Of a stretch of 64,000 bases of DNA, positions 1-64,000 are shown piece by piece. The stretch is from an uncultured bacterium (GTDB taxonomy: Bacteria; Elusimicrobiota; Elusimicrobia; Elusimicrobiales; Elusimicrobiaceae). Positions within the stretch are counted from its first letter, which is position 1; each line of letters starts with the position of its first letter. Where the stretch lies: NCBI GenBank assembly GCA_949294095.1, contig CASFFZ010000002.1:1-64000 (forward strand), read 5' to 3'. The position numbers and the translations under genes were made by a program. The notes beneath the pieces were generated by a model. The model saw only the letters and a program-made list of their open reading frames with translations, was not told the origin of the DNA and made no database searches.

Positions 1-1
1 T

Positions 2-208
2 CCGGGATATAAGCCGCAGTTCTATTTGAGAACGACGGACGTGACCGGGGAACTGTCTTTCAAACAAGACATGATTATGCCCGGCGACAATGCCGAAATT
101 GAAGTGAAGTTGATTACGCCTGTAGCCATGGAAGAAGGGTTGCGCTTCGCTATCCGCGAAGGGGGCCATACGGTAGGCGCCGGCGTAGTAACCAAAATTA
201 TTGAGTAG
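2..208 (+). CDS. tuf: Elongation factor Tu, C-terminal fragment
   Basis: This is the last 68 codons of EF-Tu, the GTPase that brings aminoacyl-tRNA to the ribosomal A site. The gene enters from the left edge of the window; the open frame begins before base 1 and reads [16 protein letters not shown], the start of the third beta-barrel domain. It ends with the usual EF-Tu tail ([16 protein letters not shown]). A strong hairpin terminator follows within 25 bases, so transcription of tuf ends here rather than running into the ribosomal operon 1.4 kb downstream. The family assignment is secure; everything upstream is outside the window. Confidence 0.97.
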
Positions 209-229
209 TTTGATTGCACGTGTAATGCA

Positions 230-258
230 AAAGAGACCGGTTCGCCGGTCTCTTTTTG
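230..258 (+). terminator. Intrinsic terminator of tuf
   Basis: Perfect 9-bp stem AGAGACCGG / CCGGTCTCT around a TTCG tetraloop, followed by TTTTTGTTT. It lies 24 bases after the tuf stop codon. The T-run runs into the -10 region of the next gene. Confidence 0.93.
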
Positions 259-260
259 TT

Positions 261-275
261 TGGTATAATATAGTT
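261..275 (+). promoter_or_regulatory. Extended -10 promoter, predicted leaderless start
   Basis: TGGTATAAT (261-269) is a perfect -10 hexamer with an extended TGn element. The normal start point, seven bases downstream, falls on the A of the ATG at 276. No ribosome binding site precedes that ATG. The -35 position overlaps the tuf terminator (TTCGCC, 241-246) and matches poorly, as is usual for extended -10 promoters. Confidence 0.7.
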
Positions 276-608
276 ATGTACAAATGGATTGTATTATTAA
301 GCCCGCTTTTTTTGTTGGCCTGCGCGTCGCACAAAAAACATATGAATGAGGTGTTTGCCCATTATGTGGAAAAAGTGCATGTGGCGTGCAGCGTTGATGA
401 AGACTGTGTGGCGGTACTCAAGTCCTGTCAGTACCCGGAATGGGGGTATGCCGCCATTAACCGCCGGGAGCTGGCCGATTTTAACCGCGTCAGGGAGGCG
501 GATTGGTATACGCGCTGCAAAGAACAGCCCGATACCTCTGCTATAAAAACAATCTGCCGCCAAAACCGCTGTGTGGTGGCGCCGGGAGAGGAGAAAAATG
601 AAAAATAA
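276..608 (+). CDS. Small cysteine-rich lipoprotein, paralogue 1
   Basis: A 110-residue predicted lipoprotein of unknown function. The signal peptide MYKWIVLLSPLFLLAC carries a lipobox (LLAC, Cys16). The mature part has about six cysteines, beginning with the pattern AC-SVDEDC-VAV that is shared with the next two genes (SC-KxDADC). Genes two and three are closer to each other than to this one; this copy lacks their GCCxC core and has an aromatic insertion (QYPEWGY) instead. The start at 276 gives the signal peptide and sits right behind a -10 box, with no Shine-Dalgarno. It overlaps the next gene by 11 bases, so the three are probably co-transcribed. Probable periplasmic or outer-membrane-anchored protein with disulfides; I do not recognise the family. 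Confidence 0.85.
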   Translation: MYKWIVLLSPLFLLACASHKKHMNEVFAHYVEKVHVACSVDEDCVAVLKSCQYPEWGYAAINRRELADFNRVREADWYTRCKEQPDTSAIKTICRQNRCVVAPGEEKNEK

Positions 609-963
609 TCTAATCGTATTGTTGTTTGCGGCTGTGTTATTTGTTGGATGCACCAAAACCGTGCCGGTAAAAGACATGCCTATTAACGCCAATGCCAAAA
701 ATTATGCAGAAGCGGTTCAGTCGGCCGCTACTTCCTGCAAAGTGGATGCGGATTGCACTTCCGTCAAAAAAGGCTGTTGCCTGTGCAACGGTTATGCACC
801 GGTAAATAAAGACGCGGCCGCCGCGCTTAAACCCCTGTGGGAAAAAGAATGCGCCGCCGCGGCGTGCACCTTGCAGATGTGTTATGTGGAAATCAACACC
901 TCTTGCCAAAACGGCACCTGCGTGGGCACCCCGAAACCCATGCAAGATTATTACGCGTATTAA
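598..963 (+). CDS. Small cysteine-rich lipoprotein, paralogue 2
   Basis: A 121-residue predicted lipoprotein. Signal peptide with lipobox FVGC (Cys18). The mature domain carries ten cysteines arranged as SC-KVDADC-x6-GCC-x-C, then KEC-AAAAC-TLQMC, then SC-QNGTC. The same framework recurs in paralogue 3, so it is a conserved disulfide-rich or metal-binding domain of about 75 residues. The start at 598 is chosen because GGGAGAGGAG lies just upstream and the signal peptide begins there; it overlaps the stop of paralogue 1. Function unknown. Its position between tuf and the rpsJ promoter is unusual for a normally compact locus. Confidence 0.87.
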   Translation: MKNNLIVLLFAAVLFVGCTKTVPVKDMPINANAKNYAEAVQSAATSCKVDADCTSVKKGCCLCNGYAPVNKDAAAALKPLWEKECAAAACTLQMCYVEINTSCQNGTCVGTPKPMQDYYAY

Positions 964-978
964 TAAGGAGAATCATCA

Positions 979-1335
979 ATGAAGAAAGCTTGTTTTTTAG
1001 TATTTGCCGCCGCTTTATTGGCCGCTTGTTCCGCCAGCCCTAAACGGGCCGAAATTAATGCCGTCCCGGCCGCTTTAACCAAAGCCATTACCCAGGCCGA
1101 CCGCTCCTGCAAGACGGATGCGGACTGCGTAGCCGTGAAACAAGGCTGCTGCGAATGCGCCGGATATGATGCCGTAAACGCCAAATCGGCTGAAAAAATA
1201 CAAAAAGTGTGGAATAAAGAATGCCAGGCCGCCGCTTGCACGCGCGAAATGTGCTACGTACAAATTGACCCCGTGTGCGAGCAAAATGTGTGCGTGGGCA
1301 AGCTGAAACCCATGGACAGCTATTTTGGCAACTAA
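979..1335 (+). CDS. Small cysteine-rich lipoprotein, paralogue 3
   Basis: A 118-residue predicted lipoprotein with a lipobox LAAC at Cys17 and the ten-cysteine domain of paralogue 2 (SC-KTDADC, GCC-EC, KEC-QAAAC-TREMC, VC-EQNVC). AAGGAG lies 12 bases before the ATG. Both paralogues end in a similar GKxKPM / GTPKPM tail. The near-identical cysteine spacing, with diverged residues between, points to tandem duplication followed by divergence. It is the last gene of the trio and is followed by a strong terminator, so the three form a self-contained cassette. No function is assigned. Confidence 0.87.
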   Translation: MKKACFLVFAAALLAACSASPKRAEINAVPAALTKAITQADRSCKTDADCVAVKQGCCECAGYDAVNAKSAEKIQKVWNKECQAAACTREMCYVQIDPVCEQNVCVGKLKPMDSYFGN

Positions 1336-1352
1336 TTTGAGCAGGCCAAACG

Positions 1353-1381
1353 AAAAGCCGGCTGTGAGGCCGGCTTTTTTA
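1353..1381 (+). terminator. Intrinsic terminator of the lipoprotein cassette
   Basis: Stem AAAAGCCGGC / GCCGGCTTTT with a six-base loop, then a T-run. It begins 18 bases after the stop of paralogue 3. Confidence 0.93.
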
Positions 1382-1418
1382 TGGTTTCATCATCAGACCA
1401 GGCCGCGGCGGCTGCGCT

Positions 1419-1447
1419 TTGACAATACAATACAGATATTATAAAAT
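1419..1447 (+). promoter_or_regulatory. Strong sigma-70 promoter P1 of the ribosomal operon
   Basis: Perfect -35 TTGACA (1419-1424), a 17-base spacer and -10 TAAAAT (1442-1447). It is the best consensus promoter in the window and lies 219 bases before rpsJ, as expected for the S10-spc-alpha operon. The predicted start is near 1454. Confidence 0.82.
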
Positions 1448-1475
1448 ATATCTAAGCGAATTTTAGGCAGCTGTA

Positions 1476-1531
1476 TAGCGAACGCGGCAAGGTGAAACCC
1501 GCTAGTAAATGTATAGCGCAAAAGCCCGCTA
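1476..1531 (+). repeat. Two tandem leader elements with TAGCG/CGCTA stems
   Basis: TGTATAGCG occurs twice (1472-1480 and 1510-1518), and each copy is followed by CCCGCTA, so each can form a 5-bp TAGCG/CGCTA stem (1476-1480 with 1500-1504; 1514-1518 with 1527-1531). They lie in the P1 transcript upstream of the second promoter. They may be part of an untranslated leader; no known element is recognised. Confidence 0.5.
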
Positions 1532-1534
1532 ATT

Positions 1535-1543
1535 TGGTATAAT
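1535..1543 (+). promoter_or_regulatory. Extended -10 promoter P2 of the ribosomal operon
   Basis: TGGTATAAT, identical to the motif at 261-269. The -35 region matches poorly. The predicted start near 1550 leaves a leader of about 115 bases before rpsJ that contains the hairpins at 1579-1638. Confidence 0.6.
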
Positions 1544-1578
1544 AAAATGTACTAAGTTAGACTTAAGGCAGCAAAATT

Positions 1579-1638
1579 CCACACCGGCTCGTCGGGAACG
1601 ATGACCCGGAGGTGGGGTTTCTGCCCCATAATTTTTTT
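1579..1638 (+). promoter_or_regulatory. Candidate attenuator leader before rpsJ
   Basis: A composite hairpin can form from CCAC (1579-1582) with GTGG (1612-1615), CCGG (1584-1587) with CCGG (1606-1609), and TCGT (1589-1592) with ACGA (1598-1601). A second, overlapping hairpin TGGGG/CCCCA (1613-1617 with 1624-1628) is followed by a seven-T run (1632-1638), like a weak terminator. The two structures share bases 1613-1615 and cannot coexist, which is the layout of a ribosomal-protein attenuator. No known r-protein leader motif was recognised. Confidence 0.5.
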
Positions 1639-1665
1639 GTAGAAAAACATTTAAGGAAACAAAAA

Positions 1666-2010
1666 ATGGCTGAAAAAACAGAAAAAAGAGCTCACGTGCT
1701 GAGCCAAGAAAGAATCCGCATTAAATTGCGTTCTTATGACCATCGCATGTTGGACGCCTCGGTTTCCCGCATTGTGGAAACCGCGCAGAAAACGGGCGCC
1801 ATCGTGGCGGGGCCTGTTCTGTTGCCGGTTCGGATTAAAAAGTACACCGTACTTCGCTCTCCCCATACCGACAAAAAGAGCAGAGAACAGTTTGAAATGC
1901 GCATTCACAAAAGACTCATTGATCTAAAAAGTCCCACCTCTAAGACCGTGGATGAATTGATGAAACTCGATTTGCCGGCCGGTGTAGATGTGGCAATCAA
2001 AAGCAACTAA
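1666..2010 (+). CDS. rpsJ: 30S ribosomal protein S10
   Basis: A 114-residue S10, a protein of the 30S head. The conserved core [18 protein letters not shown], the [21 protein letters not shown] loop region (15-20 residues around VLLP) and the C-terminal [12 protein letters not shown] are all present. The N-terminal [15 protein letters not shown] is about ten residues longer than in E. coli. The start at 1666 is supported by TAAGGAAAC upstream; an in-frame start at 1612 would place leader-hairpin sequence in the protein. First gene of the super-operon, followed by rplC after 18 bases. Confidence 0.97.
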
Positions 2011-2028
2011 TAGGAAACCTGACAGAAT

Positions 2029-2820
2029 ATGACTGAAGAAATCAAAAACGCTGCTGGTGCCCAAGAGGCAACGCCCGTTGCTGAAGCGGCCAAAGCAGAA
2101 ACTGTCAAAGAAGCTCCGGCTACGTTTCGTTTCGTAATCGGCGAAAAAGTGGGCATGACCCAGCTCTTTGATGAAAAAGGCAACCTGCATGGCGTATCCG
2201 TGGTAAAAGCGGGCCCGTGCAAAGTTGTACGTGTCAGAACCCAGGAAAAAGACGGCTACAACGCCGTATGCGTGGGTTTTGGCGAAGTGAAAGAAAGCAA
2301 ACTCAACAAACCTGAACTTGGATACTTCAAAAAAGCCAATGTGGCGCCGGTAAAACACATGAAGGAATGCCGTGTTGCCGACGTGAACGGCTTTGAAATC
2401 GGTCAAGTCATTTCACTCGAAAAAATTTTTAAACCCGGCGACTATGTAGACGTGCAGGGTAAAATCAAAGGCCACGGCTTTGCCGGTGCGATGAAACGCC
2501 ACGGTTTTGCGGGGCAGCCCGATTCTCACGGTGCTTCCGACAGAACCCGCGCTCCGGGGTCTTTGGGCTCCCGCCGCTCTTTGGGTAAAGTGCTTTCCGG
2601 TCAGCGCATGGCCGGCCACTATGGCACCACCACCCACACCGTTGCCAAGATTGAAGTCGTCAAAGTGGACAACGAAAACGGTCTCTTGTTCCTGAAAGGA
2701 TCCGTCCCGGGAGCCAGAGGTTCCATCGTTTCCGTTTTGGAAACTTCCAAATTCAAAAAACACTATGTGGCGCCGCAGCAGCATAAAGTGTCTGCTTCCA
2801 AAGCCGCCAACAAGAAGTAA
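2029..2820 (+). CDS. rplC: 50S ribosomal protein L3
   Basis: A 263-residue L3, needed early in 50S assembly near the peptidyl-transferase centre. The core begins at IGEKVGMTQLFDEKG (about residue 37), and the tip loop GHGFAGAMKRHGFAG with SHGASDRTRAPGSLGS is intact. It is some 50 residues longer than the usual ~210: an acidic, alanine-rich N-terminal extension (MTEEIKNAAGAQEATPVAEA) and a lysine-rich tail. Similar Ala/Glu/Pro-rich extensions occur on S5 (C-terminal) and S11 (N-terminal) in this operon, so this looks like a lineage feature rather than a wrong start. TAGGAAA precedes the ATG. Confidence 0.97.
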   Translation: MTEEIKNAAGAQEATPVAEAAKAETVKEAPATFRFVIGEKVGMTQLFDEKGNLHGVSVVKAGPCKVVRVRTQEKDGYNAVCVGFGEVKESKLNKPELGYFKKANVAPVKHMKECRVADVNGFEIGQVISLEKIFKPGDYVDVQGKIKGHGFAGAMKRHGFAGQPDSHGASDRTRAPGSLGSRRSLGKVLSGQRMAGHYGTTTHTVAKIEVVKVDNENGLLFLKGSVPGARGSIVSVLETSKFKKHYVAPQQHKVSASKAANKK

Positions 2821-2832
2821 GGACTTTGACCC

Positions 2833-3465
2833 ATGGAAACTAAAGTTTTAGATATCAAAGGAAAAGAAAAAGGGACTTGCGCTCTGCCGGACAGCTTGTT
2901 TGCCGTCAAAGCCAACCCGACCTTCCTGCACGAAGTCATCACCGCGTTTTTGGCCAACCAAAGAAGCGGCACCGCTGACACCAAAACCCGCAGCGAAGTT
3001 TCCGGTACCGGTAAGAAACCGTGGAAACAGAAAGGCACCGGCCGCGCCCGCCAGGGCAGCTTGCGCGCCGTTCAGTTCCGCCACGGCGGTATCGCTTTCG
3101 GGCCGACCCCGCATTCCTATCGTCAGGATTTGCCGGCCGCCAAAAGAAGAACCGCGCTTGCGATGGCGCTTTCCACCAAACTGGCCGAAGGCAACTTGGT
3201 GGTCTTGGATTCGTTGACCTTCAAAGAACCCAAAACCAAAGCTTTCGCCGAAGTGTTGGAAACCTTGTCCGCCGGCCGCAAACCGCTCGTGCTCGACAAC
3301 TTTGCCGACGCGAACGCCGCTTTGGCCTGCCGCAACGTGGAAGGGTTGACCCATATCCCGACGCAGGACATCAACGCCTACGTGGTGCTCAACAGCACGA
3401 AGGTCATCTTGACCCAGGCTGCCGTTGAAAAACTGTGCGAAACCTTCGCCAAGGAGGGCAAATAA
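2833..3465 (+). CDS. rplD: 50S ribosomal protein L4
   Basis: A 210-residue L4. The exit-tunnel loop is clear: KPWKQKGTGRARQGSLRA, then [13 protein letters not shown]. In some bacteria L4 also represses its own operon. The 17 bases coding for GIAFGP in this gene (3088-3104) reappear exactly in the rpsN-rpsH gap (8468-8484). GGACTTTGAC precedes the ATG, as it does before rplP. Its stop overlaps the rplW start (TAATG). Confidence 0.97.
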   Translation: METKVLDIKGKEKGTCALPDSLFAVKANPTFLHEVITAFLANQRSGTADTKTRSEVSGTGKKPWKQKGTGRARQGSLRAVQFRHGGIAFGPTPHSYRQDLPAAKRRTALAMALSTKLAEGNLVVLDSLTFKEPKTKAFAEVLETLSAGRKPLVLDNFADANAALACRNVEGLTHIPTQDINAYVVLNSTKVILTQAAVEKLCETFAKEGK

Positions 3466-3761
3466 TGTCCCGCACGTACGAAATTTTGAAAAAGCCCCTG
3501 TTGACTGAAAAAAGCTTGATTGAAAGAGACAACCACAACCGCTACGGTTTTGTTGTTTCCAAAGACGCTTCCAAGGGCGAAATTAAAACCGCGGTGGAAA
3601 AAATCTTTAACGTAACCGTTACCAAGATCAACACGATTTCCGTCACGGGCAAGACCCACCGTATGGGTCGCTTCGAGGGCAAAAGACCTGATTACAAAAA
3701 GGCCTTTGTAACCTTGAAAGAAGGCGATAAAATTGAAGTGGTGGAAGCCGCTTCAAAGTAG
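3465..3761 (+). CDS. rplW: 50S ribosomal protein L23
   Basis: A 98-residue L23, at the polypeptide exit and a docking site for trigger factor and SRP. It opens with MSRTYEILKKPLLTEKS and contains YGFVVSKDASKGEIKTAVEKIF and the basic GKTHRMGRFEGKRPDYKKA stretch. The start overlaps the rplD stop by one base; AAGGAGG lies 11 bases upstream inside rplD. Length is normal. Confidence 0.97.
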   Translation: MSRTYEILKKPLLTEKSLIERDNHNRYGFVVSKDASKGEIKTAVEKIFNVTVTKINTISVTGKTHRMGRFEGKRPDYKKAFVTLKEGDKIEVVEAASK

Positions 3762-3783
3762 CTGAAAGGAGAAACTACTAACT

Positions 3784-4623
3784 ATGCCTATCAAGTCATT
3801 TAGACCTTACACCCCTTCCCGCAGAACGATCACGGTATCGGACTATTCCGACATTACCAAGACCACTCCGGAGAAGAGCTTAACCAAAGGTCTGCGCAAA
3901 ACCGGCGGCAGAAACAACACCGGTATGATTATGGTGCGCCACATCGGCGGCGGCCACAGACGTGCTTACAGACAGATCGATTTTAAAAGAGAAAAATACG
4001 GCATTCCTGCCAAGGTTGTTTCTATTGAATACGACCCGAACAGAAGCGCGCGCATTTGTCTTTTAAACTACGCTGACGGCGAAAAGAGATATATTCTTCA
4101 TCCGTTAGGCGTAAAAGTGGGCGATGTATTGATGTCCGGCCCGGCTGCAGATATTAAAGTGGGTAACTGCCTTGCTTTGAAAAATATCCCTGAAGGTACT
4201 TTTATCCACGCGATTGAGCTCAAAGTCGGCAAGGGCGCGCAGTTGGCGCGCAGCGCCGGCAGCCAAGCTCAGCTTATGGCCAAAGAATCGGACTATGCCC
4301 ATATCAAAATGCCGTCCGGCGAAATCCGCTTGGTACCCAGCGCTTGCTGCGCGACGATCGGCCAAGTAGGCAACATTGATCACGGCAACATCGTGATCGG
4401 CAATGCCGGCCGGAACAGACACCGCGGGGAAAGACCTACCGTCCGCGGTAGCGCCATGAACGCGGTAGACCACCCGATGGGAGGCGGCCGCGGTCACGGT
4501 AAAGGCGGCAACATTCCGCGCTCTCCCTGGAACCAGCAGACCCGCGGTTTGAAGACGCGCTCTACCAAGAAAGCGTTTGGCTGGATGATTATCAGCGACA
4601 GAAGAAAAAACAAGGTTAAGTAA
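3784..4623 (+). CDS. rplB: 50S ribosomal protein L2
   Basis: A 279-residue L2, essential for subunit joining and peptidyl transfer. It opens with [14 protein letters not shown]. The RNA-binding OB/SH3 core ([18 protein letters not shown]) and the C-terminal [18 protein letters not shown], which includes the conserved histidine, are intact. GAAAGGAG precedes the start. Two bases separate it from rpsS. Confidence 0.98.
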
Positions 4624-4625
4624 TT

Positions 4626-4910
4626 ATGGGAAGATCAACAAAGAAAGGTCCGTATGTGGATTTAAACCTGTTGGAAAAAGTTCAAGCGATGAACGCTTCC
4701 AACGAAAAGAAACCTATCAAGACGTGGGCAAGAGCCTGCACCATTGTGCCTGAATTTGTGGGACACACTTTTTTAGTGCATAACGGCAGAAAATTTCTTC
4801 CCATTTACGTTTCCGAAAGAATGGTAGGATACAAGCTCGGTGAATTTTCGTTCACCCGTTTGTTCAAAGGTCACGGTGGCATGACGAAAGATTCCACCGC
4901 CCTGAAATAA
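4626..4910 (+). CDS. rpsS: 30S ribosomal protein S19
   Basis: A 94-residue S19, which pairs with S13 in the 30S head. The family signature is plain: [19 protein letters not shown], the [23 protein letters not shown] core, and the [15 protein letters not shown]-terminal element. Length is typical. It sits between rplB and rplV as in the standard S10 operon. Confidence 0.97.
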
Positions 4911-4926
4911 GAGTTGAGGATTTGAT

Positions 4927-5286
4927 ATGGAAGCTTGTGCAAAAGCTAAATTTCAACGGTTTGGTAGCCGCAAGGTGAACCTGGTGTTGGATCAGATCCG
5001 CGGTAAAAACGTCAAGGCGGCGGAAGAAGTACTTCCTTTCGTAGCCAAACGCACCTCGGATTTGGTAGCCAAAACCTTACACAGCGCCGCTGCCAACTTG
5101 GAAGTCAAAGCCGGTAAAAAGCTGGACTTCAGCAAAGTCTTCATTAAAGAAGCGTTTGCGAATCTCGGCCCCAGCGGCCACTTGAAAAGAGTGCAGCCCG
5201 GCCCGCAAGGCCGCGCGATGCCTTACAAAAAGAGCATGTGTCATTTGACTGTTATCGTTACCGACGAAAAAAAGGGAGGTCGCTAA
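4927..5286 (+). CDS. rplV: 50S ribosomal protein L22
   Basis: A 119-residue L22, whose beta-hairpin lines the exit tunnel opposite L4. Recognised by [21 protein letters not shown], the [13 protein letters not shown] helix and the hairpin tip [34 protein letters not shown] lies upstream of ATG. Three bases separate it from rpsC, and GGGAGGTCGC within its last codons serves as the rpsC binding site. Confidence 0.97.
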
Positions 5287-5289
5287 TTT

Positions 5290-6021
5290 ATGGGACACAA
5301 GATTCATCCCCGGTCAATCAGATTGGGATATATTCAGGATTGGCGTTCCAAATGGTTCGCGCCTAAGAATATGCCCGCGCTGATCATGGAAGATTTCCAG
5401 ATCCGCAAACTTATTGACGACAAATTCAAAATGGCGGCCGTCAGCTACGTTGGCATTGAAAGAGCCGGCGCGTTCCTGCGCATCAACATTCACACCGCCC
5501 GCCCGGGCGTGGTGATCGGCAAAAAAGGAGCCGACATTGAAGCGTTGCGCAAAGAAATTGAAGCCATGACCGGCAGCAAGACGTTTGTCAACGTAATGGA
5601 AATCAAAAATCCGGAAACGGATGCCCAGCTGGTTGCCCAAAACATCGCCATGCAGCTTGAAAAACGCGCCCACTACGGTGCCGCTATCAAGAAAGCGATT
5701 GAAAAAGCGATGTCGGGCAAAGCGCTCGGTATTAAAATTATGGTATCCGGCAGACTCGGCGGTGCGGAAATTGCCCGCACGGAATGGAAACGCGAAGGCC
5801 GCGTGCCGCTGCATACCTTGTGTGCCGATATTGACTACGGTTTCACCGAAGCCAACACCATCAGCGGTAAAATCGGCATTAAAGTGTGGATTTTCAAGAG
5901 AACCCATTTTGCCAAATCTCCCAAAGAGATTATGAATGAACTCAAGAAACACCGCGACATGGAAAACGCTTCTGCCCAAGTCGTAACGGAACCCGTTGCG
6001 GCGGCCGAAGAAACCAAATAG
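5290..6021 (+). CDS. rpsC: 30S ribosomal protein S3
   Basis: A 243-residue S3, at the mRNA entry channel. MGHKIHPRSIRLGYIQDW opens the N-terminal domain; the KH domain shows RPGVVIGKKGADIEALRKEI; the C-terminal domain shows GRLGGAEIARTEWKREGRVPLHTL. The acidic, alanine-rich tail (VVTEPVAAAEETK) is longer than average, in line with the other extended r-proteins here. Confidence 0.97.
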   Translation: MGHKIHPRSIRLGYIQDWRSKWFAPKNMPALIMEDFQIRKLIDDKFKMAAVSYVGIERAGAFLRINIHTARPGVVIGKKGADIEALRKEIEAMTGSKTFVNVMEIKNPETDAQLVAQNIAMQLEKRAHYGAAIKKAIEKAMSGKALGIKIMVSGRLGGAEIARTEWKREGRVPLHTLCADIDYGFTEANTISGKIGIKVWIFKRTHFAKSPKEIMNELKKHRDMENASAQVVTEPVAAAEETK

Positions 6022-6034
6022 AGGACTTTGACTT

Positions 6035-6445
6035 ATGTTAATGCCTAAGAGAGTTAAATATCGCAAACCCTTCAGCGCGCCCCGCATTAAAGGCAACGCC
6101 AAGCGCGGCACGGAAGTGGTATTCGGCGAATTTGGGTTGAAAGCGTTGGAACCCAAATGGATTACCGCCCGGCAGATTGAAGCTGCCCGTATTACCTTGT
6201 CTCGTTTCATCAAAAAGAAAGGTAAACTTTGGATCCGCATTTTCCCGGATAAAGCGATCACGAAGCACCCGGCCGAAACCCGTATGGGTAAAGGTAAAGG
6301 CGCGCCCGAATACTGGGCTGCGGTCGTGAAGCCCGGCAGAATTTTGTTTGAATTGGAAGGCGCTTCTGTAGAAGACACCAAAAGAGCTATGCGTTTGGCT
6401 TCCGACAAACTGCCGATTAAGACGAAACTGGTAACCAGAAGGTAG
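6035..6445 (+). CDS. rplP: 50S ribosomal protein L16
   Basis: A 136-residue L16, at the A-site finger of the 50S. The signature [29 protein letters not shown] is intact. Two nearby ATGs are possible, 6035 (MLMPKR) and 6041 (MPKRVKYRK); most homologues begin MLMPKR, so 6035 is used. GAGGACTTTGACTT precedes it, almost the same sequence as before rplD. Confidence 0.97.
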
Positions 6446-6448
6446 TTT

Positions 6449-6652
6449 ATGAAAACGAACGAAAAAGAAGCTTTGAAAAACAAAACGTTGGCCGAACTGA
6501 ACGAAGCGCTCGGCAAAGCCCAGGAAAAGAAGTTCAACCTTCTTTTCAAACACAGCACCACTCCCATCGCCAACCCGATGGAAATCAGAGCTGTAAGACG
6601 CGAGATTGCTCTTTTGCAAACGCTGATTAACCAGAAGAAAGAGCAAAAATAG
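6449..6652 (+). CDS. rpmC: 50S ribosomal protein L29
   Basis: A 67-residue, highly charged helical protein in the L29 position between rplP and rpsQ. It matches the family by KNKTLAELNEALGKAQEKKFNL followed by the IRAVRREIALLQTLINQKK helix. L29 sits by the tunnel exit next to L23. AGAAGGTAG upstream is the ribosome binding site, overlapping the end of rplP. Confidence 0.95.
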   Translation: MKTNEKEALKNKTLAELNEALGKAQEKKFNLLFKHSTTPIANPMEIRAVRREIALLQTLINQKKEQK

Positions 6653-6663
6653 AGGTTTGAAAC

Positions 6664-6933
6664 ATGGAAAATCAAGAATCCCGTGCTAAAAGAAAGGTTC
6701 TCACCGGTGTGGTAGTGTCGGACAAGATGAACAAAACCCGCACCGTGACGGTGGAACGCCTGGTTCACGATGAACGCTATGGCAAGACGCTCAAAAGAGC
6801 GGCCAAATTCCACGCGCATGATGAGGCCAACGAAAGCAAAATCGGCGATAAAGTGGAAATTATGAGCTGCCGCCCGGTTTCCAAAACGACGAAATGGCGT
6901 GTTTCCAAGATTGTGGAAAAAGCCAGAGCATAG
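6664..6933 (+). CDS. rpsQ: 30S ribosomal protein S17
   Basis: An 89-residue S17, an early-binding 30S protein with an OB fold. Diagnostic stretches: KVLTGVVVSDKMNKTRTVTVERLVHDERYGK, then HDEANESKIGDKVEIMSCRPVSKTTKWRV. Length is typical. It lies between rpmC and rplN in the conserved order. Confidence 0.97.
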   Translation: MENQESRAKRKVLTGVVVSDKMNKTRTVTVERLVHDERYGKTLKRAAKFHAHDEANESKIGDKVEIMSCRPVSKTTKWRVSKIVEKARA

Positions 6934-6961
6934 TTTTTAAAAACTACGGAGTTATTAAAGT

Positions 6962-7330
6962 ATGATTCAATTAAGAAGCATAGTCAATGTGGCCGACAAT
7001 TCCGGCGCCCGCAAAGTGCAGTGCTTTAAGGTGCGCGGCGGCCACCACCGGGATATCGCAACTTTGGGAGATGTCGTGATGTGCTCCGTCAGAGATGCGA
7101 TCCCTACCTCCGCCATTAAAAAAGGCGACGTGGTTCGCGCGGTAGTCGTGCGCGTGGCCCGCGAAAAAAGAAGAAAAGACGGTTCCTACATTCGCTTTGA
7201 TGACAACGCTGTCTGCATCATCAACGATAACGGGGAACCCAAAGGCACCCGTGTGTTCGGGCCTATTGCCAGAGAACTCAGAGAAAAGAACTTTTTGAAA
7301 ATCATTTCCCTGGCTCCCGAGGTGGTATAG
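6962..7330 (+). CDS. rplN: 50S ribosomal protein L14
   Basis: A 122-residue L14, part of the intersubunit bridge with 16S rRNA helix 44. It opens [24 protein letters not shown] and ends [18 protein letters not shown], both canonical. Length matches the family exactly. TACGGAGTTATTAAAGT upstream carries GGAG. Confidence 0.98.
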
Positions 7331-7333
7331 TAT

Positions 7334-7642
7334 ATGATTATCAAAAAGAAAGATACCGTTCTGGTGTTAGCTGGTAAAGACAAAGGCAAGAAGGGCGAAG
7401 TGAAATCGGTCAACCCGGCCAAAAACAAAGTAGTGGTGGCGGGCGTGAACTTGGTTTCCAAACACACGAAACCTTCTCAAAACAAGCAAGGCGGCATTAT
7501 TCAGGTGGAAGCGGCGTTGGATGCTTCTAACGTAGCGGTCATCTGCGGCAAATGCAAAAAAGCCATGACGCCCAAAGTGCAAGTTTCGGCCGACGGCAAA
7601 AAAGTGCGCGTCTGCCGCAAATGCAACGAGCCGATCATTTAA
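7334..7642 (+). CDS. rplX: 50S ribosomal protein L24, zinc-ribbon form
   Basis: A 102-residue L24. The N-terminal KOW motif (KKKDTVLVLAGKDKGKKGEV) is intact. Near the C-terminus two CxxC pairs (Cys71/74 and Cys94/97) form a probable zinc ribbon, present in many but not all bacterial L24 proteins. With S14, S4 and L36 it makes four zinc-ribbon-type r-proteins in this operon. Confidence 0.96.
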   Translation: MIIKKKDTVLVLAGKDKGKKGEVKSVNPAKNKVVVAGVNLVSKHTKPSQNKQGGIIQVEAALDASNVAVICGKCKKAMTPKVQVSADGKKVRVCRKCNEPII

Positions 7643-7659
7643 TCTAGGTACGAATTAAA

Positions 7660-8253
7660 ATGACTAAGAAAGAAACCAAAAACGTGACGAAAGCGCCGGA
7701 AGGCTATCAGCCCAGACTCCAGGTGCTTTACAAAGAAAAAGTGCTTCCGGCCTTGCTCAAAGACATGGGCGTAAAAAGCCCGATGGCCGCGCCGAAATTG
7801 ACGAAGATCGTCATCAACATCGGCGTGAAAGAAGCCCGTGAAGACATTAAAGCGATGGAAGTGGCCAAAGACGATTTGACCGCCATCGCCGGACAAGCGG
7901 CCCAAGTAAGACGGGCCAAAAAGTCCATCTCCAACTTCAAACTCAGAGAAGGCATGCCGATTGGCGTACGCGTAACGCTGCGCGGTGCGAAGATGTATGA
8001 ATTTATGGAACGGTTCATCACCATCGCCTGCCCGCGTATTCGCGACTTCCAGGGTTTTAACCCGAGCTTTGACGGAAAAGGCAATTTGAACCTGGGTATT
8101 AAAGAACATTATATTTTCCCGGAAATTGATGTGGAAAAATCACCCAAAGCCCATGGTATGAACATTACGTTTGTAACCACGGCCAAGAACGACGAAAGCG
8201 GCCGCCTGCTCATGGATTACATGGGTATGCCGTTCCGCAAAGCGTCTAAATAA
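7660..8253 (+). CDS. rplE: 50S ribosomal protein L5
   Basis: A 197-residue L5, which binds 5S rRNA and contacts P-site tRNA. Recognised by [39 protein letters not shown] and the C-terminal [27 protein letters not shown] short charged N-terminal extension ([17 protein letters not shown]) makes it about 17 residues longer than E. coli L5. GGTACGAATTAAA precedes the start, a poor binding site, so coupling to rplX (17 bases upstream) is likely. Confidence 0.97.
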
Positions 8254-8270
8254 TAGGAGCAAGAAACTTT

Positions 8271-8456
8271 ATGGCTACTAAAGCATGGGTTGCAAAAATG
8301 GCTAAAGACCAAAAGTTCGCCGTGCGCTACCACAACAGATGCCAAATCTGCGGCCGCGCGAGAGGTTACTACCGCGACTTCGGTCTCTGCCGTATCTGCC
8401 TGAGAAAGATGGCACACCAGGGTCTCATCCCGGGTCTTAGAAAATCGAGCTGGTAA
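8271..8456 (+). CDS. rpsN: 30S ribosomal protein S14, zinc-binding type
   Basis: A 61-residue S14 of the short C+ type, with Cys24/Cys27 and Cys40/Cys43 forming the zinc ribbon ([27 protein letters not shown]). It sits in the 30S head. TAGGAGC upstream is the binding site. It is followed by an unusual 70-base gap that holds a strong Shine-Dalgarno and a hairpin before rpsH (see the regulatory entry). Confidence 0.97.
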
Positions 8457-8458
8457 TT

Positions 8459-8526
8459 ACAGGAGGAGGTATCGCTTTCGGGCCAACTCCGGCAACGGAA
8501 AGTGGTTTGGGACGATAACCTATATT
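8459..8526 (+). promoter_or_regulatory. Split rpsH ribosome binding site with intervening hairpin
   Basis: ACAGGAGGA (8459-8467) is a near-perfect Shine-Dalgarno but lies 60 bases from the rpsH ATG (8527). Between them, GGTATCG (8468-8474) pairs with CGAT-A-ACC (8513-8520, one bulged A) and CTTTC (8475-8479) pairs with GAAAG (8498-8502). Folding this segment leaves AGGAGGA next to TATATT-ATG, a six-base spacing. No other Shine-Dalgarno is near the ATG. The left part (8468-8484) is a 17-base exact copy of rplD coding sequence. Confidence 0.65.
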
Positions 8527-8919
8527 ATGGATCCAATTGCAGATTTCTTAACCAGAATAAGAAACGCCAACATGAAGAAAAAAGAAAAAGTGGATATTCC
8601 TTTTTCTAAAATCAAAACCGAAATTGCGCGCATCCTCAAAGAAGAAGGATACATCGCCAATTTCAAAGCCGTCCACAACGAAACCAAGGGCGGCGTAGTG
8701 AGAGTATTTTTGAAATATACGCCTGAAAACGAATGCGTTATTCAGGGCTTGAAACGGGTTTCCAAACCGGGTTCCCGCGTGTACAGCTCTTATAACAACA
8801 TTCCCAAAGTGCGCGGTGCGTTTGGTATTTCCATTCTCTCCACTTCTAAAGGTTTAATGACCGATGCGCAGGCCAAAGCCGAAAAAATCGGCGGCGAACT
8901 GTTGTGCCAGGTCTGGTAA
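8527..8919 (+). CDS. rpsH: 30S ribosomal protein S8
   Basis: A 130-residue S8, a 16S rRNA central-domain binder and, in E. coli, the repressor of the spc operon. It opens [30 protein letters not shown] and ends [32 protein letters not shown]; length is typical. It is one of the few genes in the operon without an adjacent Shine-Dalgarno; the nearest good one is separated by a hairpin. Since S8 is a translational repressor elsewhere, that hairpin could be its own target here, but no S8-site consensus was recognised. Confidence 0.97.
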
Positions 8920-8928
8920 GGGGGAACT

Positions 8929-9480
8929 ATGAGCAGAATCGGTAAAAAGATCATCAACATTCCCGCCAAGACCAAAGTGGAAATTAAAGACAATGTCATC
9001 ACCGCCACGGGCGCGCTGGGCACATTGTCCTACACGATTCCGGAAGGAATCACCCCGAAGATGGAAGGCGCCGTTTTGACGTTCTCCATCCCGGAAAACC
9101 GCGTAAAAGAATTAAATGCGTTGCACGGCACGACCCGCGCCAACGTGTTCAACATCATTGAAGGCGTAACGAACGGTTTTGCCAAAACGTTGGAAATCAA
9201 CGGGTTGGGGTATCGTGCGAACGTCGCCGGGCAGAAACTCAATTTGGAATTGGGCTTCTCCCACCCCGTCAATTTGGATATCCCCGCGGGCCTTACGGTC
9301 GTGGTGGATCCGAAATCCGGCGCGGTAACGATTAAAGGCAGCGATAAGTTTAAAGTAGGCGATTTCGCGGCCAAAATCAGAAGAATCAGACCTCCGGAGC
9401 CCTATAAAGGCAGCGGTATCAAATACCAAGGCGAACACATTGTTCGCAAAGCCGGTAAAACTGCGGCGGGAGGCAAATAA
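8929..9480 (+). CDS. rplF: 50S ribosomal protein L6
   Basis: A 183-residue L6, near the sarcin-ricin loop. It opens [19 protein letters not shown] and contains the signature [23 protein letters not shown] (the 'EPYKGKGI' motif). GTAAGGGGGAACT gives a strong binding site nine bases after rpsH. Length is standard. Confidence 0.97.
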
Positions 9481-9482
9481 TT

Positions 9483-9848
9483 ATGGCCACTAAACAAGAA
9501 AGATATCAATACAGAAAGGACCGCAGCCGCGGACATCTGCTTAAAAACGGTGCCCACCGCCCGCGCCTTTCCGTGTACAGAAGCTTGAAATATATTTACG
9601 CCCAAATCATTGACGACAACACCCACAGCACGTTAGTGTCTGCGACGACGTTGTCCAAAGAATTTGAAGGCAAGTTTGACACCTCCGCCAAGAGCATTGA
9701 AGCCGCCAAAGCGCTGGGTGCCGCCATCGCCAAGAAAGCGTTGGAAAAAGGCATCAGCGAAGTGATGTTTGACCGCGGCGGACGCGTGTACCATGGCAGA
9801 ATCAAAGCGCTTGCGGATTCCGCCAGAGAAGCAGGATTGAAATTCTAA
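9483..9848 (+). CDS. rplR: 50S ribosomal protein L18
   Basis: A 121-residue L18, which binds 5S rRNA with L5. Diagnostic: [30 protein letters not shown], then [41 protein letters not shown]. Only two bases follow the rplF stop; GGGAGGCAAATAATT supplies the binding site. Confidence 0.97.
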
Positions 9849-9864
9849 GGTTTAGGTGAATTTA

Positions 9865-10470
9865 ATGTCCAATGAAACGCTAGTGAAAAGCGACAACAGA
9901 AAAGAAGCGAAAGGCAAAAGAGCCGAGTTTCAAAAAGCAAGACCGCTCTCCGAAGGCAAGACGACGGTCATCCACGTAGCCAGAACGGCCAAGGTAGTCA
10001 AAGGCGGTAAACGCTTTGGCTTCCGCGCGCTCGTAGTGGTCGGCAACGGCCAGGGCAAAGTGGGCGTTGCTATTGGCAAGGCGAATCAGGTTCAGCTGGC
10101 GATCGCCAAGGCTGAATCCCACGCGAGAAAACACATGATCACGTTCCCGATCGTAGGCGAAACGATTCCGCACGAAGTCATCGGCAAATTTGGTGCCGCT
10201 TCGGTGTGGATGAAACCCGCCGCCCCCGGTACCGGTGTAATCGCCGGCAGCGGTGCGCGCTTATTGTTTGAAGCCGCCGGTATTAAAGACGTCTTGGCCA
10301 AAAGCCTGGGCAGCTCCAATCCGTGCAACCTCGTGTACGCCACGATGGAAGCTTTCAAACAGCTCAAGAGCAAAGAAACGGTGAACGTTTTGCGCGGCAA
10401 GGCTGAAAAAGCCCCGGCTGCCGAAGCCCCGAAAGCGGAAGAACCCGCCGAAGCCGCTAAGGCCGAATAG
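9865..10470 (+). CDS. rpsE: 30S ribosomal protein S5
   Basis: A 201-residue S5, which protects translational accuracy at the mRNA entry. The RNA-binding domain ([27 protein letters not shown]) and the C-terminal domain ([37 protein letters not shown]) are intact. A low-complexity Ala/Glu/Pro tail ([19 protein letters not shown]) makes it about 30 residues longer than usual. The ATG at 9865 is preferred to the GTG at 9856, because AAGGTTTAGGTG precedes it. The next gene is rplO: rpmD (L30), normally between them, is missing. Confidence 0.95.
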
Positions 10471-10488
10471 TTTTGTGGAGAGAATAAA

Positions 10489-10950
10489 ATGGTAACTTTG
10501 AATAAACTTTTCCCTAAACATGGGTCTAGAAAAGAAAAAAGACGCTTGGGCTTGGGCCCCGGCTCCGGTTTGGGCAACTACTGCACCAAAGGGATGAAAG
10601 GGCAAACTTCCCGCTCCGGCAACACCCGCAAAGAAAGCAAAGAAGGCGGTCAGATGCCGTTGATCCGCCACACGCCGAAAAGCGGTTTTTCCAATAAAGA
10701 CTTTGCCAGACGTTACGATTATGTAAACGTCGGCTCGTTGGAAAAAGTGTTTGCCGCGGGTGCCGAAGTAACCCCGGAAGCCTTGAAAAAAGCCGGCATC
10801 ATTCACGATGTAACCCGCGTGAAAGTGTTGGCCAACGGTTCTTTGACCAAGGCTTTGAAAGTGTCCGCCCATGGTTTTTCCGCCACCGCGAAAGCGGCGA
10901 TTGAAAAAGCCGGCGGCACCGTGACCGTGCTTGAACAGAAGACCAAATAA
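10489..10950 (+). CDS. rplO: 50S ribosomal protein L15
   Basis: A 153-residue L15, a late-assembly 50S protein. The N-terminal signature KRLGLGPGSGLGNYCTKGMKGQTSRSG and GGQMPLIRHTPKSGF are clear. Its start lies 18 bases after rpsE, leaving no room for rpmD. The stop overlaps the secY ATG by one base. Confidence 0.96.
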   Translation: MVTLNKLFPKHGSRKEKRRLGLGPGSGLGNYCTKGMKGQTSRSGNTRKESKEGGQMPLIRHTPKSGFSNKDFARRYDYVNVGSLEKVFAAGAEVTPEALKKAGIIHDVTRVKVLANGSLTKALKVSAHGFSATAKAAIEKAGGTVTVLEQKTK

Positions 10951-12287
10951 TGGCTAACAACACAGTTGCAAATATCTTTAACGCCCCCGAACTCAAGAAG
11001 AGACTTCTCTTCTTGATCGGGGCGTTGGCTGTTTTCCGGATTGCGGCCGCAATCCCAATACCCGGCATCAACACCGATGTGTTGAAACAAATGTTTGCCG
11101 CGCACCAGAACGGTATTCTTGGGTTTATGAATATCTTTTCGGGCGGCGCATTGGGCAAGTTTTCCATTTTGGCCCTGGGTATTATGCCGTACATCAACGC
11201 GTCCATCATTATGGGACTGGTGCGCGGAGCGCACATTTTCCCGGCGTTAGACAGGATGCACAAAGAGGGTGAATCCGGCAGAAGAAAAGAAAACCAGATT
11301 ACCCGTATTTTTGCACTGTTTTTGGCGCTCTTGCAGGGCGCGATGATGACGTTTGCCATCACGAAAGTGGAAGGCGCAGGCGGCGTATCTGCGGTTGTAA
11401 ATCCTTCTTTTATGTTCTTCGTCACCACCGTGCTGACGTTAGCTGCCGGCACGATGTTTGTGATGTGGCTGGGTGAACAAATTACGGAAAAAGGGGTGGG
11501 CAACGGTATTTCGCTCATCATCTTTGCCGGAATCGTAGACCGCTTGCCCGGCGCGATTATGGAAGTGGTCAACCGCGTACAAACGGAAGAAATGGATTTC
11601 TTCATGGCGCTTGTTATTTTCGGCGCGGCGGTGGTTATTACCGCGTTGGTGGTGTGGCTGGAAACGGCCCAGCGCCAAATTCCGGTGCAGTATGCCAAAC
11701 GCCAGGTGGGCAACAAAACCTACGGCGGGCAGACCAGCTATTTGCCGCTGAAAATTGACCAGAGCGGCGTGATCGCGGTAATCTTTGCTTCTTCCGTGAT
11801 TTCGCTTCCGCTGACGATTGCCAGCTTTAACCAGGAAGCGCCTTGGGCGCAGAAAATGCTGGAAGCCATGAGCCACAGCAGCTGGCTGTATATGCTGGTG
11901 TTCTCGGCACTGATCATCTTCTTCTGCTATTTCTACAACTCGATGACGATTAACCCGTCCGACTTGGCGGATAATATGAAGAAGTGGGGTGGTTTCATCC
12001 CCGGCATTCGCCCCGGCGAACCGACCAAGAACTACATTGAATGGGTCATGAACCGGCTGACGTTCTGCGGTGCCATTTTCGTTTGTTTGATTGCGGTACT
12101 GCCGGACTTTTTCCGCGCGGAATTTAACGTAGACTTTTATTTCGGCGGAACGGCGCTGTTAATCGTGGTAGGCGTTGCGTTGGACACGGTGGGCCAAGTA
12201 CAGGCGCACTTGTTGGCGCGCAACTACGAACCGCTGATGAAAGGCAGCAAACGGATTAAAGGCCGCTGGTTTAACGTAGGCCAGTAA
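10950..12287 (+). CDS. secY: Sec translocon subunit SecY
   Basis: A 445-residue SecY, the pore of the Sec translocase in the inner membrane. It opens with the cytoplasmic helix (NIFNAPELKKRLLFLIGALAVFRIAAAIPIPGIN), and ten hydrophobic segments follow. The plug region (FMNIFSGGALGKFSILALGIMPYINASIIM) and the cytoplasmic loops contacting SecA and the ribosome (YAKRQVGNKTYGGQTSYLPLKI; GIRPGEPTKNYIEWVMNRLT) are conserved. Translation is coupled to rplO by a TAATG overlap. After it the operon has its longest internal gap, 164 bases. Confidence 0.98.
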   Translation: MANNTVANIFNAPELKKRLLFLIGALAVFRIAAAIPIPGINTDVLKQMFAAHQNGILGFMNIFSGGALGKFSILALGIMPYINASIIMGLVRGAHIFPALDRMHKEGESGRRKENQITRIFALFLALLQGAMMTFAITKVEGAGGVSAVVNPSFMFFVTTVLTLAAGTMFVMWLGEQITEKGVGNGISLIIFAGIVDRLPGAIMEVVNRVQTEEMDFFMALVIFGAAVVITALVVWLETAQRQIPVQYAKRQVGNKTYGGQTSYLPLKIDQSGVIAVIFASSVISLPLTIASFNQEAPWAQKMLEAMSHSSWLYMLVFSALIIFFCYFYNSMTINPSDLADNMKKWGGFIPGIRPGEPTKNYIEWVMNRLTFCGAIFVCLIAVLPDFFRAEFNVDFYFGGTALLIVVGVALDTVGQVQAHLLARNYEPLMKGSKRIKGRWFNVGQ

Positions 12288-12298
12288 TTTTAAACGGT

Positions 12299-12427
12299 GG
12301 GGAGATTGGGGCTTTTGCACGAAGAAGCGTCCGGTCTCCCTCCTTTCCGCCAGGGGCGGCCGCAAAGCGCTTGATTCCCCGGCGGGCGGAAAATGATTTT
12401 TGCGTTTAGATCTGCGGGTCTAAACGC
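12299..12427 (+). promoter_or_regulatory. Structured non-coding segment before adk
   Basis: The 164-base secY-adk gap can fold into three consecutive hairpins. GGGAGA (12300-12305) pairs with TCTCCC (12335-12340). TTTCCGCC (12344-12351) pairs with GGCGGAAA (12385-12392), with an inner GGGG/CCCC (12353-12356 with 12377-12380). A perfect 9-bp stem GCGTTTAGA (12402-12410) pairs with TCTAAACGC (12419-12427). No U-run follows, so it is not a simple terminator. No gene-like ORF fits. Possibly a regulatory RNA, a processing site or an attenuator. Confidence 0.5.
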
Positions 12428-12451
12428 GGTATTGTCTGTAAGGATTTGAAA

Positions 12452-13093
12452 GTGAATATCGTTTTAATGGGTTGCCCCGGTGCCGGAAAAGGCACCCAAT
12501 CGGCGAAACTGCAGGATGTGTTTCATTTAAAGCATATTTCCACGGGGGACGTGCTCCGCGCGGAAATCGCTTCGGGTTCCGCCTTGGGAAAAGAAATTGC
12601 CGGTATCATCAACAAAGGCAATTTGGTGCCGGACGAACTGATGATTTCCATTTTGGAAAAAATCGTAAAGGCAACGGACAAAGGAATTATTTTTGACGGG
12701 TTCCCGCGCACGGTGGCGCAGGCGAAGGCGTTGGACGAAATGATGCAACGCCTGCAGCGTGAAATTACGGAAGTAATTATGATTGAGCTGCCGGAAAGCG
12801 AAGTGGTCAGCCGGATTGCTTCGCGCCGCCAATGCCGCAAATGCGGGGAAATTCTACACGTGGCGCCCGATGCGCCGGCCAGCAGCGCCTGCCCGGTGTG
12901 CGGCGGGGAGCTGTATACCCGCCCGGACGACACGCCCGAACGCGTGAAACACCGCTTGGAAGTGTATCACACGGAAACGCTGCCGGTAAAAAACTTTTAC
13001 CAGAACAGCGGCAAGTATGTGGAAATTAACGGGAATCAAACGCCCGAACAAGTTTTTGAAGACATTGTACATGTCCTCAAGAAGGTAAAATGA
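12452..13093 (+). CDS. adk: Adenylate kinase, zinc LID form
   Basis: A 213-residue adenylate kinase (ATP + AMP = 2 ADP). The P-loop GCPGAGKGTQ lies at about residues 7-16; the AMP-binding STGDVLR and FDGFPRT motifs are present. The LID domain carries four cysteines (CRKCGE then CPVCGG), the zinc-binding form. The start is GTG at 12452, seven bases after AAGGA; a TTG at 12446 would add two residues and lie too close to that site. It overlaps map by four bases (ATGA), the classical secY-adk-map order. Confidence 0.95.
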   Translation: MNIVLMGCPGAGKGTQSAKLQDVFHLKHISTGDVLRAEIASGSALGKEIAGIINKGNLVPDELMISILEKIVKATDKGIIFDGFPRTVAQAKALDEMMQRLQREITEVIMIELPESEVVSRIASRRQCRKCGEILHVAPDAPASSACPVCGGELYTRPDDTPERVKHRLEVYHTETLPVKNFYQNSGKYVEINGNQTPEQVFEDIVHVLKKVK

Positions 13094-13842
13094 TAGAAGT
13101 AAAAAACGATAGTGAAATCCAAAAAATGCGGGAAGCGGGCAAAGTAACCGCGGCGGTCTTGAAGCAGATGAGCGAAATGGTGAAGCCCGGCATTTCTACG
13201 CTGGATTTGGATCAAGCAGCCGAGAAGACGATCCGCTCCTTCGGGGCGACGCCGCTGTTTCTGGGCTACTATGGGTTTCCGGGCAGCATTTGCGCTTCGG
13301 TAAACGAAGAAGTCGTGCACGGAATCCCAAAAAAAGATAGAATATTAAAGAGTGGTGATATTATCAGTATCGATACAGGAGCCCGCCTTGACGGCTTCTG
13401 TTCGGATGCCGCAATCACCCTCGGTGTGGGGAAAGTTTCCGATGAAGCCCAAAGACTGATGGACGTAACCAAAAAGTCTTTATATAAGGCAATCGGGCAA
13501 GTCAAGCCGGGCCGTCGCTTAGGCGATGTGCAGCACGCGGTGGAAACTTTTGCCATATCCCAAGGTATGGGTGTGGTGCGTGATTATTGCGGGCACGGAA
13601 TCGGCCGCAATATGCACGAGGAGCCCAGTATCCCGAACTTCGGGAAACCGGGCACGGGGCCGTTGTTGGAGAAAGGAATGGTCTTGGCCATAGAGCCCAT
13701 GCTTACTGCGGGAACGTTTAGAGTCAGGGAGTTGGATGACGGCTGGACGGTGGTAACCAGGGACGGCAGCTACGCTGCCCACTTTGAACACACGGTAGCC
13801 GTTACCGCTGACGGCAGTGAAATTCTCACTGCTTTTGAATAA
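13090..13842 (+). CDS. map: Methionine aminopeptidase, type I
   Basis: A 250-residue type I methionine aminopeptidase that removes the initiator methionine from nascent proteins. The pita-bread fold residues are visible: ISIDTGARLDGFCSDAAIT (two Asp ligands), YCGHGIGRNMHEEP (His ligand), LAIEPM (Glu) and HFEHTVAVT (Glu). Length is that of the short bacterial form, without an N-terminal zinc extension. Translationally coupled to adk. A 77-base gap follows before infA. Confidence 0.97.
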   Translation: MIEVKNDSEIQKMREAGKVTAAVLKQMSEMVKPGISTLDLDQAAEKTIRSFGATPLFLGYYGFPGSICASVNEEVVHGIPKKDRILKSGDIISIDTGARLDGFCSDAAITLGVGKVSDEAQRLMDVTKKSLYKAIGQVKPGRRLGDVQHAVETFAISQGMGVVRDYCGHGIGRNMHEEPSIPNFGKPGTGPLLEKGMVLAIEPMLTAGTFRVRELDDGWTVVTRDGSYAAHFEHTVAVTADGSEILTAFE

Positions 13843-13919
13843 AATTCGGCCGCGCATTTAGCAACAAAAATGGCGCGGGCGGACGTTTGTTCTGAGATTT
13901 AATCCGGACTCGGAGTTGT

Positions 13920-14132
13920 ATGAGCGATAAAATCGAAATTGAAGGTAAAGTCCTGGAAGCGCTGCCCAATGCGATGTTCAAGATAGAAATCCCGGGCGGG
14001 AAAATTATTCTGGGGCATATATCCGGCAAAATGAGAGTTCATCATATAAGAATTCTTCCGGGCGACAAGGTCAGGCTGGAACTTTCTCCGTACGATCTGA
14101 CCCGCGGGAGAATAACTTATAGGGAGAAATAA
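13920..14132 (+). CDS. infA: Translation initiation factor IF-1
   Basis: A 70-residue IF-1, an OB-fold protein that binds the 30S A site during initiation. It reads [21 protein letters not shown] and [36 protein letters not shown], a full-length match. CGGAGTTGT supplies the binding site. Its stop abuts the rpmJ ATG with no gap. Confidence 0.97.
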
Positions 14133-14246
14133 ATGAAAGTCAGAGCCAGTGTAAAGAAAATATGTCAGAAATGCAAAATCATTAAACGCAACGGCGTCGT
14201 CCGTGTGGTTTGCGAAGTCGCGAAGCACAAACAGCGCCAAGGTTAA
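14133..14246 (+). CDS. rpmJ: 50S ribosomal protein L36, zinc form
   Basis: A 37-residue L36: [20 protein letters not shown], then [17 protein letters not shown]. Cys11, Cys14, Cys27 and His32 are the zinc ligands of the C+ form. AGGGAGAAATAA supplies the binding site within the end of infA. Position between infA and rpsM is standard. The gene is small enough to be missed by automated ORF filters. Confidence 0.96.
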
Positions 14247-14267
14247 TTTATAGGAGTTTTATAAGAT

Positions 14268-14642
14268 ATGGCTAGAGTCGCAGGTATTGATTTACCGAAA
14301 AACAAAAGAATAGATGTCGCGTTGGAATACATTTATGGCATCGGCAAGAAAAACGCCAAAGAAGTGCTTGCCAAATTGAACGGCCAGATTGATCCCGCCA
14401 CCCGCGTGAAAGACTTGACCGAACAGCAGGCCGGTTTGCTCAACACCATTTTGCAGAAAGAATACAAAGTGGAAGGCGAATTGCGCCGCGAAGTGGCGCA
14501 AAATATTCACCGCGCCATTGAAATTGGTTCTTACAGAGGCCAGCGCCACCGCCGCAACCTGCCGGTTCGCGGACAACGCACCAAAACCAACAGCAGAACC
14601 CGCCGCGGCAGAAGAAAAACCGTGGGTTCCAAAACCAAATAA
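14268..14642 (+). CDS. rpsM: 30S ribosomal protein S13
   Basis: A 124-residue S13, in the 30S head contacting 50S and P-site tRNA. It opens [30 protein letters not shown] and ends with the basic [20 protein letters not shown] tail that reaches tRNA. TAGGAGTTTTATAAGAT precedes the start. Length is typical. Confidence 0.97.
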
Positions 14643-14667
14643 ATTTAGAGATTAGGAATTTAAACAT

Positions 14668-15090
14668 ATGGCAGAAGAAAAAGTAACAACGGCCGCGCCG
14701 GCGAAAGCTCCCGCGGCGAAAGGAAGAAAGAAAAACGCCAAAGCACCGGTTTTCGGTGTGGTGCACATTTACTGCTCGTTCAACAACACGATTGTGACTG
14801 TTTCGGACGACAAGGGCAACACGATTGCTTGGTCTACCGCCGGATCTCACGGCTTTAAAGGCACCAAGAAAAGCACTCCGTTTGCCGCGCAGATTACCAG
14901 CCACAAAGCGGCCGAAAAAGCTGCCGCCATGGGCATGCGCGAAGTGGCCGTAAAAGTTTGCGGGCCGGGCCAGGGCAGAGAAACCGCCGTGCGCGCCGTG
15001 CAGCAAGCCGGCCTTACCGTGTCTTCCATCAAAGACATCACCCCCATCCCCCACAACGGATGCAGACCGCCCAAAGCCAGGAGAGTATAA
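14668..15090 (+). CDS. rpsK: 30S ribosomal protein S11
   Basis: A 140-residue S11, on the 30S platform by the Shine-Dalgarno helix. Core: [29 protein letters not shown], and the C-terminal [18 protein letters not shown]. An N-terminal Ala/Lys/Pro-rich stretch of about 25 residues ([20 protein letters not shown]) adds to the normal ~129. TTAGGAATTTAAACAT precedes the ATG. Confidence 0.97.
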
Positions 15091-15096
15091 AAATTT

Positions 15097-15726
15097 ATGT
15101 CTAGATATACAGGACCCAGCTGCAAAAAGTGCAGAAAATTAGATTGCAAACTTTTCTTGAAAGGAACCAAATGCTACACCAACTGCGTGATTGACAAGTT
15201 GGCGGCCGTAACCAAACGCGGCGGCAAAGTCAGAAAAGCCAAAGTGTCCGAATACGGCGTTCGCTTGCAGGAAAAACAGAAAGCCAGACTGCAGTCCGGC
15301 ATGTCGGAAATTCCGTTCCGCAATTTGTTTGACGCCGCCGCCAAGGCCGAAGGCCAGACGGGTGAAAACTTCTTGCGCAAATTGGAAACCCGCTTGGACA
15401 ATGTCGTGCGCCGCTTAGGTTTTGCGGTCTCGCTGAAATCCGCCCGCCAGCTCGTGCTGCACGGATACGTAACCGTGAACGGAAAAGCGGTCAACGTGCC
15501 GTCTTACCAGCTGCGCATCGGCGATAAGGTAACCCTCAACAACTCCTTGGCGGAAAACGTCCAGGTCAAGCAGGCTCTTACCGAAGCGGAAAAACGCAAC
15601 CAGCGCCCCAGCTTTTTGGAATATGACGCGGAGAAAATGACCGGTAAACTTTTAAGATGGCCCGACAGAGCGGAAATGTCCTACCCTGTCAACGAGCAGC
15701 TCATCGTAGAATACTACTCTAAATAA
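15097..15726 (+). CDS. rpsD: 30S ribosomal protein S4, zinc form
   Basis: A 209-residue S4, a primary 16S rRNA binder. The N-terminus carries a CxxC...CxxxC cluster (Cys9, Cys12, Cys26, Cys30), the zinc-binding C+ form, and the S4 RNA-binding domain reads RLDNVVRRLGFAVSLKSARQLVLHGYVTVNGK. In E. coli S4 represses the alpha operon; whether it does so here cannot be read from the sequence. It lies between rpsK and rpoA as usual. Confidence 0.97.
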   Translation: MSRYTGPSCKKCRKLDCKLFLKGTKCYTNCVIDKLAAVTKRGGKVRKAKVSEYGVRLQEKQKARLQSGMSEIPFRNLFDAAAKAEGQTGENFLRKLETRLDNVVRRLGFAVSLKSARQLVLHGYVTVNGKAVNVPSYQLRIGDKVTLNNSLAENVQVKQALTEAEKRNQRPSFLEYDAEKMTGKLLRWPDRAEMSYPVNEQLIVEYYSK

Positions 15727-15739
15727 TTTGGAGGATACA

Positions 15740-16738
15740 ATGGCTTTTAATGAATTAGTCCTTCCCCAAAAGATTCAGTTGGAAGAAAAGACTGCGTCCG
15801 ACTCCTACGGTAAATTTATCGCGGAGCCGTACGAAAGCGGTTATGGCCACACGGTGGGCAACTCTTTGCGCCGGATCTTGCTTTCCGGTATGGAAGGGGC
15901 TGCCGTTACGGCCGTTAAAATCGCCGGGGCCGTGCACGAATTCAGCACGATTCCGAATGTACGGGAAGACGTCATCAACATCTTGCTTAATTTGAAACGC
16001 CTGCGCGTGAAAATGGAAGGCAAGAACCGCGACTGCCTGCAGCTGCATGTTGCCAAGCCGGGAGTGATCACGGCGGCCGATATTGAAGAATCCGACGGAG
16101 TGGAAATCGTCAATAAAGACTTGGCCCTGGCCACCCTGGAAGTAGGCGGCAGCTTGGACATGGAAATTGAAATTTCCCGCGGCAAAGGTTATGTTCCTGC
16201 CGAAGATTTAGCCAAAATTCAGCGCCCGGCCGGTTTTATTCCGGTGGATGCGCTGTTCTCTCCCATTGTGAAGGTTCACTACGATGTGGAACCGGCCCGT
16301 GTGGGGCAGAAGACGGACTACGACCGCTTGATTCTGGAAATCACGACCGACGGCACGTTGCTGCCGGCCCGCGCTTTGCACCGCGCGGCGGTGTTGCTGT
16401 CCAACTCGCTGCATATTTTCACGATTGAAGGCGAAGACGACTGCGTAGCCACCACCAGTGACGAAGCGGTGGAGGAACCGGTTTCGATGACGGGTTCCGT
16501 GGCGGGGGCGAACGTCAATTCCAAACTGGATGAATTGCTCAACCAATCCATTGAGTTTATTGAATTGTCTTCCCGCTCCATCAACTGCCTCAAGTCCGAA
16601 AACATCAACACGGTGCGCGACTTGGTGAAAATGTCCGAAGACGATCTGAAAATGATCAAGAACTTCGGCGCCAAATCCATGGACGAGATTAAAGAAAGAC
16701 TTGCCGAGATGAAACTTTCGCTCGGTATGAAAATTTAA
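15740..16738 (+). CDS. rpoA: RNA polymerase alpha subunit
   Basis: A 332-residue RpoA. The N-terminal dimerisation domain shows EPYESGYGHTVGNSLRRILLSG; the C-terminal DNA-binding domain is complete (NCLKSENINTVRDLVKMSEDDL, then FGAKSMDEIKERLAEMKLSLGM). The linker around residues 235-255 is acidic. TTTGGAGGATACA precedes the ATG at 15740; an upstream TTG in the same frame is rejected. It is followed by rplQ after 15 bases. Confidence 0.97.
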   Translation: MAFNELVLPQKIQLEEKTASDSYGKFIAEPYESGYGHTVGNSLRRILLSGMEGAAVTAVKIAGAVHEFSTIPNVREDVINILLNLKRLRVKMEGKNRDCLQLHVAKPGVITAADIEESDGVEIVNKDLALATLEVGGSLDMEIEISRGKGYVPAEDLAKIQRPAGFIPVDALFSPIVKVHYDVEPARVGQKTDYDRLILEITTDGTLLPARALHRAAVLLSNSLHIFTIEGEDDCVATTSDEAVEEPVSMTGSVAGANVNSKLDELLNQSIEFIELSSRSINCLKSENINTVRDLVKMSEDDLKMIKNFGAKSMDEIKERLAEMKLSLGMKI

Positions 16739-16753
16739 GGAGTAAGTTTTAGT

Positions 16754-17098
16754 ATGATTAAAAATACCGGATACAGAAAACTTGGCAAGACTGCGTCCCA
16801 CCGCAAAGCGATGCTCAACAACATGGCCACGAGCATTATCCTTCACGAAGAAGTGAAGACCACCTTGCCCAAAGCCAAAGAAGTCAGACGCGTGGTGGAA
16901 GGGTTGATTACCCTGGCCAAAGCCAAAAACGAACGTGCCGCCAAAGACACCTTGAAAGATGCCGCGGCCGTGAAGAAGCTGTTTGAAGTGTTGGCTGCCC
17001 GCTATGCCAACCGCGCCGGCGGTTTCTGCCGCATTTACCGCGCGGGTGTGCGCCAAGGCGACAACGCCCAAGTGGCTATCGTTAAATTGGTAGAATAG
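16754..17098 (+). CDS. rplQ: 50S ribosomal protein L17
   Basis: A 114-residue L17, near the tunnel exit. It carries the family signature [39 protein letters not shown] in adjoining parts, and [26 protein letters not shown] at the end. GGAGTAAGTTTTAGT upstream of ATG. Normally the last gene of the alpha operon, but here mreB starts only eight bases after its stop. Confidence 0.97.
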
Positions 17099-17106
17099 GG
17101 GACTTT

Positions 17107-18150
17107 ATGGTAATAGACTATCTGGGAGGGCTTTTCTCCTCAGACTTAGGGATGGATCTGGGCACGGCCAACTGTCTGATTTATGTAAAAGACAAAGGCA
17201 TTGTGCTGCGGGAGCCGTCCGTAGTCGCTGTGGAGCGGGAAACCGGCGAAGTAAAGGCCGTGGGTTCCAAGGCCAAGCAAATGCTGGGCCGCACGCCGGC
17301 CAACATTGTGGCTGTCCGCCCGATGAAAAACGGCGTGATTGCGGATTTTGAAGTCACGCAGGAAATGATTCGCTACTTTATCCGCAAAGTTCACAGCAGA
17401 AGCAGTCTGTTACGTCCTAGAATTGTAATTGGCATTCCCTCGGACATTACCGGCGTGGAAAGACGCGCGGTGGATGACGCCGCCCGCCAAGCGGGTGCGC
17501 GCGAGGTCTATTTGATAGAGGAGCCCATGGCTTCGGCCATGGGCGCCGATTTGCCGATTGCCGAGCCGCATGCCAGCATGATTGTAGATATCGGCGGCGG
17601 CACGACGGAAGTGGCCGTCATTTCCCTGGGGGGAATGGTGGTGGCCAAATCCATTGATGTGGCCGGCGACGAATTGACCGAGTGCATTGTGCAGTATTTC
17701 CGCAAGAAATACAACCTGATTATCGGCGAAACGACGGCGGAAGAAGTAAAAATTAATTTAGGCTCCGTCTATCCCTTGAAAGAAGAAAAATCCATGGAAG
17801 TCAAAGGGCGCGACCAGACGCAAGGCCTGCCCCGCACGCTGACGGTAACTTCGGAAGAAATCCGCCAAGCGCTCATGGAGCCGGTGCGGCTGATTATTGA
17901 CGTAATCAAGAGCACCTTGGAAGAAACGCCTCCCGAACTGGCGGCTGACCTGGTGGACAGAGGCTTGGTAGTGGCCGGCGGCGGCAGTTTGTTAAGAGGA
18001 ATTACCGAACTGATCCGCAAAGAAACGGACATTCCCGTCCACCGTGCGGCGGATCCGCTGAGCTGTGTGGCGTTGGGCACGGGTAAATTCCTGGAGCAGT
18101 TGAACGAAAAAGGATCCCGGTTCTTTGGTTCCCGCCACAAATCTTTCTAG
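17107..18150 (+). CDS. mreB: Rod-shape-determining actin MreB
   Basis: A 347-residue MreB, the actin-like scaffold for lateral cell-wall synthesis under the inner membrane. Phosphate-1 motif [11 protein letters not shown] (about residues 16-26), phosphate-2 [16 protein letters not shown] and the adenosine motif [11 protein letters not shown] are present. GGGGACTTT precedes the ATG. It follows rplQ by eight bases with no terminator between, so it should be co-transcribed with ribosomal genes, while a terminator separates it from mreC. Rod morphology is implied. Confidence 0.97.
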
Positions 18151-18172
18151 CGGACGGTTGCTGAAAACATTT

Positions 18173-18213
18173 TAAGCGGACACGGTTCTTTCGGGGACAG
18201 TGTCCGCTTTTTG
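18173..18213 (+). terminator. Terminator of the ribosomal super-operon
   Basis: Perfect 10-bp stem AAGCGGACAC (18174-18183) / GTGTCCGCTT (18200-18209) with a 16-base loop, then TTTTTG. It closes the rpsJ-mreB transcription unit. Confidence 0.9.
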
Positions 18214-18329
18214 ATTTTTGATATTTTTGCCTATACGGCCGTTTCCCGCGAACTTAAATTTTACATGCCGCAGGCCCCGAGGGCCGGGCAAACCCATTTT
18301 CGCGGGGAGAAGGAAATTGAAATTTTAAT
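18211..18329 (+). promoter_or_regulatory. mreC upstream region, weak promoter candidate
   Basis: A possible promoter TTGATT (18211-18216) with a short 15-base spacer and TATACG (18232-18237). It is followed by small GC hairpins, GGCCC/GGGCC (18273-18277 with 18281-18285) or CCCCG/CGGGG (18275-18279 with 18303-18307). AAGGA at 18310-18314 is 15 bases from the mreC ATG, farther than usual. There is no gene here. Confidence 0.35.
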
Positions 18330-19190
18330 ATGTCATTGCGAAAAAAAACACCCCACAAGCAAACAACGCCGGGGGCCCGGCGGCGGTTTTTGCTGCCCCT
18401 TACGTTTTTGCTGCTTTCTTTTTTACTGATGATCCTGCCGCTGGAGGGTTTTGTTTCTTCGGTTAAAGCGGTATTGGCATATGTTTTTATTCCGCAGGTG
18501 CGCTTGGCGCACGGTACGGCAAAATATGCCGAAAACGTGCATCAAACGGTGCGGGAGTTGCTGGACGCCCACCGCGAAAACCGCGAACTCAAGCAAGAAA
18601 TAGAAATGACCAAATTGCTGGCCTCGCAGGCGGAAGCGATTTTGGACGAAAACGGCCGGCTGACGGAGATTTTGCGCCTGAAGCCCGCCCGCCGCTGGAC
18701 GGGCGTTTGGGCCAAGGTGGCCTATCGGGAGCCTACGCAGTGGAACACGGTCATTATTGATAAAGGCAGCCGCGACGGCATCCGCGAAAGAAGTGCGGTC
18801 ATTTCCATGCAGGAAGGGAAAGAAGGCCTGGCGGGCGTAGTGGTGGAAGTAACGGAAAATACGTCTAAAGTGTTACTCGTGCGGGACGAAGATTTTTCGG
18901 CGGCCGTTTATCTGGAGCGCGGCCAGGAGGAAGGACTTTTGGTAGGAAACGGGCCCCGGCCGGTGCGCATTAAATATATTCCGCTTTTAACGCATGTGGA
19001 AAAAGGCGACAAAGTGTTTACGGCCTCCACCAGCAGCATTTTCCCGGCGGGGATTTTGGTGGGGGAAGTAAGCGGCGTGCGGGAGGACGAAAGTTTTCAA
19101 ACGGCGCTTACGGTCAATGTCGATCCGCTGGTTTCTTCGGCGGCGGTAAAAGAAGTGTTTGTGATTTTGGATAACGAGGCGAAAAAATAA
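18330..19190 (+). CDS. mreC: Rod-shape-determining protein MreC
   Basis: A 286-residue MreC, a periplasmic elongasome protein that activates PBP2. It has a basic cytoplasmic N-terminus (SLRKKTPHKQTTPGARRR), one membrane helix (about 20-40), a coiled coil (ENVHQTVRELLDAHRENRELKQEIEMTKL in parts, about 75-110) and a C-terminal double beta-barrel (WNTVIIDKGSRDGIRERSAVI, then VFTASTSSIFPAGILVGEVSGV). The residue order matches the family throughout. First of four cell-elongation genes, with mreD two bases after it. Confidence 0.94.
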   Translation: MSLRKKTPHKQTTPGARRRFLLPLTFLLLSFLLMILPLEGFVSSVKAVLAYVFIPQVRLAHGTAKYAENVHQTVRELLDAHRENRELKQEIEMTKLLASQAEAILDENGRLTEILRLKPARRWTGVWAKVAYREPTQWNTVIIDKGSRDGIRERSAVISMQEGKEGLAGVVVEVTENTSKVLLVRDEDFSAAVYLERGQEEGLLVGNGPRPVRIKYIPLLTHVEKGDKVFTASTSSIFPAGILVGEVSGVREDESFQTALTVNVDPLVSSAAVKEVFVILDNEAKK

Positions 19191-19192
19191 CT

Positions 19193-19687
19193 ATGTGGAG
19201 TTTTGTAAAACTGGTTTTTTTATTTGTACTGGCCACCGTTTTTCACTGGGCGTTTGCGTCTGTTTTTTCGTACTGGGGGCTGAGCGTGAACATTTTGCTC
19301 GCGTTTGCGGCGGCGTTTTGCGCCGTTCTAAAACCGGCTTTCGGCTATCCGGCGGCCTTTTTCTGCGGGCTGTTTTTGGATTTTTTCGGCACGAAAGTTT
19401 TTGGCAACAACGCCTTTACGTTTACGGTGTGCGCGTGCATTGTTTATAATTTGTCCGAACGGTTTGATTTTGATGCATTTTTCCCGCAAATTGTTACCGT
19501 CTTTGGGCTTACCTTCCTGGCGGGGGTATTGAACAGTTTGCTTTTTTTGTGGTTTACGGCGGCCGCCCTGTGGCCGGGATTTTGGAGCCTGCTGGGCGGA
19601 TCGCTGGTTAGTGCGGCGTTTGCGCCGGCCGTTTTTTGGCTGGTGCGCCGGGTGCTGGGCAAAGGAAGCATCTGCCGGCAGTTGTAG
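19193..19687 (+). CDS. mreD: Rod-shape-determining protein MreD
   Basis: A 164-residue protein with five to six hydrophobic segments, rich in Phe, lying two bases after mreC and just before mrdA. Sequence similarity within MreD is weak, so the call leans on position. The segment GYPAAFFCGLFLDFFGTKVFGNNAFTF resembles the MreD glycine-rich loop. It is expected to sit in the inner membrane with MreC and the elongasome synthases. Confidence 0.88.
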   Translation: MWSFVKLVFLFVLATVFHWAFASVFSYWGLSVNILLAFAAAFCAVLKPAFGYPAAFFCGLFLDFFGTKVFGNNAFTFTVCACIVYNLSERFDFDAFFPQIVTVFGLTFLAGVLNSLLFLWFTAAALWPGFWSLLGGSLVSAAFAPAVFWLVRRVLGKGSICRQL

Positions 19688-19699
19688 AGTGCAAACGAT

Positions 19700-21556
19700 A
19701 TGGCGGTTACCAAGATTTTTTTTAATGCACGTTTAAAAGTAATGATGGTGCTGGCCTGTATTGCCGGCGGCGTGATTGCGCTGCGCCTGGTGGATATACA
19801 GGTGCTGCGCCACCAAGCTTACTTGCAAATGGCGGAACGCAACCGCACCCAAATCATCTACCAAACGGCGCCGCGCGGGCGTGTGTTTACGGCAGACGGC
19901 GTGGCCGTAGCCACCAATGCCCCTTCTTTTAGTTTTTATTATCTGGGGGTAGGGAACACAGACCCGGCTTATTTGGAGCGGCTGGCGCGCGATTTTGCCC
20001 CGCGGCTGAAAATGACGCCCGGCGAAATTCTTTCCAAATTGGAAGAAGGCGTAAAAACGGGCAAAGCCACCTTGCTGGCGGAAAATTTGTCTACCAAAAG
20101 CACGGTAGCCTTGCAGGAGCTGCAGCTGTATTACCCCGGCGTTTATTTGATAGAAGAAACCAAACGAACTTATCCGTACGGCGGGTTTGCCAGCCATTTG
20201 CTGGGATATATCGGCAGTATGGACGACCGCGAATGGCGCAACCGCGATTTAAAGTTGGGCTACCGGCTGAATTCCAAAATTGGCAAAAACGGGATTGAGA
20301 AAAAATTTGAGAAAGAATTAAAAGGCCAGGACGGCGGCGTATATTTGGAAGTGGATTACCGCGGGCGCGTCAAAAGCATTATTCAGGATAAAAAATGGGC
20401 GGCCGGAAGCGATGTATATCTGACGCTTGATTTCAAACTGCAGCAGGCGGCGGAAGAAGGGCTGAAAAAGTCCAACACGGGCCGCGGGGCCGCCGTGGCA
20501 CTGGATCCGCGCACGGGGGCGGTGCTTGCTATGGCCAGCGCCCCCGCGTATGATCCGAATATCTTCGTCCAGTACAGCGATGAAGAAAATCCCAAGCAGT
20601 CCAAAAAAATAAGCGAATACAATTTAGCCATTCAGGGCACCTATCCGCCGGCCTCTACGTTTAAAATCATCACAGCGGCGGCGGCGCTGGAGTACGGCCA
20701 CCTGGACGTGCACCGCAAAATAAACTGCCCCGGCTATTATGATTCCGGCCCGCGGGTGTTTAAATGTTGGGGCACCCACGGCCCGGTGGACTTTTTTGAC
20801 GGCATGAGCAATTCCTGCGACGTTTATTTTTACCAAGTGGCCGCCCAAACGGGCTCGGCCGCCATTGAACGGGTGCAGCGCAAATTTATGTTTGGCCGCC
20901 AAACCGGGATTGACCTGCCGGGGGAAAAAGCCGGCAACCTCTACGGCCCTACCCGCCGCGCCCGCAACAAAACGTATTGGTTCATCGGCGATACGCTGAA
21001 CCTGTCTATCGGGCAGGGGGAACTGCTGGTTACGCCGCTTAAGCTGGCGCAGTTTGCGGCGGCCGTGGCCAGCCGGGGCAACGTATACCGGCCTTATTAT
21101 GTGGACAAAATCGTCAGCAACCAAACCGGCAAAGTACAGCAAATCGGCAAGACGGAAATCCTGCAGAAAGCCGATTTAAAGCCGGGAACTTATGATTTGA
21201 TTTTTCAAGCGTTAAAACATACCGTAGACCACGGCACCGCCGCACGGGTGCGCATTGAGGGGTTGGACGTATACGGCAAAACCGGCACGGCCCAAAACCC
21301 CCACGGGGACGACCACGGCTGGTTTTTGGCTTTTGCCGGGCGGAAAGGGGAAGCCCCCTCTATTGCTTTGGCGGTATTTGTGGAATATGGAAAAGGCGGC
21401 AGTTCGGCCGCGGGGCCGATTGCCCGCTCTATGCTGGAGGCCTATTTCGGCATTGAAAAGCCCGCCCCGAAACCGGCGCCGAAAACGCCCCAGACGACGG
21501 ATGACGCTTATGAAGAACTATTGTTAACTCCGGGAGAACAAGATGGCAGCATTTAG
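19700..21556 (+). CDS. mrdA: Penicillin-binding protein 2
   Basis: A 618-residue class B PBP, the transpeptidase of cell elongation. An N-terminal membrane helix (about 13-32) is followed by the pedestal (TAPRGRVFTADGVAVATNAPSF). The catalytic domain shows STFK with Ser319, SCD at 372-374 and KTGT at 527-530. A Pro/Lys-rich tail (EKPAPKPAPKTPQ) ends the protein. Its last 14 bases overlap rodA, its glycosyltransferase partner. The SxxK, SxD and KTG motifs are all intact, so it should be active and beta-lactam binding. Confidence 0.97.
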   Translation: MAVTKIFFNARLKVMMVLACIAGGVIALRLVDIQVLRHQAYLQMAERNRTQIIYQTAPRGRVFTADGVAVATNAPSFSFYYLGVGNTDPAYLERLARDFAPRLKMTPGEILSKLEEGVKTGKATLLAENLSTKSTVALQELQLYYPGVYLIEETKRTYPYGGFASHLLGYIGSMDDREWRNRDLKLGYRLNSKIGKNGIEKKFEKELKGQDGGVYLEVDYRGRVKSIIQDKKWAAGSDVYLTLDFKLQQAAEEGLKKSNTGRGAAVALDPRTGAVLAMASAPAYDPNIFVQYSDEENPKQSKKISEYNLAIQGTYPPASTFKIITAAAALEYGHLDVHRKINCPGYYDSGPRVFKCWGTHGPVDFFDGMSNSCDVYFYQVAAQTGSAAIERVQRKFMFGRQTGIDLPGEKAGNLYGPTRRARNKTYWFIGDTLNLSIGQGELLVTPLKLAQFAAAVASRGNVYRPYYVDKIVSNQTGKVQQIGKTEILQKADLKPGTYDLIFQALKHTVDHGTAARVRIEGLDVYGKTGTAQNPHGDDHGWFLAFAGRKGEAPSIALAVFVEYGKGGSSAAGPIARSMLEAYFGIEKPAPKPAPKTPQTTDDAYEELLLTPGEQDGSI

Positions 21557-22886
21557 AAATTTTACCCTGCGCTCCACCCGCAGCCGGCTGGATTATATTT
21601 TGTTTGGCGCCATGATTGCGCTGGTGGTGCTGGGGGCGCTGTGTATTATGTCGGCGGTAAACAGCCTGTCGTTTTCCAACCCCGTGGTGCGGACGCACCT
21701 GGTCGCGCTGCCCATTGGCGCGTTGGCGTTTTTTGTAGGGTGGAGTTTTAATTATCAGATTTTTGACGAACAATGGAAGTACTTGTACGGTTTTATTTTG
21801 GCGCTGTTGGTAGGAGTTCTTTTGTTTGGTTCGTATCAGCGCGGGTCGCGCTCGTGGTTTGTGTTTCCGTTCTTTTCCATGCAGCCTTCCGAAATTTGCC
21901 GCGTGTGCACCCTTTTGGCGGCGGCGGCGTATTTAGACCGCCGCGGCCAGCGGATTCGGGACGTGTCCAGCCTGTTTGGGCTGGGGTTGTTGTTGCTGCC
22001 CATTTTCGGGCTGATTATGATGCAGCCGGATTTTTCTTCAGTCGTGGTTACGCTGCCGGCGCTGTTGGTGCTGCTATTTTGCACGGGAGTAAACGTATTT
22101 TATTTGGGGCTTATCGGTTTGTTTGTCGGCGTGGTGGGCGTTTTTACCGTGGGGTGGACGTATATTTACCTGCATCCGGAGCTGTTGGATTATTGGATTG
22201 TAAACGCTTTTTATCAGCTGGCGCACAGCCCGTGGTATATGGCCGGATTTTCGGCGTTGGTCATGCTGGGCGGCTACGGGGCGTGGTGGTTTTTTAAACA
22301 GCTTCGCATCTTTTTGCCGTCGTTTTATTTTGTGGTGGCTACGCTGGTGGTGTTGGCGGGGCTGTTTGGCGGAATCGTGGCAGACCATCAAATGAAACCC
22401 CACCAGCGCAAACGCGTGGAAACATTTTTGGCCCCCCGTTCCGACCCGCAAGGAGCGGGATACAACGTGCTGCAGGCGCAAATTGCCATGGGAGCGGGCG
22501 GCATTTTGGGCACGGGGCTTTTTTCGGGCACGCAGTCGCGCTTGGGGTTCGTGCCGGAAAAACATACCGATTTTATTTTGGCCGTAGTCGGTGAAGAACT
22601 GGGCCTGTGGGGCACGCTGATGGTGCTGGGGCTTTATCTGTTAATTTTGTGGCGGACGATTGTGGTGGCCTACAGCGCCAGCGACCGATACGGCTATCTG
22701 GTGTGTGCGGGAATTTTCGGCATGTTTTTTACGTATATGCTGGTCAATTTCGGCATGCTGATCGGCATTGTGCCGGTGGCGGGGATTCCCCTGCCGTTTA
22801 TTTCGTACGGAGGTTCCAACCTGGTGGCCAGTTTGTGGGCGCTGGGGGTGGTGCAGTCCGTATATGCGCGCCGCATACGGGCATAA
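21543..22886 (+). CDS. rodA: Peptidoglycan polymerase RodA
   Basis: A 447-residue SEDS-family glycosyltransferase that polymerises lipid II with PBP2. About ten membrane segments. Diagnostic stretches: GSRSWFVFPFFSMQPSEICRV; GYNVLQAQIAMGAGGILGTGLFSGTQ; VPEKHTDFILAVVGEELGLWG; and VPVAGIPLPFISYGGSN. It is longer than E. coli RodA (370), mainly through an insertion with extra helices around residues 180-280. GGGAGAACAAG inside mrdA is its ribosome binding site. Confidence 0.96.
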   Translation: MAAFRNFTLRSTRSRLDYILFGAMIALVVLGALCIMSAVNSLSFSNPVVRTHLVALPIGALAFFVGWSFNYQIFDEQWKYLYGFILALLVGVLLFGSYQRGSRSWFVFPFFSMQPSEICRVCTLLAAAAYLDRRGQRIRDVSSLFGLGLLLLPIFGLIMMQPDFSSVVVTLPALLVLLFCTGVNVFYLGLIGLFVGVVGVFTVGWTYIYLHPELLDYWIVNAFYQLAHSPWYMAGFSALVMLGGYGAWWFFKQLRIFLPSFYFVVATLVVLAGLFGGIVADHQMKPHQRKRVETFLAPRSDPQGAGYNVLQAQIAMGAGGILGTGLFSGTQSRLGFVPEKHTDFILAVVGEELGLWGTLMVLGLYLLILWRTIVVAYSASDRYGYLVCAGIFGMFFTYMLVNFGMLIGIVPVAGIPLPFISYGGSNLVASLWALGVVQSVYARRIRA

Positions 22887-22890
22887 AAAG

Positions 22891-23586
22891 ATGATAAATA
22901 CGCCAAAAATTTATAAAATGCGTATAGTGCTAAGCGGGCCTGAAAAAGGCACGGGGCACACGAACTTTTTTAACGCGCTAAGGGATATGGTGCTGGCGAG
23001 CGGGCTTGCGTTTGAACCGGCCAAGATTAATAAAAACTGGCCCCGCCTGGCGTACGGCCCGGCACCGGCTTTTGGCCAGCGTGCGGAACGGGAGTATTTG
23101 GATATTTATCTTACGCAGCCTGTTTCGGCCGAACACGTGCGCCAAGCGCTGCAGCGGGTATTGCCGCAGGGCGCGGCACTGCTTCGTGTGGAGCGGGTTC
23201 CGTATGCCTTGCCTTCGGTGCAGCATCTGGCGGCGGCGGCCCGTTACCGGGTGGAAGGAAATTTTGAATTGTACGGCCCGGAAAAAACGCCGAAAGAATT
23301 TTTTAATGCCCCCCGCATTGACTTGGTGCGCCGGGCGGAAAACGGCCTGAGCCTTACGCAGAATATAAAAGCGTATGTGGCGGGGGCCGAGCTCCTTTCG
23401 AAGCGCGTGTTGCGCCTGACGCTGACGTGCGTGGAAGGAAAATGGATCAAACCGCAAACGGCGGTAGCCGCGTGGCTGGGGCTGGATGTGCCGCTGCAGG
23501 ACGAGCTGTTTACGGTAGAAGGTTTATCGTTTATAAGGGAAGGACTCTTCTGGCAGGACAGCCAGGGAGCGCTTCATTTGATTTAA
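22891..23586 (+). CDS. DUF2344 / radical-SAM-linked protein
   Basis: A 231-residue protein of the DUF2344 type (TIGR03936, 'radical SAM-linked protein'). Recognisable parts are RIVLSGPEKGTGHTNFFNALRDMVLASGL near the start, FGQRAEREYLDIYL, and the closing FIREGLFWQDSQGALHLI. In many bacteria this domain is fused to, or encoded beside, a radical SAM protein and lies next to RNase G or L21/L27 genes. Here RNase G follows, but no radical SAM gene is adjacent. The start could be 22891 or 22918; 22891 is taken, with only a weak binding site. Confidence 0.75.
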   Translation: MINTPKIYKMRIVLSGPEKGTGHTNFFNALRDMVLASGLAFEPAKINKNWPRLAYGPAPAFGQRAEREYLDIYLTQPVSAEHVRQALQRVLPQGAALLRVERVPYALPSVQHLAAAARYRVEGNFELYGPEKTPKEFFNAPRIDLVRRAENGLSLTQNIKAYVAGAELLSKRVLRLTLTCVEGKWIKPQTAVAAWLGLDVPLQDELFTVEGLSFIREGLFWQDSQGALHLI

Positions 23587-23622
23587 CACGCCCCGCATTT
23601 GGGGAACAGAGAGGATTTGAAT

Positions 23623-25077
23623 ATGAGTAAAAATTTGGAAGGACAGCCCACCGTAGAAGTATTGGTGAATACGTCTTTTGAAGAAACGCGCATCGCGATT
23701 TTGGAAGATGAACGCGTCAACGAACTGATTTGGGAGCGCCGCGGCGCACTCAATATCGTAGGCAACATCTATAAAGGCGTGGTGGAAAATGTCCTGCCCG
23801 GCATTTCCAGTGCATTTTTAAACATCGGGTATGAGAAAAACGCCTACCTGTATATTTCCGATGTATTGGGCGGCGACAAGAAAAATATCGACAAAGTGCT
23901 CCACAAAGGCCAGGAAGTGATGGTGCAAGTCGTCAAAGACGCCATCAGCACCAAAGGCATGAAAGTAACGATGGACGTTACCCTTCCCGGGCGCTATCTG
24001 GTGCTGACGCCGCACCAAAGCTTTGTGGGCGTGTCCAAAAACATTGAAGATTCCGAAGCGCGCCACAAATTAAACGAAATTATGCAGGAACTGGCCGCCA
24101 AACACTTGGACGGCATGGGCTGCATCGTGCGCACGGAGGCCGAGGAAGCCACCAAGGAAGAACTGGAACGGGAAGTGAAATACCTGTACCGGCAGTGGCA
24201 GTCCATCGTGAAAAAATTTGAAGCGGCCCACGGCCCCAAACTGCTGCACGAAGATATGGACGCCGTGCTGCAGGTGGCGCGGGACGTGCTGTCCGAAAAC
24301 GCCAAGGTATATTTGCTGGACAGCAAAAAAGACTATGAACGCGTCTTGGATTTTGTGGAGAAAAACTCGCCCGATTTGGCCGACCGCGTAAAACTCTACA
24401 AAGGCAAAACCCCTATTTTTGAAGCGTACGACATTGAAACGGAAATAGACAACCTGCGCAAAACCAAACTGCCCTTGCCCAACGGCGGCAGCATCATTAT
24501 CCAAGAGGCCGAATCCCTCTGCGCCATTGACGTAAACACCGGCAAATTTACCGGCAACAAATCGCAGGAAGAAACCGTTACACAAACCAACATTGAAGCC
24601 GCCAACGAAATCGCCCACCAGCTGCGCCTGCGCAACATTGGGGGGATTATCGTGATTGACTTTATTGATATGCGCAAAGCCTCCAGCCGCCACCGTGTGG
24701 TGGAAGCGCTGGCGCAGGCCGTCCACGGCGACCGCGCCAAAATCCGCATTTTGCCCATTACGCGCCTGGGGTTGGTGGAAATGACCCGCGAAAGAAAACG
24801 CGCCAGCACGGGCAGCTTTATCAGCGAAGAATGCCCCCAGTGCCACGGGTCGGGGCGGGTTCTGTCGGCCGAGAGCATGCGCATCAAAATCCAGCGTGAG
24901 ATTTACGACCTGACCAGCGGCCGCCCCGGCGGCAACCTGCGGGTGGTGCTGCACCCGGTACTGGCAGACGCCATCAAGGCGCGCCAGGAAGACATTGAAC
25001 AAAACATCCACCGCACGCTTAAAATCCAGGCGGATCCGCAGCTTGCGTGGGAAGACTACAAAATCGTCTTGGAATAA
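23623..25077 (+). CDS. rng: Ribonuclease G / E family endoribonuclease
   Basis: A 484-residue RNase G-type enzyme that cuts single-stranded RNA in rRNA maturation and mRNA decay. S1 domain from about 38 to 120 (IVGNIYKGVVENVLPGISSAFLNIG). The catalytic DNase-I-like domain has both magnesium aspartate motifs (CAIDVNTG and IIVIDFIDM). The Zn-link is CPQCHGSGR. It lacks the long C-terminal scaffold of RNase E. GAGAGGATTTGAAT precedes the ATG at 23623; the upstream in-frame TTG is less likely. Confidence 0.95.
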   Translation: MSKNLEGQPTVEVLVNTSFEETRIAILEDERVNELIWERRGALNIVGNIYKGVVENVLPGISSAFLNIGYEKNAYLYISDVLGGDKKNIDKVLHKGQEVMVQVVKDAISTKGMKVTMDVTLPGRYLVLTPHQSFVGVSKNIEDSEARHKLNEIMQELAAKHLDGMGCIVRTEAEEATKEELEREVKYLYRQWQSIVKKFEAAHGPKLLHEDMDAVLQVARDVLSENAKVYLLDSKKDYERVLDFVEKNSPDLADRVKLYKGKTPIFEAYDIETEIDNLRKTKLPLPNGGSIIIQEAESLCAIDVNTGKFTGNKSQEETVTQTNIEAANEIAHQLRLRNIGGIIVIDFIDMRKASSRHRVVEALAQAVHGDRAKIRILPITRLGLVEMTRERKRASTGSFISEECPQCHGSGRVLSAESMRIKIQREIYDLTSGRPGGNLRVVLHPVLADAIKARQEDIEQNIHRTLKIQADPQLAWEDYKIVLE

Positions 25078-25084
25078 CCGATAT

Positions 25085-25115
25085 ACGTCCGGCCGTCAGG
25101 GCCGGACGTTTCTTG
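25085..25115 (+). terminator. GC-rich hairpin between rng and the amidase gene
   Basis: Perfect 10-bp stem ACGTCCGGCC (25085-25094) / GGCCGGACGT (25100-25109), loop GTCAG, followed by TTCTT. It can terminate rng, but it ends only 12 bases before the amidase ATG, which has no Shine-Dalgarno. It may be a weak terminator or a control on amidase expression. Confidence 0.6.
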
Positions 25116-25121
25116 CTTACT

Positions 25122-26798
25122 ATGAAACGTCTGTGTAAATTTGTATTGTCGGGGCTGTTGTGTTTGTTCGTTTCCGGGGCGGGGCACGCCTTGGGAAAAG
25201 TGGATTTTATCGTTTCCGGGCGGGATAAAGGCTCCGTATCGGCGCTGGAATCCAACGGCGTAACCTATGTGGACGTGCAGAAAACGGCCCGCAAATTCGG
25301 CACCGGCATTGAACTGTTTGCACAATCCAAGCAAGCCAAAATTTCCACCAAAGGTTTTTATGCCATTTTAACGGCGCCGCTGGCGGAAATTATTGTTAAT
25401 GCACAGCCGAAGACTCTCTCTGCCCCGGTATTGATTCAGGGCAGTAAAATGATGGTGCCGGTGGAGTTTTTCCTCCTGCCGCAGTTTCAGGAGGCGGTGG
25501 ACAAATATGTCTCTTTCCAAGACGGTGCCTTGTACGTAGAGCGGCGTTTTAATTTGGAATTTTCCGGCGAGCAGAAAAACCAGGCGGACACTTTGCTGGT
25601 GTTTGACGCCCGAAAAAAAATCGCGTACGAAACCAAACAACTTAATAAACATACGGTAACGGTTACGTTTTCCGATGTGATGCTCAAGCGGGATTTGCAC
25701 TCGCGCACGCGGACGGATTTTATCGCGTCTATGGACGTGCGTCAAGGGCGCAACGGGGAAGCCGTTTTGAAAGTGATTTTGGGCAAAAACGCCAAAGACT
25801 GGAGCTTTACCGAAACGGACGGAAAACTGGTATTTCGCGCCGGAGCGCAAAAAGCGGCTCCTGTGTTGGCGGCCGCGCCCGCCACGATAAAGGCCGAAAC
25901 GCCCGCTTCTCAGCCGGACGCGAAACCTGCCCTGAAAGGGCCTTCTCTTGCCAACGAAAAGCCTTCCGTTCTAATGGAAGACGACGGTTTTATCGAAATG
26001 AAAGCGGCTCCTGCGGTTCAGCCCGTTATGAAGGCGGAAAAACCCGCGGCGTCCAAACCGGCGCCGGTCATTAAAGCGGAGCCGAACCCGTTGACCATTC
26101 GTACGGCCCATAAAAAAATGCGCATTATGGTAGACCCCGGCCACGGCGGGAAAGACCCGGGCGCCGTGCGCGGGCGCTACCGCGAGAAAGACTGGAATTT
26201 GGACGTAGCCAAGGAGCTTGCGCGTCTGCTTAAAAAAGGCGGGTTTGAAGTGCAAATGACGCGCGCGAACGACACGTTTATCGCCCTGTCCGAACGCTCC
26301 AAAAAATCCAACCAGTTTAAAGCCGATTTGTTTGTGTCCATCCACACCAACGCGTCCAAAAACCGCAGTGCAAACGGATTTCAAGTTTATTTCCGCTCGG
26401 AAAAAGCCACCGACAAAGAAGCCGCCGAAGTAGCCGCCTTGGAAAACGAAGCCATGCAATACGAAGAAGTGCACTACAACTTTGTAGACGCTCTGCTGCA
26501 GTCCATGGCGAAGAACGAGTACATTAACGAAAGTTCCAAGCTGGCCGGCTATGTGCGCAATGCGGTGTATAAGCAGCCGGGCATTGGGATTGCCGTCAAT
26601 CAAAAAAACAGCGTGCGGCAAGCCAATTTCTACGTATTAAAGGGCGTCAACAGTCCGGCCATTTTGGTGGAAATGGGCTACATCAGCAGCAGCAAAGACC
26701 GCGGCCGCCTGGCCAACGGCACCGTGCGCGACCGCACGGCAAAAGGCATTTACACCGGCATTGTCAATTACGCCAAGAAAGAAGGTTGGATTGATTAA
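25122..26798 (+). CDS. Secreted N-acetylmuramoyl-L-alanine amidase
   Basis: A 558-residue exported peptidoglycan amidase (Amidase_3). Signal peptide MKRLCKFVLSGLLCLFVSGAGHA; a domain resembling copper-amine-oxidase N-terminal folds (residues ~27-130); a beta-rich AMIN-like segment (~150-245); a Pro/Ala/Lys linker (~250-325). The catalytic domain begins at IMVDPGHGGKDPGA, with His341 and Glu355 (REKD), then SIHTNA and ILVEMGYISS as the remaining zinc and catalytic residues. It cleaves the stem peptide from MurNAc, for example in cell separation. The start gives a full signal peptide but lacks a binding site. Confidence 0.93.
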   Translation: MKRLCKFVLSGLLCLFVSGAGHALGKVDFIVSGRDKGSVSALESNGVTYVDVQKTARKFGTGIELFAQSKQAKISTKGFYAILTAPLAEIIVNAQPKTLSAPVLIQGSKMMVPVEFFLLPQFQEAVDKYVSFQDGALYVERRFNLEFSGEQKNQADTLLVFDARKKIAYETKQLNKHTVTVTFSDVMLKRDLHSRTRTDFIASMDVRQGRNGEAVLKVILGKNAKDWSFTETDGKLVFRAGAQKAAPVLAAAPATIKAETPASQPDAKPALKGPSLANEKPSVLMEDDGFIEMKAAPAVQPVMKAEKPAASKPAPVIKAEPNPLTIRTAHKKMRIMVDPGHGGKDPGAVRGRYREKDWNLDVAKELARLLKKGGFEVQMTRANDTFIALSERSKKSNQFKADLFVSIHTNASKNRSANGFQVYFRSEKATDKEAAEVAALENEAMQYEEVHYNFVDALLQSMAKNEYINESSKLAGYVRNAVYKQPGIGIAVNQKNSVRQANFYVLKGVNSPAILVEMGYISSSKDRGRLANGTVRDRTAKGIYTGIVNYAKKEGWID

Positions 26799-26802
26799 AC
26801 TT

Positions 26803-26829
26803 AAAAACCCGCTTGCCGGCGGGTTTTTA
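26803..26829 (+). terminator. Intrinsic terminator after the amidase gene
   Basis: Stem AAAAACCCGC / GCGGGTTTTT with a six-base loop and T-run. It begins five bases after the amidase stop and ends the rng-amidase unit. Confidence 0.92.
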
Positions 26830-26858
26830 ACTGCTTAGCACAAAGGAACGGCTACTGC

Positions 26859-27401
26859 ATGAAAGCATTTCTGGTTTTATTTTGGATTTTTGCCAAGATC
26901 GGCACGTTTACGTTAGGCGGCGGGTACGCCATGCTGCCGCTTATTGAAAAAGAGCTTGTGGACAAACAGGCCTGGCTGGACAGAAAAGAATTTTTGGATT
27001 GCGTGGCGGTGTCGCAGGCGGCGCCGGGTATTTTGGCCATCAACGTGGCGATACTGGCCGGATATAAGATTAAAAATTTTTGGGGCAGCGTGATTGCTTC
27101 TTTGGGGGCGGCGCTGCCCTCTTTTGTGATTATTTTATTAATTGCCCTGTTCTTTAACGAGTATGAACATAACCCCGTGGTGCAGCGGGTGTTTATGGGC
27201 ATTCGCCCGGCGGTGGTGGCGCTGATTGCGGTGCCGGTGTTTAATTTATCCAAAGCGGCCGGCATTACGTATAGGACGGTGTGGATCCCGGCCGTTTGCG
27301 CGGGGCTGGTGTGGCTGCTGAAGGTGTCGCCGGTGTATATTATTTTGGCGGCGGGATTGGGCGGTTTTCTCTATGCAAGGCATAGCCGGAGGCATCCGTG
27401 A
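26859..27401 (+). CDS. chrA: Chromate transporter, first half
   Basis: A 180-residue membrane protein of the short-chain ChrA family. It opens with FAKIGTFTLGGGYAMLPLIEKELV and contains the SQAAPGILAINVAILAGYK signature. About five or six hydrophobic segments. Short ChrA proteins occur as adjacent pairs that together make up the two halves of the long form; the next gene is the partner, overlapping by four bases. Annotated substrates are chromate, but many such pairs may move another anion. Confidence 0.9.
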   Translation: MKAFLVLFWIFAKIGTFTLGGGYAMLPLIEKELVDKQAWLDRKEFLDCVAVSQAAPGILAINVAILAGYKIKNFWGSVIASLGAALPSFVIILLIALFFNEYEHNPVVQRVFMGIRPAVVALIAVPVFNLSKAAGITYRTVWIPAVCAGLVWLLKVSPVYIILAAGLGGFLYARHSRRHP

Positions 27402-27922
27402 TCTACTGGAAATTATTTGTTACGTTTTTTAAGATCGGCCTATTTAATTTTGGCGGCGGATACGCAATGATTTCGTTTATTCAAAACGAAGTAGTTTTTA
27501 AGCACGCGTGGCTGACCACGGCCGAGTTTACCGACGTGGTAGCCATCAGCCAAGTAACCCCCGGCCCGGTAGGCATTAACCTGGCTACGTATACGGGCTA
27601 TACGGCGGCGGACGGCGTGTGGGGGGCGTGTGTGGCCACGCTGGCGGTGTGTTTGCCTTCTTTTATTTTGATGCTGGCAGTCAGCAAATTCTTTTTAAAA
27701 TACCGCAAGGCCGCATCCGTAGAGGCGGTGTTTAGCGGGCTTCGCCCGGCGGTAATAGGGCTGATTGCGGCGGCGGCGTTGGTGCTGTGCAACCGGGAAA
27801 ATTTTGTGGATGTAAAAAGTCTTCTTTTCTTTGCGGCGGCATTTGTGGCGGTGTGGAAATACAAACTGGGCCCCATCAGCGTGATAGCCGTATGTGGGCT
27901 GGCGGGGTGGATAGTATATTAA
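27398..27922 (+). CDS. chrA: Chromate transporter, second half
   Basis: A 174-residue paralogue of the preceding protein with matching motifs: FFKIGLFNFGGGYAMISFIQNEVV and SQVTPGPVGINLATYTGY. GTG start, overlapping the first half's TGA (GTGA), so the two are made in equal amounts and probably form a heterodimeric ChrA. A strong hairpin follows. Confidence 0.9.
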   Translation: MIYWKLFVTFFKIGLFNFGGGYAMISFIQNEVVFKHAWLTTAEFTDVVAISQVTPGPVGINLATYTGYTAADGVWGACVATLAVCLPSFILMLAVSKFFLKYRKAASVEAVFSGLRPAVIGLIAAAALVLCNRENFVDVKSLLFFAAAFVAVWKYKLGPISVIAVCGLAGWIVY

Positions 27923-27930
27923 AGATAGAA

Positions 27931-28021
27931 TAAACTAACTTTTTCAAAATAAAGCAAGTAAAGCAAAATACTATTTATGCCGACGGTATTTTGCTTTTTT
28001 ATTAAAATACTTGTTAGTTTA
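27931..28021. repeat. Long nested inverted repeat with terminator core
   Basis: Three nested pairs of arms surround one loop. The outer pair is TAAACTAAC (27931-27939) with GTTAGTTTA (28013-28021). The middle pair is CAAGTA (27955-27960) with TACTTG (28008-28013). The inner pair is AAGCAAAATAC (27961-27971) with GTATTTTGCTT (27986-27996). The inner 11-bp stem followed by TTTT is a good terminator for the chromate pair. The outer arms extend the palindrome to 91 bases and overlap the -35 of the next gene. Confidence 0.8.
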
Positions 28022-28039
28022 TCCTAACTTTTGTATAAT
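28011..28039 (+). promoter_or_regulatory. Promoter of the secreted trypsin-like protein gene
   Basis: TTGTTA (28011-28016), 17-base spacer, perfect TATAAT (28034-28039). The -35 lies in the right outer arm of the palindrome. GAGAGGACTCC precedes the ATG at 28067, so this gene has a normal leader of about 20 bases. Confidence 0.75.
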
Positions 28040-28066
28040 AAATATATCTAAGCAAGAGAGGACTCC

Positions 28067-28837
28067 ATGAACAGTAATTTTTACACAAAAGCAGTAGTTG
28101 TTTTTGCCGTACTTACCGGATTTGCCGGCTGGGGGGCGGCCCAGACCGTAAAAGAGATGAAACCGACTCTGGATCGGGCAGCCGTTCAAGCCGAAAAGAA
28201 GCATCGGATGCAAACGTCCGTTGTAAATTTAAATTTCCGCTGGGAAAAAGAGGTTTACTTGAGCGACTTTGTTTCCCGCCGCCGCCCGGGGTTTAAAGAC
28301 ACGTTAATTCAACGGAAACAAAAAAACACCTCTTGCCGCGGGGTTTTGGTGGAAGGCGGCCGCCGCGTGCTGACGCCTGTGCAATGTGCGCAAGCGCCGG
28401 AAGGATTTACGCTTAAGTCCGTTACGCTTCTTTTTTCCAATGGACAAAAAGGGCTAGGTTCCAAGCGGACGGTGTCTATGAATGGGGAATTGGCGGAAAT
28501 TTGGGTTTCGCCGCAAGTAACAAAAGGGTTAAAAGGGGTTCCGCTGGCAACAGTGGCCCCGGGGGAAAGTTTGGCGGATGCTTTTGGAAACAGCGTTTTG
28601 GATGAATTACTGCAGTTTTTTATCAGTCGGGGGGTAGTATCGGGGCGGGCGAACCGAATAACGGGAACAAAAAATACCCTGCAAGTGGGCGATCCCTTCT
28701 TTTATCAAGGAAAGGTGGTTGCTTTGGTGCGGGAAGTTCCCTCCCGCCTGCCCGTTTCTTTTTGGGGCGGCGTTTCCGAAAAGCCGCTGACTCTTTTACG
28801 CACGCAACACCAAAAAGGGCTGTTTGCGTTCAGATAG
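28067..28837 (+). CDS. Secreted protein resembling an inactive trypsin-like protease
   Basis: A 256-residue protein with a signal peptide (MNSNFYTKAVVVFAVLTGFAGWGAA, cleavage near residue 25). Residues 90-107 read CRGVLVEGGRRVLTPVQC, closely shaped like the chymotrypsin C42-C58 segment (C-GG-LI...VLTAAHC), including both cysteines, but the catalytic His is Gln106. Residues 208-216, GDPFFYQGK, sit where GDSGGP would be, without the serine. So it may be a trypsin fold that has lost catalysis; this is inference from two motifs. No obvious operon partner, its own promoter and its own terminator. Confidence 0.6.
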   Translation: MNSNFYTKAVVVFAVLTGFAGWGAAQTVKEMKPTLDRAAVQAEKKHRMQTSVVNLNFRWEKEVYLSDFVSRRRPGFKDTLIQRKQKNTSCRGVLVEGGRRVLTPVQCAQAPEGFTLKSVTLLFSNGQKGLGSKRTVSMNGELAEIWVSPQVTKGLKGVPLATVAPGESLADAFGNSVLDELLQFFISRGVVSGRANRITGTKNTLQVGDPFFYQGKVVALVREVPSRLPVSFWGGVSEKPLTLLRTQHQKGLFAFR

Positions 28838-28880
28838 CAAAACTTCCTCTCCTCAAGCCAGGGACGAGGGGGTCTCCTAT

Positions 28881-28909
28881 AAACCGCCGGTTTGCAGCCG
28901 GCGGTTTTT
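28881..28909 (+). terminator. Terminator of the trypsin-like protein gene
   Basis: Stem AAACCGCCGG (28881-28890) / CCGGCGGTTT (28898-28907), T-run TTTTT. Forward strand. Confidence 0.92.
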
Positions 28910-28913
28910 GCAG

Positions 28914-28942
28914 AAAAAACCCGGCGGGGAAAGCCGGGGTTT
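28914..28942 (-). terminator. Terminator of the YgjP-type peptidase gene
   Basis: On the minus strand AAACCCCGGC, a TTTCCCC loop and GCCGGGTTTTTT form a stem with one bulge and a T-run. It lies four bases past the stop of the minus-strand gene and back to back with the forward terminator. Confidence 0.88.
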
Positions 28943-28945
28943 AAA

Positions 28946-29656
28946 TTATTTGTTTTCCGTTTCCGGGTTGTGCGCCGCGGGAGTGGGCGAATTTTCTTCG
29001 GGCTGCGGCGGTTGGGGGGCTTCCTGCGGTTCTTCGCGGTAGGTCAGTTCCACTTCCGCAAAAATAGAGCCCTTATTTTCGTTTAACCAGCGGCGGTGGC
29101 TTTTGTAGTCGGGGCAAAACTGCGCCACCAACTGCCAGTATTCCTGCCCGTGGTTCATATGCACCAAATGGCAGAGTTCATGCACCATTAAATAATCCTG
29201 TACGGCCAGCGGCATTTTGATGATGCGGTAGGAATAATTGATGTTTTTCTTGCCCGAACAGCTGGCCCAGCAGGTCTTTTGGTCTTTAATGACGATGTTG
29301 TTAAATTCCACCCCGATTTTTTCCGCCCATTCTTTTGTTTTGGCTTTCAGCGTTTCATTGGCTTTGTTGCGAAGCCACTCCGTTACCAGTGCAGCCGGGT
29401 CGGAATCTTTGGAATGCAAGTAGATGTGAAAAATCGTTCCGTCAAACGCTACGCCCTCTTCTTGGTCGGGCGTTACATACATGCGGGCTTCAAACAAATC
29501 GCCGTTATAGAGCACTTTGTTGTCCGTGTCGGAAGGCGTTTGCGCAGCGGCGGCGCCCGGTTTGGCGTCCGGCTGGCCGAATACCTCCGGCAGCTCTTTT
29601 TTGAGCCGTTCGATAAACAGTTTTACGTCGCTGATGACGCTTTGGGTGTCTGCCAT
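28946..29656 (-). CDS. YgjP/M48-like zinc metallopeptidase
   Basis: A 236-residue protein with the YgjP-like (DUF45) domain. The zinc site VHELCHLVHMNHGQEYW is intact, preceded by CWASCSGKKNINYSYRII, and followed by CPDYKSHRRWL. Unlike typical family members it has an N-terminal segment (about 1-60) and a Pro/Glu-rich C-terminal tail (EEPQEAPQPPQPEENSPTP). Cytoplasmic by lack of a signal. The ATG at 29656 is used because the promoter palindrome overlaps any longer form; the -10 box lies eight bases upstream, so the mRNA has almost no leader. Substrate unknown. Confidence 0.88.
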   Translation of the reverse strand: MADTQSVISDVKLFIERLKKELPEVFGQPDAKPGAAAAQTPSDTDNKVLYNGDLFEARMYVTPDQEEGVAFDGTIFHIYLHSKDSDPAALVTEWLRNKANETLKAKTKEWAEKIGVEFNNIVIKDQKTCWASCSGKKNINYSYRIIKMPLAVQDYLMVHELCHLVHMNHGQEYWQLVAQFCPDYKSHRRWLNENKGSIFAEVELTYREEPQEAPQPPQPEENSPTPAAHNPETENK

Positions 29657-29662
29657 ATATAT

Positions 29663-29694
29663 ATTGTATAAAAAACGGTTAAATTTTATACAAT
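29663..29694. promoter_or_regulatory. Symmetric divergent promoter of ygjP-like gene and gcv operon
   Basis: Perfect 11-bp inverted repeat ATTGTATAAAA (29663-29673) / TTTTATACAAT (29684-29694) with a 10-base centre. Each arm supplies TTGTAT as a -35 on one strand and TATACA as a -10 on the other, with 17-base spacing both ways. The two polymerases would compete for the same 32 bases. An operator for a dimeric regulator is an alternative or additional reading. Confidence 0.72.
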
Positions 29695-29719
29695 GGACGT
29701 ATACTTTTGGAGGCGTCCT

Positions 29720-30802
29720 GTGAACCATACCGATTTACAAAAAACACCGCTTTGCTCCGCCTGCGAAAAAGCCGGCGGCAAGATGGTGGACTTCCACGGG
29801 TGGCTGCTGCCCGTGCAGTTTGAAGGAATCATCGCCGAACATCATGCCGTGCGCAGCCAATCCGGTATGTTTGACGTGTCGCACATGGGGCAGATTTTTG
29901 TGGAAGGCAAAGACGCGTGGCCTTTTTTGCAGTATATCAACTGCAACAACATCAAAAACGAACCCGGGGCGGGCGTGTATTCCCATATTCTGACCGAAAA
30001 AGGCACGATTATTGACGATGCCATTTCGTTTTGCTTAACGCCGGAAAAGTTTTTAGTCGTGGTCAACGCCGCCTGCATTGCCGAAGATTTTGCCTGGTTT
30101 GAAAAACAGGCCGCAAAATTTAACGTAACCGTCCGTAACGAAAGCGCCCGCTGGGGGATGATTGCCCTGCAGGGGCCGCAGGCGTTGGAACAGGCGGCCA
30201 AACTGCTGCCGCAAGCCAAAGAGGTGGCGCGGTTTCATATTATAGAAATTGAACTGTTTGGCGCCAAAGGCTATTTGACGCGCACCGGATACACCGGCGA
30301 GGACGGCGTGGAAATTATGCTGCCCGGCGACAAAATAGAAAATTTGTGGGATGCCCTCTTGCAACAAGGGGTAAAGCCCTGCGGGTTGGGCGCGCGGGAC
30401 GTGCTGCGCTTGGAAGCGGGATACTTGCTAAACGGCGCCGATGCCGACCAAACCCGCACCCCGTATGAAGCCGGATGCGGCTGGGTGGTGAAGTTAGCCA
30501 AAGAAAATTTTGTAGGAAAAGACGCACTGGCGGCGCAAAAAGCACAGGGGGTAAAAGAAAAACTCACCGGATTTGTGCTTAAAAGCCCCGGCGTGCCGCG
30601 CGCCGGCTGCAAGGTGTTTGCCGGCGGGCAGGAAAAAGGCGTGCTGACCAGCGGCACTTTTTCGCCGCTGTTTAAGGGGATCGCCGTAGGATATTTGGCG
30701 GCGGACGCCGCCGTGCCGGGAACGGAAGTGGAAATAGAAATCCACGGCCGCCGCGCCAAAGCCGAAGTCGTAAAAACACCCTTTTATAAAAACCGAGTTT
30801 AA
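29720..30802 (+). CDS. gcvT: Glycine cleavage T-protein (aminomethyltransferase)
   Basis: A 360-residue GcvT, which releases ammonia from the aminomethyl-lipoyl H-protein and makes methylene-tetrahydrofolate. Diagnostic: MVDFHGWLLPVQFEGIIAEHHAVRSQSGMFDVSHMGQI; GYTGEDGVEIML; CGLGARDVLRLEAGYLL; TSGTFSPLFKGIAVGYL (each a family block). GTG start at 29720 with GGAGG eight bases upstream; an earlier in-frame ATG (29693) lies inside the promoter. First gene of gcvT-H-PA-PB. No glycine riboswitch aptamer is visible in the short leader. Confidence 0.96.
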   Translation: MNHTDLQKTPLCSACEKAGGKMVDFHGWLLPVQFEGIIAEHHAVRSQSGMFDVSHMGQIFVEGKDAWPFLQYINCNNIKNEPGAGVYSHILTEKGTIIDDAISFCLTPEKFLVVVNAACIAEDFAWFEKQAAKFNVTVRNESARWGMIALQGPQALEQAAKLLPQAKEVARFHIIEIELFGAKGYLTRTGYTGEDGVEIMLPGDKIENLWDALLQQGVKPCGLGARDVLRLEAGYLLNGADADQTRTPYEAGCGWVVKLAKENFVGKDALAAQKAQGVKEKLTGFVLKSPGVPRAGCKVFAGGQEKGVLTSGTFSPLFKGIAVGYLAADAAVPGTEVEIEIHGRRAKAEVVKTPFYKNRV

Positions 30803-30818
30803 TTAACAAGGAGAGCTT

Positions 30819-31199
30819 ATGCATAGCGAAGAAAATTGCCGTTTTGCCAAAACACACGAATGGGCCCATATGGAGGGCGACATTGCCACCGTGGGCATCA
30901 GCAACCACGCGCAGGAAGAAATCAGCGATATCGTATTTGTGGATTTGCCCAAAGTGGGCCAGCAGGTAACCGCGGGGCAGAACTGCTGTGTGATTGAGTC
31001 CGTTAAATCCGCTTCCGAAATTTACGCTCCCGTCAGCGGCGAAGTGGTGGAAGTAAACACTGCGCTCGCCAACGATCCGGCCCTCGTCAACCGCGAACCG
31101 CACGGAAACGGCTGGCTGTTTAAAATCAAGATGTCGGCCCCGGCTGAATACGAAAACTTAATGGATCTGAGCGCGTACAAAGCTACGCTGGGCAAATAA
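30819..31199 (+). CDS. gcvH: Glycine cleavage H-protein
   Basis: A 126-residue GcvH, the lipoyl shuttle of the glycine cleavage complex. The lipoyl-lysine motif is CVIESVKSASEIYAPVSGEV; KTHEWAHMEGDIATVGISNHAQEEISDIVFVDLP opens the fold. AAGGAGAGC is a strong binding site. It is the substrate of the lipoate ligase encoded three genes downstream. A terminator hairpin directly follows it, partly separating it from gcvPA. Confidence 0.97.
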   Translation: MHSEENCRFAKTHEWAHMEGDIATVGISNHAQEEISDIVFVDLPKVGQQVTAGQNCCVIESVKSASEIYAPVSGEVVEVNTALANDPALVNREPHGNGWLFKIKMSAPAEYENLMDLSAYKATLGK

Positions 31200-31212
31200 G
31201 GTTTAGAAACGC

Positions 31213-31240
31213 ATCCCCCGCTTTGGCGGGGGATTTTCAC
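31213..31240 (+). terminator. Hairpin between gcvH and gcvPA
   Basis: Stem ATCCCCCGC / GCGGGGGAT with a TTTG loop, then a weak T-run (TTTC). Probably a partial terminator, making more T and H protein than P protein, or an mRNA stabiliser. Confidence 0.65.
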
Positions 31241-31250
31241 CAGGATTTTT

Positions 31251-32579
31251 ATGTTTATTGCGAATACTCCCCAAGACCGCGAAGAAATGCTGCGTAAAAT
31301 CGGCGTTTCCTCGGTTAAAGATTTGCTTTCACAAATTCCGCAGGAACTCTTATACCCTGCCTTAGGCCTGCCCCAAGCGCTTACGGAACAGGAACTGACG
31401 GCCCACGTGCACAAACTGGCCGCCCGCAACCAGCCGCTTAAAAATTTTATCGGCGCAGGCATTTACGAACATTTTATTCCCGCCGCAGTCGGCGCGCTTT
31501 CTTCGCGCGGGGAATTTTTAACCGCCTATACCCCCTACCAGGCCGAAGCCAGCCAAGGCACCCTGCAAACCATTTACGAATTTCAAAGCTGCATTTGTTC
31601 GCTGTTTGATATGGATGTGGCCACCGCCTCTCACTACGACGGCGCCACCGCCTTGGCCGAAGCCGTGCTGGCGTGTTTGCGCATTACGGGGCGCAGCGAA
31701 ATTTTGATTTCGGCCGCCCTGCATCCGCATTACAAAGAAGTGCTTAAAACGTATGTGCGCCACCAAAAAGGCGTTTGCGTCAAAGAAATTCCTTTCCAGA
31801 AAGACGGCACGCTTGATTTGGAAATTCTTTCTCAGGAACTTTCCGAAAAAACGGCCTGTTTTGTGTTGCCCAATCCCAATTTTTTGGGTTGCTTGGAGCG
31901 GGCGGAAGAAATTTCTTCCCGCGTTCACCAAGCCGGCGCCTTGCTGACGGCGGTAGTAAATCCCGTGGCCTTGGGCGTGATGCAAACGCCGGGCACTTAT
32001 AACGCCGATTTTGCCGTAGCCGAAGGCCAGCCGCTGGGCAACGCCATGAACTTTGGCGGCCCGGGGCTGGGCATTATGACGGCCAAAAAAACGTATATGC
32101 GCCAGTTGCCGGGGCGTATTGTGGGCCTTGCCAAAGACAAAAACGGCCGCCGCGCTTTTGTGCTGACGCTTCAGGCGCGCGAGCAGCATATCCGCCGCGA
32201 AAAAGCTTCCTCCAACATTTGTTCCAACGAGGCGCTGTGTGCGTTAAATGCCGTGATTTATTTAACGCTTTTGGGCCCGCAAGGCTTGCGGGAAGTGGCG
32301 GAACTGAATTTGGAACGCGCCCATCAGTTGGCGGATTTAGCGGGCAACCTCCCGGGCTTTCGCGTAAAGTTTGCGGCGCCGTTTTTTAACGAATTTGTGC
32401 TGGAGTGCCCGATCCCGGCCAAGCAAGTAATTAAAAAACTGGCCAAAAAAGGCATCAGCGCCGGGTATGCGCTGGGGACTGATTTCAAAGGGATGGAAAA
32501 CTGCCTGCTCGTCTGCGCCACGGAAACCAAAACCGCGGCCGATTTGCAGGCATATGCCGATGCGCTGGGGGGTATTTAA
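31251..32579 (+). CDS. gcvPA: Glycine dehydrogenase (P-protein) subunit 1
   Basis: A 442-residue N-terminal half of the split glycine decarboxylase. It carries FIGAGIYEHFIPAAVGALSSRGEFLTAYTPYQAEASQGTL, SHYDGATALAEA and GGPGLGIMTAK, all GcvPA hallmarks. It pairs with GcvPB to form the active alpha2beta2 enzyme that decarboxylates glycine onto the H-protein. The stop is one base before gcvPB. The split form is typical of Firmicutes, Thermotogae and other anaerobes. Confidence 0.96.
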   Translation: MFIANTPQDREEMLRKIGVSSVKDLLSQIPQELLYPALGLPQALTEQELTAHVHKLAARNQPLKNFIGAGIYEHFIPAAVGALSSRGEFLTAYTPYQAEASQGTLQTIYEFQSCICSLFDMDVATASHYDGATALAEAVLACLRITGRSEILISAALHPHYKEVLKTYVRHQKGVCVKEIPFQKDGTLDLEILSQELSEKTACFVLPNPNFLGCLERAEEISSRVHQAGALLTAVVNPVALGVMQTPGTYNADFAVAEGQPLGNAMNFGGPGLGIMTAKKTYMRQLPGRIVGLAKDKNGRRAFVLTLQAREQHIRREKASSNICSNEALCALNAVIYLTLLGPQGLREVAELNLERAHQLADLAGNLPGFRVKFAAPFFNEFVLECPIPAKQVIKKLAKKGISAGYALGTDFKGMENCLLVCATETKTAADLQAYADALGGI

Positions 32580-32580
32580 A

Positions 32581-34029
32581 ATGGAACCGATTTTAACACA
32601 CAATCAGCTTTCTATTGAAAAATCCCGCCCCGGGCGGCGCGGCGTGCGGTTTGAACGGGCCCCAAAAACGGCTTCGGCGTATGTGCCGCAGGAATACTTG
32701 CGCAAAACGGCGCCCAAACTGCCGGAACTGTCCGAGTTTGAAACGGTGCGCCATTTTACGCGGCTTTCCGAACAGAACTATTGCTTGGACGGCGAGTTTT
32801 ACCCGTTGGGTTCTTGCACGATGAAATACAACCCCAAAGCCTATGATGCCTTAAGCGCGCTGGAAGGCTTTACCCAAATGCATCCGTTTGCGCCGGAATC
32901 TTCGGTGCAGGGCACTTTGGAAATGATGTATCACTTCCAGGAACTGCTTAAAAAAGTAACCGGGTTTGCCTCTTTTACGCTGCAGCCGGCGGCGGGCGCA
33001 CAGGGCGAGCTGACGGGGATTCTAACGGCGCGGGCCTATCACGACGCGCACAAAGATTTTAACCGCACGGAAGTCATCGTGCCCGACACCGCCCACGGCA
33101 CCAACCCGGCTACCGCCCATATGGCGGGCTATACGGTGGTGAACATTCCTTCCGCGCCGGACGGCTGCGTGGACAAAGAGGCTCTTCAAAAAGCCTTGTC
33201 GGACAAAACGGCCGTCGTGATGCTGACGGTGCCCAACACGGTGGGCCTTTTTGAAAAAGACATCCGCGAAATTGCCCAGATGGTGCATAAAGCGGGGGCG
33301 CTGTTTTATTTGGACGGGGCCAACTTCAACGCGTTGGCGGGCTTGGTCAAGCCGGCCGATTTGGGGGCGGATTTAATGCACGTCAACGTGCACAAGAGCT
33401 TTGCCGCCCCGCATGGCGGCGGCGGCCCGGGCGCGGGGCCGGTGGGCGCGGCGGCGCATGTGGCGCCGTTTTTGCCAAAACCGATTGTGGAATATAAAAA
33501 CGGCAAATATACGCTGACTGGCAAAATGCCCAAGAGCTTGGGCAAAATGAAAGCGTTTTACGGCAACATCGCCGTTTGCCTGCGCGGGTATTGCTACTTG
33601 CGTCAGTTTGACGACACTACCTTTAAAGAAATCGCCGAAAATGCCATTTTAAACGCCAACTATGTACGGGCGGCGCTGAAAGGCAAATTTAATGCGTTCT
33701 TTGACCGCACGTGTATGCACGAGTGCGTGCTGAGCATTCGCCCGGCCGATATGAACGGTGTGCATACGTCCGACATTGCCAAACGCCTGCTGGACTACGG
33801 GTTTTACGCGCCCACCATTTATTTCCCGCTGATTGTGCCCGAAGCGATGATGGTGGAGCCGACGGAAACCGAAAGCAAACAAATGCTGGACGCGTTTGTG
33901 GGGGTAATGGAAAAAATCTATGACGAAATCCAAACCGAGCCCCAAACGGTAAAAGACGCCCCGCACAGCCAATGCGTAGCCCGCATTGACGAAGTTTCCG
34001 CCGCCAGAGAACCCAACTTGCGTTGGTAA
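32581..34029 (+). CDS. gcvPB: Glycine dehydrogenase (P-protein) subunit 2
   Basis: A 482-residue PLP-binding half of glycine decarboxylase. The PLP lysine lies in MHVNVHKSFAAPHGGGGPG; TAHGTNPATAHMAGY and YPLGSCTMKYNPK are also conserved. The ATG at 32581 follows the gcvPA stop directly. The L-protein (dihydrolipoyl dehydrogenase) that completes the system is not in this window. Confidence 0.97.
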   Translation: MEPILTHNQLSIEKSRPGRRGVRFERAPKTASAYVPQEYLRKTAPKLPELSEFETVRHFTRLSEQNYCLDGEFYPLGSCTMKYNPKAYDALSALEGFTQMHPFAPESSVQGTLEMMYHFQELLKKVTGFASFTLQPAAGAQGELTGILTARAYHDAHKDFNRTEVIVPDTAHGTNPATAHMAGYTVVNIPSAPDGCVDKEALQKALSDKTAVVMLTVPNTVGLFEKDIREIAQMVHKAGALFYLDGANFNALAGLVKPADLGADLMHVNVHKSFAAPHGGGGPGAGPVGAAAHVAPFLPKPIVEYKNGKYTLTGKMPKSLGKMKAFYGNIAVCLRGYCYLRQFDDTTFKEIAENAILNANYVRAALKGKFNAFFDRTCMHECVLSIRPADMNGVHTSDIAKRLLDYGFYAPTIYFPLIVPEAMMVEPTETESKQMLDAFVGVMEKIYDEIQTEPQTVKDAPHSQCVARIDEVSAAREPNLRW

Positions 34030-34040
34030 AGGCGGTTCCG

Positions 34041-34103
34041 TCCGAATCGTCGGGCGGACAGAATTTAAAACGGTACGGCCTCCGTCCCCGCGGGCGGAGG
34101 CCG
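34041..34103 (+). other. Two GC hairpins between gcvPB and the lipoate ligase gene
   Basis: GTCCG (34040-34044) with CGGAC (34055-34059), then a perfect 9-bp stem CGGCCTCCG (34076-34084) / CGGAGGCCG (34095-34103). No T-run follows either, so they look like mRNA-stability or processing elements rather than terminators. The 82-base gap holds no gene. Confidence 0.5.
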
Positions 34104-34111
34104 CTGAAAAT

Positions 34112-34810
34112 ATGGATATTTTGCTGGCTTGCCCCCGATTGGACGTATTTGAACAAATGGCCTTGGACGAAACCCTGGTGCGGGTGCGCCCGCAGGCGGT
34201 AACGCTTCGGTTTTACCGCTGGACGCCCGGCCCGGCGGTTACGTTTGGCTACGCCCAATTTATAAGCGAAGTGCGCCGCACGCTGGAAAAACGCCGTTTT
34301 GTGGGCCCGTATGCCCGCCGCCCAACGGGCGGGGGAGTGGTTTTTCACGAAGGGGATTTAACGTTTTCTTTGGTGTTTGAGGCGCCGGGCCGCCCGGCGG
34401 ATATTTACAAAAATTTTCATACCCACATACACGCCCAGTTAAACCGCTTGGGCGAAAAGGGAGAGATTTTTGATAAAAATCTGCCCGCTTCGGCCTATGC
34501 GCCCAGCGTTAACCATACGGCCAGCGCGTGTTTTTCCAACCCGGTGGAAAACGACCTGTTAGCCGAAAACGGGCATAAAATTTTAGGGGGCGCATTGCGG
34601 CGTTTTGGCAATACGGTTTTATACCAAGGATCTTTGCAAGTGCCGCGCGCCCGCGAAAATCCCGCCTATAAACATGCCATTATTGCGGCGGTGCGTGCCT
34701 ATCTGGCGGCGGATTTGCATCCGCGCCGGGCCACCGAAGAATGGGTGCGGCAAGCAAAAGAATTGGCCCGCGCCCAATATCATACCCAGGCGTGGACGGA
34801 GAAATTTTAA
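34112..34810 (+). CDS. lplA: Lipoate-protein ligase A family protein
   Basis: A 232-residue protein of the LplA/LipB fold. RRPTGGGVVFHEGDLTFSLVF matches the ligase R-x-x-GGG-x-V-x-H motif, and GHKILGGALRRFGNTVLYQGSLQV carries the catalytic lysine (K in HKILGG). It probably attaches lipoate or octanoate to the GcvH encoded in the same operon. The start at 34112 is inferred from homology, as there is no strong binding site. It is shorter than E. coli LplA because it lacks the C-terminal domain. The stop overlaps the next gene by one base. Confidence 0.88.
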   Translation: MDILLACPRLDVFEQMALDETLVRVRPQAVTLRFYRWTPGPAVTFGYAQFISEVRRTLEKRRFVGPYARRPTGGGVVFHEGDLTFSLVFEAPGRPADIYKNFHTHIHAQLNRLGEKGEIFDKNLPASAYAPSVNHTASACFSNPVENDLLAENGHKILGGALRRFGNTVLYQGSLQVPRARENPAYKHAIIAAVRAYLAADLHPRRATEEWVRQAKELARAQYHTQAWTEKF

Positions 34811-35496
34811 TGGTTCGCTTGCTTAAACTTTTCATTGCGCTTTTGCTGCTTCCTACCGCGGTGTTGACGTTTGCCCAGACCGTGCGGATTTTGCTTACGG
34901 TTTTGGGGCAGCTGTCGGCGGCGGTCAGCTTTGTTGCCGGGCTGGTGGTGTACAGCGGGATCCATTACGGGTATTATAATTTTTCGCGTCCGTATGTTTT
35001 TGCGCACGAAATGACGCATGCTCTGGCGGCGCTGTTGTGCGGCTGCCGCATTAAAGACGTGTCCATCGGGCGCGACAGCGGATACGTGAAAATGGATCGC
35101 TGCAATGCATTTGTGGTGCTGGCGCCGTATTTTGTGCCGGCGTACGTGCTGGCGGCGGCGCTGGTGTATGTAATTGCGGATTTGTTTGTGGACGTGTCGC
35201 CTTACCGGCAAGTCTTTTTGTTTGTCATCGGGTTTTTTACGGCTTTTCATTTTATCCAAACGTTTAAGACCTTGTTTGAGGCCGACCAGCCCGATTTGAA
35301 ATTAGCCGGCGGGAAAGTGTTTTCGGTCGTGATGATTACGCTGGCCAATTTGGTGGTGCTGGCGGTGGTGTTAAAGGCGTTGTTTCCGGAAACGGTGTCT
35401 TTGCTGGAAGCGGGGAAAAATGTGCTGGCGGGAACCGTCAATGTATGGCGAATTATAGTAAACTATATAATGGAGAAAGCGATCAACGCGGCCTAG
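34810..35496 (+). CDS. M50-like membrane metallopeptidase
   Basis: A 228-residue integral membrane protein with about five hydrophobic segments. HEMTHALAALLCG, within the third segment, is an HExxH zinc motif embedded in the membrane, as in M50 (site-2-protease-like) families, and APYFVPAY follows where M50 enzymes have their second conserved block. Coupled to the lipoate ligase by TAATG. Substrate unknown; it may be only structurally related to intramembrane proteases. Four bases separate it from the AsmA-like gene. Confidence 0.72.
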   Translation: MVRLLKLFIALLLLPTAVLTFAQTVRILLTVLGQLSAAVSFVAGLVVYSGIHYGYYNFSRPYVFAHEMTHALAALLCGCRIKDVSIGRDSGYVKMDRCNAFVVLAPYFVPAYVLAAALVYVIADLFVDVSPYRQVFLFVIGFFTAFHFIQTFKTLFEADQPDLKLAGGKVFSVVMITLANLVVLAVVLKALFPETVSLLEAGKNVLAGTVNVWRIIVNYIMEKAINAA

Positions 35497-35499
35497 CAA

Positions 35500-37800
35500 A
35501 TGAGTAAAAAGAAAAAGAAAAAACGAAGCTTTTGGTCTTGGGTGTGGCGGTTTATCAAATCGTGCCTGGTGTTAAGCCTGCGCACGGTGTTGTTTACCGT
35601 GATGCTCCTGTTGCTGATTGCGGCGGGGCTGTGGCTGCTTTTCTTAAAAACGTTCAACGCCCAGCACATCAGCGAGCTGATTACGGAAGAACTGCAAAAA
35701 CGTTTAGACCGGCCGGTCATTATTTCTTCGTTGGATTTAAAATTTATCAACACGCTGGAACTCAAAGGCTTTTCGGTGGTGGATACCGAAGGCGCGCCGG
35801 GGTATGCGCTGCTGTCGGCCGATTCGGTTACCTTGCAGTTTAAATTGCTCCCGCTGTTAGACCAGCAGTTAATTATTGATGAGGTTTCCTTAAATTCGCC
35901 GCGTTTTAACGTTGTACGTTTGCCGGACGGCACCTATAACATCCCGCAGATCCGCACCCCGAAAGAACAGTCCGTCTATACCAGCGAACTGACGGGGCGC
36001 AAGTTGGCGGTCAGCGTAGAGGACTGGTCGGTACATAACGGGGTGCTGAGCTATAAAGATTTGGCTTCCGGCGTGTCGCACGCCATTTACGGGCTGAATA
36101 TGCATTTTGAACAGCTGCGTTTTAACGAGCTTTCGCGCTTCCGGGCGGAAATGATTTTGCGCAACAAATGGGGGGATAATATCTCCGATATGGAGATTAA
36201 GGGCACGGGGCATGTTAATTTTGCCAATTTTGATTGGAGCAAATTTGCCCTGCGCAGCTTGCGCACACAAGTGTTTTTATTCCAAAAACCGGTGGATTTA
36301 TTGATTGATTTGGATAATTTGCGCACGCCTTATTTTAATGTTCAGGCCGATGTGCCGGCGTTTGCAAGCAAAGATTTGTCGCTTTTCCACGAAAAAGAAC
36401 TGGGGTTTTCTATCCCCAAGGCGCAAATCAGCGCCCAGGGAAAGCTGGAGCAAGGTTACCGCCTCCTAACGCTTAGCGATGTGGCGGTTTCGGCGGAAGA
36501 TGTAAAAGTACAGGGCTCCGGCACGCTGGACTTTACCCAAACGCCTTTTACGGCCGATTTAACGGCCAGCACGGGGTGGTTTAATCTTTCCGACAAGCAT
36601 ACCTATTACCCCGCCCTTAGCCGGTATAAACTGACCGGCCAAGCCTCCGTTGCGGCACATTTGCAGCGGCAAAAAGGCAAATTTTCGCTGCCGCTTTTAA
36701 CCGTGCAAGGAAAAGATGTTTCGGGCTTGTTCTACGGTTTTAAGGCCGATAATATAGACGGCGAATTTCAGGCCAAACAAAATTTTTCCGACCTGTACGC
36801 CCGCACCACGGCGGGAAAAGCAACCGTGCATAAATCGGTGTTTGACAAGCTAAACCTGAGCGCCAGCTGGCGCAAGGGCAACTTATATGCCTATATTGCG
36901 TCCACCGAGCTGAACAAGGTGCCGTTTAAGCTGAGCCTGTCGGTCAATAATTTAAAAAGCGCCCGCCGCAAAATCCGCACGTCCATTTACTGGAAGGATC
37001 TGGATCCGCTGGCGTTTATTGATACGGTAAAAGATTTTGTAACGGTCATTACGCCGCTGCTTAAAAAGGGCGCCAAGTTTAAAGAGCCGGTGGAAGGAGA
37101 ACTGGCATGGCTGCGCAACTTCCGCGACCGGCTGCCCAAGTTTATGCCCAACTTTGCCGGCAACTTAACGGCGGATACGTTTTCCACCCAAGTCCTTTCC
37201 GGCAACCGCTTCAGCGCCGAATTTGATTTTACCGGCATGAGCGCCGGCATGCAAAACCTTTCCGGCCCGCTGGAAGCGCGCTTGGAGGGCGGCGTGATTC
37301 ACCAGATGGAAAAATTAGCCGAAGAACAGCAGGCGCTTAACATCACGTTCCAGCCGTTTATCCTGATGCACCGTATGGAACGGGCCGGAAGTTTTAAAGT
37401 GGGACAAGTGTTAAAAGACGTGCCGTTTACCGATATGGCGGTGTCGGTGGATTTTGACAAAGGCCGCATGCAAATTAATAACGCCTATACGGTGGGGCCC
37501 ACCATTTCGGCCGCGGTCAGCGGATGGACGGACTGGGTAAACGAAAATTTTGATATCATTATATGGACGATGTTTAACAATACCTCGCGTTCGGGCGCGT
37601 TGGCGGAAAACCTGACGGATGAATCGGGCAATCCGGCGCTGGCGTTTCGCGTGTCGTCTTCCATGCTAAAACCCAAGCTGGAAATGATGCGCGCCAAAAA
37701 AACCGGCCAAACCATCCGCGCCGCGCAGGAACAGGGGTTAAATACCAGTTTTAAAGCCGCACAGGAATTTATCCAAGGAGATTTTCATGCCAAGAAATAA
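35500..37800 (+). CDS. AsmA-like envelope protein
   Basis: A 766-residue protein with a basic cytoplasmic start (MSKKKKKKRSFWSW), one membrane helix (about 22-48) and a long periplasmic region. ISELITEELQKRLDRPVIISSLDLKFINTLELKGFSV is the AsmA N-terminal pattern, and the rest is beta-rich with an AsmA_2-like C-terminal region (FRVSSSMLKPKLEM). AsmA/TamB/YhdP proteins form bridge-like channels for lipid transport to the outer membrane, or modulate assembly there. The last 14 bases overlap pyrE. Confidence 0.85.
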   Translation: MSKKKKKKRSFWSWVWRFIKSCLVLSLRTVLFTVMLLLLIAAGLWLLFLKTFNAQHISELITEELQKRLDRPVIISSLDLKFINTLELKGFSVVDTEGAPGYALLSADSVTLQFKLLPLLDQQLIIDEVSLNSPRFNVVRLPDGTYNIPQIRTPKEQSVYTSELTGRKLAVSVEDWSVHNGVLSYKDLASGVSHAIYGLNMHFEQLRFNELSRFRAEMILRNKWGDNISDMEIKGTGHVNFANFDWSKFALRSLRTQVFLFQKPVDLLIDLDNLRTPYFNVQADVPAFASKDLSLFHEKELGFSIPKAQISAQGKLEQGYRLLTLSDVAVSAEDVKVQGSGTLDFTQTPFTADLTASTGWFNLSDKHTYYPALSRYKLTGQASVAAHLQRQKGKFSLPLLTVQGKDVSGLFYGFKADNIDGEFQAKQNFSDLYARTTAGKATVHKSVFDKLNLSASWRKGNLYAYIASTELNKVPFKLSLSVNNLKSARRKIRTSIYWKDLDPLAFIDTVKDFVTVITPLLKKGAKFKEPVEGELAWLRNFRDRLPKFMPNFAGNLTADTFSTQVLSGNRFSAEFDFTGMSAGMQNLSGPLEARLEGGVIHQMEKLAEEQQALNITFQPFILMHRMERAGSFKVGQVLKDVPFTDMAVSVDFDKGRMQINNAYTVGPTISAAVSGWTDWVNENFDIIIWTMFNNTSRSGALAENLTDESGNPALAFRVSSSMLKPKLEMMRAKKTGQTIRAAQEQGLNTSFKAAQEFIQGDFHAKK

Positions 37801-38365
37801 TATGGACGTGCTTTGCCTCCTGCAAGAACACGGAGCGATTTTGGAAGGCCATTTTGTAATGCCTTCCGGGTTTCACAGCCAAACCTATATTCAAACTTCC
37901 CTGCTCATGCAGCACCCTCATTTGGCGCAGCGCATTGCGGGGGCGCTTTCGGATAAATTTACCAAAAAAGCCGATGTGATTATGGCGCTGACGCCTTCGG
38001 ATTCGGTGCTGGCGCAGGAAGTGGCGCGCGCCCGCGGCGTACGCGCTATTTTTGCGTCCCGCGCCGAAAACGGCGAAATGCTGCTGAAACACAATTTCAC
38101 CATTAAAGAAGGGGAAAATGTGTTAATTGTAGACGATGTGGCCGTGTCCGGCCGCAAAATCAACAAGGCCATTGAACTCGTGGGCAAATTGGGCGGCAAT
38201 GTAATCGGCGTGGGCGTGATTGTAGACCGCTCGATGGGATACCTGCCGCTGGCCGTGCCGCTGAGGGCCTTGTTGTCGTACCCGATGCAAACGTTTGCCG
38301 CTAAAGAATGCCCGCTGTGCGCGGCGGGGCTGCCGTTTTCAACGCTGGAAGAGACGGGAAAATAA
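37787..38365 (+). CDS. pyrE: Orotate phosphoribosyltransferase
   Basis: A 192-residue phosphoribosyltransferase in the PyrE group: orotate + PRPP gives OMP. PRPP loop VLIVDDVAVSGRK, N-terminal GHFVMPSGFHSQTYIQ (the OPRT substrate block) and RAIFASRAENGEM are present. A C-terminal CPLCAAG pair is an addition seen in some anaerobic PyrE-like proteins. CCAAGGAGATTTTC gives a strong binding site inside the upstream gene. Confidence 0.9.
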   Translation: MPRNNMDVLCLLQEHGAILEGHFVMPSGFHSQTYIQTSLLMQHPHLAQRIAGALSDKFTKKADVIMALTPSDSVLAQEVARARGVRAIFASRAENGEMLLKHNFTIKEGENVLIVDDVAVSGRKINKAIELVGKLGGNVIGVGVIVDRSMGYLPLAVPLRALLSYPMQTFAAKECPLCAAGLPFSTLEETGK

Positions 38366-38385
38366 CAGGCAGAGGAATTTATCGT

Positions 38386-39558
38386 ATGATTGAAATTAAA
38401 CTCAAAGCCAAAGAAGAAAGACGCCTGCAGGCCGGGCATTGGTGGGTGTTTTCCAACGAAATTGACGGATTGGACACTTCGGTGGAACCGGGCACGCTGG
38501 TGCGGGTGCTTAGCCACGAAGGCAAACAGGCGGGCATTGGTTACTTTAACCCGCACAGCTTAATTTCGGTGCGCCTGCTGATGAAAGGCGAGGGCGAGCT
38601 GCCGGCGGATTTTGTATTTGAAAATTTAGATAACGCCTATTCGTACCGCAAAGAAATCGGCGTGCGCAAATACGGGCGGATGTGTTACGGCGAGGCCGAC
38701 CATATGCCCGGTTTGGTGATTGATCGCTACGGCGACGTGTTGGTAATAGACGTGCTGACGGCGGGCATGGAAAAATTAAAGCCGCAAATTACCAAAGCCG
38801 TCCAGAAAATTTTTAAGCCCAAAGGCATTTATTACAAAAACGACAGTTCTTTCCGCGCGCTGGAAGGACTGACCAATACGCCCGAAATCATCGGCGAAGT
38901 GCCGGAAACGGTGGAAATTGAAGAGAACAAAATAAAATACCTGGTTCCGCTGCGCGGCGGCCAGAAAACGGGTTTTTATTTTGACCAGCGCGAAAACCGC
39001 GAATTTTTAAAACCGTATTTTAAAGACAAACTGGTATTGGATTTGTATTGCTATATCGGGTCTTTCGGCCTGACGGCCGCCTTGGCAGGCGCCAGCCAGG
39101 TATGGGGGTGCGATTCTTCCGCCGCTGCCGTGGAGTGGGCCCAGAAAAACGCCGCGCTCAACGGCGTGGCCGACACGGTGGTTTTCCACCGCGACGATGC
39201 GGAGCGCCTTCTTTCCGCCCTCAAAAAAGGCGAACTTCCCGATCAGCCCGATATTGTGCTGTTGGATCCGCCGGCTTTCGTTAAAAGCCGCAAGGCCCTT
39301 CCGCAAGCGGTGGGGTTGTACGTCAAATTGGTTAAAATGGCCTTGGAAGGAATAAAAGCGGGCGGATACTTGGCCTTTTCCACGTGTTCGCACCATATTT
39401 CGCGGGAATTGTTTGTGGACATTATCCGGCAAGGGGTCAGCAAGTCGGGGCGGGAGGCCGTGTTGGTGGAACTGCGCGGGCAAGCCAAAGACCACCCGGT
39501 GCTGATTGGCATGCCGGAAACGGAATACCTGCATTTTGCGCTGATTCAACTGCGATAA
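38386..39558 (+). CDS. rlmI: Class I rRNA methyltransferase, RlmI type
   Basis: A 390-residue SAM-dependent methyltransferase with an N-terminal PUA domain (about 1-75) and a Rossmann domain. Motif I is LDLYCYIGSFGLTAALAGAS; motif IV LLDPPAFVKSRK; and FSTCSHHIS carries the conserved cysteine. The family methylates C1962 of 23S rRNA (m5C). AGAGGAATTTATCGT precedes the ATG at 38386. Last gene of the pyrE unit, followed by a terminator. Confidence 0.9.
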   Translation: MIEIKLKAKEERRLQAGHWWVFSNEIDGLDTSVEPGTLVRVLSHEGKQAGIGYFNPHSLISVRLLMKGEGELPADFVFENLDNAYSYRKEIGVRKYGRMCYGEADHMPGLVIDRYGDVLVIDVLTAGMEKLKPQITKAVQKIFKPKGIYYKNDSSFRALEGLTNTPEIIGEVPETVEIEENKIKYLVPLRGGQKTGFYFDQRENREFLKPYFKDKLVLDLYCYIGSFGLTAALAGASQVWGCDSSAAAVEWAQKNAALNGVADTVVFHRDDAERLLSALKKGELPDQPDIVLLDPPAFVKSRKALPQAVGLYVKLVKMALEGIKAGGYLAFSTCSHHISRELFVDIIRQGVSKSGREAVLVELRGQAKDHPVLIGMPETEYLHFALIQLR

Positions 39559-39577
39559 ACGCGCCTTGACAACATCT

Positions 39578-39606
39578 AAACCCGGCCGAAAGGCCGGGTT
39601 TTTTGA
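39578..39606 (+). terminator. Intrinsic terminator after rlmI
   Basis: Perfect 10-bp stem AAACCCGGCC / GGCCGGGTTT, GAAA tetraloop, T-run. Confidence 0.94.
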
Positions 39607-39612
39607 GGGGAA

Positions 39613-39642
39613 TTGTTTTGGCGGGGTTAATTATTGCATAAT
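39613..39642 (+). promoter_or_regulatory. Promoter of the secreted helical protein gene
   Basis: TTGTTT (39613-39618), 18-base spacer, CATAAT (39637-39642) preceded by TTG. The predicted start is near 39649, with GGGAGG (39665-39670) before the ATG. Confidence 0.55.
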
Positions 39643-39675
39643 GAAAAAAGAAGGTTCTTTGAATGGGAGGCGTGC

Positions 39676-40362
39676 ATGCGTAAAGTTTATTTTTTGTTAT
39701 TTGCTTTGATTTTTCTGTTTACGGTCGGTTTTGCCGGCGGCAACACCACCCGCGAAGCGACTTATAAGCGGCTGGTGCAGCAGCGGCAGGAATTGCTGGA
39801 GTGGGAAGTGGAACACCCGATGGCGCCTAAACTGGTGGCTATGTATAAGACGAAAGAAGCGCGGAATATACGCCGGCAGCTGTATCAAAATTTTTCCGAT
39901 TTGCGGCAACAGGAAATCAGCCAATTTAGAAAAGAACTTCGTGCGGAACTGCAAAAAACGCCCCAAGTTCCGTTTATTACGTTTAATACCCTGCCGCTTG
40001 AAAATTTAAAAAAATTAACCGCCAACAAAAAATTGTTGCTGGAATTTTTAAAAGCCTATCCGGACAATGCCGTCAATTTAACCGATGCGTATTTATTGCG
40101 TTTGTTCCAAGAGGATGAAGCCTTGGAAGAAATGATGACGTATTATTTGCTGTATCTGAAGACCTACCACGCCAATCCCGCGGCGACGAAGATTTCGGAC
40201 GAACAGGAAAAGTTATTAAATAATGCCTATCAAACGGGCAATATGCAGTTGGTGTATAAGCTGTTGTTTTCGTATGCGTCGGCCGGGCTGTCTCAGTCGC
40301 GCCGGATACTGGCGCAGCAATATGTGCGAAACTCTTTAGTAAGTGCGTTTAGTGCAAAGTAA
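39676..40362 (+). CDS. Secreted helical protein of unknown function
   Basis: A 228-residue protein with a signal peptide (MRKVYFLLFALIFLFTVGFAGG) and an almost entirely alpha-helical, charged mature part (for example RQELLEWEVEHPMAPKLVAMYK and LRQQEISQFRKELRAELQ). GGGAGG is five bases before the ATG. No domain recognised. It stands alone between a promoter and a terminator, so it is a single-gene unit, probably periplasmic. Confidence 0.75.
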   Translation: MRKVYFLLFALIFLFTVGFAGGNTTREATYKRLVQQRQELLEWEVEHPMAPKLVAMYKTKEARNIRRQLYQNFSDLRQQEISQFRKELRAELQKTPQVPFITFNTLPLENLKKLTANKKLLLEFLKAYPDNAVNLTDAYLLRLFQEDEALEEMMTYYLLYLKTYHANPAATKISDEQEKLLNNAYQTGNMQLVYKLLFSYASAGLSQSRRILAQQYVRNSLVSAFSAK

Positions 40363-40367
40363 AAATC

Positions 40368-40395
40368 AAAACCCCGCGTTTAAGCGGGGTTTTTG
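40368..40395 (+). terminator. Terminator after the helical protein gene
   Basis: Stem AAAACCCCGC (40368-40377) / GCGGGGTTTT (40384-40393) with a six-base loop and T-run. Confidence 0.93.
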
Positions 40396-40414
40396 TTAAA
40401 TCTGCATAAAGAAA

Positions 40415-40486
40415 TGCCGAGGGACAGGATCGAACTGTCGACACCCGGTTTTTCAGACCGGTGCTCTACCACTGAGCTACCTCGGC
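40415..40486 (-). tRNA. tRNA-Phe (anticodon GAA)
   Basis: A 72-base cloverleaf on the minus strand. Acceptor stem GCCGAGG / CCTCGGC; D arm GCTC-AGTGGTA-GAGC; anticodon stem CCGGT/ACCGG with loop CTGAAAA, giving GAA; T arm GACAG-TTCGATC-CTGTC; discriminator A. No encoded CCA, so a CCA-adding enzyme is needed. Confidence 0.96.
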
Positions 40487-40497
40487 ATTACCTAATT

Positions 40498-40526
40498 ATC
40501 ATACAAAATTTAAAAACCTTCGGCAA
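40498..40526 (-). promoter_or_regulatory. Promoter of tRNA-Phe
   Basis: Minus strand TTGCCG (40526-40521), 17-base spacer, TATGAT (40503-40498). The start would fall about five bases before the tRNA 5' end. A small GGCAA/TTGCC hairpin here may also end msrC transcription. Confidence 0.55.
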
Positions 40527-40557
40527 TATGCTTGCCATTCCAGACGGGGAACACGCT

Positions 40558-41028
40558 TCATAACGCGCTGTTTTGCTCAAACAAGCGCGCTATTTTTGCC
40601 AGATTTTCACAGTCTTCTTGGTCAAAGCGGTTTTTGACCGGCGCGTCTATATCCAATACGCCCCAAAGGGTTTTATTGTTAAAGACAGGGAGCACCACTT
40701 CGCTTTGGGAAGCGCTGTCGCAGGCGATATGCCCCGCAAAAGCATGTACATCCGGCACGCACCGTATTTTTCTCTCTTGGGCGGCGGTTCCGCATACGCC
40801 TTTTCCCAGGGGGATTCTTACGCAGGCGGGTTTGCCCTGAAACGGGCCCAGCACCAGCACGCCTTCTTTGAGCACGTAAAATCCGGCCCAGTTGACTTGA
40901 GGCAGCCCGTGATACAGAAGGGCGGCCAGATTGGCCATATTGGCCACGGGATCGCGCTCTATTTGCAGCAAGGCGTGGGCTTGGCGCAATAAATCGTTGT
41001 ATAGTTGTGTTTTGGAAACAGCGGTCAT
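40558..41028 (-). CDS. msrC: Free methionine-(R)-sulfoxide reductase
   Basis: A 156-residue GAF-domain protein of the fRMsr (YebR/MsrC) family, reducing free Met-R-sulfoxide. WAGFYVLKEGVLVLGPFQGKPACVRIPLGKGVCGTAA, VPDVHAFAGHIACDSASQSEVVLPV and GVLDIDAP are the family blocks, and the catalytic cysteines are Cys in KGVCGT, PAC and HIACD. There is no ribosome binding site: TGCTACAAT is an extended -10 whose hexamer ends six bases before the ATG, so the mRNA should be leaderless. It implies oxidative-stress repair in an otherwise anaerobic gene set. Confidence 0.94.
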   Translation of the reverse strand: MTAVSKTQLYNDLLRQAHALLQIERDPVANMANLAALLYHGLPQVNWAGFYVLKEGVLVLGPFQGKPACVRIPLGKGVCGTAAQERKIRCVPDVHAFAGHIACDSASQSEVVLPVFNNKTLWGVLDIDAPVKNRFDQEDCENLAKIARLFEQNSAL

Positions 41029-41034
41029 ACGGGT

Positions 41035-41043
41035 ATTGTAGCA
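41035..41043 (-). promoter_or_regulatory. Extended -10 promoter of msrC
   Basis: On the minus strand TGCTACAAT (41043-41035); the hexamer TACAAT occupies 41040-41035 and the ATG begins at 41028. The expected start coincides with the ATG. No clear -35. Confidence 0.62.
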
Positions 41044-41134
41044 AAAGCAATTTGATTATTGCGCATTGCTATCTAAAAGAAATATACTTTATGTATGGGT
41101 TTTTCGGGTATATCCCCGGGCCCACAGGAGAACT

Positions 41135-41341
41135 ATGCCAAGAATTGAAGTGGACGCCAACAAGTGCAAAGCTTGCTATTTATGCGTCAATGCCTGTCCC
41201 AAAAAATGTTTGGGCAAATCCAAAACGATCAGCAAAAAAGGATATTTCCCGGCGGAAATGGAACACCCGGAAAATTGCATCGGCTGCGCCATGTGCTACA
41301 TGATGTGCCCCGATATTGCCATTACGGTAATTAAAGAGTAA
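41135..41341 (+). CDS. korD: 2-oxoacid:ferredoxin oxidoreductase, ferredoxin subunit
   Basis: A 68-residue 2[4Fe-4S] ferredoxin-like delta subunit. The two clusters are CKACYLCVNACPKKC and CIGCAMCYMMCPDIA. CACAGGAGAACT precedes the ATG at 41135. First of four genes in D-A-B-C order, the usual arrangement of Kor/Vor enzymes. It accepts electrons from the TPP subunit and passes them to free ferredoxin. Confidence 0.94.
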   Translation: MPRIEVDANKCKACYLCVNACPKKCLGKSKTISKKGYFPAEMEHPENCIGCAMCYMMCPDIAITVIKE

Positions 41342-41360
41342 CGATTTAAGGATTTTAACT

Positions 41361-42524
41361 ATGACCGAAAAAACATTAAGAAAAGGCAATGAGGCTTTAG
41401 CCGAAGGCGCCATCCGCGCCGGGGCGCGTTTCTTTGCCGGATATCCGATCACTCCGCAGAACGAAGTGCCGGAATATATGTCGGCGTATATGGCCGATGC
41501 GGGCGGCGCCTTTGTGCAGGCCGAAAGTGAGGTGGCCGCCATCAATATGGTGTACGGCGCCGCTTCTACGGGGACGCGCAGCATGACGTCTTCTTCTTCG
41601 CCGGGCATCAGCCTTAAACAGGAAGGCATTACCTATTTGGCCAGCGCGGATTTGCCGTGTTTGATTGTAAACGTGATGCGCGGCGGGCCGGGCTTGGGCA
41701 GCATTTCGGGCTCGCAGGGGGATTATTTCCAAGCCACGCGCGGCGGCGGCAACGGGGATTACCACGTGATTGTGCTGGCGCCGAACTCGGTGGAAGAATT
41801 GGGCAATTTCCCCAAATTGGGGTTTGAACTGGCCGAAAAGTACCGGATGCCTTGCATGATTTTGGCGGACGGCATTTTGGGGCAGATGATGGAAAGCATG
41901 TCTTTCCATTTTGACCCCATTGACCCCAACAAACTGGGCAAATTTGACTGGGCGGTGGACATCCACAAAAACGGCCGCAAGAAAAACAATGTGTTTTCCT
42001 ACAAAGGCGATAATTTAATTGCCGACGTGGTGGAACGCGCCAAACGCTACGGCCTGATTGAAAAAACGGAAGCCCGCTGGGAAGAACGCGACGCCGAAGG
42101 CTGCGATGTGTTATTGGTGGCCTACGGTCTTTCGTCCCGCGCGTGCTTGGAGGCGGTCAACAAAGCCAAAGAAGAAGGATTGAAAGTAGGCTTGTTCCGC
42201 CCGATTACGCTGTGGCCGTTTCCGTCCAAACGCTTGGCGGAACTGGCGGCCAAAGCCAAAGGCGTATTATCGGTGGAACAGAGCTTGGGCCAGTTGGTGC
42301 AAGATGTGAAACTGGCGATTAACGGCAAAACGCCGGTGTATTTGAACGCTTATCCTGCCGGCGGCCAGCCGGACGGCAACACCATTTTGACGGCCGTTCG
42401 CTCTATTTTAAACGGCGGAAAAGAAGGCCTGTTTGACTTGCAGGAACACGCCGCGGGCTTTAGCTATGAATGCAAGCGCGATACGTCGCTTGGCATGCAG
42501 GGCGATTTGAAAGGAGGCAAATAA
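41361..42524 (+). CDS. korA: 2-oxoacid:ferredoxin oxidoreductase, alpha subunit
   Basis: A 387-residue pyrimidine-domain subunit. KGNEALAEGAIRAGARFFAGYPITPQNEVPEYMS, FVQAESEVAAINMVYGAASTGTRSMTSSSSPG and RGGPGLGSISGSQGDY are family blocks. It is closest in pattern to proteins annotated VorB/KorA; whether the substrate is 2-oxoglutarate or branched-chain 2-oxoacids cannot be decided from sequence. One base separates it from the beta subunit gene. Confidence 0.93.
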   Translation: MTEKTLRKGNEALAEGAIRAGARFFAGYPITPQNEVPEYMSAYMADAGGAFVQAESEVAAINMVYGAASTGTRSMTSSSSPGISLKQEGITYLASADLPCLIVNVMRGGPGLGSISGSQGDYFQATRGGGNGDYHVIVLAPNSVEELGNFPKLGFELAEKYRMPCMILADGILGQMMESMSFHFDPIDPNKLGKFDWAVDIHKNGRKKNNVFSYKGDNLIADVVERAKRYGLIEKTEARWEERDAEGCDVLLVAYGLSSRACLEAVNKAKEEGLKVGLFRPITLWPFPSKRLAELAAKAKGVLSVEQSLGQLVQDVKLAINGKTPVYLNAYPAGGQPDGNTILTAVRSILNGGKEGLFDLQEHAAGFSYECKRDTSLGMQGDLKGGK

Positions 42525-42525
42525 G

Positions 42526-43269
42526 ATGACTATTATCGCCAAAAAACCGGCCAGTTTAACCGATTTGCCCATGCATTACTGCCCGGGCTGCGGGCACGGG
42601 ATCGTGCACCGTTTGATGGGGGAAACTTTTGATGAACTGAACATTGCAGACCGCGTGATCGGGGTAGCCCCGGTGGGATGCGCGGTGTTTGCGGATTCTT
42701 ATTTTGCCTGCGATATGGTGCAGGGCGCGCACGGCCGCGGCCCGGCCATTGCAACGGGGATTAAACGCTCCAAACCCGAAGCGATTGTTTTCTCGTATCA
42801 GGGCGACGGGGACTTGGCTTCCATCGGTATGGCGGAAATCGTTCACGCCGCGGTGCGCAGCGAAAACATTACCGTTATTTTCATCAACAACGCCATTTAC
42901 GGCATGACCGGCGGGCAAATGGCCCCTACCACCTTGGTGGGGCAGGTAGCCACCACCGCGCCGAAAGGGCGCGACCCGAAACTGCAGGGCTGGCCGATTA
43001 ATATGTGCGAGATGCTTGCGCAGATTACCGGCGCCAAATACTTGGAACGGGTGGCGGTGGATTCTCCCCAGCATGTCATGCAGGCCAAGAAGGCCATCAA
43101 AAAAGCCTTTGAAAACCAAATGAACGGGGTGGGCTTTTCGATGGTGGAAGTCATTTCGCAATGCCCGACCAACTGGTATGCCAGCGTGCCGCAGGCGTTG
43201 GAATTTGTGCGGACGAAAATGATTCCGCAGTATCCGCTGGGCGTCTTTAAAGACGAGGGAGGCAAATAA
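42526..43269 (+). CDS. korB: 2-oxoacid:ferredoxin oxidoreductase, beta (TPP) subunit
   Basis: A 247-residue thiamine-pyrophosphate subunit. HYCPGCGHGIVHRL provides two cysteines of the proximal cluster, and the TPP-magnesium motif is GDGDLASIGMAEIVHAAVRSENITVIFINN. PTTLVGQVATTAPKGRDP is the loop found in Kor/Vor beta subunits. AAAGGAGGCAAATAAG is the binding site. The stop overlaps the gamma gene by one base (TAATG). Confidence 0.95.
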   Translation: MTIIAKKPASLTDLPMHYCPGCGHGIVHRLMGETFDELNIADRVIGVAPVGCAVFADSYFACDMVQGAHGRGPAIATGIKRSKPEAIVFSYQGDGDLASIGMAEIVHAAVRSENITVIFINNAIYGMTGGQMAPTTLVGQVATTAPKGRDPKLQGWPINMCEMLAQITGAKYLERVAVDSPQHVMQAKKAIKKAFENQMNGVGFSMVEVISQCPTNWYASVPQALEFVRTKMIPQYPLGVFKDEGGK

Positions 43270-43805
43270 TGTATCAGGGCATCAGAATCGCCGGATTCGG
43301 CGGACAAGGTGTGATTTCGGCGGGGATTCTCCTCGCGCAAGCCGGCGTGGAAGATAAGAAAAACGCCAGCTGGCTGCCTTCTTACGGCCCGGAAATGCGC
43401 GGCGGAACGGCCAACTGCTCGGTCGTCGTATCGGACGGAGAAGTGTATACGCCCATTGTGTCGGCGCCCGATACGGTAATTATTATGAACGAGCCGTCGC
43501 TGCCGAAGTTTGAGCCTTTGCTTAAAAAAGGCGGATTAATGATCATCAATAGCTCGCTCATTAATTCCCGTCCCACCCGCACCGATATTACGGTGGTGTG
43601 CGTACCGTGCAATAAAATTGCGGAAGAATTGGGGATGGATCGTATCGCTAACCTGGTGGCGCTGGGCGCGTTTATTAAAAAGACGGGCGCCGTTGCGTTA
43701 ACCAGTGTGGAGCACGCCATGAAAAAAGTGTATAAGCGTGCCAAACCGGAAATGCTGGAGCTGAACAAAAAAGCGTTGCAAGCCGGATACGACGCGGTAA
43801 AGTAA
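43269..43805 (+). CDS. korC: 2-oxoacid:ferredoxin oxidoreductase, gamma subunit
   Basis: A 178-residue gamma (CoA-binding) subunit. RIAGFGGQGVISAGILLAQAG and SYGPEMRGGTANCSVVVS are diagnostic, and length is typical. The last 13 codons and the terminator are duplicated 107 bases downstream. The encoded complex oxidises 2-oxoacids to acyl-CoA with reduced ferredoxin in the cytoplasm, a core step of anaerobic amino-acid fermentation. Confidence 0.95.
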   Translation: MYQGIRIAGFGGQGVISAGILLAQAGVEDKKNASWLPSYGPEMRGGTANCSVVVSDGEVYTPIVSAPDTVIIMNEPSLPKFEPLLKKGGLMIINSSLINSRPTRTDITVVCVPCNKIAEELGMDRIANLVALGAFIKKTGAVALTSVEHAMKKVYKRAKPEMLELNKKALQAGYDAVK

Positions 43806-43830
43806 GCAAAAGCGAAAGAGTGGTGGATTT

Positions 43831-43863
43831 ATTCCCCGGGGGCGCAGAACCCGGGGAATTTTA
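43831..43863 (+). terminator. korC terminator, copy 1
   Basis: Stem TTCCCCGGG / CCCGGGGAA with TTTTAA. Part of the duplicated block; the loop is GGCGCAGAA or shorter. Confidence 0.8.
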
Positions 43864-43937
43864 ATGCCCCGTGAAAAAAGCGTTGCAAGCCGGATACGAC
43901 GCGGTAAAGTAAGCAAAAGCGAAAGAGTGGTGGATTT

Positions 43938-43970
43938 ATTCCCCGGGGGCGCAGACCCCGGGGAATTTTA
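43938..43970 (+). terminator. korC terminator, copy 2
   Basis: Second copy of the same hairpin; the A-to-C change at 43956 lengthens the C-run of the right arm (ACCCCGGGG). Two terminators in series should make readthrough into the next gene very low. Confidence 0.8.
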
Positions 43971-44071
43971 ACGGGTTTTTAAGGCCTAGTGTCCGGGTGG
44001 GTCTTTTTGCCCTTGTACGCGCCGGGATAAAGAGTTAAGTTATAAGTAACCTTGAACAGGAGGAAGCTTGC

Positions 44072-45178
44072 ATGAAACATCTTTCAGCCGTTTTATTGAT
44101 TACTTGTTTATTCCTGCCGGCGGGGCAGAGCCTGGCCCAAAACCGCTATTCTTCGGCCATGCAAGCCGTTCGTGCGGGCGTCGTGTCCAACGGGAGCAAA
44201 TTTACACGGGTTGCCGCGCGTGAATTTTTTGCCAATCCGGTACCGCTTTCTATTGCCGAGTTTAAAACACCGGAGGCTATCCGCCGCAGTTTGGTGGCCC
44301 ACGGCACGCAGGAAAGCCTGCGCAAGTCCCAGCAATACAGGGAAAACTTAGAAAAATTTTTAGAAGTAAAAAAAGAAATGGATATTTTCCTGCGTTATCA
44401 GGAATTAGAGCCCCAAATGCTCAGCGCGGCGGAAATAAATGCCCGCTGGGAATACGCCCAGGAAGGGAAAAAAGCCTTGCAGCACATGGAACGTATTGTG
44501 GGTGCTCGGGATCCGGGCGTGCACTTGGGTAAAATATATATTGAACGGGTGTTGAACGCGTTGAAGCCCACCTATGCGGGCTATTCCTCCAGCAATAATG
44601 CTGCTATGCCGGAGCGGCTGCGTGCGGAAAATTCGTTTAACGCCAGTCAGTTTTTGTTAAAAGATGTAGACGGAAGTTCTTTAACCCGCAAAAACACGAT
44701 GCCGGGATCCGAAGGGTTTGCCCAAGCCAAGCAGATGGCGGCCCAACTGCCCCAGATGACGATTGCCGTTTTAAACGACGATCCCGAAATTTTGGAATGG
44801 GCGCGCAATTGGAATGCGCAGGGCTTTTTCGGCCCGGGGAGCCGTGTTTCTTTGTTTGATTCACTTACCAAATTGGTGGAATGGACGAAAGATGTAAAAT
44901 ACGATGTCATTTTAATGGATTATGTGTTAGAAGACGGGCTGAGTGTTTTTGCCATTGACCGCATTCGGATGGCGGGAGACAAATCCACCGTCATTTTGCT
45001 GAACAGCGCTTTAATGGATGACGAGGTGCCGGCGGAGGAATTGTTTGAACACGGGGCGGACGGTTTTATTTCTTCGGTGGGCTTCCGCGCCGATAACGGC
45101 GGAGCTCGGGTGGCCAATGCTTTGTATAATTATATGCAATATCACGGGCGTGCCTCGCTTACGCCGCATGCCAAATAA
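44072..45178 (+). CDS. Exported protein with a receiver-like domain
   Basis: A 368-residue protein with a signal peptide (MKHLSAVLLITCLFLPAGQSLA, cleavage near residue 22) and a helical, charged N-terminal half (about 25-170). The C-terminal part (about 228-355) looks like a response-regulator receiver domain: MTIAVLNDDPEILEW (acidic pair Asp236/Asp237), VILMDYVLEDG (phosphoacceptor-like Asp283), VILLNSAL (Ser312) and EHGADGFIS. The conserved lysine is replaced by serine. A receiver domain behind a signal peptide is unexpected, since phospho-signalling is cytoplasmic. CAGGAGGAAGCTTGC precedes the ATG. No kinase gene is nearby. Confidence 0.68.
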   Translation: MKHLSAVLLITCLFLPAGQSLAQNRYSSAMQAVRAGVVSNGSKFTRVAAREFFANPVPLSIAEFKTPEAIRRSLVAHGTQESLRKSQQYRENLEKFLEVKKEMDIFLRYQELEPQMLSAAEINARWEYAQEGKKALQHMERIVGARDPGVHLGKIYIERVLNALKPTYAGYSSSNNAAMPERLRAENSFNASQFLLKDVDGSSLTRKNTMPGSEGFAQAKQMAAQLPQMTIAVLNDDPEILEWARNWNAQGFFGPGSRVSLFDSLTKLVEWTKDVKYDVILMDYVLEDGLSVFAIDRIRMAGDKSTVILLNSALMDDEVPAEELFEHGADGFISSVGFRADNGGARVANALYNYMQYHGRASLTPHAK

Positions 45179-45202
45179 AACAGGTTTGTTTTGGGATTGT
45201 TT

Positions 45203-45231
45203 ACGGGGGAAGGCACTGCGCCTTCCCCCGT
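45203..45231. terminator. Hairpin between convergent genes
   Basis: Perfect 12-bp stem ACGGGGGAAGGC / GCCTTCCCCCGT, loop ACTGC. It lies between the stops of the receiver-like gene and the minus-strand MFS gene. No T-run on either side, so its termination strength is uncertain. Confidence 0.7.
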
Positions 45232-45268
45232 ATGCATAAACGAACGCGGCAGAAACGGCAGAAGGTTC

Positions 45269-46477
45269 TTAAGGCGCGGCCGGCGAAATACGCCGCTCAA
45301 ACCGGGCCGCCATCCAGATAAAGACTATTCCCGGCACCGCCGCCAAACAGCACAGCAAAACTGCGATTTTCAGCCCCCATTGATCTGAGGCATGCCCCAA
45401 AAGCATGGGGGACAACGCATCCCCCAAGGCGTGAATAATAAAGATATTAACGGCAAAAGCCATAGCGTGCACTTTGTTGCGGGTGGAAGCTACCAACGCA
45501 GCGGCAATGGGGCCGGTTGGCGCAAACAGGCAAATAATCGCCCAACCGAAACAGCAGAGCGCCAGCGCGGGCCGGTTGGTTTGTATGCCTACCCAGGCCG
45601 GGGGGAGCAGCGCCGCCAGCGCTAGGCCGATGATCCAAAAATAAGCCTTGGGCGAAAATTCCAGCCATTTATCGGCCAATTTTCCCCCGGCATATGTTCC
45701 GGCCGCACCGCAGCAAATGACCAAAGCCCCAAATAACGTGCCGGCTTGGGCCACATCCATGTGCAAATAACGGTGCAGGTATGTGGGCATCCATGCCGAA
45801 AGCCCGCCAATGATAAACGTAATCATGGCATGGGCGAGGCAAATCAATAAAAAAGGCTTGTTTTGAAGCAACATCTTATAATCGTTCCAAGACGGTTTGT
45901 CGGCCGGGGTTTGCCGGGCGCGGCGGATGTCTTTCAGAAAAGTAAACGACATGACCCCCAAGACCAACCCGGGCAGGCCGGCTGCTAAAAAAGCGACTCT
46001 CCACCCCCAATGCATTCCCACATAGCCGCCCCATATATACCCCAAGGCGCTGCCCGCCGGCAACGCTAAGCCGAATACCGCCAAAATGGTGGCCCGTTTT
46101 TCTTTGGGGTAATTTTCCGCCAAAAAAGGCTGGGCAATGGTAGTAAAGCCTGCCTCTCCTACGCCAATCACTCCCCGCGTAAACAACAGGGAGGCATAGC
46201 TTTTTGCCGTGGCGCAGGCCAGGGTGGCCGCACTCCAGATCAGTGCGCTGGCGCCAATCCATTTTTGGCGGGGGGAGCGGTCTGCAAAATAGCCGACAAA
46301 AGGAGCATAGCACATATATACCAGCATAAATACCGAGGCCAGCGTGCCCAGCTGCCAGTCGTTTAAGTGCAAATCCGTTTGCAATAAGGGGAAGACGGAA
46401 TAGAGCACTTGCCGGTCTATGTAATTAAACAGGTTTAATAAAAATAAAATCCAAAAAAGATGTTTCGTCTTCATCAT
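45269..46477 (-). CDS. Major facilitator superfamily transporter
   Basis: A 402-residue MFS permease with twelve predicted membrane segments. FNYIDRQVLYSVFPLLQTDLHL at the start and GYFADRSPRQKWIG (the loop 2-3 motif) place it in the MFS, with resemblance to the Spinster-like / hexuronate-type group. GVGEAGFTTIAQPFLAENYPKEKRATILAVFGLALPAGSALGYIWGG in segments 4-5 is characteristic of that group. Two adjacent ATGs (46477 and 46474) are possible starts. Substrate unknown. Confidence 0.88.
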   Translation of the reverse strand: MMKTKHLFWILFLLNLFNYIDRQVLYSVFPLLQTDLHLNDWQLGTLASVFMLVYMCYAPFVGYFADRSPRQKWIGASALIWSAATLACATAKSYASLLFTRGVIGVGEAGFTTIAQPFLAENYPKEKRATILAVFGLALPAGSALGYIWGGYVGMHWGWRVAFLAAGLPGLVLGVMSFTFLKDIRRARQTPADKPSWNDYKMLLQNKPFLLICLAHAMITFIIGGLSAWMPTYLHRYLHMDVAQAGTLFGALVICCGAAGTYAGGKLADKWLEFSPKAYFWIIGLALAALLPPAWVGIQTNRPALALCCFGWAIICLFAPTGPIAAALVASTRNKVHAMAFAVNIFIIHALGDALSPMLLGHASDQWGLKIAVLLCCLAAVPGIVFIWMAARFERRISPAAP

Positions 46478-46556
46478 ATATGGGAATAAGGCCTTTTTAT
46501 TCTATAAAATTACAAGTGGAAACGGAGCGGCCCTGTTCAGGCAAGGGGCAAATTTA

Positions 46557-46562
46557 TATAAT
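46557..46562 (+). promoter_or_regulatory. -10 box of the first pilin gene
   Basis: Perfect TATAAT at 46557-46562, with TGTTCA (46534-46539) at 17-base spacing as a weak -35. The start near 46569 leaves a 16-base leader with AGGAGGG, so this pilin differs from the other two in having a normal leader. Confidence 0.5.
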
Positions 46563-46584
46563 AAACTATCTTTTAGGAGGGCCT

Positions 46585-47055
46585 ATGAGAAAAGGGTTTA
46601 CGCTGATTGAATTATTAATTGTGATGGTAGTGGTAGGGGTATTGGTTACGGTAGCTCTGCCCAAGTATTTTGCTTCCATGGAGCGCGGCCGGGCCTTGGA
46701 GGGCATCAGCAATTTGCGCGCCGCCAGCGATTTTGCAAATGCCACCTATGTGATGCGGGATAATACCTATATTCGCAATGCCATTGTGGATACTTCTAAA
46801 AATATGTTGAGCGGCAATTTGACAAAATCGTCTTATTTTACGCCGCCGCAATGGTTTTCGGGAACGTCGGACACGGTGGTGCTGGTAAGCAGCCGGGTGG
46901 ATGGCGGGTATGAATTGTTTGCCGTCAATCAAGGAGGGGAGTTGAAATATATTGCCTGTTCGGGCGATGAAGAACTTTGCAAAAACGCCGGGATGGAAGA
47001 AGCCTCTTTTACGGACAGTTATTCAAACAGCAATTTGATTTTGGACTTCCGTTAA
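46585..47055 (+). CDS. Type IV pilin-like protein, divergent form
   Basis: A 156-residue prepilin-like protein. MRKGFTLIELLIVMVVVGVL gives a three-residue leader (MRKG, cleavage before Phe) with Glu5, then the hydrophobic helix. The C-terminal domain has one cysteine pair (ACSGDEELC). The leader is much shorter than in the two other pilins in this window and the globular part is unrelated, so it probably serves a different filament or a minor-pilin role. TTTTAGGAGGGCCT precedes ATG. Monocistronic, with its own terminator. Confidence 0.88.
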   Translation: MRKGFTLIELLIVMVVVGVLVTVALPKYFASMERGRALEGISNLRAASDFANATYVMRDNTYIRNAIVDTSKNMLSGNLTKSSYFTPPQWFSGTSDTVVLVSSRVDGGYELFAVNQGGELKYIACSGDEELCKNAGMEEASFTDSYSNSNLILDFR

Positions 47056-47070
47056 TAAAAGGATTTACTT

Positions 47071-47105
47071 AAAAACTCCCTCGCATTTAGCGAGGGAGTT
47101 TTTTA
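47071..47105. terminator. Bidirectional terminator between pilin and trmL
   Basis: 13-bp stem AAAACTCCCTCGC / GCGAGGGAGTTTT with an ATTTA loop. T-runs on both strands serve the forward pilin and the minus-strand trmL. Confidence 0.93.
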
Positions 47106-47570
47106 TGGTTTTAATTCTTTGCGGTTTTGCCGAATCGCTTCAAACAGCACAATGGCCGCCGAAGACGATAAATTAAGCGACCGCACCGGCCCCGGCATCG
47201 GGATGGTAAACAGGCGGTGGCGGTAGCGTTCGTAGAAATCTTTGGGAAGGCCGCACGATTCGGCGCCGAAAATTAAAAAAGCATCGGGCGGGAAAGCGGC
47301 GTCCCAATACGCGGTTTTGCCTTTGGTGGAAAGAAAAAACATGTTGTCTTCCGTCGGTTTTTCCGCCTCCAAAAAAGCTTCCCACGTGTCGTAGCGGCGG
47401 TAATCCAAATGGGGCCAATAGTCCAGCCCCGAGCGGCGTATTTCTTTAGAAGCGATTTTAAAGCCCAATTTCCCCACCAAATGCAGCCGCGTGCCCGTGG
47501 CAACGCACGAGCGGCCGATGTTGCCGGTGTTGAAAGGAATTTCCGGATTTACAAGCACAATGTTTAGCAT
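47103..47570 (-). CDS. trmL: tRNA (cytidine/uridine-34 2'-O)-methyltransferase
   Basis: A 155-residue SPOUT methyltransferase of the TrmL family, modifying the wobble ribose of tRNA-Leu. NIVLVNPEIPFNTGNIGRSCVATGTRLHLV, LIFGAESCGLPKDF and IPMPGPVRSLNLSSSAAIVLFEA form the knotted SAM site. Length is typical. No Shine-Dalgarno is visible before the ATG; TTTTAC lies eight bases upstream, so a short leader is possible. Confidence 0.95.
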   Translation of the reverse strand: MLNIVLVNPEIPFNTGNIGRSCVATGTRLHLVGKLGFKIASKEIRRSGLDYWPHLDYRRYDTWEAFLEAEKPTEDNMFFLSTKGKTAYWDAAFPPDAFLIFGAESCGLPKDFYERYRHRLFTIPMPGPVRSLNLSSSAAIVLFEAIRQNRKELKP

Positions 47571-47581
47571 ATCGGTAAAAT

Positions 47582-47630
47582 CGGCCGGAAAAATGGCTGG
47601 CTTGCGCGCAAGCGGACATTTCTCCGGCCG
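47582..47630 (-). terminator. Large hairpin after glgP, before trmL
   Basis: A 49-base imperfect palindrome: CGGCCGG (47582-47588) with CCGGCCG (47624-47630), AAATG with CATTT, and a central perfect palindrome GCTTGCGCGCAAGC (47600-47613). Read on the minus strand it is followed by ATTTTACC, so it may terminate glgP just before the trmL start. Confidence 0.6.
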
Positions 47631-47666
47631 TGTTGCGTCAGATTCGTTCCGTACTCAAACGGACAA

Positions 47667-50222
47667 CTACTCTTCCCAGCGGATGAACAACGGCGTCAGC
47701 ACGTTGGGAATGTCGTTATTAAAGGGCAGAATGCGCAGGGCATAGTCCTGCCGCCCGCTGTTAAGCGGCGACATGGAAACTTCGTACAAATACGCATCGC
47801 CGTCTTTGCCGGTGCAGGTCATATCAATAGCGTCTTCTTTGACGATATCGCCCAAGGTGCCCCGTTGGCCCAGGTACAGCTCCACCTGTATTTCTTCCGG
47901 CGTCAAGGCGCCCAATACAACCCGGGCTTTAAAGTGCACTTTATCCCCCATCAAAATGGCCGTCTCGGGCTGCGGCGTGATGTCCGTCACGCTCACGCGG
48001 TACCAGTTTTCCGCAATTTTGCGCCGCCACGCGGCCACGGCCTCGGCTTTGCCGGGCTCGTTTAAAATAAGGCCGTAATTGTTGGCGGGTACGTAGAAGC
48101 GTTCGTAGTATTCTTTTACCATGCGGTTGGTGTTAAAAACAGGCGCGATGTGTTTGATGGATTCTTTCATCAAAGACAGCCACGGCAGCGAATACTCCGA
48201 GCCGTTTTCCTTGGCGTAATAGGCGGGGGCGATGTCCTGCTCAATCAGGTTGTACATGGCTTCGGATTCTACGGCGTCGCGTTCCGCGTCGGACTTATAA
48301 TTTTCCGCCCCGCCGATAGACCAGCCAAAATCGCACGGGCCCACTTCATCCCACCAGCCGTCTAAGATGGACAGCGCAAGCGCCCCGTTCAGCGCCGCTT
48401 TCATGCCGCTGGTGCCGCTGGCTTCCATCGGGCGGATCGGGTTGTTGAGCCACACGTCCACCCCCTGCACCATATAGCGGGCGGTGTTCATGTTATAGTC
48501 TTCCACAAACACGATTTTCCCTTTAAAGCGCGGGTCGTTTTGCGTCAGGCCTACAATCATTTTGATAAATTCTTTTCCGGCGGTATCGGCCGGGTGCGCC
48601 TTGCCGGCAAAGACGAACTGCACCGGCCGCTGCGGATTGTTGACGATTTTGTCCAGGCGGTTTAAATCTTTAAACAGCAGCGTGGCGCGCTTGTAAGTGG
48701 CAAAGCGGCGGGCAAAGCCGATGGTCAAGGTGTCCGGGCGGAGGACTTTGCTTGCTTTTTTGACGCTCATCACGTCAAAGCCTTGGCGGGTAAGCTGGCG
48801 TTTTAAGCGGCCGCGCACCATGTCAATCAGTTTGTTTTTGCGGATTGTGTGCACGTTCCACAGTTCGGCGTCCGGAATGTCGGAAATTTTCGCCCAGATT
48901 TTTTCGTCCGAAGGATCTACTTCGCCGCGTTGGTTGTTGTTAAACAGGTACTTGCGGTACAGCTCGTTGAGTTCGTGCGAAATCCACGAAGCGCTGTGAA
49001 TGCCGTTGGTGATGCTGGTGATCGGCACTTCGCTGACGGGCAGGCCGGGCCACAGGTTGTGCCACATTTCGCGGCTTACTTTGCCGTGCAATTTGGCCAC
49101 CCCGTTGCAGAAGGCCGACAGGCGCAGCGCAACCACGGTCATGCAGTAGGTGGCGGAGTCGGCTTTTTCTTTGCCCAGGGCTAAAAACTCGTCCCAGGAA
49201 ATGCCCATCTCGCGGGCGTAAAAATCCATATATTTGCGCACCAAAGCCGGGTCAAAATGTTCGTTTCCGGCAATGACGGGCGTGTGGGTGGTAAATACGG
49301 ACGTAGCCCACACAATTTCGCGCGCTTGAGCGAAAGAGAGGTTTTTCTCCTTCATAATATCAATAATGCGCTGGAACAGCAAAAACGCGCTGTGGCCTTC
49401 GTTGATGTGGTAAACCGTGGGACGGATTCCCATGGCGCTTAGCGCTTTTACGCCGCCGATGCCCAGCACCACTTCTTGGCGGATGCGGTTTTCGCGGTCG
49501 CCGCCGTATAGTTTTTCGGTAATGGCGCGCTGGGCGGGGGTGTTTTCCTGCAAGTTGGTATCCAACAAATAGAGAGAGGTGCGGCCGACGGGTACGCGCC
49601 AGATGCAGGCTTTTACGGTTTCGTTGCCCAGCGGAATGTCTACGGTAATTTCTTTGCCGTCTTTCATCACGCGTTCCACCGGCATATGCGCCCAGTCGTT
49701 ATCGGGGTATTCTTCATTCTGCCAGCCTTCACGGTTGAGCACCTGCTGCACGTAACCTTGTTTGTAGAACAACCCTACGCCGATAATCGGCATATCCAAG
49801 TCGCTGGCGGATTTAATATGGTCGCCGGCCAGCATGCCTAAACCGCCCGAATAAATGGGCAGCCCTTCGCCAATACCGTATTCCATGGAAAAGTAGGCCG
49901 TCAGCAGGTTGCCGTTTTCGTGGCGGTGTTCTTTGTACCAGGTATGCTGGTTGTTTTTGTAGCTGTAATAGGCTTCTTTGACTTGGTTTAAATCGTGTAC
50001 GAAATTTTCGTCTTTGCTTAATTCTTCAAAGCGTTTTTGCGGCACACAGCCCAAGAACCATTTGGGGTTGCGTTTAGCGGCCGTCCAAAGTTTGGGGTCT
50101 ACTTGTACAAACAGCAAAATAGCCTGCCAGTTCCAAGTGAACCACATGTCGTTGGCCAACTCTTCCAGGAACTTGATGTTTTCGGGCAAGTTGGGCTGTA
50201 CGTTGAAAGAATGGATTTTCAT
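47667..50222 (-). CDS. glgP: Alpha-glucan (glycogen) phosphorylase
   Basis: An 851-residue GT35 phosphorylase of the long, Thermotoga-like type, releasing glucose-1-phosphate from glycogen or maltodextrin. N-terminal DUF3417 domain (NLPENIKFLEELANDMWFTWNWQ in part). The PLP lysine lies in EASGTSGMKAALNGAL, and FSMEYGIGEGLPIYSGGLGMLAGDH and NPIRPMEASGTSG are conserved. Leader with GGGGAGA. It indicates storage or scavenging of alpha-glucans; no glgA/glgB neighbour is present in the window. Confidence 0.96.
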   Translation of the reverse strand: MKIHSFNVQPNLPENIKFLEELANDMWFTWNWQAILLFVQVDPKLWTAAKRNPKWFLGCVPQKRFEELSKDENFVHDLNQVKEAYYSYKNNQHTWYKEHRHENGNLLTAYFSMEYGIGEGLPIYSGGLGMLAGDHIKSASDLDMPIIGVGLFYKQGYVQQVLNREGWQNEEYPDNDWAHMPVERVMKDGKEITVDIPLGNETVKACIWRVPVGRTSLYLLDTNLQENTPAQRAITEKLYGGDRENRIRQEVVLGIGGVKALSAMGIRPTVYHINEGHSAFLLFQRIIDIMKEKNLSFAQAREIVWATSVFTTHTPVIAGNEHFDPALVRKYMDFYAREMGISWDEFLALGKEKADSATYCMTVVALRLSAFCNGVAKLHGKVSREMWHNLWPGLPVSEVPITSITNGIHSASWISHELNELYRKYLFNNNQRGEVDPSDEKIWAKISDIPDAELWNVHTIRKNKLIDMVRGRLKRQLTRQGFDVMSVKKASKVLRPDTLTIGFARRFATYKRATLLFKDLNRLDKIVNNPQRPVQFVFAGKAHPADTAGKEFIKMIVGLTQNDPRFKGKIVFVEDYNMNTARYMVQGVDVWLNNPIRPMEASGTSGMKAALNGALALSILDGWWDEVGPCDFGWSIGGAENYKSDAERDAVESEAMYNLIEQDIAPAYYAKENGSEYSLPWLSLMKESIKHIAPVFNTNRMVKEYYERFYVPANNYGLILNEPGKAEAVAAWRRKIAENWYRVSVTDITPQPETAILMGDKVHFKARVVLGALTPEEIQVELYLGQRGTLGDIVKEDAIDMTCTGKDGDAYLYEVSMSPLNSGRQDYALRILPFNNDIPNVLTPLFIRWEE

Positions 50223-50292
50223 AAAATCTCCCCTGATAGAATAATATAACCAGATTATATAAAATTAGCGGCGCACTTGCCCCGCAACCTGC

Positions 50293-50324
50293 AAAAAAGC
50301 CGCCCCTTTAAACAGGAGCGGCTT
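50293..50324 (-). terminator. Terminator of the DUF1646 transporter gene
   Basis: Minus strand stem AAGCCGC (50324-50318) / GCGGCTT with a run of T (complement of 50293-50298). It lies 19 bases past the stop codon. Confidence 0.8.
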
Positions 50325-50342
50325 GTTGGACAGCAAAGCAAT

Positions 50343-51404
50343 TTATAAAACGGCATTTAAAATTACAAAGAACACCAACATCACCAGCGCGCCCAACGCC
50401 ACGGCGGCTTTGGCCCATTCTTTGCTTTTGATGCCCAGCTTGGAGGCGCAAATAATGTTGGGAATGTTGCCCGGAATCAGCATGCCGCCGGAGATGATTA
50501 AACTCATCAGCAGAAAAGTCAGCGTGCGGGTGCTGATGTCGGGCGTTACTTCAATAGCGGCCAGGGTGGCGTTGTCCAGCACGGCAGATAAGGTGTTAAT
50601 CCAGTACAGCCACCCGGCGGACAAGTGGGAAATGGTCTGCATGGCAAGCGGTTTTAAACCGTCCCCTAAGAATACCAACGCCATTACGAACAAATATACT
50701 TTGGCCGCCCGGATGACGATGCTTTTGACGGAATGTTCATCCTGCCCGGCTTCGGCGGGTTTGGGGCCGGGGGCTTTTTGGATGGGGTTATCCCGAATGG
50801 CGCTGGCTAAACCGGCCATAAAGACAATCCCGCCCAATACAAACCAACCCAAATGGTCAATTAAAAAGAAGAAATCCGCATAGTGCGGCGCGCCGGAAAG
50901 TTTGGAAAGCACCACCGTGCCCAAAGGTTCTCCGATGGAAGTAAGCACGGCCCCCATACCAATGGAAAAACACGCATACACCACCAGTTTTACGCGGCCT
51001 TTTCGCTCCAGCGGCAGCATTACCGCCACTTCCGACAGCACCAGCGCCGCGATAATCGCGGTAATCAAGCTGGACGTAAGCCCCAGCACAAACACAATTC
51101 CAAACAGCGTGCAGCGCAGGCCCAAACCTTTAACGGCTTTTTGCGTTAATTTTTGCAGGTGTTTGTTAAATTTGCGAAATAAAAGCCCCGCCACCAATAC
51201 GGCCACGGTAATTTTAATGGGGTCTTCCAGCGCAGTCAGCACCAGTTGCCCGCTCCAGCTTTTGGAAACGGTTACCGCAAACACGCCGCAGAGAAAAAGA
51301 AAAGCTTCCAGATTTTCTTCCACTTTGTGCACCGTAAGCGGCAAAAAAAGCACAACGGCAATCAGCAAAGACAGCAACGTCGTTTGTACGGCAGAAAGTT
51401 CCAT
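50343..51404 (-). CDS. DUF1646 family predicted cation transporter
   Basis: A 353-residue membrane protein with about ten hydrophobic segments. SIGMGAVLTSIGEPLGTVV and NTLSAVLDNATLAAIEVTPDIS are the paired half-helix motifs of the DUF1646 family, within the ion-transporter superfamily that includes NhaD and ArsB. A central charged loop (KAPGPKPAEAGQDEHSVK) divides the two halves. The ATG at 51404 has GCGAGGT five bases upstream and is preferred over 51422. Sodium or another cation is a plausible substrate, not proven. Confidence 0.85.
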   Translation of the reverse strand: MELSAVQTTLLSLLIAVVLFLPLTVHKVEENLEAFLFLCGVFAVTVSKSWSGQLVLTALEDPIKITVAVLVAGLLFRKFNKHLQKLTQKAVKGLGLRCTLFGIVFVLGLTSSLITAIIAALVLSEVAVMLPLERKGRVKLVVYACFSIGMGAVLTSIGEPLGTVVLSKLSGAPHYADFFFLIDHLGWFVLGGIVFMAGLASAIRDNPIQKAPGPKPAEAGQDEHSVKSIVIRAAKVYLFVMALVFLGDGLKPLAMQTISHLSAGWLYWINTLSAVLDNATLAAIEVTPDISTRTLTFLLMSLIISGGMLIPGNIPNIICASKLGIKSKEWAKAAVALGALVMLVFFVILNAVL

Positions 51405-51483
51405 ATGTACCTCGCTTAGCAAACAGTATGATTTAAAACGAATGATAATTCAATTATATAAAAATTGAAAAACGCTTCGCCGT

Positions 51484-51512
51484 TTGGCTGGGTAAAATAA
51501 ATATGGTAAAAT
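51484..51512 (+). promoter_or_regulatory. Promoter of tRNA-Glu
   Basis: TTGGCT (51484-51489), 17-base spacer, TAAAAT (51507-51512) with extended TGG. The start would fall near 51519, four bases before the tRNA. Confidence 0.7.
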
Positions 51513-51522
51513 AAAAACAGAA

Positions 51523-51596
51523 GTCCCGTTCGTCTAGCGGCCCAGGACGCCGCCCTCTCAAGGCGGAGATCACGAGTTCGAATCTCGTACGGGACG
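51523..51596 (+). tRNA. tRNA-Glu (anticodon CTC)
   Basis: A 74-base cloverleaf. Acceptor GTCCCGT / ACGGGAC; anticodon stem CCGCC/GGCGG with loop CTCTCAA, giving CTC; T arm ACGAG-TTCGAAT-CTCGT; discriminator G. No encoded CCA; seven T residues follow at once. Confidence 0.96.
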
Positions 51597-51607
51597 TTTT
51601 TTTATGT

Positions 51608-51634
51608 TACCCCGCTTTTTGGCGGGGTTTTTTG
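51608..51634 (+). terminator. Terminator of tRNA-Glu
   Basis: ACCCCGC / GCGGGGT stem, TTTTTG loop, T-run. Confidence 0.9.
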
Positions 51635-51658
51635 TTGACGCAATGGACGGAGAAAGGC

Positions 51659-51692
51659 TTGACTCGTTTTTTTTTTTGATACATTGGGACAT
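51659..51692 (+). promoter_or_regulatory. Pilin promoter with an 11-T tract
   Basis: TTGACTCG (51659-51666), T11 (51667-51677), then GATACATTGGGACAT and the ATG at 51693. A -10-like TACATT (51680-51685) is 15 bases from TTGACT. The same arrangement with T8 precedes the pilin gene at 57209. No Shine-Dalgarno. Tract length would set the -35/-10 spacing. Confidence 0.6.
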
Positions 51693-52190
51693 ATGCATAA
51701 ACAGGTTCAAAAAAACATATTTTTATCCGGAACGCGCGGATTTACGCTGATAGAGCTGCTGGTGGTTGTTTTAATTATCGGCATTCTGGCGGCGGTTGCT
51801 TTTCCCAAATACGAGCAGGCGGTTTGGAAAAGCCGTTACGTGCAATTGATGTCGGTGGTGGATCAACTTTCCGAGGCGCAGGAAGTATATTATCTGGCCA
51901 ACGGCGCCTACGATGCTACCGGCGAAAATTTGGATATTGAAAAACCGAAGAAAATGGATTTTTCTTTGTCTTTGGGATTTAATGGCTCGGTGTATGTGGC
52001 ACAAGTAAAAAAGAAACCTCTTTATTACGTTCGTTATCAAAAAGTAAATGGGGGCTGGAGCGGTGTGCGCCAATGCCGCGTAATGGGGGATGATGAAATC
52101 GCTCACAAAGTATGCAGCTCTTTAACCGGCGTGCCCATCCATATGAACGCCGATGACGCCAGCGGATATACATATTACAGATTTCCATAA
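51693..52190 (+). CDS. Type IV pilin-like protein with T-tract promoter
   Basis: A 165-residue prepilin. The leader MHKQVQKNIFLSGTRG is long and basic, cleaved before FTLIELLVVVLIIGILAAVA (Glu5 present). After the helix come KYEQAVWKSRYVQLMSVV and a globular domain with a C-terminal disulfide-like pair (QCRVMG, VCSSL). The N-terminal half, the KSRY block and YYLANGAYDATGENLDI match the pilin at 57209 (YQMANGTYATDAEQLDM), so these two are recent relatives. No assembly genes are nearby. Confidence 0.92.
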   Translation: MHKQVQKNIFLSGTRGFTLIELLVVVLIIGILAAVAFPKYEQAVWKSRYVQLMSVVDQLSEAQEVYYLANGAYDATGENLDIEKPKKMDFSLSLGFNGSVYVAQVKKKPLYYVRYQKVNGGWSGVRQCRVMGDDEIAHKVCSSLTGVPIHMNADDASGYTYYRFP

Positions 52191-52210
52191 ATTCGGCGCT
52201 TTGCTATTTT

Positions 52211-52233
52211 CCCCGCCTCAGGCGGGGTTTTTT
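52211..52233 (+). terminator. Terminator of the second pilin gene
   Basis: CCCCGCC / GGCGGGG stem with a TCA loop and six T. Confidence 0.93.
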
Positions 52234-52269
52234 ATGGGGCGTCTTTGCGTGGTAGCGGGCGTTGTAAAA

Positions 52270-52278
52270 TGGTAAAAT
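52270..52278 (+). promoter_or_regulatory. Extended -10 promoter of ychF
   Basis: TGGTAAAAT (52270-52278), the same extended form as at tRNA-Glu. The start near 52285 leaves a leader of about 40 bases with AAGGAGT before the ATG. Confidence 0.6.
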
Positions 52279-52325
52279 ATAAGTAATTATTCCGTTTTAT
52301 TATTGGTCTAAGGAGTCTGTATTTT

Positions 52326-53399
52326 ATGGAAATTGGTATCGTCGGCCTGCCCAACGTAGGCAAATCCACCCTTTTTAATGCGCTTACCTGCGCCGGAGCG
52401 GAAGCCAGCAACTATCCGTTCTGCACCATTGAGCCCAATGTGGGCATTGTACCCATTCCGGACAAACGCTTGGACAAGCTGTTTGAAATGTTTAAACCGC
52501 CCAAGAAAACAGCCGCATTTATTAAATTTGTGGATATTGCCGGCATCGTCAAAGGGGCGAGCCAAGGCGAAGGGCTGGGCAATAAATTTTTGGCCAATAT
52601 CCGCGAGGTGGACGCGATTATCCACATGGTGCGCTTGTTTGAAGACGAGAACGTAACCCACGTGATGAACTCCGTAGACCCGCTGCGCGATATTGAAATT
52701 ATCAATACCGAGTTGATGCTGGCCGATTTGGAAACGGCCACCAAAGTCTGCGACCGGCTGGCCTCCAACGCCAAAAGCGGCAAGAAAGACGCCGTGGCCG
52801 CGTGGGAACGGATGAAAGAAATTAAAGCCGCGCTGGAAAACGGCAAACCCGTCAGCTCGCTGGGGTTGGAAAAAGACGAACTGAAAGACTACCAATTTCT
52901 AACCGCCAAACCGGTGCTTTACGTGGGCAACAATTCCGAAAAACGCAACGTGCAAAACGCCGAAAAAGTGGCCAGCTACGCGCGGGAAAACGGCGCGGGG
53001 TTTGTGGAGCTGTGCGTGAAGTTTGAAGCCGACATTGCGGAATTTTCGGAAGAAGAAAAGAAGGCTTTTCTGGCCGAAACCGGCAACGATTATACCGGGC
53101 TTGAAAAAATCGTGCGCGAAGGGATGAAACTGTTAAACCTGTGCACGTATTTTACCGCCGGCGAAGAAGTGGAAGTGCGCAGCTGGCTGATACCGGTGGG
53201 CTGCACGGCGCCGCAGGCGGCGGGCAAAATTCACAGCGATTTTGAAAAAGGCTTCATCCGCGCCGACGTGTATACGTTTGACGACCTCGTCAAATACGGC
53301 AGCGAAAAAGCCCTTCGCGAGCACGGGTTAATCCGCTCCGAAGGCAAAGACTATATTGTAAAGGACGGCGACGTTTGCCTGTTTAAAGTAAATGCCTAA
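52326..53399 (+). CDS. ychF: Ribosome-associated GTPase/ATPase YchF
   Basis: A 357-residue OBG-family protein (OLA1/YchF). G1 GLPNVGKSTLFNAL, G3 DIAGIVKGASQGEGLGNKFL and the C-terminal TGS domain (CTYFTAGEEVEVRSWLIPVGCTAPQAAGKIHSDF in part) are present. In place of the G4 NKxD it has the YVGNNSE segment, as expected for this ATP-preferring family. Binds ribosomes and is linked to stress response. Its last eight bases overlap the next gene. Confidence 0.97.
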   Translation: MEIGIVGLPNVGKSTLFNALTCAGAEASNYPFCTIEPNVGIVPIPDKRLDKLFEMFKPPKKTAAFIKFVDIAGIVKGASQGEGLGNKFLANIREVDAIIHMVRLFEDENVTHVMNSVDPLRDIEIINTELMLADLETATKVCDRLASNAKSGKKDAVAAWERMKEIKAALENGKPVSSLGLEKDELKDYQFLTAKPVLYVGNNSEKRNVQNAEKVASYARENGAGFVELCVKFEADIAEFSEEEKKAFLAETGNDYTGLEKIVREGMKLLNLCTYFTAGEEVEVRSWLIPVGCTAPQAAGKIHSDFEKGFIRADVYTFDDLVKYGSEKALREHGLIRSEGKDYIVKDGDVCLFKVNA

Positions 53400-54612
53400 G
53401 ATGACCTGCTCCCATTTCGGCCAATGCGGCGGCTGCGCGCTGCTGGACTTGCCTTACGAAGAACAAGTCGCCCGGAAACGGGCCAAGCTGCAGCAAACGC
53501 TGAGCGATTTTTGGACGGGAGACATCCCCGTTACCGTAACGGACGACCCGAAAAACTTTCGCAACAAGGTGGAGCTGGGCTTTTGCCACCAGGTAAAATG
53601 GCGTCCCGATTACGACAAAAAAGACCCCGCCAACAAAACCCGCCCGCTGGAGTTTGAAAATGCCCTGGGTTTTAAGCTAAAAGGCCGCTGGGACAGAGCG
53701 GTGGACATTACCGAATGCGTCTTGTTTAACGATAAACTAATTCCGCTTCTAAATGCCATCCGCGCCTGGGCCAAGGCCGAAAATTTGGACTATTATGACC
53801 AGCGCAAACACACCGGCGTGCTGCGCCACCTGATGGTGCGCGAAGGCAAAAACACCGGCGAAGAAATTGTGGTGCTGTTCGTAACGGACGATTTTAACGA
53901 AAAAACATTTGTACAGGCCGTACAAAGCGTTTTGCCGCAGGCCAACATCATGGCGGCAGTCAACACCGGGCTGGCCGATACGGCGGCGCCGGAATCGCTG
54001 CGGGTGCTGAAGGGAAAAGACCATATTTTTGAAAAAATCTTTTTGACCGACGCGTCCGGCAAAACCGAACGCGAGGTAATTTTCCAGCTTTCGCCGCAGT
54101 CCTTTTTCCAAACCAACACCCTCACCGCGCAAAAAATGTATTCCCGCGTGCGGCGCGTGGTCAAGGCGTTGGCGCCCAAACGTATTTATGATTTGTACGG
54201 CGGGGCGGGCAGTTTTTCGCTTTCCTGCGCCGACTTATGCGAAAAAAGCATTTGCGTGGAAAGCGTGGCCCCCGCCATTTACAACGGGATTGAAAACGCC
54301 AAGCTAAACGGCGTAAGCAATGTGCAGTTTTTCTGCTCCAAAGTGGAAGATTTCGTCAAACAACACCCCATTGAGCGCAAAGACGCGCTGATTATTTTGG
54401 ATCCGCCCCGCGGCGGAATGCACCCCAAAGCGGCCAAGGCGGTGGCGGAGTCGGGCGTGGAGCGGGTGCTCTATATTTCCTGCAATCCGGTTACCTTGGC
54501 GGCCGACCTTAAAATTCTCACGCCGCATTACGACATTTTGCAGGTAGAAGCGTTTGACTTCTTTCCGCACAGCGAACATATTGAAACCTTTGTTCAGATG
54601 AAATTAAAATAA
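53392..54612 (+). CDS. 23S rRNA (uracil-5-)-methyltransferase, TrmA/RlmD family
   Basis: A 406-residue RNA m5U methyltransferase. The N-terminus has an iron-sulfur pattern CSHFGQCGGC plus a further Cys in DITECVLFN. The SAM motif is YDLYGGAGSFSLSCADL; PPRGGMHPKAAKAV and VLYISCNPVTLAADL carry the catalytic cysteine. It lacks an N-terminal TRAM domain, like RlmC. Rings in U1939 or U747 are likely targets; the exact site is open. Start at 53392, or Met at 53401. Confidence 0.9.
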   Translation: MPKMTCSHFGQCGGCALLDLPYEEQVARKRAKLQQTLSDFWTGDIPVTVTDDPKNFRNKVELGFCHQVKWRPDYDKKDPANKTRPLEFENALGFKLKGRWDRAVDITECVLFNDKLIPLLNAIRAWAKAENLDYYDQRKHTGVLRHLMVREGKNTGEEIVVLFVTDDFNEKTFVQAVQSVLPQANIMAAVNTGLADTAAPESLRVLKGKDHIFEKIFLTDASGKTEREVIFQLSPQSFFQTNTLTAQKMYSRVRRVVKALAPKRIYDLYGGAGSFSLSCADLCEKSICVESVAPAIYNGIENAKLNGVSNVQFFCSKVEDFVKQHPIERKDALIILDPPRGGMHPKAAKAVAESGVERVLYISCNPVTLAADLKILTPHYDILQVEAFDFFPHSEHIETFVQMKLK

Positions 54613-54663
54613 CCGGGCGGGGCGCGTATGCCGTGCATGCCGCCGGCCCGCAGCAGGATAGTT

Positions 54664-57138
54664 ATGGATTTGCAAGACGCTTTAAAATCATTAAACCCCC
54701 AGCAGTTGGAAGCCGTCAATTACGACGGCGGCCCGTGCCTGATTGTGGCCGGGGCCGGCACCGGCAAAACCAAAACGCTGACGACCAAAATCGCCAAGCT
54801 GATTGCCGACGGCTACCACCCGGGGCGTATTTTGGCGGTAACGTTTACCAATAAGGCCGCCCAGGAAATGCGCGAACGCGTGGAAGCGTTGGTGCCCGGA
54901 ACGGGCAACCGCGTGTGGATTCACACGTTTCACTCGTTCGGCGTGCGTTTGCTGCGCCAGAACGCGCAGGCGCTGGGTCTTTCGCGCGATTTCGCCATTT
55001 ACGACGATTCCGACCAGAAAAAAGTGGTCAGCCTGATTTTGGAACAAATGGGCATTAAAGACCCTAAAAAAGAGATCAATCAAATCGTCAGCCTAATTTC
55101 CCGCGCCAAGGACGATATGGTCTCGCCCGATACGATGATGCAAAGCGCCACGGCCAGCGGATTGGATTTTAAAATCCGCGCGGCCGAAGTCTACCGCCGC
55201 TACGAGCAAAAACTCAAGGAAGCGGGCGCGCTGGATTTTGGCGATTTACTCGTCAAAACCGTTGTTTTGCTGCGCGGCCACGAAGACGTCCGCAACTATT
55301 ACCAGGATTTTTTCCAATACATCTTGGTGGACGAATACCAGGACACCAACCACACCCAATACCTAATTACCAAAATGCTGGCCGCCAAACGCCGCAAACT
55401 GTGCGTAGTGGGCGACCCCGACCAGAGCATCTATTCCTGGCGCGGGGCCAATATCCGCAATATCTTGGAGTTTGAAAAAGACTTCCAAGACGTAAAAACC
55501 ATTACCTTGGAACAAAACTACCGTTCCACCAAGGCCATTTTGGATGCGTCCAACCGCCTGATTACCAAGAACAAAAAACGCAAAGAAAAAAATCTTTTTA
55601 CCGATAAATCCCAAGGCGACCCCATTGAAGTGCGCGAACTGATGAGCGAAGGCGACGAAGCCCGCTGGGTCAGCCAGAACATCAAGGCTTTGGTCAACGA
55701 AGGGGCGAGCCTGAAGGAAATTGCCGTTTTCTACCGTACCAACGCCCAGAGCCGCAGCTTTGAAGATTCGTTCCGCCGTTACCAAATTCCCTACCGCCTG
55801 GTGGGAACGGTGCGCTTCTACGACCGCAAAGAAATCAAAGACATTATGTGCTACGCCCGCATGCTGGTCAACCCGGCCGACAACGTAAGCCTCTTGCGCA
55901 TTATCAATACGCCTACGCGCGGGCTGGGCAAGGTGGCGCAGGAGCGGTTGCTGGCGTATGCCGAAAACAACCACGTTTCCCTGTATGACGCGTTAAAAAA
56001 CGCGGCCTATGTGCCGGGGCTTAGCGCGGCGGCGGTTAAAGCGGCGGTCAAGCTGGTGCAGCTGTTTGAAAATTGGCGCGGCGACATGCTGCTGACCGAT
56101 CCGGCGGATATCTTCCATAAGATTATGCTGGAATCCGGGTATATGGACGCCGTAAAAGCCGAACTGGAAAAAGACCCCGAAGCCGAAAGCCGCCTGCAAA
56201 ACTTGGACGCCTTGATCAACGCCGTAAAAGAATACGAAGAGCGCTGCCAAAAAGGGGAAAAAGAACCTTCGGTAGCGGATTTTTTGCAGGAAATTTCGCT
56301 TTTGTCGGGGGAGGACGATTCGCAGGCGGACGAAAACGGCGCCGTTACGCTGATGACGGTGCACCTGGCCAAAGGGTTGGAGTTTAACAATGTTTTTGTA
56401 ACCGGGTTGGAAGAAAATTTGTTCCCCATCGGGCGCGACAATGAAGACGACCTGGAAGAAGAACGCCGCCTGTGCTACGTAGCCATGACGCGCGCGCGCG
56501 AAAGACTCTTTTTAACCTATGCCCGCACCCGGCGCAAATTCGGGCAGCTGCAGGACAATTTGCCTTCGCGTTTTTTGTTTGAAAGCGGTCTTTTGGACGA
56601 AAGCGAAGTGCAGGAAGCCCGCGCCTCCCAACCGCGCTATACCGATTACCATTCCCGCTACGGCCTTTACGGCGCTGGGGCGGGCGGTTCCTATTCCGGC
56701 GGCCATTACGGCGGCGGATATGCGCGCGGCAAAAATAATTTTGGCGCCAACCGCTACCAAACCTTTGAAGGGTATGCCTCTAAGAGCCGTTTTCAAAAAC
56801 GCTATGACGCGGACGGCTATGAAATCCAGGAAGACGACGATTTGGACTATACGTCTTCCTCTTACGGCGGTTCTTCCGGGTTGGGCTCGCTGTATGCAAA
56901 GCCTTCTTTTTCCCGCCCGGCCTCTTCGCCCTCTTCCGCTTCGCAAGAGGCGGCCACTCCGCCCGCCCAGAAAAACGGCGAACCCGCCGTGGGGGGATTG
57001 GTCAAGCACGGGGTGTTTGGGCAGGGGAAAATCGTGTCTATCGCCGGCTCGGGCGACAGCGCCAAAATTACCGTCTTGTTTGGCAACGGCGTGCGGCGCA
57101 CGTTTATGCTCAAGTTCGCCCCGCTGGAGCTGTTGTAG
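54664..57138 (+). CDS. pcrA: ATP-dependent DNA helicase PcrA/UvrD
   Basis: An 824-residue superfamily 1 helicase. Walker A AGAGTGKTKTL, motif Ia VTFTNKAAQEM, motif II VDEYQDTN, motif III GDPDQSIYSWRGA, motif IV EQNYRSTKAIL, motif V TVHLAKGLEF and motif VI VAMTRARERL are all intact. A Gly/Tyr/Ser-rich low-complexity stretch (about 680-775) precedes a C-terminal tudor-like domain (VKHGVFGQGKIVSI) that contacts RNA polymerase in PcrA. The ATG at 54664 fits homologues; the upstream 54628 start adds an unlikely tail. Confidence 0.97.
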   Translation: MDLQDALKSLNPQQLEAVNYDGGPCLIVAGAGTGKTKTLTTKIAKLIADGYHPGRILAVTFTNKAAQEMRERVEALVPGTGNRVWIHTFHSFGVRLLRQNAQALGLSRDFAIYDDSDQKKVVSLILEQMGIKDPKKEINQIVSLISRAKDDMVSPDTMMQSATASGLDFKIRAAEVYRRYEQKLKEAGALDFGDLLVKTVVLLRGHEDVRNYYQDFFQYILVDEYQDTNHTQYLITKMLAAKRRKLCVVGDPDQSIYSWRGANIRNILEFEKDFQDVKTITLEQNYRSTKAILDASNRLITKNKKRKEKNLFTDKSQGDPIEVRELMSEGDEARWVSQNIKALVNEGASLKEIAVFYRTNAQSRSFEDSFRRYQIPYRLVGTVRFYDRKEIKDIMCYARMLVNPADNVSLLRIINTPTRGLGKVAQERLLAYAENNHVSLYDALKNAAYVPGLSAAAVKAAVKLVQLFENWRGDMLLTDPADIFHKIMLESGYMDAVKAELEKDPEAESRLQNLDALINAVKEYEERCQKGEKEPSVADFLQEISLLSGEDDSQADENGAVTLMTVHLAKGLEFNNVFVTGLEENLFPIGRDNEDDLEEERRLCYVAMTRARERLFLTYARTRRKFGQLQDNLPSRFLFESGLLDESEVQEARASQPRYTDYHSRYGLYGAGAGGSYSGGHYGGGYARGKNNFGANRYQTFEGYASKSRFQKRYDADGYEIQEDDDLDYTSSSYGGSSGLGSLYAKPSFSRPASSPSSASQEAATPPAQKNGEPAVGGLVKHGVFGQGKIVSIAGSGDSAKITVLFGNGVRRTFMLKFAPLELL

Positions 57139-57178
57139 TTTTTTTGCAGCCGATTGAAACGGGTTGAGGCGCAATGCC

Positions 57179-57208
57179 TTGACTCGTTTTTTTTGATAAA
57201 TTTTCCAT
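57179..57208 (+). promoter_or_regulatory. Pilin promoter with an 8-T tract
   Basis: TTGACTCG (57179-57186), T8 (57187-57194), GATAAATTTTCCAT and the ATG at 57209. The -10-like TAAATT (57197-57202) lies 12 bases from TTGACT, three fewer than in its counterpart at 51659, exactly the difference in T-tract length. It ends six bases before the ATG and there is no Shine-Dalgarno. Confidence 0.6.
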
Positions 57209-57712
57209 ATGCAAGAAATTTATCAAAAACCCTTCCTCGGCGGGAAAAACGCTGGATTTACGCTCATAGAGCTGTTAGTGGTGGTATTAATTATCGGCAT
57301 ATTGGCCGCGGTGGCCTTGCCACAGTACCTATATGCAGTCAATAAAAGCCGCTATCAGGAAGCGGTTTTGTTGGTGGAGCGAATTTATCAGGCGCAAAAA
57401 CTGTATCAAATGGCGAACGGAACATATGCGACCGACGCCGAACAGTTGGATATGGATATTCCCCCTCAGTTTACGGTATCCGGCACTATTTTAACTTCTC
57501 CGGAGTTTTCGTGCAGCATCAGTCATGTGTATTGTGTGTTTAGAAAGGGAAATTTACAAAGCGTTGCTTATAATCATGCACTCAGCCACGGGCGCAGGGA
57601 ATGCAATGTGTTTAACTTTTCCATTCAATCGGCCCACGCTTTTTGTAAAAAATACAGTGGGAAAAACGAATATACTACTTATGGCGCATGGAGCGTTTAT
57701 ACACTGGATTGA
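57209..57712 (+). CDS. Type IV pilin-like protein with T-tract promoter, second copy
   Basis: A 167-residue prepilin. Leader MQEIYQKPFLGGKNAG, cleaved before FTLIELLVVVLIIGILAAVA. The mature stalk shares the NKSRYQEAVLLVERI block with the pilin at 51693. The globular part has four cysteines (FSCSISHVYCVF, RECNVF, AFCKKYS), more than the other two, so its disulfide pattern differs. It follows pcrA by 70 bases under its own promoter and is followed by a strong terminator. Confidence 0.92.
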   Translation: MQEIYQKPFLGGKNAGFTLIELLVVVLIIGILAAVALPQYLYAVNKSRYQEAVLLVERIYQAQKLYQMANGTYATDAEQLDMDIPPQFTVSGTILTSPEFSCSISHVYCVFRKGNLQSVAYNHALSHGRRECNVFNFSIQSAHAFCKKYSGKNEYTTYGAWSVYTLD

Positions 57713-57728
57713 CAGAAAAGTACGCCTC

Positions 57729-57766
57729 AAAAACGCCCCGTTTCATCAAAACGGGGCGTTTTTTTA
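57729..57766. terminator. Bidirectional terminator after the third pilin gene
   Basis: Long 14-15-bp stem AAAACGCCCCGTTT / AAAACGGGGCGTTTT, loop CATC. It serves the forward pilin and the minus-strand CD225-like gene. Confidence 0.94.
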
Positions 57767-57778
57767 AAGCCGTGTTGT

Positions 57779-58132
57779 TTACGCGGCGGCCAGCATGGCG
57801 GTTAAAAAGGCGATAATCGTGCCGCCGAAAAAGATGACCAGCAAAAGCGGTATCAGCGCAATAATTACCGTCAGCCAGCCGCAAAAACCGGCCCACCAAG
57901 CCACGCGTTGGGCTTCTTCCATTCTGCCGTCGCGGGCCCAATCCTGCGCGCGCAGCGATAAAATCAGCGCGGCCAAAGCAATCGGTATCGTAAAAAAGCC
58001 CGTAAAGCAAGATAAAATAACCGCTACAAGGGACAGGGTAAAGCGGCTGTTTAAACAGCCTTCCCCGTTTAAGCCGCATTTGTAGTCGTCCGTATTTTTG
58101 GCGTGCGGCGCCGTTTCTTTTTCTTCTGTCAT
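57779..58132 (-). CDS. CD225/dispanin-like small membrane protein
   Basis: A 117-residue protein with an acidic, cysteine-containing N-terminus (YKCGLNGEGCLNSRF) and two hydrophobic segments separated by a short charged loop (SLRAQDWARDGRMEEAQRVAWWAGFCGWLTV). This two-helix layout with the W-A-x-G-R-x-x-E-A-Q-R loop resembles bacterial CD225/dispanin domains; function unknown. GGAAGGGGGTTGT precedes the ATG at 58132, which is preferred over 58192. Confidence 0.7.
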   Translation of the reverse strand: MTEEKETAPHAKNTDDYKCGLNGEGCLNSRFTLSLVAVILSCFTGFFTIPIALAALILSLRAQDWARDGRMEEAQRVAWWAGFCGWLTVIIALIPLLLVIFFGGTIIAFLTAMLAAA

Positions 58133-58239
58133 ACAACCCCCTTCCGTCGGGCATTTCCGGGCGGGACGCACAGATCCGCTGCGGGTAGCCAAACGGCCAC
58201 ATTATTATATAAAATATACTTTCAAAGGGAGCATTTTAT

Positions 58240-58521
58240 ATGGAAATAACTAAAAAAGATGTAGAGCTTGCCGCCAAGCTGGCCAAGATGCGCGTCAGCG
58301 AGCAGGAAGCTTCCATTTATCAAGCCCAGCTGGAAGCCCTTTTTAAATGGGTGGCGGAACTGTCCGCCGTGAATACCGATGCCGTAAAATTAACCAACGT
58401 AAACCACTGTGCGCATATGCGCCCGGACGTTACTTCTTCCGACCCGGCGTTGGCGGAAGAATTGCGCCACGCGTTTGATGAAGAACAAGACCAGTGCGCC
58501 AAGGTGAAAAAGGTATTGTAA
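58240..58521 (+). CDS. gatC: Asp/Glu-tRNA amidotransferase subunit C
   Basis: A 93-residue GatC, the chaperone-like linker of the GatCAB amidotransferase that makes Gln-tRNA(Gln) or Asn-tRNA(Asn). It opens EITKKDVELAAKLAKMRVSEQEASIYQAQLEALFKWV, typical of the family; the C-terminal wrap around GatA is present. AAAGGGAGCATTTTAT precedes the ATG. gatA starts one base after its stop. gatB is not adjacent. Confidence 0.93.
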   Translation: MEITKKDVELAAKLAKMRVSEQEASIYQAQLEALFKWVAELSAVNTDAVKLTNVNHCAHMRPDVTSSDPALAEELRHAFDEEQDQCAKVKKVL

Positions 58522-58522
58522 T

Positions 58523-59938
58523 ATGATGACCGCTTTAGAAATTGTAAAAGCCGTTTGCAGCGGCGAAAAAACCGCCGAAGAAATTACCCGCCAGGCGCTT
58601 TTGGCCATTGCTCAGAAAAATCCGGACGTGAATGCTTTTGTGGAAGTATTTGAAGAAGACGCACTGGCCCGCGCCAAAGAAATAGACGCCAAACGCGCCC
58701 GCGGCGAAAAATTGGGCGCCTTGGCGGGCGTGCCGGTGGGAATTAAAGATAACATCCTGTACAAAGGCCACAAAGCAACCTGCTGCTCTAAAATGTTGGA
58801 AAATTATGTGGCTTCTTACACGGCTACCGTTGTGGAAAGATTATTGGCGGCGGATGCAGTAATTATCGGCCGCACGAATATGGACGAATTTGCCATGGGC
58901 AGCACCAACCAAACTTCCGTGTATGGCCCGGTAAAAAACCCGGCTAATTTGGAATGCGTGCCGGGCGGTTCTTCCGGCGGCAGTGCCGCAGCCGTAGCGG
59001 CGGGCATGGTGCCGGTAGCGTTAGGGACGGACACGGGCGGTTCGGTGCGTCAGCCGGCCGGTTTTTGCGGCGTGGTAGGCATTAAACCCGGATACGGGCG
59101 TATTTCCCGCTACGGGATTATCGCCTTTGCGTCCAGCGCAGACCAAGTGGGCATTCTGTCTTCCACCGTGGCGGACGCCGCCAAAGTGCTGGAAGTTATT
59201 TCCGGCAAAGACGTGCACGATTCCACTTCGCTGGAGGCCCCCGTCCCGCAGTATGACGCCCAGTTTACAAACGGGCTGAAAGGAATGAAAGTGGGCCTTC
59301 CCAAAGGATTTTTAGACGGCCTCGGGCAGGGTATTAAAGACAAAGTGCACCAGGCCGCGGCCCGCTTAAAAGATTTGGGCGCCGAGTTGGTGGAAGTAGA
59401 TGTGCCGCTGGCCAAATATGCCGCTCCCTGCTATTATATTATTACCAGCGCCGAAGCCAGCTCCAACCTGGGCCGCTACGACGGCATCCGCTACGGCTAT
59501 GCCGACAACGCCGCCAAGGATTTAAATACGTATTATGAAGCCTCCCGCGCGCCGTTTGGGCTGGAAGTAAAAAAACGCCTGATTATCGGCACCTATGCGC
59601 TGACGTCGGAGCGGTATGAAGAATGCTTTTTAAAAGCGATGAAAGTGCGAGAACTCATCCGCGAAGACTTCAAAAAAGCGTTTGAAAAAGTGGATGTTTT
59701 GCTTACGCCCACCTCGCCCACAACGGCTTTTAAATTGGGACAACACGACGAAGACCCGTTGGCCCTGTATCTGGCGGATTTGTACACCTGCCAGGGCAAT
59801 ATCGGCGGTTTGGCGGGCATTAGCGTGCCGTTTGGAAAAGACGCCAAAGGCCTGCCGATCGGCGTGCAGTTTTACGGGCCGATTTTAAAAGAAGAAAAAA
59901 TTCTGAATGCGGCCTATAATTTAGAGAAAGGATTATGA
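58523..59938 (+). CDS. gatA: Asp/Glu-tRNA amidotransferase subunit A
   Basis: A 471-residue amidase-signature enzyme that releases ammonia from glutamine for GatB. The Ser-cisSer-Lys triad is visible: Lys in VPVGIKDNILYKG, and serines in PGGSSGGSAAAVAAG and TGGSVRQPAGFCG. C-terminal GNIGGLAGISVPFG is conserved. ATG at 58523 or 58526. It overlaps the Nudix gene by four bases (ATGA). Confidence 0.97.
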   Translation: MMTALEIVKAVCSGEKTAEEITRQALLAIAQKNPDVNAFVEVFEEDALARAKEIDAKRARGEKLGALAGVPVGIKDNILYKGHKATCCSKMLENYVASYTATVVERLLAADAVIIGRTNMDEFAMGSTNQTSVYGPVKNPANLECVPGGSSGGSAAAVAAGMVPVALGTDTGGSVRQPAGFCGVVGIKPGYGRISRYGIIAFASSADQVGILSSTVADAAKVLEVISGKDVHDSTSLEAPVPQYDAQFTNGLKGMKVGLPKGFLDGLGQGIKDKVHQAAARLKDLGAELVEVDVPLAKYAAPCYYIITSAEASSNLGRYDGIRYGYADNAAKDLNTYYEASRAPFGLEVKKRLIIGTYALTSERYEECFLKAMKVRELIREDFKKAFEKVDVLLTPTSPTTAFKLGQHDEDPLALYLADLYTCQGNIGGLAGISVPFGKDAKGLPIGVQFYGPILKEEKILNAAYNLEKGL

Positions 59939-60387
59939 TTGTTTCCGAATTTTCGTGCGGCGGCGTGATTTTGGACGGGCGGAAAGTGTTGCTCGTGCAA
60001 GTCAAAAATATGAAGGGGAAAAAGATTTGGACGTTCCCCAAAGGCCATATTGAACCGGGGGAAACGCCCCGGCAGGCCGCGCTGCGCGAAGTGCTGGAAG
60101 AAACCGGTTACAAGGCGGTTATCGTCCGGCCGATGATTCGGGTAAAATACGCCTTTACGTTTCAGGGAAATTACGTCAAAAAGATGGTGCAGTGGTATTT
60201 GATGAAAAAGCTGGGCCGCATCGGCAAGCACGACGCATCCGAAATTTTGGCCATCCGCTGGGTATCGCTGATAAAAGCGCGCGAATTGGTGCAATATCCC
60301 AGCGATATACGGCTGGTGGATATGCTGCTGGCCAGCCTGCATATTGAACCTTCGGAAGAGCCCGAAACGGAAATGCCGGAAGAATAA
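59935..60387 (+). CDS. Nudix hydrolase
   Basis: A 150-residue Nudix protein. The Nudix box GHIEPGETPRQAALREVLEETGY matches the GX5EX7REUXEEXGU rule. EFSCGGVILDGRKVLLVQVKNMKGKKIWTFPKG resembles the diadenosine-polyphosphate hydrolase (ApaH-like, MutT/Ap4A) group. A short acidic tail (PSEEPETEMPEE). Coupled to gatA by ATGA. Substrate uncertain. Confidence 0.92.
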   Translation: MIVSEFSCGGVILDGRKVLLVQVKNMKGKKIWTFPKGHIEPGETPRQAALREVLEETGYKAVIVRPMIRVKYAFTFQGNYVKKMVQWYLMKKLGRIGKHDASEILAIRWVSLIKARELVQYPSDIRLVDMLLASLHIEPSEEPETEMPEE

Positions 60388-60408
60388 AGATTTCTGCACG
60401 AAAAAAGC

Positions 60409-60443
60409 AAAAACCGGAACACATGTTGTTCCGGTTTTTATTT
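60409..60443 (+). terminator. Terminator of the gatC-gatA-nudix operon
   Basis: 12-bp stem AAAAACCGGAAC / GTTCCGGTTTTT, seven-base loop, 22 bases after the Nudix stop. Confidence 0.93.
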
Positions 60444-60494
60444 ATCAGAAAAACAAAGAGCTTCTTTTTTTGTGCAGTTCAATCTTTTTGCAAT

Positions 60495-60526
60495 AAAAAA
60501 CCCCGCCTAAAAAGCGGGGTTTTTGT
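60495..60526. terminator. Terminator of the POT transporter gene, bidirectional
   Basis: AAAAACCCCGC / GCGGGGTTTTT stem, seven-base loop, T-runs on both strands. Mainly serves the minus-strand transporter gene ending at 60540. Confidence 0.92.
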
Positions 60527-60539
60527 TTGGATAAAGAGC

Positions 60540-61853
60540 TTATTGGATGCCGTTCATCCATTTGATTACGAACTTCTTAATAGACAGCAGGACTAACCCG
60601 CCGCACACCGGCAGAACAACCAGCCACGTGAAGAACTGGACGTTGCTGATATGGCCGAAGTAGCCGGAGTAGAAGCCGGCGGTAAAGTTGGCCAGCGCGT
60701 TCGCCAAAAACCAAGTTCCCATCAGCAGGGAAGCAAAGCGCAGCGGCGCCAATTTGGTAACCAGCGACAGCCCCACCGGGGACAAGCACAGCTCGCCCAT
60801 CGTGTGGAACATGTACGCAAACACCAGCCAGAAGATGCCCACTTTGGCGCCCGTGGTTTGAATGACGTAAGAAGCCGCCACCAAAATCAAGAAGCCAAAC
60901 GCCAAGGACATAAATGCCCATACAAATTTGGCCGGGGTGGAGGGTTCTAAGCCTTTTTTAGCCAGTTTCAGCCACAGTTTGGAGAAAACAGGCGCCAACA
61001 AAATAATGAACATCGGGTTGACGCTCTGGAACCAGGAAGTCGGCATTTCCCAACCGAAAATAAAGCGGTCGGTGAATTTTTCGGCGAAAATCGTCAAAGA
61101 AGCACCCGCCTGTTCAAACGCAGACCAGAAGAAAATGCTGAAGAACGCCATAATGAAAATGACGGCGATGCGTTGTTTTTCTTCTGTAGTAAGCGGTGTG
61201 GAGGGGTGTTCCAGCTTCTCTTCTTTGGTCAGTTTTTTGGGTTTTTTGCCCTGGCCCTGGAGGTATTTGTCTTTGGCCCAAATAAAAATAGCCAAACCCA
61301 AAATCATACCAAACCCGGCCGTAGCAAAGCCCCAGCCAAAGCCCACTTTTTCCGCCAGCGTGCCCGCTACAAAGTTGCAGATAAAGGCGCCCAGGTTGAT
61401 ACCCATGTAAAAAATGGTAAATCCGGCGTCGCGGCGGGAGTCGTTCTTTTCGTAGAGCTCGCCTACAATCGTGGAAATATTGGGTTTAAACAGCCCGTTT
61501 CCCAAAATCAGCAGGAAAAGACCCGTATATAAGAAGGACAGCGTCGGGTTGGAGGCGATGGCAAATTGCCCCAAAGCAATTAAAATACCGCCTACGATAA
61601 TGGCGCGTCTTTGGCCCCAGAAACGGTCGGCAATATAGCCGCCCAACAGAGGGCTGAGGTAGATAAGACTGGTTACTGCGCCGTAAACTTTACTGGCGTG
61701 AGATTCCGAAAACTGCATGACTTTAATCAAATACAGCACGAGAATACCGCGCATGGCGTAGTAGCTGAAGCGTTCCCACATTTCGGTCAGAAACAGAATA
61801 TACAAACCGGTGGGTTGCTTTTCGGTTTTAACGGTTGCTACTTCTGATGTCAT
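60540..61853 (-). CDS. POT/PTR family peptide transporter
   Basis: A 437-residue proton-coupled oligopeptide transporter. The helix-1 ExxER motif is EMWERFSYYAMRGILVLYL; GGYIADRFWGQRRAI (loop 2-3) and FTIFYMGINLGAFICNF (PTR2 signature) are present. It is slightly shorter than E. coli DtpA because the two extra helices are reduced. AAGGAGAAATCA precedes the ATG. Imports di- and tripeptides, which fits the amino-acid-fermenting gene content of the window. Confidence 0.94.
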   Translation of the reverse strand: MTSEVATVKTEKQPTGLYILFLTEMWERFSYYAMRGILVLYLIKVMQFSESHASKVYGAVTSLIYLSPLLGGYIADRFWGQRRAIIVGGILIALGQFAIASNPTLSFLYTGLFLLILGNGLFKPNISTIVGELYEKNDSRRDAGFTIFYMGINLGAFICNFVAGTLAEKVGFGWGFATAGFGMILGLAIFIWAKDKYLQGQGKKPKKLTKEEKLEHPSTPLTTEEKQRIAVIFIMAFFSIFFWSAFEQAGASLTIFAEKFTDRFIFGWEMPTSWFQSVNPMFIILLAPVFSKLWLKLAKKGLEPSTPAKFVWAFMSLAFGFLILVAASYVIQTTGAKVGIFWLVFAYMFHTMGELCLSPVGLSLVTKLAPLRFASLLMGTWFLANALANFTAGFYSGYFGHISNVQFFTWLVVLPVCGGLVLLSIKKFVIKWMNGIQ

Positions 61854-61887
61854 TGATTTCTCCTTGCAATTTTAACAGGTACTCTAT

Positions 61888-61893
61888 ATTGTA
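61888..61893 (-). promoter_or_regulatory. -10 box of the POT transporter gene
   Basis: Minus strand TTGTACAAT, with TACAAT at 61893-61888. The start near 61881 leaves a leader of about 28 bases with AAGGAG. No clear -35. Confidence 0.5.
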
Positions 61894-61923
61894 CAAAAAT
61901 ATGACGGATCCGGCGGGAAAAAA

Positions 61924-62229
61924 TCAGAAAGGAGGGTTGAGGAACAGTTGCGCGGCCTCGCGTGCGAGCAGAAACGAATGGTAGAAAAGAAAGGCAAAGT
62001 ACACGCTTAGCAGGGCCAGCAAAGCGGTATACATCCATTTGGCTCCCCGCCCGATGATTTTGGACATCCATACAAACGGCAGGGCAAACGGCCCCAATAC
62101 AAAGGCCGTCAAAATAATGCCCAGATGCGAAAACAGAAAACCCGTCCCCGGTTTTAAGCTGCGGCCGCAGTGGCGGCAGTAGTTGTCGGATTCGTCGGTC
62201 GGATTGTGGCAGCGGGGGCAGGGGTTCAT
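61924..62229 (-). CDS. Zinc-ribbon membrane protein
   Basis: A 101-residue protein. An N-terminal zinc ribbon (MNPCPRCHNPTDESDNYCRHCG, four Cys in two CxxC pairs) is followed by two membrane helices (GTGFLFSHLGIILTAFVLGPFALPFVW and MYTALLALLSVYFAFLFYH in part). It overlaps the end of the RSH gene by ATGA and so is co-translated with it. Function unknown; a membrane-bound sensor or adaptor is a guess. Confidence 0.85.
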   Translation of the reverse strand: MNPCPRCHNPTDESDNYCRHCGRSLKPGTGFLFSHLGIILTAFVLGPFALPFVWMSKIIGRGAKWMYTALLALLSVYFAFLFYHSFLLAREAAQLFLNPPF

Positions 62230-63680
62230 AATTCCACCCCTTTGCTTCGCAAATAGCGCTTGATGTGGCTGCGGGCGCCGGCGGTTTTGGCAAATTCCAG
62301 CCAGTCGCGTTTGGGTTCGCCGTTTTTGCGGGTGATAATTTCGCATACGTCGCCCGTTTTAAAGGCGTAATCCATACGCACCATGCGGTTGTTTACCTTG
62401 GCGCCCACATAGTGGTCGCCGATGTCGGTATGAATGGCGTAGGCAAAATCAATGGGGGTGGAGCCTTCCGGCAGGGATTTTACGTCCGCCCGCGGCGTAA
62501 AAACGAAAATTTGCTGCAAGTTGACGTCCGTTTTAAATCCTTCCAAAAATTCCCGCGGGGCGGTTAAATCCTGCTGCCACTCAATCCAGCGGCGGATCCA
62601 GTTTATTTTTTCGTCAAAGTTTTTATCCGGCTTTACGTTGCCCATTTTGTAGCGCCAATGCGCGGCGATACCGTATTCGCAGGTGCGGTGCATGTCTTCG
62701 GTGCGGATTTGGATTTCAATAATGTCGCCCGTGGGGGCCAGCACCGTGGTGTGAATGCTTTGGTACATATTGGCTTTAGGCGTGGCGATATAATCGGTAA
62801 ACGTGCCGGCAATCGGCTTAAACACGCTGTGCACCAGGCCGAGGGCGCGGTAACAATCCTGTACGGTTTTGGTAATGATGCGCACCCCCAGCGAATCCTG
62901 AATTTCCGCAAAGGTACAGTGGTGTTTTTGCATTTTGCGGTAAATGGAATAGTAGTTTTTGGCGCGGGCCAAGATGCGAAAGTCCATATGCTCGGCCTGA
63001 AGGGCGGGTTCCAGCTGCTTTTTAAAAGCGTCCAGCGCGGCCTGGCGGTCTGCCGTGCGGGCTTCCACTTGGCTTTTGATGCTGGCGTATTCCTGCGGGT
63101 GCAGGTATTTGAAAGAAAGGTCTTCCAAATCGGTTTTGATGGTAAACATTCCCAGCCGCTGGGCCAAGGGCGCATATAAGGAAATGGTTTCGTAGGCTTT
63201 AAATTTTTGGCGGTCGGGGGGCATGACGTCCATGGTGCGCATATTGTGGGTGCGGTCGGCCAGTTTAATTAAAATCACGCGCACGTCTTCGGCTACGGCA
63301 ATAAGCATTTTGCGCCAGTTTTCCACGGTTTCTTCGTCGGTGGATGAGAACTTTAAATCGCTTATTTTGGTAACCCCTTGCACCATATGGGCGATTTCTT
63401 TGTTAAATTCCCGCCGCAAGTCTTCCAGCGTAACCGGGGTATCCTCCACCGTATCGTGCAAGAGGCCGGCGCAGATGGTGTCGGCGTCCAGGTTAAAGTC
63501 CATCAGGATGTTGGCCACGTGGCGGCAGTGCGTAAAATACGGCTCGCCGCTTTCGCGTTTTTGCCCTTCGTGGGCTTTTTCGGCAAAATGATAGGCTTTC
63601 TCAATCAGCGAAGTATCCTGATTGGGGTTGTATTCTTTAAATTTGCGCAGTAAAGCGGACAAATCAGGGGCGTCTTGCAT
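62226..63680 (-). CDS. rsh: RelA/SpoT homologue, HD-synthetase-TGS form without ACT domain
   Basis: A 484-residue (p)ppGpp enzyme. The HD hydrolase domain is intact (HCRHVANIL, LLHDTVEDTPVT, LADRTHNMRTM). The synthetase domain shows YYSIYRKMQ, SLGVRIITKTVQDCY and TPKANMYQSIHTTVL. A TGS domain follows (IFVFTPRADVKSLPEGSTPIDFAYAIHTDIG). The protein stops there, about 240 residues short of a full-length Rel: the helical, zinc-finger and ACT domains are missing, and no frame remnant follows because the next gene overlaps. ATG 63680 lies four bases past the lpxB stop. Confidence 0.93.
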   Translation of the reverse strand: MQDAPDLSALLRKFKEYNPNQDTSLIEKAYHFAEKAHEGQKRESGEPYFTHCRHVANILMDFNLDADTICAGLLHDTVEDTPVTLEDLRREFNKEIAHMVQGVTKISDLKFSSTDEETVENWRKMLIAVAEDVRVILIKLADRTHNMRTMDVMPPDRQKFKAYETISLYAPLAQRLGMFTIKTDLEDLSFKYLHPQEYASIKSQVEARTADRQAALDAFKKQLEPALQAEHMDFRILARAKNYYSIYRKMQKHHCTFAEIQDSLGVRIITKTVQDCYRALGLVHSVFKPIAGTFTDYIATPKANMYQSIHTTVLAPTGDIIEIQIRTEDMHRTCEYGIAAHWRYKMGNVKPDKNFDEKINWIRRWIEWQQDLTAPREFLEGFKTDVNLQQIFVFTPRADVKSLPEGSTPIDFAYAIHTDIGDHYVGAKVNNRMVRMDYAFKTGDVCEIITRKNGEPKRDWLEFAKTAGARSHIKRYLRSKGVEL

Positions 63681-63684
63681 AGGG

Positions 63685-64000
63685 TTACTCGTGTTTTAAA
63701 TCGTTTAAAATTTCCGCCGCCGCCCGCTTGGCTACGCCGGGCTCGCCCAGCGAGGCGCGCAGTTTTAACAGTTCTTCGCGCATTTGGGCCAGTTTGGCCG
63801 GGTTTTGAAACATAGCCATGGTTTCCGCCGCCAAGGCGCGCGGGGTGGCGTCGTATTGAATCAGTTCTTTTACCAACGGTTTTTGAGACAGCAAATTGAC
63901 CAGCGAAATGTACGGCACTTTGATGACCCGTTTGGCAATTTGGTAGGTGGGCCAAAACAGTTTGTACGCTACCACCATGGGGATGCCCAAAAGGGCGTTT
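63685..64000 (-). CDS. lpxB: Lipid-A-disaccharide synthase, C-terminal part
   Basis: The last ~105 codons of LpxB, which joins two acylated glucosamines in lipid A synthesis. [15 protein letters not shown] (beginning at the right edge), [12 protein letters not shown] and the QYDATP helix match the C-terminal lobe of this GT19 enzyme. The gene runs off the window. It implies an outer membrane with lipid A. Apparently in operon with rsh. Confidence 0.9.

Follow-up and report, generated by a model that had tools for sequence, protein, structure and literature searches.

The locus studied here raises the question of whether a receiver domain can be at work outside the cytoplasm. To our knowledge, receivers are treated as cytoplasmic everywhere else. 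In the window (the whole stretch of DNA that was analysed, 64,000 nucleotides long), a first-pass annotation had nevertheless described a protein that combines an export signal with a receiver-like C-terminus. Few bacterial domains are as common as the receiver (about 2 million PF00072 entries; PMC12632262), and the role of the receiver fold without phosphorylation is presented as an open question in the 2025 review of pseudo-receivers (Bourret et al. 2025, PMC12632262), which nowhere mentions the periplasm, secretion, or signal peptides. We found nothing relevant on exported, periplasmic, or secreted receivers in the open-access literature, an absence that is in itself weak evidence. We therefore asked what the sequence, the predicted structure, and the relatives of this protein indicate about its location, its active site, and its use.

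A Predicted Signal Peptide at a Well-Placed Start

The gene (44072..45178, + strand, including the stop codon) is an intact ORF with an ATG start and encodes a predicted exported pseudo-receiver protein of 368 aa; all features described below lie on the same + strand. A Shine-Dalgarno sequence, AGGAGG (44058..44063, +), is located 8 nt 5' of the ATG, and this strong site supports the start that bears the signal peptide. The next in-frame Met is residue 30, and explaining the gene does not require initiation there. No promoter was found by a promoter scan. The N-terminus, MKHLSAVLLITCLFLPAGQSLA|QNRYS, was judged by eye: its n-region is basic, a hydrophobic core follows, and the cleavage site is S-L-A, so that the sequence reads as a classic Sec signal peptide with SLA|QN at its end. 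It comprises residues 1-22 (44072..44137, +), with the predicted cleavage after Ala22 exactly where the first-pass annotation had put it, and inspection of the signal peptide revealed no lipobox. That annotation had also considered that the true start might lie downstream of the signal peptide. This is not borne out, since the signal peptide recurs both in close orthologues (68-74% identity), which are present in four other species, and in the more distant paralogues present in many.

To recognise signal peptides across the family, we relied on visual inspection and on a permissive rule of our own, which 32 of the 66 ORFs in the window pass, many of them membrane proteins. The rule is too loose when used alone, so the weight rests on recurrence across the family: despite identities of mostly 15-30%, a signal peptide was observed in essentially every member whose start is intact. 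Six family ORFs fail the rule, two because of its strictness, one because it is cut at the edge of the locus, and three because they are truncated or frameshifted. These observations bear directly on the possibility that the proteins are atypical response regulators of the cytoplasm whose start was mis-called or whose hydrophobic N-terminus stays uncleaved. The receiver domain is cytoplasmic in every other case known, which favors this possibility; however, the strong Shine-Dalgarno sequence precedes the very ATG in question in the window gene, the n-region/h-region/AxA pattern is present in essentially all intact members, and even an uncleaved N-terminal segment of such a kind would place the C-terminal domain outside. 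The signal peptides predicted throughout the family argue against a canonical cytoplasmic response regulator, and we regard a cytoplasmic location as very improbable.

The C-Terminal Third Is Modelled as a CheY Fold

The sole Pfam match in the window protein is Response_reg (PF00072), covering residues 232-334 with an E-value of 5e-7 and a score of 30.3 bits against a cut-off of 30.2. The same Pfam family is matched by 42 of 47 family members, with a best E-value of 2.8e-13, and the homology to receivers that these sequence matches point to stands independently of any structure model. An AlphaFold2 model of the window protein, built on 47 family members (pLDDT 88, pTM 0.78), consisted of a helical N-terminal part followed by a C-terminal domain of alternating strands and helices. 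When residues 225-362 of the model were aligned with CheY using VIA-align, 126 of the 127 CheY residues were superposed (Z 15.5, rmsd 2.1 Å). All significant Foldseek matches of the model were receivers or receiver-bearing proteins, and the good matches in a viral structure library were ordinary receivers only. According to the model, the C-terminal third of the window protein is a CheY-fold receiver; from Pfam, the AlphaFold2 model, and the structural alignment, we delimit this (pseudo-)receiver domain to about residues 227-362 (44750..45157, +). The earlier claim that the C-terminal ~130 residues match the receiver fold is thus upheld by both the Pfam match and the structural alignment, and the fold unlike CheY that would have contradicted it did not emerge.

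The Acidic Pocket Is Conserved and the Switch Lysine Is Lost

We addressed the state of the active site by aligning 79 family members with CheY. The landmarks named in the first-pass annotation, namely NDD at 235-237, D283 within VILMDYVLEDG, S312 after VILLN, and GADGFIS at 328-334, all stand where they had been placed; the reading of the pocket, in contrast, needed correction, because N235 is the equivalent of CheY D12 and D236 that of D13, so that the pair is N-D rather than D-D. At this predicted metal site (N235-D236, 44774..44779, +), D236 is invariant (79/79) and position 235 is Asn in 70 of the 79. Also invariant in all 79 members are D283 (44918..44920, +), the equivalent of the phospho-acceptor CheY D57, and R299 (44966..44968, +), at the CheY R73 position, as are G328 and D330. 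S312 (45005..45007, +), the equivalent of CheY T87, is Ser or Thr in 74 of the 79. The place of CheY Lys109 is occupied by S335 (45074..45076, +) in the window protein and by Lys in a single member, in agreement with the earlier observation that the invariant lysine had been replaced. By comparison, in a set of 27 rows of cytoplasmic receivers, which includes CheY and counts two overlapping loci twice, the Lys was kept in 26 and D57 in all. The one exception within the family is a paralogue (L031 5284-6444, - strand; G021:C6) with Lys-Pro at the CheY Lys109-Pro110 position, which is either a reversion or an ancestral remnant.

The canonical five-residue set (DD, D, T/S, K) is therefore incomplete: the D13, D57, and T/S equivalents are kept, and D12 and the Lys are largely gone. 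A pseudo-receiver is defined as a PF00072-type domain that lacks one or more of these five key residues (PMC12632262; PMC12548384). With the Lys and the first Asp missing, the family members are pseudo-receivers by this 2025 definition, and they share with bacterial pseudo-receivers (Bourret et al. 2025, PMC12632262) both PF00072 membership and the absence of at least one active-site residue. They differ in two respects. Across pseudo-receivers generally, about 80% have a non-acidic residue in place of the pair's second Asp (DD2), which in CheY-like receivers binds the metal directly, and about 65% retain the phospho-acceptor D (PMC12632262), whereas DD2 and D, usually lost elsewhere, are both invariant in the window family; moreover, the family is predicted to be extracytoplasmic, a location absent from that review. 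Compared with CheY and PF00072 in general, the fold, the significant sequence homology, the D13 and D57 equivalents, and the Ser/Thr at T87 are alike; unlike them, the receiver of the window family follows a helical domain in an exported protein, has lost Lys109, and mostly has Asn in place of D12.

Judging from the alignment, the acidic pocket formed by the D13 and D57 equivalents is intact rather than decayed. We interpret the invariance of D236 and D283 together with the loss of the Lys as probable selection for a cation-binding pocket without a phosphorylation switch; the acids could alternatively mark a catalytic or phosphorylated site. In particular, an exported receiver might still acquire a phosphoryl group at Asp283 outside the cytoplasm, either from a small-molecule donor or through an unusual kinase. 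The retention of D236, D283, and S/T312 would suit such a mechanism, and substitutions of DD, T, or K need not abolish receiver phosphorylation (PMC12632262). Against it, the Lys is lost in 78 of 79 members, the first Asp is mostly Asn, and the aromatic switch residue at the CheY Y106 position is Tyr or Phe in only about half of the family. In addition, ATP and the known kinases are cytoplasmic, and we consider a phosphorylatable exported receiver very unlikely. On proteins with export signals, the retention of the metal-binding acids and the loss of the lysine suggest that the fold has been put to a new purpose outside the cytoplasm.

The Receiver Belongs to a C-Terminal Module

The N-terminal half of the protein had been called unrecognised. 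This held true insofar as no Pfam family matches it, but the half contains a conserved helical domain (about residues 79-226; 44306..44749, +), a long hairpin (79-112/119-143) followed by shorter helices, which forms one module with the receiver. When the helical domain was modelled alone, the best Foldseek E-value was 0.85 and the best VIA Z was 8.8, both within the chance range for helical bundles; because only generic bundles were matched, we assigned no known fold and claim no new one. PhyR appeared among the top Foldseek rows, but we did not accept this match as evidence of kinship. The N-terminal domain of PhyR is sigma-like, and the chance-level matches of our helical domain did not single out such a domain. 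PhyR-type response regulators similarly have a helical domain followed by a C-terminal receiver; however, the rmsd over the whole protein is about 18 Å, so that only the receiver truly superposes, and PhyR is a cytoplasmic anti-anti-sigma factor.

The receiver is always paired with the helical domain, and the two constitute one unit of ~270 aa that ends at the C-terminus or close to it. The last helix and the C-terminal tail (45080..45175, +) read ...NYFYYR..HGWxR at the very C-terminus in most paralogues, and most module proteins end within 7 residues of where the module itself stops, W-x-[RH] being conserved at this end. In the orthologue group of the window protein, the tail has diverged and lacks the W-x-R end, which indicates that not all members depend on the tail. 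The module is placed in this way in proteins of 350-540 aa and likewise in giants of 1,828-2,166 aa. Giant relatives of 1,790-1,864 aa were found in other genomes, one of which (G030) is without any family match, and the module thus looks like an optional C-terminal addition.

In the giant exported proteins with the module (L040:3554-10042 and its relatives in L082, L098, L041, L042, L043, and L097; 1,830-2,170 aa), one or two blocks of the type VLLVHGHGG...YMNACFSG resemble the caspase-like cysteine peptidases of clan CD. Their His-Gly and Cys motifs are broadly conserved among the giants, and the blocks have no Pfam or PDB sequence match.

The position of the module invites a comparison with sorting signals. 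By analogy with the T9SS CTD, a dedicated machinery in the envelope might recognise the helical domain, receiver, and W-x-R end together and thereby secrete or retain the proteins. Such a function would accord with the location of the module at the extreme C-terminus across very different protein lengths, with its conserved W-x-[RH] end, and with its appearance as an optional addition to giant exported proteins. However, no dedicated machinery was identified, the window orthologue group has a different C-terminal end, and the acidic pocket would not be needed for sorting; furthermore, most members hold little besides the module, which leaves little cargo to sort. With the T9SS CTD and PEP-CTERM, the family shares, by analogy only, a C-terminal module that is conserved among exported proteins of differing lengths, and it differs from them in its alpha/beta CheY fold and in having neither a PEP motif nor a C-terminal membrane helix. 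The T9SS CTD itself, an Ig-like beta-sandwich, was ruled out by the model, in which the C-terminal domain of the family is alpha/beta and CheY-like, and examination by eye of the last 45 residues of 79 members revealed no PEP-CTERM signal (PEP motif, membrane helix, and basic cluster). We consider a sorting or anchoring function unlikely, yet it is the main rival explanation, the exported phosphorylated receiver and the cytoplasmic protein being less likely still.

The explanation we favor, and hold to be probable, is that a receiver predicted to lie outside the cytoplasm and to bind a cation has been withdrawn from phosphorelay and put to use at the C-terminus as a module for interaction. The protein would be exported by Sec and fold outside the cytoplasm, in the periplasm or at the cell surface, where the receiver would no longer take part in any phosphorelay. 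A divalent cation (Mg2+ or Ca2+) may fill the acidic pocket and stabilise the fold, and the receiver, the helical domain, and the C-terminal tail may together interact with, or dock onto, a partner located at the envelope or close to it. Specificity or activity could then come from the N-terminal regions, which vary and in some proteins exceed 1,600 aa.

A Multigene Family Confined Almost Entirely to One Genus

A search for homologues with the same architecture, which the first-pass annotation had proposed, yielded a genus-level multigene family, of which about 80 sequences were examined; the fold, the export signal, and the lysine loss all hold across them, in support of the exported receiver that had been suggested, for which a structural or a ligand-binding reuse of the fold had been put forward as possible roles. 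The gene content of the window would suit a gut member of the Elusimicrobiota. In profile searches, the family was detected in 43 of the 66 genomes of the genus, with 1-5 matches each, and outside the genus in one of 199 sampled genomes of the window's phylum, as a weak match in a sister genus. No family match was found in the plasmids or phages searched, and a contig scan with the window protein, based on exact peptides and able to detect close relatives only, found no relatives elsewhere. Within the sampled phylum, the family is confined almost entirely to one genus. In keeping with export, the cysteine content was low in the exported receivers, at 0.25% compared with 0.67% in cytoplasmic receivers. 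In a receiver tree, the exported receivers formed one side of a 100/99 branch separating them from 25 ordinary response-regulator receivers, mostly of the same phylum; given how short the alignment and how limited the outgroup were, this is consistent with one export event and a subsequent radiation. Taken together, the export signal, the fold, and the family are well supported, and from them we infer the function. A family that was apparently exported once, and that kept the metal pocket and lost the switch, offers a natural experiment on the receiver fold without phosphorylation.

Rapid Divergence and Turnover at Fixed Sites

Among the window orthologues, constraint is strongest on the receiver (82-86% identity, dN about 0.1, dS above 1), and the signal peptide drifts (36-55% identity). 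In the same genome comparisons, the identity of the window gene was 46-74%, compared with 92-98% for korB and korC and 71-81% for the MFS gene, which indicated that the whole gene evolves faster than its neighbors. The locus marks a fast-evolving exported protein family without a Pfam family of its own.

Gene order was analysed at two sites. In 15 genomes, 1-5 tandem family copies on the same strand lie between a DUF1646 gene, identified by Pfam, and nuoE-nuoF, named by eye; in all 8 of the family-lacking genomes tested, the DUF1646 gene and nuoE are adjacent, 73-273 bp apart. The window gene occupies a site between korC and the MFS gene, which is empty in the relatives G083 and G029 and holds two family copies in G217. 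No kinase was observed among the neighboring genes identified around family members. Such turnover, with copies gained, lost, and duplicated in tandem at fixed sites while diverging fast, would be typical of surface-exposed or interacting proteins. We tentatively propose, as a possibility rather than an expectation, an envelope or secreted system specific to the genus, with a cation-loaded exported pseudo-receiver as the common C-terminal docking part of diversifying small and giant exported proteins, gained and lost as tandem cassettes at fixed insertion sites; these might be the first receivers known to work outside the cytoplasm.

Some family copies contain in-frame TAA stops (G002:C38:7588-8760, G122:C1:184358-185500, G174:C3:59348-60487, and G168:C2:36842-37963), consistent with pseudogene formation in tandem arrays. 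Just upstream of the window gene, ~95 bp comprising the 3' end of korC and the downstream terminator-like sequence are tandemly duplicated (window 43769-43990), either by a recent duplication or as an assembly artefact. A second exported-looking protein, without a Pfam match, is encoded at window 39634-40362 (MRKVYFLLFALIFLFTVGFAGG...). Finally, pilin-like ORFs with an N-terminal methylation motif are scattered singly at window 46480-47055, 51684-52190, and 57209-57712; Pfam N_methyl was confirmed for the first, and the motif in the other two was recognised from the sequence. Pilin-like ORFs also adjoin several pseudo-receiver family members in other genomes.

What the first reader, a model, noticed from the sequence alone, without database searches (positions are those of the whole stretch)
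51659..51692. T11 tract inside a pilin promoter: candidate phase-variable switch
TTGACTCG, T11, GATACAT precede the pilin ATG. Homopolymer tracts between -35 and -10 are the classical site of slipped-strand phase variation of surface structures. With 11 T the TTGACT/TACATT spacing is 15; 13 T would give the optimal 17. A surface pilin is just the kind of gene controlled this way.
Basis: partly seen in the sequence, partly recalled or inferred. Interest (0 to 1): 0.68.

Follow-up and report, generated by a model that had tools for sequence, protein, structure and literature searches.

The report
Poly-T promoters of many pilin genes
A run of eleven Ts in front of a pilus gene turns out to be one copy of a promoter design that this gut bacterium and its relatives use almost only for their dozens of scattered pilus genes; its length is usually held at one value but sometimes slips, so it may tune which pili a cell makes.

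Summary
The T11 tract is real (51667-51677, between TTGACT and TACATT, spacer 15, before a type IV pilin). It is not a one-off. All 26 T-runs of 10 or more in this 1.48-Mb genome lie 44-92 nt upstream of a pilin motif on the same strand (26 of 26). Related species of the same genus, with 22 to at least 150 pilin motifs each, use the same design: TTGACTCG-T12-GA-TAAATT, TTGACATCG-T11-GC-TACATT, or the mirror version TTGACAAATC-A11-C-GATAAT, all with a 16-bp spacer. Among 111 pilin promoters in eight genomes, pure tracts have spacer 16 in 73 of 105; interrupted tracts have 17-19 in 6 of 6. Tract length does change: T8-T13 in this genome, and T12 versus T10 at one promoter whose flanks are identical over 351 nt in two species. 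Slippage that tunes pilin promoters is the best reading. Free ON/OFF switching is not shown, and the tight length distribution in most species argues against it. A purely structural A/T-tract spacer remains a serious rival.

The parts
51659..51664 (+). -35-like hexamer TTGACT
   Evidence: same hexamer in 20 of 33 own T-tract pilin promoters aligned by fixed offset
51667..51677 (+). T11 homopolymer in the promoter spacer
   Evidence: one of 26 T>=10 runs in the genome, all upstream of pilins
51680..51685 (+). -10-like hexamer TACATT, preceded by TGA (extended -10 form); spacer 15 (class norm 16)
51693..52190 (+). type IV pilin gene, 165 aa; the ATG begins at the 8th nt past the -10, so the mRNA may be leaderless
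52211..52227 (+). terminator-like hairpin followed by a T-run, after the pilin
51523..51596 (+). tRNA-Glu (CTC) upstream, separate transcription unit
51609..51628 (+). terminator-like hairpin of the tRNA, upstream of the promoter
57179..57184 (+). -35-like TTGACT of a second T-tract pilin promoter in the window
57187..57194 (+). T8 tract, spacer only 12: candidate shortened (weak or off) version of the same promoter
57197..57202 (+). -10-like TAAATT of the second promoter
57209..57712 (+). second type IV pilin, 167 aa, reading frame intact
46585..47055 (+). third pilin in the window, with Shine-Dalgarno and no T-tract (contrast); start chosen here, the mechanical ORF begins at 46480

Best explanation
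The tract is the spacer of a sigma-70-type promoter that belongs to a dispersed pilin family of one Elusimicrobiota genus. Shown: A/T homopolymers of 10 or more occur in this genome only at pilin promoters; three promoter designs hold total spacing at 16 bp; changes in flank length are offset by tract length; tract length varies between paralogues and at one orthologous promoter. Inferred: RNA polymerase uses these hexamers, best with a 16-bp homopolymer spacer (T12 here); replication slippage adds or removes a T, which shifts the -35/-10 distance and angle by one base step and lowers transcription in heritable, reversible steps. Each of about 30 pilin genes would then drift on its own around a preferred ON length. 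In this reading the window's T11 (spacer 15) is a mildly reduced allele and the T8 (spacer 12) at 57187 a strongly reduced one. It works as a tuner with rare off states, not a fast ON/OFF switch.
For: 26 of 26 T>=10 runs in the genome precede pilins. Spacer 16 in 73 of 105 pure-tract promoters over eight genomes; none above 17. Compensation: TTGTAT-TGTG-T10-GA and TTGACA-TC-T12-GC both give 16. Poly-A class A11 also gives 16 and also precedes pilins: 20 of 22 in 398 kb of G011 and 4 of 4 in 395 kb of G015 show the pilin motif in the printed first 70 aa. Lengths T8, T9, T10, T11, T12 and T13 all occur in this genome. G000 T12 vs G012 T10 with 170 + 181 nt of identical flank; G021 has T12. Close own paralogues carry T12, T11, T10 and an interrupted tract. 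Tract purity: 6 non-T among 374 tract bases of 33 own promoters and 2 among 483 of 41 sister promoters. Contig ends share exact 141-bp overlaps, as in a short-read graph assembly, so long-read homopolymer error is an unlikely source.
Against: In most species lengths are tightly held: G014 9 of 9, G007 8 of 9, G008 4 of 5, G013 5 of 7 at T12; G011 A-class 58 of 61 at A11. Published contingency promoters spread far wider (H. pylori sabA T5-T22; B. pertussis fim2 C10-15 and fim3 C13-18). mutS and mutL are present and intact in this genome, so there is no sign of a mutator. No transcript, read-level or isolate data. Differences of one T could still be assembly choice or stutter. Paralogous promoters are not independent samples.
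Confidence: 0.52

Rival explanations
1. Structural spacer only. The A/T tract is kept because straight, stiff, slightly overwound A-tract DNA sets the angle between -35 and -10 (or tunes melting); length is under stabilising selection and length changes are mostly harmful errors, not a programme.
For: A strong peak at spacer 16 for pure tracts and 17-19 for 6 of 6 interrupted tracts is what one expects if A-tract DNA (about 10.0 bp per turn, recalled) makes 16 bp equal in twist to a normal 17-bp spacer. Either strand may carry the A-run. Very low length variance in G011 and G014.
Against: Own genome: only 13 of 28 pure tracts at 16, against 22 of 26 in G007, G008, G013 and G014 (Fisher p 0.0045); G012 has 4 of 12 pure tracts at 9-10. 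An AT-rich but mixed spacer could give a similar geometry without slippage risk. It does not explain why only pilins use it.
Confidence: 0.36
2. Binding site. The A/T tract is read by a nucleoid protein or silencer that co-regulates the pilin genes; spacing is secondary.
For: Confinement to one gene family; in one promoter subclass an inverted repeat with partly covarying arms overlaps the -10 and the start codon.
Against: Tract orientation flips between classes (T11 vs A11) while spacer length stays 16, which points to spacing. No candidate binder was searched for.
Confidence: 0.08
3. Descent only. The promoters look alike because the pilin cassettes were copied recently, and the tract has no present function.
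For: Nearly identical promoter and 5' gene segments across paralogues and even across species.
Against: 5' leaders and the sequence upstream of -35 have diverged while spacer length has not; three distinct designs converge on 16.
Confidence: 0.04

Closest known systems
Mycoplasma hyorhinis vlp promoters (poly-A contingency tracts in a surface lipoprotein family)
   Same: Several genes of one surface family, each with its own homopolymeric A tract in the promoter region; indels there switch transcription (review passage, PMC10502178).
   Different: Seven vlp genes in strain HUB-1 listed in one array (PMC4198240, passages) against about 30 scattered T-tract pilins here and 61 A-tract plus many T-tract loci in G011; pilins, not lipoproteins; tract length tightly held here; switching untested here.
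Bordetella pertussis fim2/fim3/fimX C-stretch promoters
   Same: Homopolymer in a fimbrial subunit promoter; length alters transcript level (PMC1891110, passages).
   Different: Poly-C with a fim box, a handful of genes, wide strain variation (fim2 10-15, fim3 13-18); chaperone-usher fimbriae (recalled), not type IV pilins.
Helicobacter pylori sabA T-tract
   Same: Poly-T tract near the promoter of a surface adhesin; length gives graded, rheostat-like output; A or T tracts at further genes (PMC4081817, passages).
   Different: There the tract shifts UP-like elements relative to the core promoter; T5-T22 among strains. Here the tract is inside the -35/-10 spacer and nearly fixed in length.
Neisseria pilE/pilS pilin antigenic variation
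   Same: Large repertoire of pilin sequences with constant 5' and variable 3' parts.
   Different: There one expressed locus is changed by gene conversion from silent copies (abstract starts in listing). Here about half of the copies have this promoter of their own; recombination is only hinted at.

Membership tests
Slipped-strand contingency (phase-variable) promoter | Simple repeat placed where its length could alter transcription | tested here: met
   A/T-rich homopolymer between -35 and -10 in 111 pilin promoters, 105 of them pure; the effect on output itself was not measured
Slipped-strand contingency (phase-variable) promoter | Tract length differs between near-identical relatives | tested here: met
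   T12 vs T10 with 351 nt identical flank; T8-T13 among own paralogues
Slipped-strand contingency (phase-variable) promoter | High-frequency, reversible length change within a population | not testable with these tools
   no reads or isolates; tight lengths in G011 and G014 argue against a high rate
Slipped-strand contingency (phase-variable) promoter | Expression follows tract length | not testable with these tools
   needs reporter fusions or RNA data
Sigma-70-type promoter | TTGACA-like and TATAAT-like hexamers 16-18 bp apart | tested here: met
   met by the class (16 bp in 73 of 105 pure); the window copy itself has 15 and was not listed by the consensus scan
Type IV pilin | Prepilin cleavage / N-methylation motif GFTLIEL | tested here: met
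   PF07963 above cut-off for all three window pilins; 64 in the genome
Type IV pilin | Pilus assembly machinery in the genome | tested here: met
   four PF00437 secretion ATPase matches; whether these pilins are assembled is unknown
vlp-like clustered phase-variable family | Family members clustered at one locus | tested here: not met
   64 pilin motifs on 11 of 13 contigs

The most novel reading that the evidence does not exclude
Gut Elusimicrobiota run a whole-genome pilin lottery: from about 30 to well over 100 scattered pilin genes per genome each carry their own slippable poly-T or poly-A promoter spacer, so every lineage carries a different, heritable and adjustable mixture of pilins, with selection keeping most promoters near the ON length.
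Probability: 0.4. Interest if true: 0.87.

Novelty: new variant of a known kind. Interest (0 to 1): 0.7.

Why it matters
Homopolymer promoter tracts on surface genes are known from a few pathogens, in sets of a few genes. Here the same idea, in poly-T and mirror-image poly-A form, marks a large part of the pilin repertoire in a little-studied commensal genus. That gives many natural replicates of one promoter that differ mainly in spacer length, a direct way to test how spacer length and A/T-tract structure set promoter strength, and it raises the question of what so many pilins are for.

Tried and rejected
T-tract as coding or translational slippage site: the tract lies upstream of a convincing -10 in every class, so rejected. 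T-tract as terminator tail of an upstream hairpin: many copies have no hairpin before it, the hairpin, when present, is about 8 nt away, and the A11 class has the wrong strand; rejected. Mutator background: mutS in 25 of 25 genomes and mutL in 16 of 16, both intact in the own genome; rejected as a cause. Long-read homopolymer error: exact 141-bp contig-end overlaps and 7-8 nt runs inside intact reading frames argue against it. Orthologues of the window pilin at the tRNA-Glu locus: the pilin is not kept there. Of the 15 genus relatives, the sequence after the tRNA was printed for 13 (L139-L142, L144-L150, L152, L153; L146 and L152 have 10 nt or less before the contig ends) and only L140 has a pilin motif within 1400 nt, 589 nt on, with another promoter; L143 and L151 did not match the script's tRNA pattern. 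The one genome-contig scan found a single 66%-identical pilin, beside the same tRNA but in the opposite orientation, with T12 (L208). Literature: searches found no paper on these pilin promoters in Elusimicrobiota by title, abstract start or passage (zero papers with 'Elusimicrobi' and 'pilin genes'; PMC8809381 was read in passages only); the Elusimicrobium minutum genome paper is not held and was not read, so a prior note of the pilin expansion there cannot be excluded.

Full report
1. The observation. The spacer is 15. The product is a 165-aa protein with the prepilin motif GFTLIELLVV (PF07963, 31.2 bits against a cut-off of 21.2). Upstream lie a tRNA-Glu (CTC) and its terminator-like hairpin. 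The consensus promoter scan does not list this site because it asks for 16-18 bp. A T-run this long is not surprising for the base composition; where it sits is.

2. It is a family trait. A scan of the whole genome (1.48 Mb, 13 contigs) for T10 gives 26 distinct runs of 10-13 T (counted as 4, 7, 12 and 3 of lengths 10, 11, 12, 13). The same genome has 64 prepilin motifs. Every one of the 26 runs lies 44-92 nt upstream of a prepilin motif on the same strand (26 of 26). Not all pilins have the tract: about half, including the third pilin of this window (46585-47055), have other leaders. The window holds a second copy at 57187-57194, a T8, before the pilin at 57209.

3. The family is genus-wide. 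In 25 genomes of the genus PF07963 matches number from 22 to at least 150 (G011, where 150 of 238 candidates were scored); in 16 genomes of the sister family they number 3-11. Exact T11 runs number 169 in G011, 50 in G004, 19 in G015, and 0-1 in each of the 16 sister-family genomes. Three designs were seen. (a) TTGACTCG-Tn-GA-TAAATT: seven of 25 genomes searched. (b) TTGACATCG-T11-GC-TACATT: G011 and, with variants, G015. (c) TTGACAAATC-A11-C-GATAAT, with poly-A on the coding strand: 61 in G011 and 5 in G015, none in the other 23 genomes. Design (c) also drives pilins: 20 of 22 in 398 kb of G011 and 4 of 4 in 395 kb of G015 show the motif within the printed first 70 residues (its pattern is slightly looser than that).

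4. Length is held, by way of the spacer. For design (a) outside this genome 35 of 45 tracts are T12; here 8 of 18 are (lengths read from the printed matches). For design (c) in G011, 58 of 61 are A11, with 2 A10 and 1 A12. In 398 kb of G011, taken as whole 20-kb stretches, the T-runs of 10 or more are 3 T10, 49 T11 and 6 T12. Parsed over eight genomes, 111 T-spacer pilin promoters give these spacers for pure tracts (105): 16 in 73, 15 in 14, 14 in 7, 17 in 6, 13 in 4, 12 in 1; for the six interrupted tracts: 17 in 3, 18 in 1, 19 in 2 (Mann-Whitney p 2e-6, but paralogues are not independent). The sister loci of G007, G008, G012, G013 and G014 in that set were chosen by design (a), 40 regions fetched; two G007 loci and the two G001 loci listed were not fetched. 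The G015 stretches were picked partly for known T11 sites. Two own promoters with only T7 were left out by the parser. Flank length trades against tract length: TTGTAT-TGTG-T10-GA and TTGACA-TC-T12-GC both come to 16.

5. Length also changes. In this genome the 28 pure tracts have spacers 12, 13, 14 (2), 15 (8), 16 (13), 17 (3); 15 of 28 differ from 16, against 4 of 26 in G007, G008, G013 and G014 together (Fisher p 0.0045). Close own paralogues differ in the tract: C1:83419 T12, C1:412486 T11, C6:371 T10, and C1:186728 interrupted. At the C12:134087 locus, this species and G012 are identical over 170 nt before and 181 nt after the tract, yet have T12 and T10; G021, identical to this genome over 310 nt after the tract, has T12. 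Contig ends of this assembly share exact 141-bp overlaps, which fits a short-read graph assembler, and 7-8 nt runs sit inside intact reading frames, so long-read homopolymer error is unlikely. Differences of one base could still be assembly choices.

6. How it most likely works. The hexamers, the extended -10 and the fixed spacing make these promoters of the housekeeping type. A pure A/T tract of 11-12 bp fills most of the spacer. Replication slippage would change the distance and angle of -35 and -10 by one base step. The preference for 16 with pure tracts and 17-19 with interrupted ones fits the idea (inference; the helical repeat of A-tract DNA near 10.0 bp per turn is recalled) that a 16-bp A-tract spacer has about the twist of a normal 17-bp one. 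On this view T12 is the strong form, T11 (this window) one step weaker, and T8 (57187) weak or silent. Whether slippage is a programme or a nuisance is open: this genome and G012 look loose, G011 and G014 look tight. I put slippage-based tuning at about one half and a purely structural spacer at about one third.

7. Known systems. Homopolymers in promoters of surface genes are classical: poly-A of Mycoplasma hyorhinis vlp (PMC10502178, passages), poly-C of Bordetella fim genes (PMC1891110, passages), poly-T near H. pylori sabA (PMC4081817, passages). Here the differences are scale, dispersal over the genome, mirror-image poly-T and poly-A versions, type IV pilins, and a length held near one value. 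A 2025 review says that homopolymer indels below the usual rate and not shown to be reversible cannot be termed phase variation (PMC11868660, passages); by that rule this stays a candidate. Literature searches found nothing on these promoters, within an open-licence library only.

8. Verdict. Observation confirmed; interpretation partly supported; the real finding is larger than the one reported.

Noticed in passing
own T-tract pilins and sisters, e.g. window 57195-57224, L209-L248: In one subclass the sequence after the tract is an inverted repeat GATAAATTTTG-N-TATG-N-CAAAATTTATC centred on the start codon; 52 of 74 promoters have the ATG exactly 14 nt after the tract, at the 7th nt past the -10, suggesting leaderless mRNA. 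Arms match in 405 of 480 cells of 40 distinct sequences against 386 +/- 3 in shuffles (0 of 2000 reach it), with changes on both sides in a few. Function unknown.
   Followed up: partly
G000 C4:17339, C1:426057, C1:118097; also C10:107421 and sister L246, L248: Another subclass has a 5' leader that starts near the expected transcription start with a stem (CGTTGATTT...AAATCAACG or a GC-rich different stem) ending just before the Shine-Dalgarno.
   Followed up: no
L273 (G000), L274 (G012), L275 (G021): A pilin whose promoter and first ~180 nt after the tract are identical in two species but whose 3' part drops abruptly to about 57-82% identity in G012, while G021 stays 92-100% identical: looks like exchange of the variable part.
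   Followed up: partly
window 51523-52190 and L208: The tRNA-Glu site has a pilin here, an oppositely oriented pilin in CALUXB010000005.1, and no pilin soon after the tRNA in the sister loci read except L140: a site of pilin gain or loss.
   Followed up: partly
G011 loci L172, L181, L184 and others: Several G011 pilins have long N-terminal leaders made of recurring peptide stretches (for example CHSKLDLESHRFLKRQQGE...LNQVQGDV) between the start and the prepilin motif, as if a dispersed repeat had been inserted in frame.
   Followed up: no
own contig ends C4, C6, C7, C9, C10 and promoters with GGGGCGGCTCGCCCC before -35: A dispersed repeat shared at contig ends (76-141 bp overlaps) and a GC-rich hairpin directly upstream of several pilin -35 boxes; possible cassette borders.
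   Followed up: no
G000 C9:28851-33477: A cluster of four divergent pilin-like genes next to a T2SSE-type ATPase (581-aa frame), without T-tracts: probably the core pilus operon.
   Followed up: no
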